Shown: piece after piece, positions 1-39,071 of the stretch | How the letters are laid out: each line of letters starts with the position of its first letter | How positions within the stretch are numbered: position 1 is the first letter of the stretch | NCBI GenBank assembly: GCA_017848115.1 | Contig: JAGAKZ010000037.1 | Span: 1 to 39,071, forward strand | Direction of reading: 5' to 3' | Length of the DNA: 39,071 nucleotides | From: Oscillospiraceae bacterium | GTDB lineage: Bacteria > Bacillota > Clostridia > Oscillospirales > Ruminococcaceae | Translations under genes and position numbers: made by a program | The notes under the pieces: generated by a model | Seen by the model: only the letters and a program-made list of their open reading frames with translations | Database searches by the model: none | Told to the model about the DNA's origin: nothing

Positions 1-1
1 C

Positions 2-52
2 CATCATAATGGATTGACTCCTTATCAAATAAGAATGAGTAAGAATAAATGA
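2..52 (+). CDS. C-terminal end of an IS-type transposase (partial, cut by window edge)
   Basis: Reading from base 2, the frame gives HHNGLTPYQIRMSKNK and then TGA. The pattern N-G-L-T-P-x-x-x-R just before the stop is typical of the last residues of DDE integrase-core transposases of the IS3/IS481 type. Only about 16 residues are visible, so family and completeness cannot be judged. The roughly 60 bases after the stop contain no gene and could hold the right end of the element. The permease that follows is the second half of what is normally a longer sugar-transporter operon, so an insertion here would explain why its partners are not adjacent. The call rests on a short motif only. Confidence 0.45.
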   Translation, partial: HHNGLTPYQIRMSKNK

Positions 53-205
53 TGTTTTTGTACAGTATTAACAATAACGTGGATAAATATTTGTGATCTT
101 ATTTAGACACAAATGTTTCAAAAAAGGTTGACCACAACAAATAAATACATTGATAATATTAACTATCATATTGATTTTATTAAAAATACAAGGGAGATAT
201 TCAAA

Positions 206-961
206 ATGAAAAAATATATAGTATTACTATTAGTAGCTTTTTTAGCCGTGATATTTGCCATTCCTATTTTTTTCACATTCATATATTCCTTCAAAAATTT
301 TGAAAAAGGTTTCAAAGAATTGTTATCAAATTGTTTTCCTTTCTACACAGCATTTTGGAATTCCGTAATCTATACGTCCATAATACTTATATTTCAAATT
401 CTGATAATCATACCTACAGCATTTGCATTTATGGAGTTAAAAACAAAATTAGTTAATTTTATTTTTGTTTTCTATATGATATTAATGATGATGCCATTAC
501 AGGTAACAATACTTCCAACATATATCGGACTTCGTGATTTAAATTTACTCGATACAAGATATAGTATAATTATTCCAATGATTTTTTCTCCGATGTATGT
601 CGTACTAATGAGGCAATACTTAAACAATATCAACACGTCTATAATTGATGCACTTAGACTAGAAACAAACTCCATTATCCATATCATCACTTCAGGAGTT
701 ATTCCTCAAGTCAAGCCATGCATATTAGCAACAACCATACTTTCTATATCGGAATCATGGAATATACTAGAACAACCTATGTTATTTATAAAAGATGAAA
801 AACTTATGCCCTTGACAGTTTTCATTCATAACATTCAAAATTATGGTCATGAAATTACTATTGCATCATCTGTAATTTCTATAATTCCAATGATTATTGC
901 GTATAATTTTTTTAAAGACTATTTAGTAAAACAAATCATTACAGGTGAAACTTATGAATAA
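206..961 (+). CDS. ABC transporter permease, MalG/carbohydrate type
   Basis: This is an inner-membrane subunit of a binding-protein-dependent ABC importer, of the CUT1/MalG class that normally takes up oligosaccharides or sugar derivatives. The start at 206 is preferred over in-frame 113 because AGGGAG lies just upstream and the residues from 206 form a clean first membrane segment. The 251-residue product has about six hydrophobic helices. The cytoplasmic loop DALRLETNSIIHIITSGVIP (about residues 150-169) corresponds to the EAA loop that docks on the ATPase, but it is degenerate (EAA is replaced by DAL, though the Gly and the final Pro are kept). The paired permease, binding protein and ATPase are not in the window; upstream lies a transposase end. 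The stop overlaps the next start, so the two genes are probably co-translated. The substrate is unknown. Confidence 0.8.
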   Translation: MKKYIVLLLVAFLAVIFAIPIFFTFIYSFKNFEKGFKELLSNCFPFYTAFWNSVIYTSIILIFQILIIIPTAFAFMELKTKLVNFIFVFYMILMMMPLQVTILPTYIGLRDLNLLDTRYSIIIPMIFSPMYVVLMRQYLNNINTSIIDALRLETNSIIHIITSGVIPQVKPCILATTILSISESWNILEQPMLFIKDEKLMPLTVFIHNIQNYGHEITIASSVISIIPMIIAYNFFKDYLVKQIITGETYE

Positions 962-1364
962 AATTAACGCTATATTTGCATCAATCTTTTTTATTTTCAT
1001 GCTCTTTATGTCGATTTTTTCAAAAGAACTCCATGAGAAAAATTTACCTCATGTAACAATACTGAAAGTTGAAAAAAAAGATTTTATATGTAATTTCATA
1101 GACGAAAATGGTGACAGTTATTCTGTCAAACGTAGAGCAATTGGTATTCCAAAATATATTGATAAGAACAATATTTATATCGTAAATGAAGATAAAGTAT
1201 ATGGAGAACAACGATATTTCGCACAAAAAACAGAAGTTTTCCTAGAAAATGAATATTACTCAGATGATTACTATGCGGTAAGTCTTGGTTTAAATGTAGG
1301 AGATAAAGTCATTTTAACCAGCACCATACCACTTATAAACAACACCGAAATTATAATTAAATAA
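954..1364 (+). CDS. Small membrane-anchored protein with an adaptor-like C-terminus, unknown function
   Basis: About 136 residues. The ATG at 954 follows AGGTG, and an in-frame GTG at 945 is the alternative. The start overlaps the permease stop at 959-961, so the two are translationally coupled. The N-terminal 22 residues or so form one hydrophobic helix (signal anchor), and the rest is a charged extracytoplasmic domain. The last 35 residues (VSLGLNVGDKVIL and then strand-like TEIIIK) resemble the closing beta-barrel of HlyD/RND-type membrane-fusion proteins, where 'GL..GD.V' is common. No coiled coil or lipoyl domain is present, so it is not a full adaptor. It may be an accessory subunit of the transporter. 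The function is not recognised. Confidence 0.6.
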   Translation: MNKINAIFASIFFIFMLFMSIFSKELHEKNLPHVTILKVEKKDFICNFIDENGDSYSVKRRAIGIPKYIDKNNIYIVNEDKVYGEQRYFAQKTEVFLENEYYSDDYYAVSLGLNVGDKVILTSTIPLINNTEIIIK

Positions 1365-1399
1365 TAATTTTCTTATAAATATCTATACATAAAATCTTT

Positions 1400-1440
1400 A
1401 GCAGTTTATCCTATTCCTCTGATAAGCTGCTATTAATTAT
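1400..1440 (+). terminator. Hairpin after the transporter pair, weak terminator
   Basis: AGCAGTTTATC (1400-1410) pairs with GATAAGCTGCT (1421-1431), 11 bp with one G-U pair and a 10-nt loop. The following tract is A/T-rich but not a clean run of T, so termination may be inefficient. Confidence 0.45.
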
Positions 1441-1539
1441 TATATTAGAAAATTTTTATGTATAACTTTCCAAATTCACGTCAACACTAACTACACAGAT
1501 TTTTTCTGAAAACATTCAAAAAAAGGACGTGACCCCAAA

Positions 1540-2685
1540 ATGCCATTACAGATAAACGATGATGGGATATACAACAATGAAACATTTTCAATATCATGCT
1601 CTGAAGCGCTGACTCTTGGAATCGCTCTCGCCAATATATATGATGATATACTGATAGGTTATGAAAAAAGCAATCTTGCTGTATATCATGCACTTTGTTC
1701 AGGAATACTTTCATGCGGAAAAAATATATGGAACTGTGGAGAATGTACGCAATCACAACTCCGTTTTTGCATGCAGACAACAAAGATAAATTCAGGAATA
1801 TATATTGATTCTTCTTTCAGAAATATAAAGATAATCCCTTTTTCCAGATTTGGATTTACACTCAGTACAAATGAAGAAACCATTCTTTCAGAATCTATGG
1901 ATACAGCAAAAAAATACGCTATAGCCGAACAAACAGGTACTGTTACTGATGCAAAAACATTGTGTAATATGTATTGTTCTCAATATCGTATGATACAAAA
2001 AAATCTCCCTGCTGATATGTCTGTACGTGTAAACTCTACAAACCCGATAATAAAAAAATTCTTTACTTCCCTTTTGCATGAATATAAAAATAATTTTTCC
2101 GATGAAATTGTATTTAATATTTCATCAGACGGTATGCGGGTTTCCGCTTATTGTGACGAATGCGGATTTATTTTTCACGAAAAACTTCTGCTTATTTGCT
2201 GTGAATATGAATTTGAAAAAGGAAATGACGTGCCACTGCCACACAGTTTTCCGATAATTGCGGATAAAATTGCAGGAAACAATAACAGATACACATATCG
2301 TTATGATCCATATTCTGAAAATCCTGATGATTTATCGAAAAAAATGATTTCACTTGAATTTCCTTTTTTAAATGACGGAATCGCCCTCATAGGAAAACTT
2401 TTTGAAATCATGAAAAAAAAATCAAAAACAATAAGTGAACTAACCAAAGAAATTCCAAACTTTAGCACAACGATGAAATATGTAGAACTAAGAAAAGATC
2501 CTGAGGCTACAATAAAACAAGTTACTTCAAGCAAAAATAATGTATGTTTTAACGACGAAAACGGCAGAATAATAGCACGCAAATCCAGAAACGGAAAAAG
2601 TCTTATCCTTATGGCAGAAAGCTACAATACAGAAACTGCAGAAGAATTTTGTAACAACTGGCTTTTAAAATCAGATATCAGATAA
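1540..2685 (+). CDS. Degenerate phosphohexomutase-like protein (probable pseudoenzyme)
   Basis: A 381-residue protein whose whole length follows the alpha-D-phosphohexomutase (PGM/PMM) plan, although the active-site signatures have eroded. About residues 27-66 match the domain-1 start (GIALANIY, ILIGYE, then ALCSGILSCG). GIYIDSSFRN (86-95) sits where the phosphoserine loop TASHNP belongs: a Ser (92) may be kept but His, Asn and Pro are lost. SSDGMR (195-200) replaces the metal-binding DGDGDR, losing two of three Asp. NDGIALIGKLFEIMKKKSKTI corresponds to the 'DGI..ALKLLEIL' helix, and the C-terminus has the phosphate-domain pattern (RKSRNGKSLIL). A weak site, AAGGACGTG, precedes the ATG. It lies upstream of RNase J but is separated from it by a hairpin and a strong promoter. 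Catalysis is unlikely; a binding or regulatory role is inference. Confidence 0.6.
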   Translation: MPLQINDDGIYNNETFSISCSEALTLGIALANIYDDILIGYEKSNLAVYHALCSGILSCGKNIWNCGECTQSQLRFCMQTTKINSGIYIDSSFRNIKIIPFSRFGFTLSTNEETILSESMDTAKKYAIAEQTGTVTDAKTLCNMYCSQYRMIQKNLPADMSVRVNSTNPIIKKFFTSLLHEYKNNFSDEIVFNISSDGMRVSAYCDECGFIFHEKLLLICCEYEFEKGNDVPLPHSFPIIADKIAGNNNRYTYRYDPYSENPDDLSKKMISLEFPFLNDGIALIGKLFEIMKKKSKTISELTKEIPNFSTTMKYVELRKDPEATIKQVTSSKNNVCFNDENGRIIARKSRNGKSLILMAESYNTETAEEFCNNWLLKSDIR

Positions 2686-2693
2686 ATCTCAGA

Positions 2694-2724
2694 TATCGCA
2701 GGGCAAAGCACTTGTCCTGCGATA
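2694..2724 (+). terminator. Hairpin downstream of the phosphohexomutase-like gene
   Basis: TATCGCAGGGCA (2694-2705) pairs with TGTCCTGCGATA (2713-2724), 12 bp with one G-U pair and a 7-nt loop. There is no immediate T-run (T-rich only from about 2750), so it could be a terminator or a 3'-end stabiliser. Confidence 0.5.
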
Positions 2725-2778
2725 CATATAATTCTACTTGTTCGCAATTTTTTACAGTCAAATTTTCCAATTCCTTAC

Positions 2779-2807
2779 TTGACATAAACCAGTATGTGTA
2801 ATATAAT
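2779..2807 (+). promoter_or_regulatory. Consensus sigma-A promoter for RNase J
   Basis: TTGACA at 2779-2784, a 17-bp spacer, and TATAAT at 2802-2807: a perfect match to both consensus hexamers at ideal spacing. Transcription should begin near 2814, giving an untranslated leader of about 115 bases before the RNase J start. Confidence 0.75.
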
Positions 2808-2929
2808 TAAGATGTATATTTACGTTCGGATATCATACATAACTGTTTCAAAAACAATAGTTTAAAAACAATATATTATTATATCTAACAAAAGTAAAAA
2901 ACAAAAAAATTCAAACGAGGAGGTCTTTA

Positions 2930-4720
2930 ATGAACAATCATAACAATAATCGTAAACGTTACAATGATGACAAACAAAGTCACAAACAGCCTTCAAACAC
3001 ACAGCACAATCAGACACGTGAAATTCAGGCTGCATCAAAACAGAACAAGAAAGAAATTCGCAAAACACCGGTAAAAATCATTCCGCTGGGCGGACTTAAT
3101 GAAATCGGAAAAAATATGACAGCATTTGAATGTTCAAATGATATTTTTATCGTTGACTGCGGACTTGCATTCCCGGATTCAGAAATGCTGGGTGTTGATA
3201 TAGTTATACCGGACTTTACCTATATCGAACGCAATCAGGCAAAAGTACGAGGTGTAGTTCTTACACACGGACACGAAGACCATATAGGCGGTCTTGCGTA
3301 TCTTCTCAAAAAGGTAAATGTACCTGTATACGGAACAAAGCTCACTCTGGGACTTGTTGAAGGCAAACTAAAAGAACACGGTCTAAGCGGAAAGACAAAA
3401 CTTTGTGAGGTTATGCCGAAGAAAACTGTAAAAATGGGTTGTATGGCTGTAGAATTTATATCTGTAAACCATTCTATTCCGGACTCTGTGGGTCTTGCAA
3501 TACACACTCCTGCCGGAATTATCGTTCATACCGGTGACTTCAAGGTTGACTATACTCCTATAAATGGCGCCCCGATAGATCTTGCGAGATTTGGTGAACT
3601 CGGTTCTCGTGGTGTGCTTGCACTTATGGCTGACTCTACCAACGCAGAAAGACCGGGTTATACACAGACCGAGAAAAAGGTAGGAAATTCATTTGACAGT
3701 CTTTTCAATACTGCTGAGGGCAAGAGAATAATCATCGCAACATTCTCTTCAAATATACACAGAATACAGCAGATCATCAATTCCGCTGTAAAGACCAACA
3801 GAAAAATAGCTGTGTTCGGAAGAAGCATGATAAATGTAATAACTACGGCTATAGAACTTGGCTATCTGGAAGCACCGAAGGGTATAATAATTGATATAGA
3901 CCTGATGAACAGATATGACAGCAGTCAGATAGTACTTATAACTACAGGCAGTCAGGGCGAACCAATGTCTGCTCTTACAAGAATGGCAATGAATGACCAT
4001 AAGAAAGTAAATATAAACTGCAACGACTTTATCATTATCTCTGCAACTCCTATTCCCGGAAATGAAAAGTTCGTTACAAAAGTTGTCAATGAACTTATGA
4101 AATCAGGAGCCGAAGTTGTATATGAAGCAATGTATGAAGTTCATGTTTCAGGACACGCATGTCAGGAAGAACTCAAACTCATGCTTGCACTTACAAAACC
4201 ACAGTTTTTCATTCCGGTTCACGGTGAATACAAGCATCTCAAGAAACACGCACAACTTGCAATTGAAATGGGCATTCCGGAAAAGAACGTTATCATAGGT
4301 GAGATAGGAAGTGTCATCGAGACTGATGGTCTTGATATGCGTATCACTTCCAAAGTACCTGCAGGCAGGGTTCTTGTTGACGGTCTTGGCGTAGGTGACG
4401 TAGGTTCTATCGTTCTTCGTGACAGAAAGCATCTTGCACAGGATGGTCTGATAATAGTTGTTATTGCTATAGACCGTGCATCAAACATAGTTGCATCAGG
4501 TCCTGATATCATCTCAAGAGGCTTTGTCTATGTAAGAGAATCCGAAGAACTCATTGATGAGGCAAAACAACTTCTCAATCATACACTTCAGCAATGTTCA
4601 ATACAGGAACTTCGTGAGTGGAATTCATTGAAGACAAAACTTAAAGATTCATTGTCTGATTATATCTACAATAAAACCAAGAGAAGCCCGATGATTTTAC
4701 CTATAATTATGGAAATCTAA
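2930..4720 (+). CDS. rnj: Ribonuclease J
   Basis: RNase J is a zinc-dependent metallo-beta-lactamase/beta-CASP ribonuclease with endonuclease and 5'-to-3' exonuclease activity, central to mRNA turnover and rRNA/sRNA maturation in Firmicutes. The product is 596 residues. Residues 1-45 are a polar, Asn/Gln/Lys-rich extension that is probably disordered, and the catalytic core follows (IPLGGLNEIGKN). The zinc motif HGHEDHIGG is at 113-121, a second ligand set is in HTGDFKVD, and the beta-CASP segment has GRSM and TTGSQGEPMSAL. The C-terminal domain ends near SPMILPIIMEI. GAGGAGG sits 7-8 bases before the ATG. The unit is monocistronic by sequence signs: a strong promoter upstream and a 14-bp terminator stem downstream. 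J1 and J2 paralogues cannot be told apart here. Confidence 0.95.
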   Translation: MNNHNNNRKRYNDDKQSHKQPSNTQHNQTREIQAASKQNKKEIRKTPVKIIPLGGLNEIGKNMTAFECSNDIFIVDCGLAFPDSEMLGVDIVIPDFTYIERNQAKVRGVVLTHGHEDHIGGLAYLLKKVNVPVYGTKLTLGLVEGKLKEHGLSGKTKLCEVMPKKTVKMGCMAVEFISVNHSIPDSVGLAIHTPAGIIVHTGDFKVDYTPINGAPIDLARFGELGSRGVLALMADSTNAERPGYTQTEKKVGNSFDSLFNTAEGKRIIIATFSSNIHRIQQIINSAVKTNRKIAVFGRSMINVITTAIELGYLEAPKGIIIDIDLMNRYDSSQIVLITTGSQGEPMSALTRMAMNDHKKVNINCNDFIIISATPIPGNEKFVTKVVNELMKSGAEVVYEAMYEVHVSGHACQEELKLMLALTKPQFFIPVHGEYKHLKKHAQLAIEMGIPEKNVIIGEIGSVIETDGLDMRITSKVPAGRVLVDGLGVGDVGSIVLRDRKHLAQDGLIIVVIAIDRASNIVASGPDIISRGFVYVRESEELIDEAKQLLNHTLQQCSIQELREWNSLKTKLKDSLSDYIYNKTKRSPMILPIIMEI

Positions 4721-4730
4721 AATACAAATC

Positions 4731-4775
4731 ACAAATGTATTCCGTTTTCAAAAAGCGGAATACATTTGTTCTTGA
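4731..4775 (+). terminator. Rho-independent-like terminator after RNase J
   Basis: ACAAATGTATTCCG (4731-4744) pairs perfectly with CGGAATACATTTGT (4756-4769), a 14-bp stem with an 11-nt loop. The T-tract after it is interrupted. The next gene starts only about 35-50 bases on, and no clear promoter is visible between, so some read-through into gdpP is likely. Confidence 0.65.
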
Positions 4776-4790
4776 AGTTTTCCAGCACAG

Positions 4791-4805
4791 GGAGGGATTT
4801 TTACG
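4791..4805 (+). promoter_or_regulatory. Ribosome-binding site pointing to an ACG start for gdpP
   Basis: GGAGGG (4791-4796) is followed by six bases and then ACG (4803-4805), in frame with the gdpP ATG at 4818. No other purine-rich site lies close to that ATG. Confidence 0.4.
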
Positions 4806-4817
4806 AGAAAAAATAAA

Positions 4818-6806
4818 ATGATACTTCTTCTCCTGACGGCTCTCCTGCTCATGGCACTATTGATTTATTCCGCCTTTAAAATGTACCAGTATGACGAAAA
4901 TGATTCATTTGTTTTTATAGCTGCAACAATCGTCCTTGCTTTTCTCGCATCCGCACAGATAATACGAATGAAACAAAATCTCTACAGATACTTCAACAGG
5001 CTGGAACACGGCCTTGAACAGACAAAATGTTTTACGCTTTTCTACTCACCCGATCCTATCGCAATAGTAGACTCCGGCGGGAAAATAGTATGGTATAACC
5101 AGACGTTTTTAGAAGAAATATCAAACAACACTGATGCCTTCGGAATTGATATATGCGAAGAACTTAATTTCAGTGAAGAAAATCTCAAAAGTGACGGAGA
5201 TTTTGAAATAAACTATCAACAAAAATATTACAGACTAAACTGTTCAATAAATTATGACTACAATATAGAACTGAAAATAATATTTTTCAGAGATATCACA
5301 GATTACAGACTGTTACATGATAAGTATACAAGAACCAAACCTACTGTTGCTCTGATTCATATAGACAACTACGAAGATCTCTTCAAAGCTGCAAAAGAAA
5401 GTGAACGTTCATCCACACTTGCCTCTATAGAAGAGCTTTTTGAAAACTTTATGACAAACTCAAACAGTTTTTTAAAAAGACTTTCCAAAGATAAATTTCT
5501 TATTGTATTTGAAGAACAACACCTTCAGCAGTTACTTGCAAACAGATTTGAGATCCTTGACAAAGCCCGTGCTATCCGTGTAAGTGAAGATACATATGTA
5601 ACTCTTTCCATCGGAGTAGGACATGAAAGCTCATCTCTCTCCGAAAGTGAAGCTCTGGCAAGACAGGCTCTTGATATGGCTCTCGGAAGAGGCGGTGATC
5701 AGGCTGCAGTAAAGACCAAAGAAGGTTTCTCATTCTATGGAGGTATGTCAAAAGGAATTGAAAAACATTCCAGAATAAAGACACGTATCATTTCAAATGC
5801 ACTTCAGAAACTTATGGAAAATGCTTCAACCATCTTTATAATGGGACACCGATTCGGCGATCTTGACTCGGTAGGTTCTGCTATAGGTCTGTCAGCAGCC
5901 GTAAATTCTATAGGTATGACATCATACGTTGTAGTACACCCTGAAAAAAATCTTGCCAAAGATATGATAGAAAAAGTCAGAAGCAATACTGACATGTGTG
6001 TCTTTGTGGATGAAAAACAGGCACTCGAACTTATTGATGAAAACAGTCTTCTCATAATCGTTGATACTCACAAACGTGATATGGTAGACAGCATCGCCGT
6101 ATTTGAAAAAATACACAATGTTGTAGTTATTGATCATCACAGAAAAAATGTCAACTTTATAGAGTCACCTGTTCTATTTTTCCATGAACCTTTTGCCTCT
6201 TCAGCCGCTGAAATGGTAACCGAACTTCTGCCGTATTTCAGAAATTTCAGCAAGATTCCCGTATGTACTGCCGAGGCACTTCTTGCAGGTATCATGCTTG
6301 ATACTAAAAACTTTATTGTAAAAACAGCGTCACGTACATTTGAAGCAGCAGCATATCTAAAAAAACTTGGTGCTGACACAGTATCTGTACGATCATATTT
6401 CTCAAATTCGATAGATTCGTACAAAATAAAAGCCGATGTAGTATCAAAAGCTGAAATCAATGACAGATGTGCAATCGCTATCGCAGAAGATGAAAACTGT
6501 ACCGATAACGAACTGCGTGTTATTGCTCCTCAGTCGGCTGATGAGCTTCTCAGTATTTGCGGCGTTGATGCTGCGTTTGTTATCTATGAAATAAACAAAA
6601 CAATAAATATTTCAGCAAGATCATATGGCAGGATAAATGTTCAGCTTGTCATGGAAAAGTTAAATGGTGGCGGACATCAGACTATGGCCGCAACTCAGCT
6701 CAAAAATATTTCGGTAAAAGAAGCTCATGCAAAGCTTATCGAAGCAATAAATATTTATAATATCGAAAATATGTCAACTGTCAAAAATGACATACCAACA
6801 AATTAA
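4818..6806 (+). CDS. gdpP: Cyclic-di-AMP phosphodiesterase GdpP
   Basis: Membrane-bound DHH/DHHA1 phosphodiesterase that hydrolyses c-di-AMP to pApA and so controls turgor, potassium transport and beta-lactam tolerance. The 662-residue product has two membrane helices (about 2-20 and 31-49), a PAS-like segment (about 75-160), a degenerate GGDEF domain (about 173-300, no GGDEF signature), and then the DHH core: [15 protein letters not shown] from about 343, DTHKRD, and DHH at 439-441. DHHA1 with GGGHQ is at 617-621. It leads the usual gdpP-rplI-dnaB string. The ATG at 4818 lies 21 bases from the only good ribosome site (GGAGGG, 4791-4796), which is too far. An in-frame ACG at 4803 is at the ideal 6-base distance and gives the usual basic start (M)RKNK, so initiation may really be at ACG. 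Confidence 0.93.
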
Positions 6807-6829
6807 TTTTAAAAAAGGAGTATTTTATA

Positions 6830-7276
6830 ATGAAAGTAATCTTCACACAGGATGTAAAAGGTTCAGGCAAAAAAGGCGAAATAAAAAACGTATCTGACGG
6901 ATACGCAAAAAACTTTTTGATTTCAAAAGGTCTTGCAGTAGAAGCGAATGCTAAAAATCTCAGTGAACTTGCCGGAAAGCAAGCATCAGAACAACATAAA
7001 ATCGATGTTGAAAAAGAAAACGCAAACAATATCAAAACAATAATAGACGGAAAAAAACTTACTATTACTGCTAAAGCAGGGGCTTCAGGAAAACTATTCG
7101 GAGCTATTACTTCCGGAAATATAGCTGAATATATTGAAAAACAGTTTTCACAGAAAATAGACAAGAAAAAAATCAGTCTTAAAAGTGATATAAAGAGTTT
7201 TGGAACTTATGAAGCTGACATTAAGCTTTATGCAGGAATAAACGCAAAGATGACAATAGATGTAACTGAGGAATAA
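6830..7276 (+). CDS. rplI: 50S ribosomal protein L9
   Basis: L9 binds 23S rRNA at the base of the L1 stalk and helps keep the reading frame. The 148-residue length is normal. The N-terminal RNA-binding domain has the family signature ([20 protein letters not shown], then GYAKNFLI), a Lys/Glu-rich connecting helix follows at about residues 45-75, and a C-terminal domain starts at about 80 ([14 protein letters not shown]). AAAGGAG precedes the ATG. It lies 23 bases after gdpP and three bases before dnaB, so the three are one operon. Confidence 0.97.
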
Positions 7277-7279
7277 TTA

Positions 7280-8626
7280 ATGCCACAAGACAATACATCT
7301 GTTACACTTGCCGGATTTGAACTTCCGCACAGTATAGAGGCGGAACAAACAGTACTCGGCGCTATACTTATTGATTCAAATGTTCTTTCAACAGTACTTG
7401 AAAAACTAAAACCGGACGCCTTTTATAATGAACAGCATCGTGAACTTTTCTCAATCATGATACGTATGTTCAGTGACGGCTCCAAATCAGATATAATTAC
7501 TGTTTTAAATGAAGCCCTGGCACTCCGGATATTTGAATCCGCATCCGAAGGCCGAAACTATCTGGCATCTCTTATGTCAAATGTTCCTTCTGTTTCAAAC
7601 ATTGATGACTACTGCACGATAGTTTCAGAAAAATATTACGCCCGTTGTCTTGCTGTCGCTTCACAGCAGATAATGAGTGACATAGCCTCCGGAAGCTATG
7701 ATGCCAAAACACTTCTTGACGCAGCTGAACAAAAAATCTATGACATACGTCAGGGTAAAGACGTAAAAGGTCTTACTCCTTTAAATGACGTTGTATATGA
7801 TGCATACGACAGACTTTCAAAGATAACAGGTCCTGACAAGGAAAAATATCTTGGTGCAAAGACAGGTTTTACCTATCTTGACACCATAACAACAGGTCTT
7901 AACCGTTCCGACCTTATACTTATAGCTGCTCGTCCGGGTATGGGTAAAACTTCATTTGCACTGAATATTGCTTCAAATGTTGCAAGACGCACAGAAAAAG
8001 ATGTAGCAGTATTCTCTCTCGAAATGTCAAAAGAACAGCTTGCAACAAGACTGCTCTCAACCGAAGCTCTTGTTGACAGTAATAAACTTCGAAGCGGAAA
8101 GCTTAACCAAAGTGACTGGATACGACTTGCTTCAAGTGCAGATGTGTTGTGTCACCTGTCCATGTACATAGATGATACAGCAGCAATAACTGTTCAGCAA
8201 ATGAAAGCAAAACTCCGAAGAATAAAAAATCTCGGACTTGTAGTTATCGACTATCTGCAGCTTATGACTACAACACTCAAGACAGATAACCGAGTAGCTA
8301 TCATTTCTGAAATCACAAGACAGCTCAAAATTATGGCCAAAGAACTTGACGTTCCGATAATACTTCTTTCACAGCTCTCACGAGGACCTGAATCACGTAC
8401 TGACAAAAGACCGATGCTCTCAGACCTCAGAGAATCAGGTTCTATCGAGCAGGATGCTGATATAGTAATGTTTCTTTATCGTGATGCATACTACAACAAA
8501 GAAAGCAATCAGCCAAATGTAAGCGAATGCATAGTTGCAAAAAACAGACATGGTGAAACAGGCACTGTCGAAATGGTATGGGACGGACAATTCACACGAT
8601 TCTCAAATCTTGAAAAATCAAACTAG
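7280..8626 (+). CDS. dnaB: Replicative DNA helicase DnaB (DnaC in Bacillus)
   Basis: Hexameric 5'-to-3' helicase at the replication fork. The 448-residue protein has the N-terminal helical hairpin domain (LPHSIEAEQTVLGAILID, residues 15-32), a linker, and a RecA-like motor domain with Walker A ARPGMGKT at 217-224. Further motor motifs are FSLEMSKEQLATRLLS, Walker B LVVIDYLQLM, LSQLSRGPESR and the DLRESGSIEQDAD segment. No intein interrupts it. The ATG lies four bases after the rplI stop, with GAGGAATAA overlapping the rplI end acting as the ribosome site. tilS follows after 38 bases, and no terminator separates them. Confidence 0.97.
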   Translation: MPQDNTSVTLAGFELPHSIEAEQTVLGAILIDSNVLSTVLEKLKPDAFYNEQHRELFSIMIRMFSDGSKSDIITVLNEALALRIFESASEGRNYLASLMSNVPSVSNIDDYCTIVSEKYYARCLAVASQQIMSDIASGSYDAKTLLDAAEQKIYDIRQGKDVKGLTPLNDVVYDAYDRLSKITGPDKEKYLGAKTGFTYLDTITTGLNRSDLILIAARPGMGKTSFALNIASNVARRTEKDVAVFSLEMSKEQLATRLLSTEALVDSNKLRSGKLNQSDWIRLASSADVLCHLSMYIDDTAAITVQQMKAKLRRIKNLGLVVIDYLQLMTTTLKTDNRVAIISEITRQLKIMAKELDVPIILLSQLSRGPESRTDKRPMLSDLRESGSIEQDADIVMFLYRDAYYNKESNQPNVSECIVAKNRHGETGTVEMVWDGQFTRFSNLEKSN

Positions 8627-8664
8627 TATCATAAAAAGTTAAAACATAAGGAATTATTTATCCT

Positions 8665-9975
8665 ATGATAAATCATGTAATTAAAACTATTGAAAAATTC
8701 AATATGCTTAACAAAGGCGACAGCGTTGCTGTTGCACTTTCAGGAGGAGCCGACAGTGTTTGTCTCCTCCTCTCTCTTGTTGAAATAAGCAAACAGCTTG
8801 ATATATCTGTAAGTGCTATTCATGTAAATCACTGTCTTCGAGGAATAGAAAGCGACAATGATGAAATTTTCTGTCACTCACTCTGTAAAAACCTTGGAGT
8901 AAAACTTATAAGCAATAAATTTGACGTATCAGGCTATGCACAAAAAAATAAACTCTCAACAGAACAGGCGGCACGTGACATACGCTACGCTTTTTTTGAA
9001 GAAAACACACGCGGAATGAAACTTGCCACAGCCCACAACGCAAACGACAATGCTGAAACCGTGATATTCAATCTTGCAAGAGGTACTGGTCTTAAAGGAA
9101 TATCAGGAATCCCACCTGTAAGAGATAATATTATACGTCCTCTTATAGAAACTACAAGAAGCCAGATTGAAGAATACCTCCTGCAGAAAAATCAAAACTT
9201 TGTAACTGACAAAACAAATCTTACTGATGATTATACAAGAAATAAGATAAGACATAACGTTATACCTGTTCTTCTTTCAGTAAATTCATCACTTTTCAGG
9301 ACAATAACAACCGACTCTGAAAACTTCCGTACTGACAATGATTTTATTGAACAATATTCAAACGAAATATATGAAAAGTGTAAAACTCAGAACGGACTGA
9401 CCGGGTTGAACAACTGTCATACTTCAATAAGACGCAGATGTATATCAAAATATCTTCGTGAAAATAATATTGAAGTAAGTCACCGATGTATATCGGACGT
9501 AGAAAAGCTATGTAAAGTTGGAGGGAAAATAAATATATGCAAAGACACATATATTATTTTTAAAGATAATATACTTCGGATATTACATACCACTGCGGAA
9601 AAATCTTCAGATGATGTACTCATCCCTGTAAAACCCGGAATAAACAAATTCAAACAAAAAAATGTTGTTATTGCTTTCAAAAGTATTATTGACAGAAAAC
9701 AGGATACCATAACTATAGATGCCGATAAAATAAGAGGAAATGCAGTTATAAGAAACAGACGGCCCGGCGACAGAATAAAACTTTGTGGAAACAGCTTCAC
9801 CTCATCTGTAAAAAAAGTATTTAACAGTAAGTTTCCGCAAGATGAACGTGACAATATATGCTTTATTGCTGACGATGAAGGTCCGCTTTTCATCGAAAAC
9901 GTAGGAATAGCGGAGCGTGCAATGATAACAGAATGCACCAAAAATATAATAGAAATAAGTATTCATTGTGTATAA
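8665..9975 (+). CDS. tilS: tRNA(Ile)-lysidine synthetase
   Basis: TilS attaches lysine to C34 of the CAU-anticodon tRNA-Ile, changing both its codon and its aminoacylation identity; it is essential. The product has 436 residues. The PP-loop ATP-binding motif SGGADS is at 26-31, followed by the family motifs HVNHCLRG and ATAHNANDNAETV. An all-helical middle domain and a C-terminal TilS domain follow (IRNRRPGDRIKL, then KVFNSKFPQDERDNI). AAGGAATTATTTATCCT precedes the ATG. In most Firmicutes hpt (hypoxanthine phosphoribosyltransferase) sits between tilS and ftsH; here that slot is a 170-base spacer carrying a promoter. Confidence 0.95.
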   Translation: MINHVIKTIEKFNMLNKGDSVAVALSGGADSVCLLLSLVEISKQLDISVSAIHVNHCLRGIESDNDEIFCHSLCKNLGVKLISNKFDVSGYAQKNKLSTEQAARDIRYAFFEENTRGMKLATAHNANDNAETVIFNLARGTGLKGISGIPPVRDNIIRPLIETTRSQIEEYLLQKNQNFVTDKTNLTDDYTRNKIRHNVIPVLLSVNSSLFRTITTDSENFRTDNDFIEQYSNEIYEKCKTQNGLTGLNNCHTSIRRRCISKYLRENNIEVSHRCISDVEKLCKVGGKINICKDTYIIFKDNILRILHTTAEKSSDDVLIPVKPGINKFKQKNVVIAFKSIIDRKQDTITIDADKIRGNAVIRNRRPGDRIKLCGNSFTSSVKKVFNSKFPQDERDNICFIADDEGPLFIENVGIAERAMITECTKNIIEISIHCV

Positions 9976-10009
9976 ACAATGAAAATCAAGCCGTTTCCCT
10001 CTTACATAC

Positions 10010-10038
10010 TTGACTTTATATTGTTTTCAAGTTAAAAT
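10010..10038 (+). promoter_or_regulatory. Promoter for ftsH
   Basis: TTGACT (10010-10015), a 17-bp spacer, and TAAAAT (10033-10038) sit in the tilS-ftsH gap. Transcription would start near 10045, leaving a leader of about 100 bases. Confidence 0.55.
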
Positions 10039-10086
10039 AATCTTATGACTTTTTAAAAAATATCTTTTAATATCTGTTTATTTTTT

Positions 10087-10111
10087 ATAAACAGTGTGGT
10101 GAGCTGTTTAT
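10087..10111 (+). other. Hairpin in the ftsH leader
   Basis: ATAAACAG (10087-10094) pairs with CTGTTTAT (10104-10111), 8 bp with a 9-nt loop, about 40 bases before the ftsH start. There is no T-run after it, so it is not a simple terminator; it may affect translation or stability. Confidence 0.35.
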
Positions 10112-10150
10112 CAGAATAAAAACAACAGACAAGAGAATGGAGTGAATGTA

Positions 10151-12106
10151 TTGACACCAAAGAAAAACCGAGGTATATTTACCTATCTTTTTGTAGCGGC
10201 TATATTTATCGTTATACTCGGAGTTATGCTTCCGGGAATAAGCGGTGAAAACGCCAATTACAAATACTCAGACATAATGAAATATTTCGATGAATACAAA
10301 GTATCGTCATATTCTCTAAATCTGAAAACCGGTGAACTTAACATGGAACTCAGAGAATCTGAAGATGATCCTAAAAAAATAAGTTACACCGTTCCAAACG
10401 TAGGTATATTTTTACAGGACACAGATTCAGAGCTTGCAGACTATCGTGAAGAATACAATAAAAAATATCCTGACGAAGATCCTATTGAAATAGAATATAT
10501 ACGCGGCTCAGACAACTCGTGGATAATAACTGTTATACCTACCGTCCTTCTTCTCGTAATGGGCGTTGCACTTTTCTTTTTTATGATACGTCAGACTGGC
10601 GGAGGCGGTAAATATAACTCATTTGGAAAAGCAAATATAAGGGCGGCACAAAACGGTAAGAAAACAACTTTTGATGATGTTGCAGGTGCTGACGAAGAAA
10701 AGGAAGAACTTAAAGAAATAGTTGACTTTCTTAAAAATCCAAAAAAATATGCCGATATCGGCGCTCGCATACCTAAGGGTGTACTTCTTCTCGGCCCTCC
10801 GGGTACAGGTAAAACTCTTCTTGCAAAAGCAGTTGCCGGTGAAGCAGGTTGTCCTTTCTTCGCCATTTCAGGTTCAGACTTCGTTGAAATGTTTGTCGGC
10901 GTTGGTGCTTCCCGTGTAAGAGATCTTTTTGAACAGGCAAAGAAAAACAGCCCGTCAATCGTATTTATCGACGAAATCGACGCTGTCGGACGTCACAGAG
11001 GCGCAGGTCTCGGTGGCGGACATGATGAAAGAGAACAGACACTTAACCAGCTCCTCGTTGAAATGGACGGTTTTGCTGAAAACGAAAGCGTTATAGTAAT
11101 AGCCGCAACAAACAGAAGAGATATTCTCGACCCTGCTCTTTTAAGACCGGGACGTTTTGACAGACAGATAGTTGTAAACTATCCTGATGTAAAAGGACGT
11201 GAAGAGATACTCAAGGTCCATGCCAAAAACAAATCAATGGGACCTGATGTTGACCTCAAGATAATAGCAAAGACAACACAGGGATTTACAGGTGCCGATC
11301 TTGAAAACCTTCTCAATGAAGCTGCTCTTCTCGCAGCAAGAGCCAACAGAAAATCAATAATTGAGTCTGATATTGAAGAAGCTACACTCAAGGTAATTGC
11401 AGGTCCTGAAAAGAAATCTCACATCGTTACCGAACGTGACAAGAAGATAACTGCTTACCACGAAGCAGGTCACGCAATAGCTGCTTACCACCTTGAAACA
11501 CAGGATAAAGTTCATCAGGTAACAGTTATACAGCGTGGTATGGCTGCAGGTCTTACAGTTACAAGACCTCAGACAGATGATTCACATATGTCACGTACAA
11601 AGATGCGTGAAACTATCGTAATGCTCCTCGGTGGTCGTGTGGCAGAAGCTCTCGTACTTGATGATATCTGTACAGGCGCATCAAACGATATCGAAAGAGC
11701 TACAAAGATAGCAAGAAGCATGGTAACACAGTATGGTTTCTCCGAAACACTCGGAACTATCGTTTACGGTGAAGAAAGCGGAGAAGTATTCCTCGGTAAG
11801 GATTACGGCCACGGAAGAAACTACAGTGAAAGAGTTGCTTCAAAGATAGACGAAGAAGTTCATGAAATAGTAACAAGCTGTTACAAGCGTTGTGAAGACA
11901 TACTCACCGAAAACATGAACGAACTTCACAAACTTGCACAGTATCTTATCGAAAACGAAAAGATCGACGGCAATGATTTCATAAAGCTTATAGAAGGTAC
12001 GCTTGAAGTGCCGGAGAAAAAATCCGATATTTCAGAAACCGAAGACATCGTAAGTGATGAAAAAGACGAAGAAACAGTTTCTGAAGACAAAAACGAAGAA
12101 ATCTGA
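10151..12106 (+). CDS. ftsH: ATP-dependent zinc metalloprotease FtsH
   Basis: Membrane-anchored AAA+ protease that degrades misfolded membrane proteins and short-lived regulators. It has two membrane helices (about 10-28 and 126-146) around a small extracytoplasmic domain, and then the AAA module with Walker A GPPGTGKT (about 215-222). Walker [10 protein letters not shown] and the second region of homology [20 protein letters not shown] follow. The peptidase zinc site HEAGH is at about 437-441. The C-terminal 35 residues are an acidic tail. TTG at 10151 is chosen because GGAG (10139-10142) lies 8 bases upstream; an in-frame GTG at 10142 overlaps that site and would add three residues. A terminator follows the stop. 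Confidence 0.96.
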
Positions 12107-12117
12107 TTTTAATAAAA

Positions 12118-12156
12118 ATTCTCTTAGTGCATTACAGTTCTAAGAGGATTTTTTTC
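12118..12156 (+). terminator. Rho-independent terminator after ftsH
   Basis: CTCTTAG (12121-12127) pairs with CTAAGAG (12140-12146), extended by flanking bases and followed by a run of seven T (12149-12155). Confidence 0.8.
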
Positions 12157-12165
12157 GTCTGGTTG

Positions 12166-12183
12166 TTTCGTTTTAAAACGAAA
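12166..12183. promoter_or_regulatory. Palindromic operator-like site
   Basis: TTTCGTTTT/AAAACGAAA is a perfect 18-bp palindrome lying just upstream of the -35 box of the HTH/AAA gene. A third copy of the half-site TTTCGTTTT occurs at 12197-12205, inside the promoter spacer and 31 bases from the first half-site (about three helical turns). The arrangement fits a repressor site, perhaps for the N-terminal HTH of the gene itself. Confidence 0.5.
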
Positions 12184-12188
12184 TCCGA

Positions 12189-12217
12189 TTGACTTATTTC
12201 GTTTTGAAAGGTATAAT
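12189..12217 (+). promoter_or_regulatory. Sigma-A promoter for the HTH/AAA/PD-(D/E)XK gene
   Basis: TTGACT (12189-12194), a 17-bp spacer, and TATAAT (12212-12217). The start of transcription would be near 12224, giving a leader of about 22 bases. Confidence 0.7.
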
Positions 12218-12245
12218 ATAAATATCGAAGAAAGGATGATGTCAG

Positions 12246-14069
12246 GTGAAATATATAACATGTTCGGAAGCATCTGCACTTATGGGAACAACAGTACGCA
12301 GAATTCAGCAAATGTGTAAAAATAAAATAATTTCAGGTGCAATAAAGAAAAACGGTATCTGGATGATACCGGATGAATCTATTGAAAAACCAGAACACAC
12401 AAGTAACAACAGAACCAAACCTCTGCCTGTCGGAATTTCTGATTTCAAATCAGCTACCACAGATTATTACTATGTTGACAAAACACTGATGATACGTGAT
12501 TTTATTGACAGCAAGCCTATGGTTTCACTTTTTACCCGCCCTCGCCGTTTTGGAAAAACTCTGAATATGGATATGCTTCGTGTATTTTTTGAAAAATCAG
12601 ATGAGGATACTTCTGTTTATTTTAAAGATAAATTAATCTGGCAATGCGGACATGAATATACTTCATATCAAGGCAGATACCCCGTTATTTTCCTTACTTT
12701 CAAAGATGTAAAATGTACCTCATTGAAAGAAACATTTCATAAAATAAAAAGACTCATTTCTCAGGAATTTCTCCGTCATATAGAACTTGAAAACAGTAAA
12801 AAATTAAATATATACGAAAAAAAACAGTTTACCTCTATAGCAAGCGGAAATGCAACAGAAGTAGATTTTCAGATGTCACTTGAACTCCTCTCTGCTTTAC
12901 TTCACAAGCATCATGAAAAAAAAGCAATTATTATTATAGATGAATATGATACTCCGATTCAGCAAGGACACAGTTGCGGTTTCTATCCTGATATTATAAA
13001 TTTTATGCGTAATTTCTTTTCAGGCGGACTAAAAGATAATCCTCACCTTGCCTATGGTTTTCTTACAGGCATTTTGCGTGTTGCAAAAGAAAGTATTTTC
13101 AGCGGTCTGAACAACCTTAAAATCAATTCCCTGCTTGATAACGCATACAGCCAGTATTTCGGTTTCACAAAAAAAGAAGTCAAAGAAATGCTTGATTACT
13201 ATAAAGCAAATGAAAAATATGATGAAGTATGCGAATGGTATGACGGTTATCTTTTCGGAAGTACAGAGATTTTCAATCCATGGTCAGTTATTAACTATAT
13301 CTCCGACAAATGTACCGCAAAAGCATTCTGGCAGTCAACAGGAAGTAATGATATTATCGGAGAAATTATCGAATCTGCCAATCCTGAAATTATAGAAAAT
13401 CTCCATAAACTTTTGAATGGCCAGAGTATTACAACCTATATTGATACAGGTGTTATTTATCCGGAAGTGCATAATGATCCGCACAGTATATACAGTTTTC
13501 TGCTGATTGCCGGTTATCTGCGCATATCTGCCGTTTATCCACAAAACGACGGAAACCTTATGTGCGATGTTTCCATTCCAAATAAAGAGATCTCATTTGT
13601 CTATAAAAAAGAAGTTCTCAATCGTACAGGTCAAAATAACATATCATTGTCTATACAGCAGACTATTTTTTCAGGTGACGCTCATAAACTGCAAGCTTTA
13701 CTGGAAAAATATATGCTACAGTCAATAGCCTCGATCGATGGTGCAAACGAAGGATTTTACCATGGTCTGATACTTGGTTTATGCGCTATTCTCAGCAACC
13801 GCTATATGATACGTTCAAACCGTGAATCAGGATACGGTCGTTTTGATGTTATGCTGATACCACGTGAGAAATCATTGCCGGGATTTATCTATGAATTCAA
13901 ATTTACAAGAGATGAAAGCACTGATCTTAACGCACTTGCCGATGATGCATTAAAACAAATAAATGAAAAGAAATATGAAACAGAACTACTTGATACAGGA
14001 ATTACACCTATTCACAAGATAGGTATAGCTTTCAGAGGAAAAAATGCTGTTGTAAAAAGTGAATTATAG
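12246..14069 (+). CDS. HTH - AAA-ATPase-like - PD-(D/E)XK nuclease family protein
   Basis: A 607-residue protein in three parts. Residues 1-50 look like a small MerR/excisionase-type DNA-binding domain (TCSEASALMGTTVRRIQQMC). Then comes an AAA-ATPase-like domain (PF09820 type): the family's YYVDKT motif, P-loop RPRRFGKT at 98-105, Walker B IIIIDEYDTP with D232/E233, and GFLTGILRVAKESIFSGLNN. The C-terminus is a PD-(D/E)XK nuclease-like fold with D534, E550 and K552 (YEFKFT), the DUF1703/PDDEXK_9 signature. Such proteins are abundant in gut anaerobes and poorly understood; roles in mobile elements or defence are suggested but not established. The GTG start has AAAGGATG upstream. Most family members lack the N-terminal HTH, which together with the operator palindrome suggests autoregulation. 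Confidence 0.82.
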   Translation: MKYITCSEASALMGTTVRRIQQMCKNKIISGAIKKNGIWMIPDESIEKPEHTSNNRTKPLPVGISDFKSATTDYYYVDKTLMIRDFIDSKPMVSLFTRPRRFGKTLNMDMLRVFFEKSDEDTSVYFKDKLIWQCGHEYTSYQGRYPVIFLTFKDVKCTSLKETFHKIKRLISQEFLRHIELENSKKLNIYEKKQFTSIASGNATEVDFQMSLELLSALLHKHHEKKAIIIIDEYDTPIQQGHSCGFYPDIINFMRNFFSGGLKDNPHLAYGFLTGILRVAKESIFSGLNNLKINSLLDNAYSQYFGFTKKEVKEMLDYYKANEKYDEVCEWYDGYLFGSTEIFNPWSVINYISDKCTAKAFWQSTGSNDIIGEIIESANPEIIENLHKLLNGQSITTYIDTGVIYPEVHNDPHSIYSFLLIAGYLRISAVYPQNDGNLMCDVSIPNKEISFVYKKEVLNRTGQNNISLSIQQTIFSGDAHKLQALLEKYMLQSIASIDGANEGFYHGLILGLCAILSNRYMIRSNRESGYGRFDVMLIPREKSLPGFIYEFKFTRDESTDLNALADDALKQINEKKYETELLDTGITPIHKIGIAFRGKNAVVKSEL

Positions 14070-14089
14070 AAAACAGGAATGTAAATAAT

Positions 14090-14275
14090 ATGAATGTATT
14101 TGAAAGCATTATGACAGGTTTAAATGAAGCTGTTGAATATGAAAAAGGCAATCTTACAGAAAAAACAACTCTTACTGTTGAACTTTTACCTGAAATAACT
14201 GCTGTAGAGATCAAAAGTATAAGAAATGAAATTGCTCTTTCACAAACAAAACTCCCTCTTGACAATCACACTTAA
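14090..14275 (+). pseudogene. Truncated XRE/HigA-type antitoxin remnant
   Basis: 61 residues. The first 50 (MNVFESIMTGLNEAVEYEKG through VEIKSIRNEIALSQ) match the N-terminal part of small HTH antitoxins, which run 'F..I..GL.EAI.YEKG...', 'EI..IR..L.LSQ' and then the helix-turn-helix. Here the sequence breaks off immediately after LSQ into TKLPLDNHT and a stop, and those last codons are the 5' arm of a transcription terminator. The DNA-binding domain is therefore missing. AGGAATG precedes the ATG, 20 bases after the previous gene. No toxin gene is adjacent. It is most likely a deletion remnant, although it may still be translated. Confidence 0.6.
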
Positions 14276-14306
14276 ATGTAATATCAAGAGGGAGTATAGT
14301 TTTTTA
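14251..14306. terminator. Bidirectional terminator between convergent genes
   Basis: ACTCCCTCTTGA (14251-14262) pairs perfectly with TCAAGAGGGAGT (14284-14295), followed by TATAGTTTTTT on + and by TTTTG on the other strand. It serves the antitoxin remnant and rubrerythrin. Confidence 0.75.
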
Positions 14307-14321
14307 AAAACCGTTTTTATA

Positions 14322-14873
14322 TTATTTGAAATAACGATTGAGAAGACCTTCAAATGCCTTGCCGTGTCTTGCTTCGTCCTTAGCCATTTCATGAACTGTA
14401 TCGTGAATAGCGTCAAGGTTGAGCTCCTTAGCTCTCTTTGCAAGGTTGAGTTTACCTTCTGTTGCACCGTGTTCAGCAGCAACTCTCTTTTCAAGGTTCT
14501 CCTTTGTTGAAGAAGAAACTACTTCGCCGAGAAGTTCAGCAAACTTTGCTGCGTGTTCTGCTTCTTCAAAAGCAGCCTTTTCCCAGTAAAGACCGATTTC
14601 AGGATAACCTTCTCTGTGAGCAACTCTTGCCATAGCAAGATACATACCTACTTCTGTACATTCACCTTCAAAATTAGCTCTGAGACCGTCAAGGATCTCC
14701 TTGTCAGTAACAGCCTTTGCCACGCCAACTTCATGTTCACAAGCAAATACAAGCTTGTCTCCGTCGTTCTTTTCTATAAATTTTGAACCGGGAACTTTAC
14801 ACTGTGGGCACTGCTCCGGTGGTTCATTTCCTTCGTGTACATAACCGCATACTGGACAGACAAATTTCTTCAT
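14322..14873 (-). CDS. Reverse rubrerythrin (rubredoxin domain first)
   Basis: Cytoplasmic peroxide-scavenging non-haem iron protein. The 183-residue product begins with a rubredoxin-like iron-sulfur domain: CPVCGY near residue 5 and CPQC about 18 residues further on, giving four Cys. A four-helix di-iron domain follows, with E-rich motifs [26 protein letters not shown] and [14 protein letters not shown]. Classical rubrerythrin has the opposite order, so this is the 'reverse' type known from Clostridium, where it acts as a terminal NADH-dependent peroxide/oxygen reductase. The start at 14873 has GGAGG at a normal distance; an upstream in-frame codon at 14888 overlaps that site and is rejected. 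A clean promoter lies at 14925-14953. Confidence 0.93.
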
Positions 14874-14924
14874 ATTTATTTCCTCCAATCAGATATTTAA
14901 ACATTAGCTCTTAGCTATGAATAA

Positions 14925-14953
14925 AGTATACCATATAAGTATAGTTAAGTCAA
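14925..14953 (-). promoter_or_regulatory. Promoter of reverse rubrerythrin
   Basis: On the minus strand TTGACT (14953-14948), a 17-bp spacer, and TATACT (14930-14925). No obvious PerR box was identified by eye. Confidence 0.65.
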
Positions 14954-14982
14954 GCTTTTTTTTATAAATTTTATATAAAATA

Positions 14983-15011
14983 TTGATTTATCCTAATTTA
15001 TAATTTATAAT
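14983..15011 (+). promoter_or_regulatory. Promoter of dUTPase
   Basis: TTGATT (14983-14988), a 17-bp spacer, and TATAAT (15006-15011), about 40 bases before the ATG. It is divergent from and back-to-back with the rubrerythrin promoter. Confidence 0.55.
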
Positions 15012-15051
15012 TATTTTATACATATTTTTTTTAGTAAAGGAGCAGAAAACA

Positions 15052-15564
15052 ATGAACAGAATAGCACAGTTTTCCAAAGTAAGTTATCTTCAATTTGCAA
15101 AAGACTGGAAGAATACATTTGAAAGCTATGATGATGAAACCATATTAAAAATATATAATAATATAAAACTGCCTAAGAGAGCAACTTCCGGTTCTGCAGG
15201 ATATGATTTTTACTCTCCTCTTAGTTTTACGCTTAAACCCTCCGAATCTGTAAAAATCCCGACAGGTATACGCGTAAAAATAAATGATGGCTGGTTTTTA
15301 AGCTGTTATCCGCGCAGTGGTCTTGGATTTATGTACAGACTACAGTTAAATAATACTGTCGGTATCATTGACAGCGATTATTTCAATTCTTCAAATGAAG
15401 GCCATATAATGATAAAACTGACAAATGCATCAGTTGAAGATCTGACACTTGAACTTTCAGAAGGTGCGGCATTTGCACAAGGTATATTTACCGAATACGG
15501 TATAACATTTGATGATGAAGCTTCAGGTGTACGTGACGGCGGATTTGGTAGTACAGGTATATAA
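15052..15564 (+). CDS. dut: dUTP diphosphatase (dUTPase)
   Basis: Trimeric enzyme that hydrolyses dUTP to dUMP and pyrophosphate, keeping uracil out of DNA and supplying dTMP synthesis. All five family motifs can be read: SAGYDFYSP (48-56), PRSGLGF (87-93), GIIDSDYF (104-111), GAAFAQGIF (138-146) and RDGGFGSTG (161-169). At 170 residues it is longer than the common 145 or so because of an N-terminal extension (residues 1-40) ahead of the core. It is a single-gene unit with its own promoter and terminator. GGAGCAG lies just upstream of the ATG. Confidence 0.93.
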   Translation: MNRIAQFSKVSYLQFAKDWKNTFESYDDETILKIYNNIKLPKRATSGSAGYDFYSPLSFTLKPSESVKIPTGIRVKINDGWFLSCYPRSGLGFMYRLQLNNTVGIIDSDYFNSSNEGHIMIKLTNASVEDLTLELSEGAAFAQGIFTEYGITFDDEASGVRDGGFGSTGI

Positions 15565-15566
15565 AG

Positions 15567-15607
15567 AATCACTTCCGGAAAACAACAACCGGAAGTGATT
15601 TTTTTTA
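15567..15607. terminator. Bidirectional terminator between dUTPase and GH5 cellulase
   Basis: AATCACTTCCGG (15567-15578) pairs perfectly with CCGGAAGTGATT (15589-15600), followed by TTTTTT. It is placed between convergent genes. Confidence 0.85.
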
Positions 15608-15621
15608 TATTAATAATTTTT

Positions 15622-17418
15622 TTACTGTGGTCCAAGAACTACCGGATCCTTGCAGATATACTGTTTGAAATGAGCAAGGTCTGTAAGCTTTACATCGCCA
15701 TCTCCGTCAACATCTGCTGCTTTAAGGCTGTTTCCTGTAAGCTTGGAATCTCCGAGAAGATACAAACTGAGAAGTGTAAGATCGGAAAGATCCTTTTCAC
15801 CATCACTGTTTATATCGCCATAAGCAAAACTTTCTGTCGGCTTTGGTGTAGTAATTGCTGTTGTAGTTGTAAGAGTAGGATTTTTAGTTGTAGTAACAGA
15901 AGTTGTTTCCTTTGGCTTAGCTGTAGTAGATACTGTTGTTGTAACTGTTGTCACCGGTGGCTTTGTTGTAGTTGAAGTAACTGCCGGTGGATCTACCTTA
16001 CCGCCGTAGAATTCTGTAATACTTATACTGTTTCCTGCTGTACCCAAAGCTCTCTGATGGTCAAGACTTATGTACTTTCCGCCGTCTGTCTGCCAGAGTG
16101 ACTTTTCAAAGAGACCGTACTTTTCTTCGTCCCAGTTTGACCAGCTACTGTCAACAAGTCCGCCTGTATCGCCTGAGTTAGGGTTTACACACCAGAAAGT
16201 ATGATTTATACGGTTGTCTATCATATAGTCTCTTAGAAGTTCCATCCACTGCTGGTTCTTTCCGCCGTCCATATGACCGCCCCATTCACCGATAAGGAGT
16301 GGAGCTATACCTTCAGCATCTATAAATGCCCATGTATCATACCAGTAGTCATCAAGAAGTGTCTGTGTTGTAAAGTCCTTGTCAAACCATGTCTGTGCAT
16401 ATACGCTCGGACCGTAGTCGTGAGGTGAGTAAACTATCTGGTCGTTATAATCAGCACTGCCGAAATCGATCGGATAATCTCTTACGCCACGAAGGTTTCC
16501 GCCCCACCATGCAGGATACCATGGAGAAGCATCTCCGCTTGCACCGAATATATCAGGAGTTTCAAATGTATAACCCTTTTCTGTCTTAGGATACTGCTCG
16601 ATACCTTCGATCATGATAAGAAGATTCGGGTTTATATCGAGAATTGCCTTACCGCAGCGTTCAGCAGCATATTTCCAGTTGTTTTCAAGAGTTGTATCGT
16701 CCCAACGAGCCATTATATCAGGACATGCATCATCATAGCCACGTTTTCCGTGAGGTTCATTTTCAAGGTCAAATGCGATGATAGTATCGTCATTTTTAAA
16801 CTGCTCTGCAAGCCATACCCATGAATCGATCCAGTCATCTGTTGTAACTCCGCCTTTTCCGTACCAGAGTTCCCAGCTGTGACCTGAGTTATCAGAGTGA
16901 GGACTGTGAGCGTCCATCATAATTTTAAGACCAAATTCTTTACAGTACTGTACTACATACTGGAATATTTCCCAGCTGTTCTTTGCTTCGCCATCTTCAT
17001 CAACAAAATCCGGATTACATACATGATACGGAGGATTGTTACTTGCTGTAACACTGGAAACTTCGAGTGGTGTACCATTCATCCAGCTTACCATAAGTTC
17101 TGATGAGATCGGGATTCTGACAAGATTTATACCATGATTTGCAATATCCTCAAGAATACCCTTTACATCATACCATGCACCATGAAATACGTTTTCAGTA
17201 CAGTTGAAACCAAACCAGTTTGCACCTGTGATCCAAGCTTCGTTTCCGTAAATATCAATAAGCTTGTCGCCTTCTGCATGAAGCCAGTCATCATTGTTTG
17301 AATCAACTGCCGCACTTACTGTTTCTGCATTTTCAGAAATCGGAGCCGCTGACATTGCAAAAGCACCTGCAACAGCTACTAAACATGCAATCGCTGTGAT
17401 CTTCTTGAAATTGTTCAT
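15622..17418 (-). CDS. Secreted GH5 cellulase (endoglucanase) with C-terminal dockerin
   Basis: Extracellular retaining beta-glucanase that would be incorporated in a cellulosome. The 598-residue precursor has a signal peptide (about 1-32: basic NNFKK, hydrophobic core, AXA-type end), a GH5 catalytic domain (about 38-455), a Thr/Pro-rich linker (about 475-530) and a two-repeat dockerin (533-598; DINSDGEKDLSDL and DVDGDGDVKLTDL are the calcium loops). The acid/base Glu is E221 in LENEPHG and the nucleophile is E378 in IGEWGGH. The start at 17418 has AAGGAAGG upstream; the ORF runs 37 codons further but those residues are not signal-like. Its own promoter lies at 17491-17520. The exact substrate (cellulose, glucan or mannan) is not settled by sequence alone. 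Confidence 0.93.
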   Translation of the reverse strand: MNNFKKITAIACLVAVAGAFAMSAAPISENAETVSAAVDSNNDDWLHAEGDKLIDIYGNEAWITGANWFGFNCTENVFHGAWYDVKGILEDIANHGINLVRIPISSELMVSWMNGTPLEVSSVTASNNPPYHVCNPDFVDEDGEAKNSWEIFQYVVQYCKEFGLKIMMDAHSPHSDNSGHSWELWYGKGGVTTDDWIDSWVWLAEQFKNDDTIIAFDLENEPHGKRGYDDACPDIMARWDDTTLENNWKYAAERCGKAILDINPNLLIMIEGIEQYPKTEKGYTFETPDIFGASGDASPWYPAWWGGNLRGVRDYPIDFGSADYNDQIVYSPHDYGPSVYAQTWFDKDFTTQTLLDDYWYDTWAFIDAEGIAPLLIGEWGGHMDGGKNQQWMELLRDYMIDNRINHTFWCVNPNSGDTGGLVDSSWSNWDEEKYGLFEKSLWQTDGGKYISLDHQRALGTAGNSISITEFYGGKVDPPAVTSTTTKPPVTTVTTTVSTTAKPKETTSVTTTKNPTLTTTTAITTPKPTESFAYGDINSDGEKDLSDLTLLSLYLLGDSKLTGNSLKAADVDGDGDVKLTDLAHFKQYICKDPVVLGPQ

Positions 17419-17490
17419 TATACATTTTCCTTCCTTCAAATAATTAATCAACTTAATTGCCAAAAATAAATTTACTCTAATCCCAATTAT

Positions 17491-17520
17491 ATTATACAAT
17501 AGCTTTAATTTCATTGTCAA
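17491..17520 (-). promoter_or_regulatory. Promoter of the GH5-dockerin gene
   Basis: Minus strand: TTGACA (17520-17515), an 18-bp spacer, and TATAAT (17496-17491). This leaves a leader of about 70 bases before the start. Confidence 0.65.
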
Positions 17521-17621
17521 GTCATACAAAAAAGTTTAAACAAAATCATAATTTAATCACAAGTGTTTTTATACAACAACCTATGTTATATAAAAAAAGA
17601 ACACTATATTTTGACATATAC

Positions 17622-17651
17622 ATCAAAAGCCCCTGTATCGACAGAGGCTTT
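17622..17651 (-). terminator. Terminator of the beta-helix dockerin gene
   Basis: On the minus strand AAAGCCTCTGT (17651-17641) pairs with ACAGGGGCTTT (17636-17626) through one G-U, with a 4-nt loop. It lies about 50 bases after the stop. The 3' side has only a short T-run. Confidence 0.55.
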
Positions 17652-17700
17652 CTGATTTTATAAATTTAATATGTTATTCAAGAATTTAAGAAAATATTTT

Positions 17701-19719
17701 TTACCACGGTCTGAATCCGTCGTTACCACCACCGGCTGAACCTGCCGCAAGTGTAGTTCCTCCGGAAATAGTACCGCCTTCTCCGTAATAATCATCCCAC
17801 ATCGCAGTACCGCTTACCGTACCGCCAGTATAACATGTAACACTGCTCTGAGGTGAACAGTAGAACAGATATCTTCCGGCACTTCCCTGCGGAACTGTTA
17901 CTGTTGAAAGAACATTTCCTGACGCATCTGTAAATGTTACTCTGGTACCCGAAGAAATACTAGCACTTGTTGTAATAAACGAATAGCTGCTCGGAGTAAC
18001 CATCATATTGCTTGCACCGTATCCAAGAACAGTACCGCCTTTGTAGTTTACACCGCTGTCAGCGTCAAGAGGAGACGTATCACCACTTGTAAAACCATTT
18101 ATAACAACTGTACCGCCGTTAAGGTTGCACGCTCCGTTTGCATCAAGTCCGTCACCCTTAGCCTGCATAAAGGTATATCCTCCGTTTATGTTGAGTGTAC
18201 CGCTCGAAGATGACATTCCGCCTCCGAAGCCTCCGCCCCAGCCACCCGGGGAAGTATTTCCTGAACCGTCATTTCCGCCTGCTGCATTATAACCGTCATC
18301 AGATGCTGTTATATGTATCGTACCGCTGTTCATATTTATTGTGACACCTTCTACGCCCTCATAACTCTTCGTAATGTTTATATCAGGTGTACTAAGTTCC
18401 GTTGCACCCTGAGTACCGATATTAAGATTTGTATCCGAATGCATACCGTCATCGCCTGATGCAATAGTAATATTTCCGCCGAGTACATTCATGTCACCTG
18501 AACAATGCAAACCGTCATCACTTGAATCAATGTTTACAGTTCCGCCGTTTATTGTAAGATTACCATTGCTTGCTTTTATGCCCTTTGAACTTACGTCTGT
18601 AGTAGTACCGCCCCATGAAGAAGAACCTGTAGCAGTTGTTTTTATTGTAAGTTCTCCGTTATCCATTGTAAAGTTATGCTCTGACTGTATACCGTCTGCA
18701 TATGCTGTAATATTTATCGTTCCGCCGTTTATTATCACATTGCCCTTATCTGCGTCAGTATCATTTGTAGCTGTGATACCGTCACCACCTGACGAAACAA
18801 CTGTAACATTAAGAGCTGAAAAATCAGTATCATCAGCGTCGCCTATTTTTACGCTGTCTTTTCCTCTGATACCGTCATCTACGGCATTTACAGTAATATT
18901 TCCGTTAAATATCTTCACAGAGTCCTTACCTACTATACCGTCTGCACAATTTCCGTTTACGGTAAGATTTCCTTTTCCCTTTATTTTCAGGTCATCTTTT
19001 GAATAAATTGCACCAGAATCTTCATCAGCATTTGTATAACTTTTACCATCAGAGATCACATTATCAGTGCCCTTTTTAACGCTTATGACACACTCATCAT
19101 CTACACTTTCTACATAAATCGGTGAATCTGAAGAAGAGCTTATGTCTGCTCCCTGAAGTGAAAGTTCAACTTTTCCGGCAGGATAAGCAGTCTTGTCAAC
19201 GCTTACAATTATCTGTCCGTCATTAAGTTTACCCTTGACGATATATTCGCCGGGTTCTGTAATCGTAACAACACTTCCGCTCACTTCTGTTCCGGAACCT
19301 GTTGTTGTTATAGAGTTTCCATCAAGTAAAATCTCCTTTACTTCATCAATCCCCCCCTGATTATCATCAGTAACAGGAGGAGTTGTGGTTGTAGTCTGCT
19401 CCGGTTCAGGTACTGACGGATTTAGAAACTCATTTATCAATAATATACCATCAACGATATTTACAATATTGTCAACATTCATGTCAGCTCTCAACAAAAC
19501 ATCGCTGTCAAGTTGAATTTTTCCTACCATGTACTGTTTAAATTGCATGATATCCAATGCTGTAAGTACACCATCATTATTGATATCCCCTCTAAGCGTT
19601 GTATCTGCTTTAACAACAACCGTATTTGAAATATCATTCGAAAAATCAGATATTTCACAGTATGAAGCAACGAGAGTTGCTGATAAAATACCACACAAAA
19701 CCTTTTTAAATTTCTTCAT
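17701..19719 (-). CDS. Secreted carbohydrate-binding beta-helix protein (Cthe_2159 type) with N-terminal dockerin
   Basis: A 672-residue secreted protein. The signal peptide is about residues 1-38 and a dockerin occupies about 43-100 (DINNDGVLTALDIMQFKQY and DMNVDNIVNIVDGILL repeats). A short Thr/Pro linker follows, then a long repetitive right-handed beta-helix rich in DDGI, GDDG and INGGT turns, typical of the Cthe_2159 family of polygalacturonate-binding proteins (PF14262). A Gly/Ser-rich patch near the middle-to-end (GGWGGGFGGGMSSSS) is low-complexity. The dockerin directly after the signal peptide is unusual, since cellulosomal dockerins are mostly C-terminal. GAGG precedes the ATG at 19719; the longer frame to 19761 is not supported. 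The related genes VTC and DUF4956 lie divergently next door. Binding to pectin or cellulose is inferred from the family. Confidence 0.85.
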   Translation of the reverse strand: MKKFKKVLCGILSATLVASYCEISDFSNDISNTVVVKADTTLRGDINNDGVLTALDIMQFKQYMVGKIQLDSDVLLRADMNVDNIVNIVDGILLINEFLNPSVPEPEQTTTTTPPVTDDNQGGIDEVKEILLDGNSITTTGSGTEVSGSVVTITEPGEYIVKGKLNDGQIIVSVDKTAYPAGKVELSLQGADISSSSDSPIYVESVDDECVISVKKGTDNVISDGKSYTNADEDSGAIYSKDDLKIKGKGNLTVNGNCADGIVGKDSVKIFNGNITVNAVDDGIRGKDSVKIGDADDTDFSALNVTVVSSGGDGITATNDTDADKGNVIINGGTINITAYADGIQSEHNFTMDNGELTIKTTATGSSSWGGTTTDVSSKGIKASNGNLTINGGTVNIDSSDDGLHCSGDMNVLGGNITIASGDDGMHSDTNLNIGTQGATELSTPDINITKSYEGVEGVTINMNSGTIHITASDDGYNAAGGNDGSGNTSPGGWGGGFGGGMSSSSGTLNINGGYTFMQAKGDGLDANGACNLNGGTVVINGFTSGDTSPLDADSGVNYKGGTVLGYGASNMMVTPSSYSFITTSASISSGTRVTFTDASGNVLSTVTVPQGSAGRYLFYCSPQSSVTCYTGGTVSGTAMWDDYYGEGGTISGGTTLAAGSAGGGNDGFRPW

Positions 19720-20120
19720 TTTTTTCAACCTCTTTCTTAATATCAAACCAATCAGAATCACTCATTTTTACTTCTTACTTAAAATCACATTTATCACATA
19801 TTTTACATCACTATTGCAAGTATAAAATCATTTTATGTTTTTTTTATTGCACAATCATTAAATTTTGCATAATTTGTGCTAAATTCATCGAAAGTATTCT
19901 ACATTATATACATTTAAAATAGTATTATAATTTCAAACGAATAATGATTATAAAAATATGCACTAAAATCTCGCATATATCATTAAAACATTTTAAGATT
20001 ATTTTAAGAAATATATATTAGAATGTAGTAGAAGGAAGGGATTGAACGACAGAGAGGCGACAAAAAATAATTAGTTTTCGGTATTTTATTTTTTATGACT
20101 TGAAGAAAGAAGTGATCCTA
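19720..20120. other. 400-base AT-rich divergent intergenic region
   Basis: It separates the beta-helix dockerin gene (-) from the VTC gene (+). The sequence is very A/T-rich, with several TATAAT-like hexamers on both strands but no -35/-10 pair that stands out. A G-rich stretch at 20030-20062 (GAAGGAAGGG, then AGAGAGGCGAC) is the only compositional break and is too far from the VTC start to be its ribosome site. No gene, riboswitch or tRNA was recognised. Confidence 0.5.
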
Positions 20121-20852
20121 TTGGCTATAAGCACTTTCAAAAGGAAAGAAATCAAATTTATACTTGATGAAGAACAGTATCATTCGCTTAATTCGGTTTT
20201 AGGTGAATATATGAATCCCGATGCTTTTTGTGTTGATGGAAAAGAATACGGTATCTACAACGTATATTATGATACAGATGACAACTTTCTCATACGTGAA
20301 TCACTTGAAAAACCGTATTATAAGGAGAAGATAAGATTACGAAGCTACTATTCTCCTGCCAAAGAAAACGATAACGTTTACCTTGAAATCAAAAAGAAAA
20401 TCGGTGGAATCGTTACCAAAAGACGTATTTCACTGACACTCGGACAGGCAAATGCGTTTATTTTTGAAGGTGAGATCCCTGACCTCAGTAACAGCAAAAA
20501 AAGTTACATTCAAAATCAGGTTCTTAACGAACTGGTAGTTTTTCTTAAGAATTATCCGGTTACTCCACGTCAGTACATAAGCTATCAGCGTTCCGCATTT
20601 TTCGGAAAAGATGATGACAGTTTCAGACTTACTTTTGACAGAGCTATCACCCAGAGAAGATTTGATGTTTCGCTTTCAAAGCCAAATTATGGTTCTCAGA
20701 TTTTACTTCCGGGTCAGTACCTTATGGAAGTAAAGATCGGTGCTTCAATGCCTATATGGCTTTCTCAGCAACTCGCTCAGTTGGGTGTGTATAAAACCAG
20801 TTTCTCCAAATATGGTCGTGCATTCAAATCATTTGTAACCGAAACTCATTAA
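20121..20852 (+). CDS. VTC-domain (polyphosphate polymerase-like) protein
   Basis: About 243 residues of the VTC/CYTH-like tunnel fold, related to the catalytic domain of yeast Vtc4. Recognisable features are the opening FKRKEIKFILDEEQY, the acid/basic strand YNVYYDTDD, KIRLRSYY, YLEIKKKIGGIVTKRR, and the late EVKIGASMPIWL. These charged strands line the tunnel that binds nucleotide and polyphosphate. In Clostridia and Ruminococcus this gene usually travels with DUF4956, CotH-kinase and Cthe_2159-type proteins; here DUF4956 follows by 34 bases and the beta-helix protein lies divergently, but CotH is missing. The start is uncertain: TTG at 20121 gives the customary MAISTF beginning, while TTG at 20100 adds seven residues. 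Whether it makes polyphosphate or modifies a surface protein is unknown. Confidence 0.8.
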   Translation: MAISTFKRKEIKFILDEEQYHSLNSVLGEYMNPDAFCVDGKEYGIYNVYYDTDDNFLIRESLEKPYYKEKIRLRSYYSPAKENDNVYLEIKKKIGGIVTKRRISLTLGQANAFIFEGEIPDLSNSKKSYIQNQVLNELVVFLKNYPVTPRQYISYQRSAFFGKDDDSFRLTFDRAITQRRFDVSLSKPNYGSQILLPGQYLMEVKIGASMPIWLSQQLAQLGVYKTSFSKYGRAFKSFVTETH

Positions 20853-20886
20853 TCATTATTTTTTTCGAAAGGAAGTTTTTATTTAA

Positions 20887-21582
20887 ATGGAAAATTTATT
20901 TAAGTCAATTTATCCTGTTGACGGCGGTCTTACACTTTCAGTATTTACTACTATTGTTGTTGCTTCACTTATCATAGGCTTCGCTATAAGTCTTTTGTAT
21001 CTTATAACCAACCGCAAGGAAGGATATTCACAGAGTTATGTGTGGACTATCATAATGTTACCACCTATTGTAGCAATAGTAATTGCCGCAATAGGAAATA
21101 ATATAGCAAGTTCACTTAGCCTTGCCGGTGCGTTCACTCTTGTAAGATTCAGAAGTGCTCCCGGAGATCCGAAGCAAATTGCTTATGTATTCTATGCAAC
21201 CGCAACAGGTCTTATATGCGGACTTGGATATATAGGTTTCTCTATAATATTCCTTATCATAATGGCGGCTGTTATCTGCGTACTTTACTATACTAAATTT
21301 GCAGCAGCTACAACAAGCAGTATGACTCTCAAAATTACAATTCCAGAAAACCTCAACTATGTTGGTCTTTTTGATAAAACCCTCAACAAGTATACATCAA
21401 ACTGGATGCTCAAGAGAGTTAAAACTACAGAATTCGGAACACTTTTCGAACTCATATACAGCGTGGAAATTCATAATACAGCAAATCAAAAAGAATTTAT
21501 TGATGAACTCAGAACACTTAACGGAAACTTAAACGTTGTTCTTGTACTTTACAAGTATGATGACAAAGTTTACGCTAACTGA
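20887..21582 (+). CDS. DUF4956 membrane protein
   Basis: 231 residues. Four membrane helices (about 16-42, 52-70, 100-117 and 118-138) are followed by a soluble C-terminal domain of about 85 residues with a ferredoxin-like strand/helix pattern. The loop SLAGAFTLVRFRSAPGDPKQ after helix 2 is the family hallmark and recalls the 'GALSIVRFR' motif of MgtC-like proteins. AAGGAAG precedes the ATG. It forms an operon with the VTC gene. The function is not established; the constant pairing suggests a membrane partner of the VTC enzyme. Confidence 0.85.
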   Translation: MENLFKSIYPVDGGLTLSVFTTIVVASLIIGFAISLLYLITNRKEGYSQSYVWTIIMLPPIVAIVIAAIGNNIASSLSLAGAFTLVRFRSAPGDPKQIAYVFYATATGLICGLGYIGFSIIFLIIMAAVICVLYYTKFAAATTSSMTLKITIPENLNYVGLFDKTLNKYTSNWMLKRVKTTEFGTLFELIYSVEIHNTANQKEFIDELRTLNGNLNVVLVLYKYDDKVYAN

Positions 21583-21661
21583 TGATTATAATCCGACTTT
21601 TTCAATTAAACTGATGAAACAGATTATTGTTATAAAACCTTTTTCATCTTTATTTCCAATA

Positions 21662-21707
21662 AAAAAGAATGGCAGCGTGTCAAAATCGATACGCTGCCAT
21701 TCTTTTT
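21662..21707. terminator. Strong bidirectional terminator
   Basis: A perfect 17-bp stem: AAAAAGAATGGCAGCGT (21662-21678) with ACGCTGCCATTCTTTTT (21691-21707). It is flanked by A- and T-runs, between DUF4956 (+) and the lipoprotein (-), whose stop codon overlaps it. Confidence 0.9.
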
Positions 21708-23445
21708 ATTTATCTCCTACTATACTTACTGAACAGTACTGAACATATTTTCCATCTTTTGTTTTTACCTCTACTATAACATTGCCAACAACATGAGGGA
21801 ATATTACACCATTTTTTACATACGCTATTGCGTTATCACTGCTGGTCCACAACAAATCTTCTTCAGTATATCCATCAGGTAATTTCTCAATATCTATTTT
21901 ATGTTCTCTATCGCTTCCGATGTCAAAAGATATAAAAGATTTTTTTAACTGTATGTCACTATTCAAAACTGTTGCAGCTGTAGTTGTTGCTACACCAGTT
22001 TCCTCATTCGCTTTTTTTTCTGCTTCGCTTAGTTTATAATCGATATTTCCGTACATAACTACTTTTGTATCACAGCATGAACAATGTTCTCCTTCTTTTT
22101 CATTTGCATATTCCAATGCCTCTGAAGCAGTTCTGTAACCTCCGTCAAAGAAAAAGAAATCTTTTTTCTGTTCTGAAAGCCCTTTTGAAATTTGCTTTAT
22201 CATCTTAATATTATAAGTTGTACGAATAACTCCATCATTACCCAAAAAAAGCTCTGCACCTTTGTTAAGAAAACTTGCGGCAAGAACAGTATCCTTTGCT
22301 GAACTGCAACATCCCATATACACAACAGAACCTGTCAGATCCGGACAATAATAATCAACGTACTTGTGGGAAAAACCTACTGCACCACTTTCATAGACAT
22401 AAACTCTTCTCTTTATATAGTCTTCATCATCAGTAGATATTTCTTCATTGCTACAAACAATAATCGAGTGCGAATCCAATGTATAACCACCATGACCATG
22501 CCACAATATAATCTGATTTTGCGAAAAATCATTTACTGATTTTACCTTTACTTCATCATCATCATAGTTTCCTTTAAAAGAAACATGTTCAAATTCCTCG
22601 TCCATTTTTTCAGCACCATCATCAATATAATCCATATACATATCAAGATAAAACGGATAACCTTCTTTGCACGGCTGATATGTAAAAACTTCAATACTAC
22701 CAACATCAGAAGAACCGTCTGTATCCGGTTCTTTTATCTGATAAAAACACCCTATTCCGCTTGTGAGATTTACAACCAGACTATACCCCTCTTCATATGC
22801 ATCATAATCTATTGCTATTCCTTGCTCTACCAGATCATCTGCCTTACTTAATATTTCTTCAAAAGCGCTTTTCTTATCTGTTACTACACCATCCTGAGTA
22901 TATTTCTCTGCTATCTCATCAAACATTACAGAAAGACTGTTCGCATAGTCATATTCTTCATCAGTTATATCATCAAAGTATGTAAACTTTATCGGATTGG
23001 TTTCTTCTTCTCCTATCTTTACCACATACGATTGTTCTTCACCACTCTCGGATGATACATTATATAAACATGAATAAATTTTATCTCCTGCTTTTTTATC
23101 TCCCGATGTTCCATCGTCATACATATCACATATTTTTTCGCCATCCGATGAATACAAGGCCGCCTGCACTCCCATTGCTATATCTTCATCTGATAACTTA
23201 GTTTCAAACAGTGCTGTTTCTTCTGCACCCAGCATTCTGTATTCGCTGTCAGTCTTTAGTTCATGTATATCAGGTTCAAGTTCTTTTCCATAACCATGTT
23301 CGGTATACGAACTTGACATACCTGATACAGAATTGTTGTGTCCTTCGTTAAAAAATTCTTCAAGATTGCAACCGGTAAAAACTGTTGCCATAAATACCAT
23401 TGATGAAACTAATCCTACTGTTTTTTTTAAATTTTCTTTTCTCAT
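21706..23445 (-). CDS. Lipoprotein with caspase/gingipain-like (clan CD) peptidase motifs and a C-terminal Ig-like domain
   Basis: A 579-residue lipoprotein: basic MRKENLKK, a hydrophobic stretch and lipobox FTGC with Cys26, so it is anchored outside the membrane. Residues 45-160 form a beta-rich domain with DDGTSGDKKAGDKIYS, like a 'choice-of-anchor' module. The middle (about 300-460) carries IILWHGHGGY with H316/H318 and, about 60 residues later, VVYMGCCSSAK with C379/C380. A His-Gly followed by a hydrophobic strand ending in Cys is the dyad layout of clan CD peptidases (caspase, gingipain, CHAT). About residues 500-579 resemble a bacterial Ig (BIG2-like) domain. GGGAG lies 7 bases from the ATG. 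It is the third gene after two WXG100-like genes, 27 bases downstream. Peptidase activity is inferred from two motifs only. Confidence 0.6.
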   Translation of the reverse strand: MRKENLKKTVGLVSSMVFMATVFTGCNLEEFFNEGHNNSVSGMSSSYTEHGYGKELEPDIHELKTDSEYRMLGAEETALFETKLSDEDIAMGVQAALYSSDGEKICDMYDDGTSGDKKAGDKIYSCLYNVSSESGEEQSYVVKIGEEETNPIKFTYFDDITDEEYDYANSLSVMFDEIAEKYTQDGVVTDKKSAFEEILSKADDLVEQGIAIDYDAYEEGYSLVVNLTSGIGCFYQIKEPDTDGSSDVGSIEVFTYQPCKEGYPFYLDMYMDYIDDGAEKMDEEFEHVSFKGNYDDDEVKVKSVNDFSQNQIILWHGHGGYTLDSHSIIVCSNEEISTDDEDYIKRRVYVYESGAVGFSHKYVDYYCPDLTGSVVYMGCCSSAKDTVLAASFLNKGAELFLGNDGVIRTTYNIKMIKQISKGLSEQKKDFFFFDGGYRTASEALEYANEKEGEHCSCCDTKVVMYGNIDYKLSEAEKKANEETGVATTTAATVLNSDIQLKKSFISFDIGSDREHKIDIEKLPDGYTEEDLLWTSSDNAIAYVKNGVIFPHVVGNVIVEVKTKDGKYVQYCSVSIVGDK

Positions 23446-23472
23446 TTTTTCTCCCGTTTTGTAAATCTTTAT

Positions 23473-23778
23473 TTATTCAAACTCTAATCCTGCCGCTGCT
23501 TTTGCTATTTCTTCACTTTGTGCTTCGTAGCGAATAGCAACACTTCTTATGAACTCACTGTATTGCATCATAATAAAATACATCTGTTCATACCTTGGCT
23601 TTACATTGCCTATTCTTTCAAAAAAAGTATTTGCATCATAACCTTGCCATGAGTTTCCTAGATTATCTACACTATTATACATTCTGGTGTAGCTTGAACG
23701 ATAATTCTCTGCAAGTTCCGCAATCATCTTCGAAGACGCATAAAGATCTTCGATATGGGCACTTCTGATATTATTCAT
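23473..23778 (-). CDS. WXG100 family (ESAT-6-like) small protein
   Basis: 101 residues, all-helical by appearance, with the central turn NSWQGYDANTF, i.e. the W-x-G signature at residue 44, flanked by two long amphipathic helices. That is the size and layout of WXG100/EsxA proteins, which are exported as dimers by type VII secretion systems. No obvious C-terminal YxxxD/E export signal is present. The ATG at 23778 has AGGAG upstream; a GTG nine bases earlier is too close to that site. It lies 28 bases downstream of a second such gene and 27 bases upstream of the clan-CD-like lipoprotein. No EssC/EccC ATPase is in the window. Confidence 0.8.
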   Translation of the reverse strand: MNNIRSAHIEDLYASSKMIAELAENYRSSYTRMYNSVDNLGNSWQGYDANTFFERIGNVKPRYEQMYFIMMQYSEFIRSVAIRYEAQSEEIAKAAAGLEFE

Positions 23779-23806
23779 TATTATCACACTCCTGTCTTAT
23801 TATTTT

Positions 23807-24121
23807 TTATCTTGCTCTGAGCTGAGAAGCACTTCCCTGTATTGCCTCATCAAGTGCTTCAACACTTTCAGCAACATTCTGATCAAGGAAATTTGTAACC
23901 TTTTTAAGATAATTATCATAACCATCAAAACTTGGTCTTAACGTTTCAAATGATTCAACCATCTCATTTGCTCCAAGTGCGTCCCAGTTAAGATCAAGTT
24001 TATGAATTTCTCTTGTAAAATTATTTAACAGATTTTTCATAACAACATTCTGAAGCTTTATCTCTTGCGAGCATTCTCTTATTCCCTGCGGATTTATAAA
24101 AATTTTCTCTGTTGATTCCAT
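23807..24121 (-). CDS. WXG100-like small protein, first gene of the operon
   Basis: 104 residues, helical, with NWDALGANEMVESFE around W46. This is the same hairpin position as WXG, but with Trp-Asp-Ala-Leu-Gly in place of Trp-x-Gly, so it is a divergent member. It probably forms a heterodimer with the next gene product. AAAGGA lies 8 bases from the ATG at 24121; an ATG at 24130 overlaps that site. A TATAAT box at 24178-24183 suggests transcription starts about 50 bases upstream. Confidence 0.72.
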   Translation of the reverse strand: MESTEKIFINPQGIRECSQEIKLQNVVMKNLLNNFTREIHKLDLNWDALGANEMVESFETLRPSFDGYDNYLKKVTNFLDQNVAESVEALDEAIQGSASQLRAR

Positions 24122-24177
24122 ACTAACCATCCTTTGAACTTATTTTTATTTTGTTTTCTCCAAAATTCTCTGTATGT

Positions 24178-24183
24178 ATTATA
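24178..24183 (-). promoter_or_regulatory. -10 element for the WXG100/lipoprotein operon
   Basis: Minus-strand TATAAT about 57 bases upstream of the first start. No good -35 is visible at 16-18 bases, so the promoter may be weak or activated. Confidence 0.4.
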
Positions 24184-24354
24184 TCACAATGTCTGTTTTT
24201 TTATTTAAAAAAATGATGCTCTTAATATTTTAGTTATTTTAGATAAAACAATCTGTATACATCCGCATAAATACGTGGATCAAAAAAATTTCTGCTGTTT
24301 TTCACCCATCATATAGCTGAAACTTACCATACTATACGCTGTAATTTACCCACA
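24184..24354. other. Intergenic stretch without a recognised gene
   Basis: Part of the 400-base gap between the WXG100 operon start and the AAA gene end. It is A/T-rich, contains no ORF with a ribosome site, and no element was recognised apart from the -10 box and the terminator on either side. Confidence 0.5.
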
Positions 24355-24405
24355 TAAAAAAACATGACACACCTGCAAATCAAAGCAAGTGTGTCATGTT
24401 TTTTA
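24355..24405. terminator. Terminator after the AAA/PD-(D/E)XK gene
   Basis: AACATGACACAC (24361-24372) pairs with GTGTGTCATGTT (24389-24400) and is extended by A/T pairs on both sides, with T-runs in both directions. On the minus strand it lies about 120 bases after the gene's stop. Confidence 0.75.
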
Positions 24406-24520
24406 TGAACCTGTACCGCTGTACTTTAAAGCTCCGTACATCCAAAACTTATAACTTCTGAAGTTATTTTTTATTCCAATAGCATTCTCCACAATATTCC
24501 CTTTCCGACTCAAAATACCT

Positions 24521-26080
24521 TTACACTACAGCTTCCACTATAACCTTATCTCCGTTTTGTATCGTATAAATTCCCGGTTTCTTATTTTTATTAAAGCAAA
24601 AACTAACCAGATATCCTTTTTTAATATTATGTTTTTCGAGATATTCGCATAACTGCTCTTCTCCCTTGCGGTTATACTCTTCTCCACGCCAGATTTTAAG
24701 TTCTATTATATGACGAACTCCAAGATAATCCACTACTATATCCATTCTTCTGTGGTCTCTTGTCTGTGCTTCGATATAGTAATTTCCGGTTCCGTTTATT
24801 ATCGGTCTGAGATAAAGCAGAAAATATTCTCTTCCCTTTTCCTCTAAGAATTTTTCAGGTTTATCTCCCATTATCTCGTTGAAATGCTCTGTAAATTTTT
24901 CAAGTACTTTCTCCATATCAAGCACGCCATTTTCCGTAAACTGACTTTTATCATATGAACCTGCTTCATATATAGGCATTGACTGCATTTTATTTGATGT
25001 GAGAAAATAATTATACAAAATTATTTCAAAGATACGATTGGATATATGCATAATTCCACATGATACATTGATAAATCCATACATGAAAGCAAGATCCATA
25101 GCAGAGTTATAAGGATCAAAACTTGCTGTATCACCATTTACCAAGATAGAGTACACCTGATTTCTCAACATTTCATTGTCTTCAAGTTTATTTATAAGCG
25201 AATCAAACAACGGCTGTTTTGTGGAAATCATACGACTGACAGCTGATATCACGCCTTGTTTGTTCCACCTTATACTATCATCAGTCTGTTCATCATTTAT
25301 TTTACATATTAAAGAAACCAGTACAGGATATCCTGATGTGTAATCATATATAAGATTTGCTATCATATTTGTGTCCATGCCTGTATGATTATCATTTTCA
25401 TAATCAATAAGCATATTTTCTATATCTTTAACAGAAAAACTCATATCAACTTTAAACTCGGCAGATATATTCCACGGACTGTTGTGCCTGTGTTCATCGT
25501 CAGGACGTATTTTTCTGCGAATATTCCTTATATCATGTACTCCGGCAAGTATTACTGATTTAAAAGTCGGTATATCTTTTCTTTCAAGATATGAAACTCT
25601 CAATTGAGCCAGAAAATCAAAAAACACCTGATTATTTGATGCCTGATCAACTTCATCGATTATCATAACTATTGGCTTCTCTGAACTACAACACCAATCA
25701 TTAATAACAAGAAACAAATCGGCTAAGACATATTCCCGGCTAAGTCGCATTTTTTTTATTTCTTCTGTAATTTCTTCTGTAAACTTGTCCCTGCATCTTT
25801 TCCATAGTTCACGAGCAAATGCCTTGACAAAATTTTCTTCCGTTGAAAATTCTGTCATACTTAAACTTTGAAAATCAAGGCTTAAAATAATATAATCATC
25901 AGAAAGATGATTTTTTAATGCTTTAAGTATAGTTGTCTTTCCATACTGCCTTCCACGGTTTATCGTAAAATATTTTCCTGCTTCAATCATAGTTTTTATT
26001 TCTTCAAGACGACTATCCAGATTTACCATATAATGATCTTCAGGATAACAGCAACCTTCTGTATTGAAATATCTCTTCAT
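24521..26080 (-). CDS. AAA-like ATPase with C-terminal PD-(D/E)XK nuclease-like domain
   Basis: A 519-residue protein of the AAA_35/ATPase plus PDDEXK architecture common in gut Firmicutes and Bacteroidetes. The P-loop is GRQYGKTT at 43-50, Walker B is IVMIIDEVDQA with D142/E143, and AGVHDIRNIRRKIRPDDEH follows. The ATPase part ends near a winged-helix-like segment. The C-terminal domain shows the PD-(D/E)XK series D447, E460 and K462 (IIELKIW) and a downstream Gln in GEEQLCEYLEKH. GAGGTG precedes the ATG. A promoter lies at 26130-26158, back-to-back with that of the BlaI gene. It is only distantly similar to the HTH-containing gene at 12.2 kb: the P-loop flank differs (RGRQYGKT against RPRRFGKT). 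The biological role is not known. Confidence 0.8.
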   Translation of the reverse strand: MKRYFNTEGCCYPEDHYMVNLDSRLEEIKTMIEAGKYFTINRGRQYGKTTILKALKNHLSDDYIILSLDFQSLSMTEFSTEENFVKAFARELWKRCRDKFTEEITEEIKKMRLSREYVLADLFLVINDWCCSSEKPIVMIIDEVDQASNNQVFFDFLAQLRVSYLERKDIPTFKSVILAGVHDIRNIRRKIRPDDEHRHNSPWNISAEFKVDMSFSVKDIENMLIDYENDNHTGMDTNMIANLIYDYTSGYPVLVSLICKINDEQTDDSIRWNKQGVISAVSRMISTKQPLFDSLINKLEDNEMLRNQVYSILVNGDTASFDPYNSAMDLAFMYGFINVSCGIMHISNRIFEIILYNYFLTSNKMQSMPIYEAGSYDKSQFTENGVLDMEKVLEKFTEHFNEIMGDKPEKFLEEKGREYFLLYLRPIINGTGNYYIEAQTRDHRRMDIVVDYLGVRHIIELKIWRGEEYNRKGEEQLCEYLEKHNIKKGYLVSFCFNKNKKPGIYTIQNGDKVIVEAVV

Positions 26081-26129
26081 ACCCGCACCTCACTTTAGAA
26101 TTTTTCTGAATATTTTTAAACACAAATAT

Positions 26130-26158
26130 AGAATACCATTTTCATAACGAAAAATCAA
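26130..26158 (-). promoter_or_regulatory. Promoter of the AAA/PD-(D/E)XK gene
   Basis: Minus strand: TTGATT (26158-26153), a 17-bp spacer, and TATTCT (26135-26130). Confidence 0.5.
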
Positions 26159-26177
26159 GTATATGTATAAGAACCAC

Positions 26178-26206
26178 TTGACATCTTCAGACTATTGTGA
26201 TAGTAT
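26178..26206 (+). promoter_or_regulatory. Promoter of the BlaI/M56 operon
   Basis: TTGACA (26178-26183), a 17-bp spacer, and TAGTAT (26201-26206). The -10 and start region are covered by two operator dyads. Confidence 0.6.
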
Positions 26207-26224
26207 AGACTATAGTAATAGTCT
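26191..26224. promoter_or_regulatory. Twin BlaI-type operator dyads
   Basis: Dyad 1 is ACTAT-TGTG-ATAGT (26191-26204), overlapping the promoter spacer and -10. Dyad 2 is AGACTAT-AGTA-ATAGTCT (26207-26224), over the transcription start. The shared core is ACTAT-N4-ATAGT, with centres 18 bases apart. This is as expected for two BlaI/MecI-type dimers repressing their own operon. Confidence 0.7.
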
Positions 26225-26237
26225 ATGGAGGTAAATT

Positions 26238-26594
26238 ATGAAAGAAAAACTTTTTGAGAGTGAAGCTAAAGTAATGGAAATCATCTGGGCGAACGCTCCT
26301 GTTTCGGCAAAGGAAATAAGTCTGATCGCAACAGATACTATCGGCTGGAACAAAAACACCACTTATACCATAATAAAAAAACTTGAGGCAAAAGGGTTTA
26401 TCAGACGTGAAGACCCCGGGTTTATCTGCACGCCTCTTGTTTCAAAAAAGGAAATGCAAAAAGTTGAAGCCGACTCTCTTTTAAAGAAAATATTTAACGG
26501 CTCAAGAAAAGCACTGTTTTCTGCACTTCTTGAAGATGAACCGCTGACGGAAAATGAGATCGACGAACTAAAAAAACTTATCGAAAAAAGGTGA
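26238..26594 (+). CDS. BlaI/MecI/CopY family transcriptional repressor
   Basis: 118 residues. The winged-helix N-terminal domain has the family opening ESEAKVMEIIWANAPVSAKE and the recognition part GWNKNTTYTIIKKLEAKGFI, and the C-terminal helices are for dimerisation. Relatives repress beta-lactamase, mecA or copper genes until a BlaR1/MecR1 protease triggers their cleavage. GGAGGT lies before the ATG. The stop at 26594 is six bases before the M56 start, so the repressor and its likely protease partner are coupled, and two operator dyads sit in the promoter. Confidence 0.92.
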   Translation: MKEKLFESEAKVMEIIWANAPVSAKEISLIATDTIGWNKNTTYTIIKKLEAKGFIRREDPGFICTPLVSKKEMQKVEADSLLKKIFNGSRKALFSALLEDEPLTENEIDELKKLIEKR

Positions 26595-26599
26595 TTGCT

Positions 26600-27514
26600 A
26601 TGTTACATGAAGTTTTTTACTGGCTTTTAAGTATGAGCATATCAGCTGTAATAACCGGAATATTCGTTCTTTTAGTAAGAAACATCAAAAAAATTCCAAA
26701 AAGAATCACGATTATACTATGGCTTGTGCCTTTTATTAGAATGGCAATACCTGTAGGACTTAACGGAAATCACAATCTCATGTCACTTATTTCAAAAATA
26801 ACAACCAGATCCATAAAAGTATATCAACCTACAAATCATGTTTCGGTTTCTATGATGAATATGACTACACTGGCAGACAGCTATTTTCCGGTGACTTACG
26901 GTTCTGTTGTTCTCGAAAAAATATTCAGCATTTCTTCAATAATCTGGATTACAGTATTTATTGCAATTGTATTGATACTTGCAATTATTTATTTTTCGAC
27001 ACTTCATGAAATGAAAGATTCAGTACATATGCGTGATAATATCTATTTTTCCACGAAAATCACATCACCTGCTGTATACGGAATCATTCGTCCGAAAATA
27101 ATTTTACCAGAATCTTATTCTGACAAGGATATCGAACTTATATTACTGCACGAAAGAACACATATAAAACGCAGGGACAATCTCTGGCGTGTGATTGCTG
27201 TTCTGATAACCGCTGTTCATTGGTTCAATCCTTTTGCATGGATATTTCTAAAAATGTTTCTTAACGATCTGGAATTGTCGTGCGATGAATGTGTTATTGC
27301 AAAATCAGGTGCTGACCGTATTAAAGAATATGCATATCAATTAGTAGAAAACAAAAGAAGTTCAAATATATTCGCTTCTGCATTCAGCGGAGGAAGAACA
27401 CGAAAAAGGATAGAAAACATATTGTCTTTTAAAAAAATGACATATTTTTCTGCTACTGTATTTGTTTTATTTATTACTGCACTATTATATGTATTATTAA
27501 CAAATCCAAGATGA
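26600..27514 (+). CDS. M56 family (BlaR1/MecR1-type) membrane metalloprotease
   Basis: 304 residues. Several membrane helices surround a cytoplasmic zinc-protease loop with HERTH at 184-188 (HExxH) and the following HWFNPFAW and LELSCDECVI, the BlaR1/MecR1 signature. In those proteins a signal across the membrane activates the zinc site, which removes the BlaI repressor. Here the sequence ends just after a last helix (about residue 300): there is no extracellular penicillin-binding sensor domain, so the signal must enter by another route. AAGGTGA is 6 bases before the ATG at 26600; a GTG at 26591 is less likely. Confidence 0.9.
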   Translation: MLHEVFYWLLSMSISAVITGIFVLLVRNIKKIPKRITIILWLVPFIRMAIPVGLNGNHNLMSLISKITTRSIKVYQPTNHVSVSMMNMTTLADSYFPVTYGSVVLEKIFSISSIIWITVFIAIVLILAIIYFSTLHEMKDSVHMRDNIYFSTKITSPAVYGIIRPKIILPESYSDKDIELILLHERTHIKRRDNLWRVIAVLITAVHWFNPFAWIFLKMFLNDLELSCDECVIAKSGADRIKEYAYQLVENKRSSNIFASAFSGGRTRKRIENILSFKKMTYFSATVFVLFITALLYVLLTNPR

Positions 27515-27527
27515 AAGGAAGATATTT

Positions 27528-28481
27528 ATGAAAAACAAATCTCTGGCAAAATACCATCTGTTTACCGTTTTAGGCGTATTATTAGCTTCGGTTTACCCTA
27601 TTTACATGGGAATTTGCATTATAAAAGATTATATTATCAATGGTATAGTTCTGAAAGAAAATTATCCGAAATACATTATTCCATATACACCGATCAGTCT
27701 TGCTGTTATAACGGGAGTTCTTCTGATGCCTCTTTTTATCAGAAAATTAAAGCGGTTTTCCTTATTGACCGGATTTCTGACATCTGTTTTAGTATTCTTT
27801 ATTTCCGAAGTATTCCTTGAAAGAAAAATTGTAATCGGAGCAGACGAAATAGATGTAAGACTGGAAGACTGGCAAATGTATTCATGTATAGCTGTACCCC
27901 GACCGCAAACCACACTTGATATTTTAACCGGAAACTACAATCCGGCTTTTAAACTTCATTTTTACATGATTTCAATAGTACTTATTCTTTCAATACTAAA
28001 CTGCCTGTATGGATTTGGACAGATGATAGTAAGCGGTGATAAAAAACGTATGAAAGCATTGATTATACAGTCTGTATGTTCTGTAATATTTCTCGGTCTT
28101 TGTATCCTTGCGTGCTTTACTGCTTTCTGGAGAACAGGAAGTATAAAAGTTTCTGCTGTTTCAGCTTTTCTTATGACTGTATTTTTTATACTTCTTGGTG
28201 TTACTTCGGGATTTTTCACGAGTTCTTTTTTTCTTGGCAAACGTAAATTTGTGTGCGTATTTATCCCCGCAATTATCGCATCTACTATGACATTGCTCAT
28301 GTATATCGGAGAAATGATACTTCTTAACGGAGGATTGTACAGATTTGGAACGGGTTTTCTTTTTGAAAGTATCAACAGAATAGTTCTTTCGCCTTTTGAT
28401 ATATTTACAATTATAATATCAGGTTGTATTACCGCTGTCGGTAGTATGGTGCTTAATAAAAATACAACGAAAAATGTTTAA
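27528..28481 (+). CDS. Polytopic membrane protein, unknown function (third gene of BlaI operon)
   Basis: 317 residues with about eight hydrophobic helices spread over the whole chain and short loops; the longest outside segment is near residues 95-135 (a charged stretch between helices 3 and 4). No ABC, MFS or enzyme motif was recognised. AAAGGAAG precedes the ATG by six bases, and the gene starts 13 bases after the M56 stop, so it is under the same BlaI control. It may be the sensor or the effector (resistance or export) of the system. A strong terminator follows. Confidence 0.7.
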   Translation: MKNKSLAKYHLFTVLGVLLASVYPIYMGICIIKDYIINGIVLKENYPKYIIPYTPISLAVITGVLLMPLFIRKLKRFSLLTGFLTSVLVFFISEVFLERKIVIGADEIDVRLEDWQMYSCIAVPRPQTTLDILTGNYNPAFKLHFYMISIVLILSILNCLYGFGQMIVSGDKKRMKALIIQSVCSVIFLGLCILACFTAFWRTGSIKVSAVSAFLMTVFFILLGVTSGFFTSSFFLGKRKFVCVFIPAIIASTMTLLMYIGEMILLNGGLYRFGTGFLFESINRIVLSPFDIFTIIISGCITAVGSMVLNKNTTKNV

Positions 28482-28499
28482 AATTAAAATACCATATAA

Positions 28500-28545
28500 A
28501 AATATTTCCCTCAAAGCATCTGCAATATGAGGGAAATATTTTTTA
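28500..28545. terminator. Bidirectional terminator between the BlaI operon and the hydrolase gene
   Basis: AAATATTTCCCTCA (28500-28513) pairs with TGAGGGAAATATTT (28528-28541), a perfect 14 bp with T-runs outside. Confidence 0.85.
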
Positions 28546-29061
28546 TATAAATTCAACTCCTAAAGACAATAAATCGCCCTTTTGTTTATAAATTTTCTTA
28601 TTATCAAAACGACATCCTGTAGCCATTTCTGCAATTTTTACCTTAATACCGTTTTTTACTGCACCTTTTGCTGTCGCACCTACACAACCGCAAAGATCAA
28701 GTCCACATAATGTAACTTCATCATATTGTTTTAGAGCTACAAATTCTTTAAACTTTCTCGAAGTAAAAGTATCAGGTAAATTTTTTTCAAAATAAAAATC
28801 AGAAACAATATCAACACCTGAAAAAATTTCTGCACCAGGTGTATTTTTTATCGAAAAGCCTATAAACCATTTATTTGTAATAATATCAGGAAAAATCTGA
28901 CCAATATATATTACATCATTCCCATGCTGACTGAAATCGTGAATAATAGTATTTACAGAATCCACAAGCCTGTCAGTATCGTAGGAAAACATACTTTTTC
29001 TTTCATTCCAGAGATAATCATTTTGCATATCTATAACTACAAGTGCTTTTTTATTGTTCAT
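28543..29061 (-). CDS. Isochorismatase-like cysteine hydrolase
   Basis: 172 residues of the isochorismatase superfamily (nicotinamidase-type amidohydrolases). The catalytic triad can be placed: Asp in VVIDMQNDYLW near residue 11, Lys probably in FEKNLPDTF, and Cys in LCGLDLCGCVGATAKGA. GAGGAGAG precedes the ATG at 29061. It lies 33 bases after a TetR gene that is probably its regulator. Substrates in this family range from nicotinamide to N-carbamoyl compounds and pteridines and cannot be told from sequence. Confidence 0.85.
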   Translation of the reverse strand: MNNKKALVVIDMQNDYLWNERKSMFSYDTDRLVDSVNTIIHDFSQHGNDVIYIGQIFPDIITNKWFIGFSIKNTPGAEIFSGVDIVSDFYFEKNLPDTFTSRKFKEFVALKQYDEVTLCGLDLCGCVGATAKGAVKNGIKVKIAEMATGCRFDNKKIYKQKGDLLSLGVEFI

Positions 29062-29094
29062 ATTAAAACTCTCCTCTTATTTTTTTAATGAATA

Positions 29095-29679
29095 TCAATC
29101 CAAAAATCTGTTTACATTCCGTAAAATATAATTTTTCAATACTTCATCATCGGTAAGATCAATATCACAACAGTCCTTTATTTTTTCATAATTAAGAACT
29201 GCAAGTTCATGCATACCGGTCAATTCAAATGCTATAAGTCTGCATTCATTATAAGTTTTCCTTCCCGAATAATGCTCTGCTATAAATGGCAGGCTTTCCA
29301 TCCCAACATCAGAATCACGATTGAACAATATATACTTTGTTATTGCTTTTGAATAACTGTAATTTGAGATCATCAGTTTCATCATTTTAAAATGTAATTC
29401 AACAAGTTTCTGTTTAGGAGATAATTCTGAAGATATCAATTCAACAAATTCGGGGTCACTTGCCTGCACATCATTTAAAATCTTTTTAAATACTTCATAA
29501 AGTAAACCCTCTCGTGAACCAAAACAATAATTTATCATCGCAAGGTTCACTCCACTTTCTTTTGCAATAGCTCTTGATGTAACTTCATTAGCATCATCAC
29601 AGTTCATCATAAGTCTGGCAGTAGCATTTAAAAGTGCATTTTTTGTTATTTCAAGATTCCGCTTTACTTTCTCTGACAC
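29095..29679 (-). CDS. TetR/AcrR family transcriptional regulator
   Basis: 194 residues. The N-terminal HTH (about 8-55) has RNLEITKNALLNATARLM, VTSRAIAKESGVNLAMINYCFGSREGLLYEVF, the canonical TetR recognition helix and 'YYHF..KE.L' position. The C-terminal helical domain for ligand and dimerisation is unconserved. The start is GTG at 29679, with AGGAGG 7 bases upstream. A perfect 16-base dyad (29702-29717) lies just downstream of its own -10 box, so it likely autorepresses the two-gene operon with the hydrolase. Confidence 0.88.
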   Translation of the reverse strand: MSEKVKRNLEITKNALLNATARLMMNCDDANEVTSRAIAKESGVNLAMINYCFGSREGLLYEVFKKILNDVQASDPEFVELISSELSPKQKLVELHFKMMKLMISNYSYSKAITKYILFNRDSDVGMESLPFIAEHYSGRKTYNECRLIAFELTGMHELAVLNYEKIKDCCDIDLTDDEVLKNYILRNVNRFLD

Positions 29680-29701
29680 TATGATTCCTCCTGGTATATT
29701 T

Positions 29702-29717
29702 ATTAAACGTGTTTAAT
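29702..29717. promoter_or_regulatory. TetR-type operator dyad
   Basis: ATTAAAC-GT-GTTTAAT, perfect 7-bp arms with a 2-bp centre, covering the likely transcription start of the TetR operon. Confidence 0.6.
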
Positions 29718-29720
29718 TAT

Positions 29721-29749
29721 ATTATACAGTACTTTTTTAGTTTTTGCAA
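29721..29749 (-). promoter_or_regulatory. Promoter of the TetR-hydrolase operon
   Basis: Minus strand: TTGCAA (29749-29744), a 17-bp spacer, and TATAAT (29726-29721), immediately upstream of the operator dyad. Confidence 0.6.
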
Positions 29750-29774
29750 GCATTATAAAAAATAAATACAACAC

Positions 29775-29822
29775 AAAAAAACATTCTCCCGAAATTGTCA
29801 CTTCAGGGGAATGTTTTTTTTA
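29775..29822 (-). terminator. Terminator of the acetyltransferase cluster
   Basis: A stem formed by AAACATTC-CCC and GGGG-AATGTTT with a small bulge, followed on the minus strand by a T-run. It lies about 25 bases after the last gene of the cluster. Confidence 0.6.
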
Positions 29823-29847
29823 CATATTTAAAAAAATTTCATCACTA

Positions 29848-30303
29848 CTATTTATCTGCCAACCTCATTTTCAACAATGGAATCCAATCGTCCTCCATCA
29901 TTTTTTCTCCTGTCAGTTCAAAACCATTTCTTTTGTAAAACGCAATACCTCTGGTGTTATATTCCAAAGCCCATAAATAAGAAACATGAAGTTTTTGAAT
30001 AGCAAATTCGAGTAACTTTGCACCTATACCCTGATTCTGAAACTGCGGTTCAACATATAATTTTTCAATTTCATCACCACAAACACGAATTATTCCTTTT
30101 ACAACGCCATCATCATATACAAAGCAACTTTGTGAAAGATTATGATTTTCCATATATTCAGAAGCCATATCCATAACGTTCAATTCACCAAAGTAAAATA
30201 AATCATTATTAAAAAACGGGTAAAAATTGACACGATAATTTGTAACAATAATTTCCGCAATACGTGAAACATCTTTAACTGTTGCAGGTCTGATAAATTC
30301 CAT
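29848..30303 (-). CDS. GNAT family N-acetyltransferase
   Basis: 151 residues. The GNAT fold is clear: beta4 EIEKLYVEP followed by the acetyl-CoA pyrophosphate loop QNQGIGAKLLEFA (Q/RxxGxG/A), and the late ARG-type motif NTRGIAFYKRNGFELTG. It probably acetylates a small molecule. GGAGG from the end of the preceding gene serves as its ribosome site, 8 bases separate the two genes, and it is the last gene of a five-gene cluster. Confidence 0.9.
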   Translation of the reverse strand: MEFIRPATVKDVSRIAEIIVTNYRVNFYPFFNNDLFYFGELNVMDMASEYMENHNLSQSCFVYDDGVVKGIIRVCGDEIEKLYVEPQFQNQGIGAKLLEFAIQKLHVSYLWALEYNTRGIAFYKRNGFELTGEKMMEDDWIPLLKMRLADK

Positions 30304-30311
30304 TAATAAAT

Positions 30312-30890
30312 CTATTCCTCCGTATATTTATTGTTCATCGCCAAATATGTATCCTTATCAATACAATAACAAACCTCACCATGCGGTATTATATTTTCTC
30401 TTGAAAACCTCTGAACATTATCTGTAACATACATCATTGATTTTTCAAGTACTCTTGCAGACTTTACATTTTCACATCTGTGATACGCCTCAAGTTTTAA
30501 AAAATCAGTATTGCAAAATACAAAATCAATAAGCTTTGATAACACTTCACCGGCATATCCATTTCCCCAGAACTGTTCACCTATACAATATTCTATTTCA
30601 GCTGTACAACAATCCGAATATACTCTGCAAAATGCAATTTGTCCTATATTCCGGTTACTTGCCTTCTCAATAATAGCCCAGCGGTAAAAATCAGGTTCAC
30701 TATAATTTTGTATATACTTTTCAAGCAATTTTTTAACTTCTGAAACAGTAGTATAAACAGGTTCACCATATTCAGATTGTACATTTGGATTTGCTATCCA
30801 GTTTTCAAGCATATCCGTACAATCTTCTTTTATAAATCTTCTGCAAATAAGTCTTTTGGTTTCAAAAGTTTTTGTACCTGTATGATTCAT
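30312..30890 (-). CDS. GNAT family N-acetyltransferase, RimJ/RimL type
   Basis: 192 residues. The opening TKRLICRRFIKEDCTDMLENW matches 'TERL.LR.....D', and the pattern continues with NIGQIAF, IGEQFWGNGYAGEVLSKLIDFVF (acetyl-CoA loop) and ENVKSARVLEKSMM, the features of Acetyltransf_3 enzymes that acetylate ribosomal proteins, antibiotics or other amines. GGGGAGAT precedes the ATG. It lies 14 bases after the hydrolase gene within the cluster. Confidence 0.9.
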   Translation of the reverse strand: MNHTGTKTFETKRLICRRFIKEDCTDMLENWIANPNVQSEYGEPVYTTVSEVKKLLEKYIQNYSEPDFYRWAIIEKASNRNIGQIAFCRVYSDCCTAEIEYCIGEQFWGNGYAGEVLSKLIDFVFCNTDFLKLEAYHRCENVKSARVLEKSMMYVTDNVQRFSRENIIPHGEVCYCIDKDTYLAMNNKYTEE

Positions 30891-30904
30891 CTTTATCTCC
30901 CCTT

Positions 30905-31429
30905 TTACATCCGGATAATTTCAACTGCCCTTTCAAAAGAAACACACTCGGCATATCTTTTATTCCACATAAATTCATTATAATACTTATACGTTTCTTC
31001 TGCCGACATAAATTTATTATCAAATGTACTGTTTGTATATTCGGGAACTATCATTTTAAAACCATGTTCAAAACCACATTTTATTGTGGCATCGATACAA
31101 TAATCCGTCTGAAGCCCGACAATCATGACAGTGTTTTCATTTTTCCCTTTCAGATATTCCAGAAGTCCTGTTTCCTTAAATGAACTGTTGACAGTCTTGT
31201 CAAATATCATTTCATTCTGAACAGGTTTAAAATCATCATATATTTCAAATCCTTCTGTTCCTTTCGTCAAATCACACCCAACTCCGTCATCATGTCTGAC
31301 AAATATCACTTCTACTCCATTTTCACGTGATATTTCAATAAGTTCTTTTATACGTTTTTTTAAAACAGAAAAATTGTAAAGTCTGTCATCAGTAATTAGT
31401 TTCTGCGTATCAACTACAAGAAGAACCAT
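30905..31429 (-). CDS. Isochorismatase-like cysteine hydrolase (second copy)
   Basis: 174 residues. Asp is in LLVVDTQKLI near residue 7, Lys probably in MIFDKTVNSSF, and Cys in VGLQTDYCIDATIKCGFEHG, completing the isochorismatase-family triad. GAGGTG lies 6 bases before the ATG at 31429; the longer reading to 31462 overlaps the preceding gene and has no site. It differs clearly from the other hydrolase at 28.5 kb: the Cys region is TDYC rather than LCGC. Substrate unknown. Confidence 0.87.
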   Translation of the reverse strand: MVLLVVDTQKLITDDRLYNFSVLKKRIKELIEISRENGVEVIFVRHDDGVGCDLTKGTEGFEIYDDFKPVQNEMIFDKTVNSSFKETGLLEYLKGKNENTVMIVGLQTDYCIDATIKCGFEHGFKMIVPEYTNSTFDNKFMSAEETYKYYNEFMWNKRYAECVSFERAVEIIRM

Positions 31430-31439
31430 ATTTATCACC

Positions 31440-31919
31440 TCAGAAATTTTTAATTTTATCAACAGCTACTTTTATCATAGTATCAAAACAAAGATAATCT
31501 CCGTTATCGGTTCTGATATAACTATACTCTGTCTCAACATACCCTCTTTTCAGATAAATAGCTTTTGCAGGAAAAGACGCAGATAAAGTTACAGCATCAT
31601 AATTTTCAAAAATCTTTTTCTCCGAAAAATCAAGAAGTTCTCTTCCGTATCCTCTCCCCTGATATTCCGGAAGTACAAATAACCGGCATATCTCATTATC
31701 CTTTATTGTAACAGTACCTGCCACTGTATTTTCAGAATCAAAACATATATATACCCTGTCACATTCTATGTCATTTAAAATATTTTCATCATTATGATGT
31801 TCAAGAAAAAAATTTACTGCACCGTCAGGGTAATAATGCGGATAAATATTCTTTATTGTATTTACAGTAATTCGTTTTACTTCTTCAAAATATGTACGGT
31901 CTATTTTTTCTATATACAA
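31440..31919 (-). CDS. GNAT family N-acetyltransferase
   Basis: About 159 residues. ICRLFVLPEYQGRGYGRELLDFSE is a textbook acetyl-CoA loop (Q-x-x-G-x-G), followed by the ASFPAKAIYLKRGYVETEYS motif. The start is uncertain: GTG at 31928 overlaps GGAG, while TTG at 31919 is 10 bases from it and is preferred here. It is second in the cluster, with about 10 bases to the methyltransferase stop and 10 to the hydrolase start. Confidence 0.88.
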   Translation of the reverse strand: MYIEKIDRTYFEEVKRITVNTIKNIYPHYYPDGAVNFFLEHHNDENILNDIECDRVYICFDSENTVAGTVTIKDNEICRLFVLPEYQGRGYGRELLDFSEKKIFENYDAVTLSASFPAKAIYLKRGYVETEYSYIRTDNGDYLCFDTMIKVAVDKIKNF

Positions 31920-31937
31920 TTTTATCACACTCCAAAA

Positions 31938-32558
31938 TTACTTTTTACGGCATACAACCACAAAACTCCTGCCCTTTACAATATCATGAACCTCAACATC
32001 ACTAAATCCTGCTTCTCTGCTCAACTTTTCCAATGTTTTGACATCATATTTTTTAAATCCCTTTTTAGTATACGAAAGCTTGTCCAGCCATTCTTTTGTA
32101 TAGACAACATTATAGAAAGTTCCGTTTTGTGTAAGAGTACGGTATATTTCACTCATTCCCTTTGAAATGTCACTCCAGAAATATACTGTATTTATTGATG
32201 TAACAGCACTGAAAAATTCGTTTTCATATGAAATGGCACAGCAATCTCCGGTTTCAAGATGAAGTCTGCCTTCTCTGAAAGCCTTATCATTTTTCTTAGA
32301 GGCTTTTTTCTTCATATCCTCAGAAATATCAATTCCATATAGTTCATACTTTTTTCCGCTCTTATCAAGTAGTTTCAATAAATATCCGTTTCCGTACCCT
32401 ATATCAAGAACCCGGCTTTTTTCAGGTAAAGAAATCATTTGAACAGTCTTTATGTACATTTTGTTATTTATCACATTCATAATAATACAGCAGATTTTTC
32501 CGACAATCCCACGAGGATTTCCAAACTGCGAACCTATATATTCTGTAAATTTCCCCAT
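31938..32558 (-). CDS. Class I SAM-dependent methyltransferase
   Basis: 206 residues. Motif I VLDIGYGNGYLL (about 50-61) binds S-adenosylmethionine, GIDIS forms motif II, and the usual GDCCAISYENEFFSAVTSINTVYFW strand with IYRTLTQNGTFYNVVY follows. This is the UbiE/Methyltransf_11 style acting on small molecules. GAGGTG lies 6 bases before the ATG. It leads the five-gene cluster behind a perfect consensus promoter. Confidence 0.88.
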   Translation of the reverse strand: MGKFTEYIGSQFGNPRGIVGKICCIIMNVINNKMYIKTVQMISLPEKSRVLDIGYGNGYLLKLLDKSGKKYELYGIDISEDMKKKASKKNDKAFREGRLHLETGDCCAISYENEFFSAVTSINTVYFWSDISKGMSEIYRTLTQNGTFYNVVYTKEWLDKLSYTKKGFKKYDVKTLEKLSREAGFSDVEVHDIVKGRSFVVVCRKK

Positions 32559-32596
32559 CGTATCACCTCTGGTAAAAAAATTTGATTATATACTTA

Positions 32597-32625
32597 ATTA
32601 TAATTATCGCATATACATATGTCAA
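32597..32625 (-). promoter_or_regulatory. Perfect consensus promoter of the methyltransferase cluster
   Basis: Minus strand: TTGACA (32625-32620), a 17-bp spacer, and TATAAT (32602-32597), both hexamers exact. The leader is about 32 bases. Confidence 0.75.
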
Positions 32626-32666
32626 GAGATCGCATCATTCTTCTATGATTACTTCTAATTTTACTA

Positions 32667-32695
32667 TTGACACTTAAAAACAATTATGATATACT
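32667..32695 (+). promoter_or_regulatory. Promoter for the protease remnant and small lipoprotein
   Basis: TTGACA (32667-32672), a 17-bp spacer, and TATACT (32690-32695). The RNA would start near 32702. Confidence 0.65.
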
Positions 32696-32721
32696 AATTT
32701 CATAAAATACATCTTAAAAAT

Positions 32722-32910
32722 ATGATTGGTATAACAAATTCAATTGTCGCAACTGATAGGGGTGGACCTGTCGCTTTGGAGACTGACAGTGGAACCAATC
32801 GACAAATATCTATCTTAGGATTAACTACTGCTTCAAACTCCGGGGGAGGTGGCTATGCGTGCAAAATTACAAATATCATAGGAAATTTAGGATTATCAAT
32901 TGTTATATAA
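32722..32910 (+). pseudogene. C-terminal remnant of a chymotrypsin/V8-like serine protease, nucleophile replaced
   Basis: 62 residues. ATDRGGPVALETDSG sits where trypsin-fold proteases have 'GDSGGPV', and the tail SILGLTTASNSGGGGYACKI with ITNIIGNLGLSI matches the closing strands and C-terminal helix of that fold. The nucleophile Ser is Arg here, and the His/Asp half of the enzyme is absent. There is no ribosome site before the ATG at 32722. It is therefore a dead fragment, though a strong promoter lies just upstream and its 3' end overlaps the next gene by 52 bases. Confidence 0.5.
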
Positions 32911-33470
32911 CAAACCGTTTGTTGTTATTTTTTACATTTGTTGCAGTTTTGATTTTTACATCATGCACAGAAAAAAATACAAAATTATCCGACTCACATA
33001 TACCTGCAACATCTCAAACACAAATAACTACACAAGATATCACTATTTCTTCGCTTATAACAGAAAACGAAAAAAATATCGTTACCACAAATATCAATTT
33101 TAAAAATTCAGGAGAAAACGTATTTGTAAGTGATGACGAAAAAATCCGTATAGAAATAATCTGTAATCAGAAAGGCGAAAATATATACGCTCAGGCAATA
33201 TATGAAAATCTTTCAGATAATACTATTAAAATCAACGGTGACATATGCCAAATACGTATGATTTCACAAAAAACAGATATAGGTTATCCAGCCGTATTTG
33301 CTGATAATAAACTTACTCTTAACCCAGGAGAAAAAATTTCGTTTAGTTCTGAGAATAACATATATATAGGTGATATCAAATGCGATGCATTTCACATACA
33401 TATCGCCTTTTATTCTGATAGCGATGTACTCTATTCATTAAAAACTGAACCAACTGATATATTAATCTAA
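32859..33470 (+). CDS. Small secreted lipoprotein, unknown function
   Basis: 203 residues from a GTG at 32859, with GGGAGGT about 9 bases upstream. A long basic N-region is followed by a hydrophobic stretch and the lipobox LIFTSC with Cys36. A Ser/Thr-rich spacer and a beta-rich domain (about 90-203) follow, resembling Ig-like/intracellular-proteinase-inhibitor folds with alternating strands (IRIEIICNQ, IYAQAIYENLSD, LTLNPGEKISF). It lies in an overlapping frame with the end of the protease remnant, so translation may be coupled. The function is not recognised. Confidence 0.65.
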   Translation: MQNYKYHRKFRIINCYITNRLLLFFTFVAVLIFTSCTEKNTKLSDSHIPATSQTQITTQDITISSLITENEKNIVTTNINFKNSGENVFVSDDEKIRIEIICNQKGENIYAQAIYENLSDNTIKINGDICQIRMISQKTDIGYPAVFADNKLTLNPGEKISFSSENNIYIGDIKCDAFHIHIAFYSDSDVLYSLKTEPTDILI

Positions 33471-33528
33471 AAAGAAAAAGCACCCCTATTTGTCTATTAT
33501 CCTTAACGGAGAAATAAGTCTGGTATGT

Positions 33529-33566
33529 AACCCGAAAGGTATTACGCCTTTCGGGTTTGCTTTTTA
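33529..33566. terminator. Terminator-like hairpin at the edge of the recombinase remnant
   Basis: AACCCGAAAGG (33529-33539) pairs perfectly with CCTTTCGGGTT (33547-33557), followed by TGCTTTTTA on +. It marks the point where the base composition changes to higher G+C. Confidence 0.65.
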
Positions 33567-34841
33567 TGCCGGAAGCAGTGCCATTTCGCTCGCTTCATCC
33601 GTTACTGCGTCCGCCCTCTGACCGCTGCCCGCTTGAAACGTGTAGTGAATCACAATCCTGTTTCCGCAGGTTCGGGAGTACTTCTCCGCTTTCTCATACA
33701 CCTCAATCCTGCGAATGAACACTCACAGCAATTCGGGCGTGAGTTCAGGCATCTCAATATACGTCTTTGCCTTGGCGATAAACTCCTTCACATACATTTC
33801 ACGCAAGTACATCTCATCAATTTTTTCGTGATGCACTGCAGTTCCTGCCGCAGCTCTGCCTGTTCCAGCTCGTACCCACTCGCCATTGTATCATAGCGTT
33901 CAGGTGTGATTCGTCCCGTCACCCTGTCCTCGTACAGACAGCGGATGATGTTGTCAAGCTGACTGATTCTCGCAGTAATCTGCGTTTTCTGCCGTTCTGC
34001 TGTAGCATAGAATCTCTCCGCTTCTGCTTCACCATTTGCTGTTGCCATCGCATAGAATTCCTCCGTGTTTTCTCTTGCGTATGCCGTCATCTGTCGGAGC
34101 GAGGTCAGCACAATCTCGTTCAGCACGGATTCTCGGATATAATGCGAGGTACAATGGCCGTTGCCCTTTGTCTGGTATCCGCCGAATTGGAATGCATTCA
34201 GCTTTGGATCAATCGTTTTACCCCTGTGCAGATACAGTCTTGCACCGCATTCAGCACAGAACAGATAGCCTGCAAACTTGTCCATTTCACCCTGCAAATC
34301 GGGACGCTTTCTGCCTGCGAAGTGCTTCTGCACCGTATCAAACAGCTTTCTGCTGACGATAGCCTCGTGCGTGTCCTTGAAAACCAGCTGCTTTTCGGGC
34401 GGATTCTTCAGTCGTTTCTTTAGCTTATTGCTCTTGGAATAGGTCTTGAAATTGACCGTATCTCCGCAATAAAACTCGTTGGAAAGCATCTTGCGAACAG
34501 TTGTAACTGTCCATGTGTAGGGCTTGTCAAGGTTCGGATTTCCCGACCGATTGCCTGTCGTTCTGAACGCATACACGCTCGGGCAGAGAATTTCCTCACG
34601 TTCAAAGGTCGCACAGATTCTGCGGATGCCGATGCCGCTTGCGTACATCTCAAAGATTCGCTTGACGATGGGAGCAGTTTCGGGATTTGGTACAAGCTGT
34701 TTCGGATTATCGGGATTTTTCATATAGCCGTAGGGAATTGTCGTTCCCACACGTTCCCCGCGTTCGCCCTTTGCACGCTGTACCGCACGGATTTTCTTGC
34801 TCGTGTCTCTGGCGAAGAAATCGTTGAAGAAATTCCGCATT
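33564..34841 (-). pseudogene. Large serine recombinase remnant (no catalytic domain; frameshift and stop)
   Basis: The reading starts abruptly at RNFFNDFFARDTSKKIRAVQ, the segment that directly follows the resolvase catalytic domain in transposon-type large serine recombinases. The Recombinase domain (VGTTIPYGYM, VKRIFEMYASGIGIRRI), the zinc-ribbon (LFCAECGARL and, later, HC) and the coiled coil follow. Near 33830 the frame shifts: the correct C-terminus continues as KIDEMYLREMYVKEF and ELTPELL, then hits an in-frame TGA where Arg is expected (VFIRRIEVYEKAEKYSR follows), and ends at 33564. The N-terminal catalytic Ser domain is absent. It cannot recombine DNA. G+C is well above the flanks, so it is imported. 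Confidence 0.85.
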
Positions 34842-35407
34842 CTGCACAAGTGCGAGCAGTATGACGATGTGCAGAAATGGTTTGCTGAATGTGTGCTGAC
34901 GGAAACAGAACTATTCCGCAGGAGTTATCAGATGGAGTACATTAATCATCCAATCAGTTCAGCGGAAATGCGGCTATCGGAAACCTATTTTTTCAATCGA
35001 TTTGATGATTACTACGCATTCATGCTCCTGCATTTCACCCAGCTTGGTAAGCCGATACGCAGCTGTCAGTGCTGTGGCAGATTCTTTGTTCCGAAAACGA
35101 AAAAAATCACCCTGTACTGTGACAGAGTGATTACGGCTGACGATAAGGCCTGCAACAGGTCGCACCGAAGCTTATGCAGAAATTGAAGAAACAGCAGGAC
35201 ACCGTGCTTGCGGAATATGACCGTGTAAAAAACCACAATTACAAGCGTTTTGAACGTGGCGAATGGAAGCTTCCAGGAGAAGAAACGGAAAAGGATATGA
35301 CGTTTGAACAGTATGCCGCATGGCTGATGCAGGCTCAGGCGGCTCGGAGAGCTTATCTTTGTGGGGAGATTTCGGGGGAGGAGTTTGAGAAAACCCTATC
35401 CGAGTAA
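34842..35407 (+). pseudogene. DUF6076-type gene remnant (N-truncated, frameshifted)
   Basis: From about 34842 the plus strand encodes CEQYDDVQKWFAECVL, FDDYYAFMLLHFTQLGKPIR and the zinc-finger-like CQCCGRFFVPKTKKITLYCDR, recognisable as the DUF6076 family found on clostridial mobile elements. At about 35158 (after ADDKACN) the frame shifts; the next frame resumes with VAPKLMQKLKKQQDTVLAEY and runs to TAA at 35405-35407. The N-terminus is replaced by the antisense of the recombinase remnant, so the two genes are fused head-to-head by a deletion or insertion junction. A hairpin follows the stop. Confidence 0.7.
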
Positions 35408-35410
35408 TGA

Positions 35411-35450
35411 AAAATGCTGCCTTGCGTTTATGCAAGACAGCATTTTCTGA
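35411..35450 (+). terminator. Terminator-like hairpin after the DUF6076 remnant
   Basis: AAAATGCTG-CTTGC (35411-35425, one unpaired base) pairs with GCAAG-CAGCATTTT (35432-35446). Confidence 0.6.
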
Positions 35451-35512
35451 TTTGTCCCTTTGAGAAATAATTCGTCTAATCCAAGCAACCGTGTGCAGAT
35501 TTAGCTCGGATA

Positions 35513-37834
35513 TTATGATTTTGATATCAATTCACGCTTCATAAGACACATATCCAATACATTAATTATGTCGTCATCACACATATCCGCAGCCTGCCAA
35601 TCTGTGAGTGTTGCGTTTGGTATGCAGATCAGCCATTTCTGAAGCATGACTACATCTGCCACATTGAATGTTCCATCTGCATTAACATCTCCAACAACCT
35701 TGTTTTTCTCCCAGTGTGCATAAAGCGTGTGGTTTTTATTTGTTGTAACAGTCGTGGATGCAGTCACTTCTGTGCCGCCATCTGCTGCAGTAAACCAACC
35801 GAGGAAAGTGTAGCCGTCTCGTGTGGGCTTAGGCAATGTTCCATAGCCCTTGCTATAAGTCACAGTAACTGAATCGTCTGATACAGTACCGCCATTTGCA
35901 TCTAGCGTAACAGTATAAGAGTTCAGCTTCCACTGTGCGTACAGTGTCTGATTAGCAGTAATCGTTACCTTGCTGTCCTTGGTGATCTGCGTACCACCGC
36001 TTTCAGCAGTAAACCAGCCCTTGAAAACATGTCCTGTACGAGTTGGTGTTGGCAAATCACCGTAAGTACTGTTGTAGGTTACTGATTTACTGGTTGTGTC
36101 GCAGGAGCCGCCGTTGGTGTTGAATGTTATGGTGTATTTGTTTGCTGTCCAGTGAGCGTAGAGAGTCTGATCTGTTGTTACTGAAACAATCGAATCTTCC
36201 GTTATCTGCGTACCGCCCTCTTTTGCTGTGTACCATCCAGCGAAAGTATATCCTGTGCGTGTCGGCTTGGGTAATGAACCATATGCAGTATTGTATAGGA
36301 TTGATTTTGTAGCAGTAGGAGTTGTTCCGCCATTAGCATCGAATGTTAGAATTCTATCGGTATAAACAATAAACTCCTGATAGTTATCAACAGTAGTAGA
36401 TTCGCCATATTGGTTACGACCGACTAAAAAATAACCATATGTGCCTGGTTCTTCGAGAGTGCAAATATAGGAGTTTTTATCTGTAACATCAATGAAGTCA
36501 ATTCGCTTTCCGTTATAATCTAACGGAATGTATAACTCTGTTGAATAAGCGGCTGAAAAACTGAATTCAACCTGCTCACCAGTTCTATATGCTTTTTTAT
36601 TATTATTGATTATCAATTCTTGTGGAGCAGAATCATATACTTTAAATTCTTTATATTCTACAACTGTTGAATTCTCACCATATTTATTTCTAGCATACAA
36701 AAAATAGCCATAAGTTCCAGCTTTATCAAAAGAACATGAATACGATGTTTTGCCGGTGACATCTATGAAATCACTACGAACTCCATTATAATCAAGAGGA
36801 ATATAGAGTTCAGCTGCATTAACACTTTCGAATTCAAATGTAACGGTTTCACCTAGTGCATATTCGGACTTATCATTTGTAATAGATAAACCAGATGGTG
36901 TATCATCATATATTATGATTTCTTGATAATCATCAACTGTAGAAGTTTCTCCCAAACTATTTCGACCGTATAGGAAAAAGCCATAAGTTCCAGCCTTATC
37001 AAAAGAACATGAATACGATGTTTTACCCGTTACATCTATAAAATCACTACGGACTCCATTATAATCCAATGGTATGTATAATTCAGTTTCGCCTTTGCTT
37101 GTAAAATTAAAAGTTACAGTTTCGCCTACTGAATATGATGTTTTGTCTGTATAAATTGAAAAGTTTTCTCTATCCAAATCAGAAACAAGAGTATTAGAAA
37201 TCAACGCATACCAATCCACATCTGTCGCCCCAGAAGAAAGCTTCGATGCACTCACCCAACTATCAGCCTGAAGCCCTCTGCCACTATAAACAGCACTTTC
37301 AATGACGTGATATGTACCATTGCTTACATTGTATCCTGTAACTGCCATAAAATGATTGGAAACATGAATTGCGGCAACACCGCCATTCTTTAAGTGGTTA
37401 ATCAATCTGGTGTCTGAAATCGTTCCATAATACTGACCGTCAATTTTGAATCCATAGCTGCTGCCATAGCCTGATTGAACTCTATTGTAAAAGGCTTGTC
37501 TATACAAACCGCCATTGCCTGGCTGATAGGATCCATTATTAACAGCCCATGTGGCAAGTTCTTCAGCTCTTATCTTACTCCCATTCAGTGCGTATATAGC
37601 ATTACAGAACGAAAAAATGCCACATCCGGACGTATACATACTGTTCCTAGATGAAGCGTACTTGGTGAATGTTACAGCTTTCCAGTAGGAATCATTCTGG
37701 TTGTACAACCTGCCCTCAGCAGCATTTGCTTCCATCATAGTTAATGGGCTGAGTGAATCGTTCGGGAACACCGACAAGAATGAAAACAGCATAAGTCCTG
37801 CAAGGAAAAAGCTTAAAAATCGGTTACGTTTCAT
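35513..37834 (-). CDS. Secreted C39-like cysteine peptidase with Ig-like and InlB-type repeats and a dockerin
   Basis: A 773-residue precursor. The signal peptide is 1-39 (ending ANAAE). A papain-fold C39-like domain (about 42-215) has Cys71 in TSGCGIFSF and His161 in SNHFMAVTGY. Three near-identical Ig-like repeats of about 90 residues (222-490) share SYSVGETVTF, ELYIPLDYNG, DFIDVTGK and DKAGTYG. Three InlB/Listeria-Bacteroides repeats (about 495-705) share 'LDANGG', 'PTRTGYTFAGW' and 'TLYAHW'. The dockerin (713-773) has DVNADGTFNVADV as its first loop; its second loop, CDDDIINVLDM, is degenerate. GGGAGG precedes the ATG at 37834. The dockerin implies docking on a cellulosome scaffold or the cell surface. 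The substrate (host, competitor or self protein) is unknown. Confidence 0.85.
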   Translation of the reverse strand: MKRNRFLSFFLAGLMLFSFLSVFPNDSLSPLTMMEANAAEGRLYNQNDSYWKAVTFTKYASSRNSMYTSGCGIFSFCNAIYALNGSKIRAEELATWAVNNGSYQPGNGGLYRQAFYNRVQSGYGSSYGFKIDGQYYGTISDTRLINHLKNGGVAAIHVSNHFMAVTGYNVSNGTYHVIESAVYSGRGLQADSWVSASKLSSGATDVDWYALISNTLVSDLDRENFSIYTDKTSYSVGETVTFNFTSKGETELYIPLDYNGVRSDFIDVTGKTSYSCSFDKAGTYGFFLYGRNSLGETSTVDDYQEIIIYDDTPSGLSITNDKSEYALGETVTFEFESVNAAELYIPLDYNGVRSDFIDVTGKTSYSCSFDKAGTYGYFLYARNKYGENSTVVEYKEFKVYDSAPQELIINNNKKAYRTGEQVEFSFSAAYSTELYIPLDYNGKRIDFIDVTDKNSYICTLEEPGTYGYFLVGRNQYGESTTVDNYQEFIVYTDRILTFDANGGTTPTATKSILYNTAYGSLPKPTRTGYTFAGWYTAKEGGTQITEDSIVSVTTDQTLYAHWTANKYTITFNTNGGSCDTTSKSVTYNSTYGDLPTPTRTGHVFKGWFTAESGGTQITKDSKVTITANQTLYAQWKLNSYTVTLDANGGTVSDDSVTVTYSKGYGTLPKPTRDGYTFLGWFTAADGGTEVTASTTVTTNKNHTLYAHWEKNKVVGDVNADGTFNVADVVMLQKWLICIPNATLTDWQAADMCDDDIINVLDMCLMKRELISKS

Positions 37835-37909
37835 ACTAAAACCTCCCATAAATAGAATAATATAGTTACAGAGCACACAAGATAATCACATCTGGCTACT
37901 CTTATCTGT

Positions 37910-37939
37910 ATTATAATCTATTTAAGTTGAAAAAGTCAA
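37910..37939 (-). promoter_or_regulatory. Promoter of the dockerin-peptidase gene
   Basis: Minus strand: TTGACT (37939-37934), an 18-bp spacer, and TATAAT (37915-37910). Confidence 0.55.
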
Positions 37940-37988
37940 TACCTTTTAGTCATATGTGATAAAATCTTTATTGAAGAGAGTGTCATTT

Positions 37989-38330
37989 ATGGCATGGTAC
38001 AAGAGAATTCGTGATTTACGGGAAGATTCTGATAAAACACAGACGGAGGTTGCAGAATTTTTAGGAACAACGGCACAGTATTACGGGAAATATGAAAAGG
38101 GAGAACGGGAACTTCCATTTATGAGAGCGATTCAGCTTGCGGAATATTATGGGGTGAGCCTTGATTATCTGGCTGGCCGTCAAAAACACAGAGATGAACA
38201 GTCACTCAGCGAAGATGAACAGAATCTGCTTCATATCTGGCACTGTCTATCAGAACGGGATAAAGGTAAGGTAGAGTATCTCATAGCAGAGCTTCTGGAG
38301 GCGCAGGCTCAAAGAAAAGAAGCAAAATAA
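37989..38330 (+). CDS. XRE-family HTH transcriptional regulator
   Basis: 113 residues. The HTH is at about 4-62: YKRIRDLREDSDKTQTEVAE, FLGTTAQYYGKYEKGERELP and IQLAEYYGVSLDYLAGR, the standard Cro/CI fold. It is followed by about 40 residues (SEDEQNLLHIWHCLSERDKG) typical of short phage- or element-type regulators. The ATG at 37989 follows GAAGAGAG; the frame extends upstream to 37956 without a ribosome site. G+C is higher than in neighbours, suggesting transfer. It is divergent from the dockerin-peptidase gene, with about 150 bases between starts, so it could regulate that gene. A hairpin follows. Confidence 0.85.
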   Translation: MAWYKRIRDLREDSDKTQTEVAEFLGTTAQYYGKYEKGERELPFMRAIQLAEYYGVSLDYLAGRQKHRDEQSLSEDEQNLLHIWHCLSERDKGKVEYLIAELLEAQAQRKEAK

Positions 38331-38369
38331 CAATGAGTGGAAAATAGAATACAACTTTTGTGGATAAGA

Positions 38370-38408
38370 AAACCCGTGCAAAATCGTATTGATTCTGCAC
38401 GGGTTTCG
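38370..38408 (+). terminator. Terminator-like hairpin after the XRE gene
   Basis: AAACCCGTGCA (38370-38380) pairs perfectly with TGCACGGGTTT (38396-38406), 11 bp with a 15-nt loop. Confidence 0.65.
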
Positions 38409-38511
38409 TATCCTATTCGGTTGGTTGCTGATTCTCCGATAAGAGTATCAGCAATTTTCAGAGGTGCTTTTTACTTTGAACACAATAATAAAAATTAAAC
38501 AAAATTAATTT

Positions 38512-38937
38512 TTACATAATAGAACTCTTTATTTTCATAATATCATCAGCTGACAATCCTGTCTGGGAAATAATCTCCTGAATGTCAACATTATTTTTGA
38601 TAAGATAAGTTGCAAATCGAGTCAAGCCTTCATTTCTGCCAATCTCAATGCCCTCATTTTTTCCAATCTCGATTCCTTCACTCTTTCCAATCTCAATTCC
38701 TTCACTCTTTCCAATCTCGATTCCTTCACTCTTCCCAATCTCGATTCCTTCACTCTTCCCAAGATTTTTATAATCTTCAAACGCCTTGCACATATCCATC
38801 GTCTCCTCATCAATATCAAAATCAATTTTCAGCTTAGAACAATAACGTAAAACATTAGATGTTTTCCTATCCAGATTTTTAAATCTCTCATTTTCCGATA
38901 ACGCCTGTTGCATAGCATACATATCTTCAGAATGTTA
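38512..38937 (-). pseudogene. C-terminal remnant of an Rpn/PD-(D/E)XK nuclease family transposase-like protein
   Basis: 136 residues from the first ATG (38922); the frame is closed by TAA four codons upstream, so the nuclease N-terminus is missing. The visible part has a helical segment (QALSENERFKNLDRKTSNVL), then tandem GKSEGIEI octapeptides and a C-terminal helix pair (VDIQEIISQTGLSADDIMKI). 'EG.E.G' repeats and an 'I...TGLS..EI..I' tail are typical of Rpn/YhgA-like recombination-promoting nucleases. No ribosome site was seen. It is most likely a decayed copy. Confidence 0.6.
38639..38758. repeat. 24-bp tandem repeat, five units
   Basis: Units of CCAATCTCGATTCCTTCACTC plus three bases, repeated four times almost identically (38663-38758) after one diverged unit (38639-38662). 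They encode GKSEGIEI on the minus strand. Confidence 0.9.
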
Positions 38938-39033
38938 TTAAAAATATTAAACTTAATAAAAATAATATAAAATTTTATTAAAACATATTTTATTTATTGT
39001 TCAACCCAGGACTAACCCAAGTTTACTACAACC

Positions 39034-39070
39034 GGGTGTAACACACACCCTATATCCCATTTTATTGGGA
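39034..39070. repeat. Two small inverted repeats near the window end
   Basis: GGGTGT (39034-39039)/ACACCC (39045-39050) and TCCCA (39055-39059)/TGGGA (39066-39070). They lie in about 150 bases that contain no gene after the Rpn remnant; the last 70 are more G+C-rich than the A/T-rich part before. They could belong to a gene or element beyond the window. Confidence 0.4.
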
Positions 39071-39071
39071 A

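What the first reader, a model, noticed from the sequence alone, without database searches (positions are those of the whole stretch)
21706..24190. Two WXG100-like proteins in an operon with a clan-CD-like lipoprotein peptidase
Seen: two helical proteins of about 100 residues with W-x-G or W-D-A-L-G turns, followed by a lipoprotein with WHGHGGY and, about 60 residues later, YMGCCSSA. Spacings are 27-28 bases. Known: WXG100 proteins are exported by type VII secretion; caspase, CHAT and gingipain-like peptidases use a His-Gly...Cys dyad. Inference: a surface-tethered peptidase that acts with, or on, a secreted WXG100 pair. No type VII ATPase or toxin lies beside it.
Basis: partly seen in the sequence, partly recalled or inferred. 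Interest (0 to 1): 0.75.

Follow-up and report, generated by a model that had tools for sequence, protein, structure and literature searches.

The report
Secretion-linked surface cysteine peptidase with WXG100 pair
A Ruminococcus-like bacterium carries a three-gene unit of two small type VII secretion proteins and a membrane-tethered enzyme that looks like a caspase/gingipain-type protease, and in some relatives the same unit sits inside the type VII secretion gene cluster, which suggests that these secretion systems can carry their own surface protease.

Summary
On the minus strand, 24130-21706, two WXG100-family genes precede a 579-residue lipoprotein with a clan-CD-type His/Cys signature. 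The operon lies between two bidirectional hairpins. The dyad is resolved: H318 and C380 are invariant in 25 of 25 aligned domains, while H316 and C379 are not. Six of 24 aligned members weakly match Pfam Peptidase_C25 and three match CHAT; one seen singly is above cut-off.

The genome has two EssC genes. In three relatives EssC lies just upstream of WXG100 genes and this lipoprotein. The lipoprotein type is one clade (99/97), and all six genomes known to have it carry EssC.

A second lipoprotein type fills the same slot elsewhere. It shares an anchor motif (C-x-x-E-x-F-F) and the Ig-like end, but not the peptidase.

Best reading: a rare, accessory, surface-tethered cysteine peptidase of a T7SSe-like system, acting on exported or surface proteins of that system. 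That it cuts WXG100 proteins is untested.

The parts
23807..24130 (-). WXG100-family protein, type 2 (NWDALG turn); a second ATG at 24121 is an alternative start
   Evidence: Pfam WXG100 6.9e-4 (below cut-off), NCBIfam ESAT6_2 3.2e-12 (below its cut-off); 67% identical to a WXG100 gene in the EssC locus on contig C48
23473..23787 (-). WXG100-family protein, type 3 (SWQG turn); likely start is the ATG at 23778 behind AGGAG
   Evidence: Pfam WXG100 1.8e-6, above cut-off; 68% identical to the third WXG100 gene of the G010 T7SS locus
21706..23445 (-). Lipoprotein with predicted clan-CD-like cysteine peptidase domain (LipoPEP), 579 aa
   Evidence: Sequence; alignments A1-A4; one clade with five relatives
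23368..23445 (-). Signal peptide through lipobox cysteine C26 (residues 1-26)
   Evidence: Hydrophobic segment 10-28; C26 invariant in 6 of 6 aligned full-length members
23347..23370 (-). Anchor motif after the lipobox, CNLEEFFN (residues 26-33), shared with the second lipoprotein type of T7SS loci
23041..23124 (-). Choice-of-anchor X motif (residues 108-135) of the N-terminal domain
   Evidence: NCBIfam NF041940 6.5e-6, 25.8 bits against a cut-off of 25; 17 of 24 members of A2 match it
22018..22878 (-). Predicted peptidase domain, about residues 190-476
   Evidence: Profile-aligned family; six of 24 members match Pfam Peptidase_C25 and three match CHAT, P0001 itself neither
22489..22494 (-). 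H318-G319, predicted catalytic histidine and following glycine
   Evidence: Invariant in 25 of 25 aligned domains
22306..22308 (-). C380, predicted nucleophile
   Evidence: Invariant in 25 of 25 aligned domains; C379 and H316 vary
21721..21990 (-). C-terminal Ig-like (Big_2-type) domain, about residues 486-575
   Evidence: HL_N-beta 0.0012, below cut-off, in P0001; Big_2 above cut-off in the L051 relative; the best-scoring Big domains outside the peptidase type belong to the second lipoprotein type
21662..21707 (.). Bidirectional terminator-like hairpin ending the operon
24353..24407 (.). Bidirectional hairpin separating the operon from the upstream AAA-ATPase gene

Best explanation
The operon encodes an accessory of a T7SSe-like type VII secretion system. 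Two WXG100 proteins are exported by the EssC of the system, which is encoded elsewhere in this genome. The third product goes out by the Sec route and is tethered to the outer face of the membrane by a lipid at C26. Its middle domain is a cysteine peptidase of caspase/gingipain-like (clan CD) type with an H318/C380 dyad. It sits where exported proteins emerge, probably docked through the short motif behind the lipid anchor and the C-terminal Ig-like domain. There it trims exported proteins or surface parts of the system: the same kind of job as mycobacterial surface proteases of T7SS such as PecA, from an unrelated fold. Shown here: gene order, conservation, shared anchor motif, invariant dyad, presence of a secretion system in the genome. 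Inferred: export of the WXG100 pair, clan CD fold, catalytic activity, surface location, docking and substrate.
For: H318, G319 and C380 are invariant in 25 of 25 aligned domains, and His-Gly and Cys motifs are present in 4 of 4 further homologues found later (a fifth, L146, is the same protein as L056). Six of 24 members match Pfam Peptidase_C25 at E up to 1 and three match CHAT. The five C25 matches and the L059 CHAT match seen singly cover the cysteine or begin within 12 residues after it; the best C25 match is 2.4e-5, above cut-off. In G010, G461 and G462 the peptidase lipoprotein gene follows WXG100 genes downstream of EssC; in the window genome it follows WXG100 genes on another contig than EssC. 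The six lipoprotein-type domains are one clade, 99/97. EssC is above its cut-off in 6 of 6 genomes with the lipoprotein type, against 2 of 13 genomes with other architectures. The anchor motif occurs in 10 of 51 predicted lipoproteins of the held loci, all ten of the two T7SS-linked types (counting L138 with Gln). In the own genome 2 of 12 DNA matches to the motif have a lipobox in frame, and they are exactly these two genes.
Against: P0001 itself matches no peptidase model in Pfam or NCBIfam. The family scan that gave the C25 and CHAT matches also gave unrelated weak ones, such as IBP39 in three members (best 0.016). Profile comparison with C11 was not significant: probability 0.5%, the highest of eight comparisons, with seven unrelated families at 0.07-0.3%. 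No solved structure was matched convincingly; a CHAT-domain protein appears at E 2.9. In 2 of 6 genomes (G002, G463) the peptidase lipoprotein is not beside WXG100 or EssC in the held flanks. T7SS loci whose slot holds only the other lipoprotein type exist. The full-length type is rare: at E up to 1e-15 the window's own gene was the only near-full-length match in 394 order-level and 391 class-level genomes, so the pattern rests on six genes. No substrate or cleavage site was identified. In G461 the gap from WXG100 to the lipoprotein is 222 bases, so co-transcription there is less sure.
Confidence: 0.5

Rival explanations
1. The lipoprotein is a surface peptidase regulated with the T7SS but aimed at outside targets (dietary, host or competitor proteins, or activation of other surface enzymes); the WXG100 proteins are separate cargo.
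For: Homologous domains occur in proteins of other architecture: in the 13 whose flanks were scanned there is no WXG100 hit, and 11 of those 13 genomes have no EssC above cut-off, so the domain has uses outside T7SS. The window also holds three dockerin-bearing proteins of cellulosome type.
Against: The lipoprotein type is a single clade, all six in EssC-bearing genomes and four of six directly behind WXG100 genes. It shares its anchor motif and Ig-like domain with another T7SS-locus lipoprotein.
Confidence: 0.22
2. A mostly structural part of the secretion apparatus: the lipoprotein slot behind the WXG100 pair gives an envelope component, and peptidase activity is secondary or dispensable, as reported for the protease activity of MycP.
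For: The same slot is filled by a lipoprotein with similar ends but no peptidase domain in G000 C48, G002 C41, G203, G006 and G038. MycP1 protease activity is dispensable for secretion while the protein is needed (abstract of PMC5082899).
Against: Strict conservation of H318 and C380 in 25 of 25 domains, including members of unrelated architecture, points to catalysis under selection.
Confidence: 0.15
3. The lipoprotein is itself a T7SS substrate, and the WXG100 pair are its co-secretion partners, as for the reverse-arranged T7SS lipase TslA.
For: WXG100-related genes beside candidate substrates are common at T7SS loci (PMC11217815 section 15).
Against: It has a Sec-type signal with an invariant lipobox cysteine. 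Its C-terminus is a Big_2-type domain and not a helical targeting domain.
Confidence: 0.06
4. Chance neighbourhood: WXG100 genes and an unrelated lipoprotein.
For: In G002 and G463 the homologue is not beside WXG100 or EssC in the held flanks; only six full-length genes are known here.
Against: Order kept in relatives whose lipoproteins are about 35% identical, one clade, shared anchor motif, tight spacing between hairpins.
Confidence: 0.04

Closest known systems
T7SSe / T7SSj of Bacillota (Garrett, Higginson and Palmer 2024, PMC11217815; sections 9, 11, 13, 14, 15 and passages read)
   Same: The home locus on C48 has EssC with FHA domain, a small protein in the EsaB position, WXG100 genes of two types, protein kinase, PP2C phosphatase and a DUF6382-FHA protein. 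A giant protein lies next to the locus in G461 and G462; the G461 one has Ig-like domains and an N-terminal hydrophobic segment.
   Different: The terms peptidase and lipoprotein do not occur in the paper's main text. The lipoprotein slot, and the two proteins upstream of EssC here, are not among the components named in the sections read.
Clan CD cysteine peptidases: gingipain C25, CHAT, clostripain C11
   Same: Hydrophobic stretch ending in His-Gly, a later one ending in Cys, then a Leu-rich stretch and a Gly-Ala turn; six of 24 members match C25 and three match CHAT, mostly weakly.
   Different: P0001 matches no peptidase model; no significant profile match to C11; lipoprotein with an N-terminal choice-of-anchor X domain.
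Mycobacterial surface proteases of T7SS: mycosin MycP (PMC5082899) and PecA (PMC6819658); abstracts and outlines seen
   Same: Proteases tied to type VII secretion; PecA is surface-associated and cleaves T7SS substrates.
   Different: A serine protease (MycP) and an aspartic protease (PecA). MycP is described as a conserved component, whereas other loci here have only the second lipoprotein type in the slot.
Caspase-like releasing peptidases of polymorphic toxins (PMC3482391; passages seen)
   Same: Clan CD domains that trim proteins moved by secretion systems, including T7SS.
   Different: Those are domains inside the toxin chain; here the domain sits in a separate lipid-anchored protein without a recognised toxin domain.

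Membership tests
WXG100 / ESAT-6 family | About 100 residues, match to PF06013 | tested here: met
   Second protein 1.8e-6, above cut-off; first 6.9e-4, below cut-off, but 67% identical to a C48 WXG100 gene that is above it
WXG100 / ESAT-6 family | Helical hairpin with central W-x-G | tested here: inconclusive
   SWQG in the second, NWDALG (no strict W-x-G) in the first; no structure could be predicted
WXG100 / ESAT-6 family | Export by an EssC-type system | not testable with these tools
   Two EssC genes above cut-off in the genome; export itself not testable
Clan CD cysteine peptidases | His-Cys dyad in the order His-Gly ... Cys at ends of hydrophobic stretches | tested here: met
   H318, G319 and C380 invariant in 25 of 25; motifs in 4 of 4 further homologues
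Clan CD cysteine peptidases | Caspase-hemoglobinase fold | not testable with these tools
Peptidase family C25 (PF01364) | Match above Pfam gathering score | tested here: not met
   No hit for P0001. Six of 24 members match at E up to 1; of the five seen singly only L097 is above cut-off
Peptidase family C11 (clostripain) | Significant profile match | tested here: not met
   hhalign probability 0.5%, although the 12 aligned columns pair the His-Gly motifs
Bacterial lipoprotein | Signal peptide and lipobox cysteine | tested here: met
   VFTGC26 after a hydrophobic segment; C26 invariant in 6 of 6 aligned full-length members
T7SSe | TseA, A2, B, C, D, F, J components at the locus | tested here: met
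   On C48: EssC with FHA, two WXG100 types, kinase, PP2C and DUF6382-FHA. TseB is assigned only by size and position: the 84-aa protein has no Pfam match
T7SSe | TseI, TseH, TseK | tested here: inconclusive
   Ig-like giant protein next to the G461 locus, but no C-terminal membrane segment by simple hydropathy; a 268-aa protein with one such segment in G000 could be TseH or TseK. TseI was not searched for in G000
Mycosin (MycP) | Serine protease, conserved component of each ESX system | tested here: not met
   Different catalytic signature (His-Gly...Cys); loci with only the other lipoprotein in the slot exist

The most novel reading that the evidence does not exclude
Type VII secretion in this Bacillota lineage carries a swappable, lipid-anchored surface module in the slot behind its WXG100 pair. 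A constant membrane-docking motif and a constant Ig-like end hold exchangeable middles, one of which is a clan CD cysteine peptidase that processes exported WXG100-linked proteins: a convergent, non-core counterpart of mycobacterial T7SS surface proteolysis, from a peptidase family not yet classified.
Probability: 0.3. Interest if true: 0.75.

Novelty: new variant of a known kind. Interest (0 to 1): 0.58.

Why it matters
Proteolysis at the surface is part of mycobacterial type VII secretion, but the listings of the paper searches made here showed no dedicated peptidase at a Bacillota T7SS. If right, this gives a gene, a dyad (H318/C380) and a short anchor motif for testing how exported WXG100 proteins are handled outside the cell in the Ruminococcus group. 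It also defines a clan-CD-like peptidase family that occurs in several protein architectures and has no model of its own in the Pfam and NCBIfam copies searched.

Tried and rejected
Structure prediction was the planned decisive test and could not be run. The fold was instead approached through family matches, profile comparison with C11, and sequence searches of solved structures; only the family matches helped. A candidate cleavage signal (the basic tails of the type 2 WXG100 proteins) was considered and dropped: it does not track with the peptidase, because the C48 type 2 proteins beside the other lipoprotein have it too. An S-layer (SLH) label for the second lipoprotein was an impression by eye; Pfam found no such domain, only Big_2 and other Ig-like models, so it is called the second lipoprotein type here. 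A plasmid or phage origin found no support: no match to P0001 in either collection. The first genome-contig scan with P0001 alone found no relative; the scan with alignment A1 found 37 loci. A short DNA alignment told nothing.

Rows dropped: of the 37 loci, L070-L072 and L075-L085 matched mainly over the N-terminal domain, and L063-L065 cover only that part; none of these entered the peptidase counts. L074 was left out because the core profile did not reach it at E 0.01. L073 was in the 25-row count but not in A2 (24 rows) or A3 (22 rows). L060 and L092 were left out of A3, and the L095 piece in A3 begins after the histidine, so A3 alone shows only the cysteine as invariant; the 21-row tree also leaves out L095. 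L146 is the same protein as L056 and was not counted as new. The flanks of the other-architecture homologues found were not scanned for WXG100 genes. G002 also has a shortened neighbour (237 aa) without the peptidase domain or the FF motif, and G373 a 291-aa relative of the second lipoprotein type without the motif; in G203 and G006 the motif of the second type has one extra residue. G038 has a 227-aa piece of a LipoPEP-like protein at a contig end, with CNAENFF, which the lipoprotein filter missed. The loci counted were mostly brought in by searches with this family, so its background is not a random sample.
Full report
What is there. The minus strand at 24130-21706 holds two WXG100-family genes and a 579-residue lipoprotein gene. 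The likely starts have good ribosome sites: AAAGGA before the ATG at 24121, AGGAG before the ATG at 23778, GGGAG before the ATG at 23445. These give gaps of 28 and 27 bases. A bidirectional hairpin overlaps the end of the lipoprotein gene (21662-21707) and another lies upstream of the first gene (about 24353-24407); both fold far better than shuffles on both strands. The neighbours are a VTC and DUF4956 pair on one side and an AAA_35 gene with a PD-(D/E)XK-like end (just below cut-off) on the other.

The lipoprotein. It has a signal peptide with lipobox cysteine C26, the motif CNLEEFFN, an N-terminal domain with a choice-of-anchor X motif (108-135; NCBIfam just above cut-off), a domain with the signature WHGHGGY ... 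YMGCC, and a C-terminal Big_2-type domain. Searches of relatives and of genome contigs gave a family. In a 25-row alignment (P0001 and 24 homologues) H318, G319 and C380 never change; G317 and W315 are each kept in 19 of 25. Four homologues found later also have the His-Gly and Cys motifs.

Is it clan CD? The motif order is that of clan CD (clostripain motif His-Gly...Ala-Cys, as quoted in passages of PMC12445089). Six of 24 family members match Pfam Peptidase_C25 at E up to 1 and three match CHAT. Those seen singly are L097 2.4e-5 (above cut-off), L088 5.2e-4, L054 0.002, L062 0.049 and L056 0.13 for C25, and L059 1.9e-4 and L095 0.0015 for CHAT. The five C25 matches fall in one part of the profile and cover the cysteine or begin within 12 residues after it. 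Against this, P0001 itself matches neither; the same scan gave unrelated weak matches such as IBP39 in three members (best 0.016); a profile comparison with a C11 alignment from 17 loci was not significant (0.5%, the highest of eight comparisons, the seven unrelated families lying at 0.07-0.3%); and solved structures gave nothing convincing. I put clan CD at about 85%; that figure is a judgement.

The secretion system. The genome (81% complete) has two EssC genes above the family cut-off, on C48 and C15, and four more WXG100 matches on C48. The C48 locus reads: kinase, PP2C phosphatase and DUF6382-FHA protein on one strand; then on the other a 304-aa protein, a 326-aa protein, EssC with FHA, an 84-aa protein in the EsaB position, WXG100 types 1 and 2, a 714-aa lipoprotein of a second type, and WXG100 types 1 and 2 again. 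This matches most named parts of T7SSe in PMC11217815 (sections read: 9, 11, 13, 14, 15); TseI, TseH and TseK remain unsettled.

Gene order in relatives. In G010 (the same record as L049, Ruminococcus sp. SIG549) the order is EssC, EsaB-like, WXG100 types 1, 2 and 3, peptidase lipoprotein, then the same DUF4956 and VTC genes as in the window. So the window holds the right-hand end of that locus, while the left-hand part lies on C48, a different contig. In G461 (L051) and G462 (L052), whose lipoproteins are 33-35% identical to P0001, EssC, two WXG100-like genes and the peptidase lipoprotein are again consecutive. In G002 (L050) and G463 (L053) the homologue has no WXG100 or EssC gene in the held flanks, although both genomes have EssC. 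Altogether 4 of 6 full-length peptidase lipoproteins directly follow WXG100 genes, 3 of 6 have EssC just upstream of those, and 6 of 6 genomes have EssC above cut-off. G038 has a seventh, incomplete copy at a contig end inside a T7SS locus. Among 13 homologues of other architecture (L054-L062, L066-L069) none has a WXG100 hit in its held flank, which for some is short, and 2 of 13 genomes have EssC above cut-off. The six lipoprotein-type domains form one clade (99/97, 21-row tree; the bootstrap had not fully settled).

Rarity. In 394 order-level and 391 class-level genomes, at E up to 1e-15, the window's own gene was the only near-full-length match; in 396 family-level genomes only the own gene and G010 matched over nearly the full length. 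All statements on order therefore rest on six genes.

A shared anchor and a shared end. The second lipoprotein type has a middle without a detected peptidase domain but occupies the same slot behind the WXG100 pair in G000 C48, G002 C41, G203, G006 and G038, and lies behind EssC in G373; in G463 C96 it follows WXG100 genes without EssC in the held stretch. Both types carry the motif C-x-x-[acidic or similar]-x-F-F right behind the lipid site. Of 51 predicted lipoproteins in the loci held, ten have it (nine by the strict expression, plus L138 with Gln), all of these two types; the other 41 do not. In the own genome 12 DNA matches to one spelling of the motif exist, and only two have a lipobox in frame, these two genes. 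The best-scoring Big domains outside the peptidase type are, at the top of the list, those of the second type. Exceptions: two shortened paralogues lack the motif and two members have one extra residue.

How it most likely works. Sec export and lipid anchoring place the peptidase on the outer face of the membrane. The shared anchor motif and Ig-like end suggest docking at the secretion complex or in the wall beside it. There it could trim exported proteins, or surface parts such as the giant Ig-like protein. Mycobacteria show that surface proteases can serve T7SS: PecA cleaves T7SS substrates (abstract of PMC6819658), and MycP is needed for secretion although its protease activity can be dispensable (abstract of PMC5082899). 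The peptidase here does not look like a core part, because loci of the same type carry only the second lipoprotein in the slot. All of this paragraph beyond the cited facts is inference.

Novelty. The listings of the searches of the held paper library showed no dedicated peptidase at a Bacillota T7SS; most subscription papers are not in that library. Caspase-like domains inside T7SS-linked toxins are known (passages of PMC3482391). I therefore call this a new variant of a known kind.

Noticed in passing
L045:9960-10940 (-) and L045:10943-11857 (-), contig C48 of the window's genome: Two proteins directly upstream of EssC. The 326-aa one matches the Rep3_N initiator winged-helix domain (7.1e-6) and is more conserved than EssC in 7 of 7 loci compared with C48. 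Neither is among the T7SS components named in the sections of PMC11217815 that were read, so they may be unrecognised core parts.
   Followed up: partly
L045:1909-4053 (-): The 714-aa second lipoprotein type between two WXG100 pairs, with Big_2 at its end and an unassigned middle; the same type fills the slot behind WXG100 genes or EssC in other genomes.
   Followed up: partly
window 15622-17529 (-), 17701-19761 (-), 35513-37876 (-): Three dockerin-bearing proteins (GH5 cellulase, Cthe_2159 carbohydrate-binding domain, Listeria-Bacteroides repeats): cellulosome-type parts.
   Followed up: no
window 26238-27514 (+): A penicillinase-repressor (BlaI-type) and M56 BlaR1-type peptidase pair next to the operon's upstream neighbour.
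   Followed up: no
L055:9071-12559 (+): A 1162-aa homologue whose first residues look FHA-like (by eye, not tested) carries the same peptidase domain, so the domain may also be tied to phospho-signalling proteins.
   Followed up: no
L063, L064, L065 (two Ruminococcus albus strains and a Ruminococcus MAG): Lipoproteins of 270-284 aa that match the peptidase lipoprotein over its N-terminal part (about 55-237) and have no W-x-G-H-G or Cys motif of the peptidase domain.
   Followed up: no
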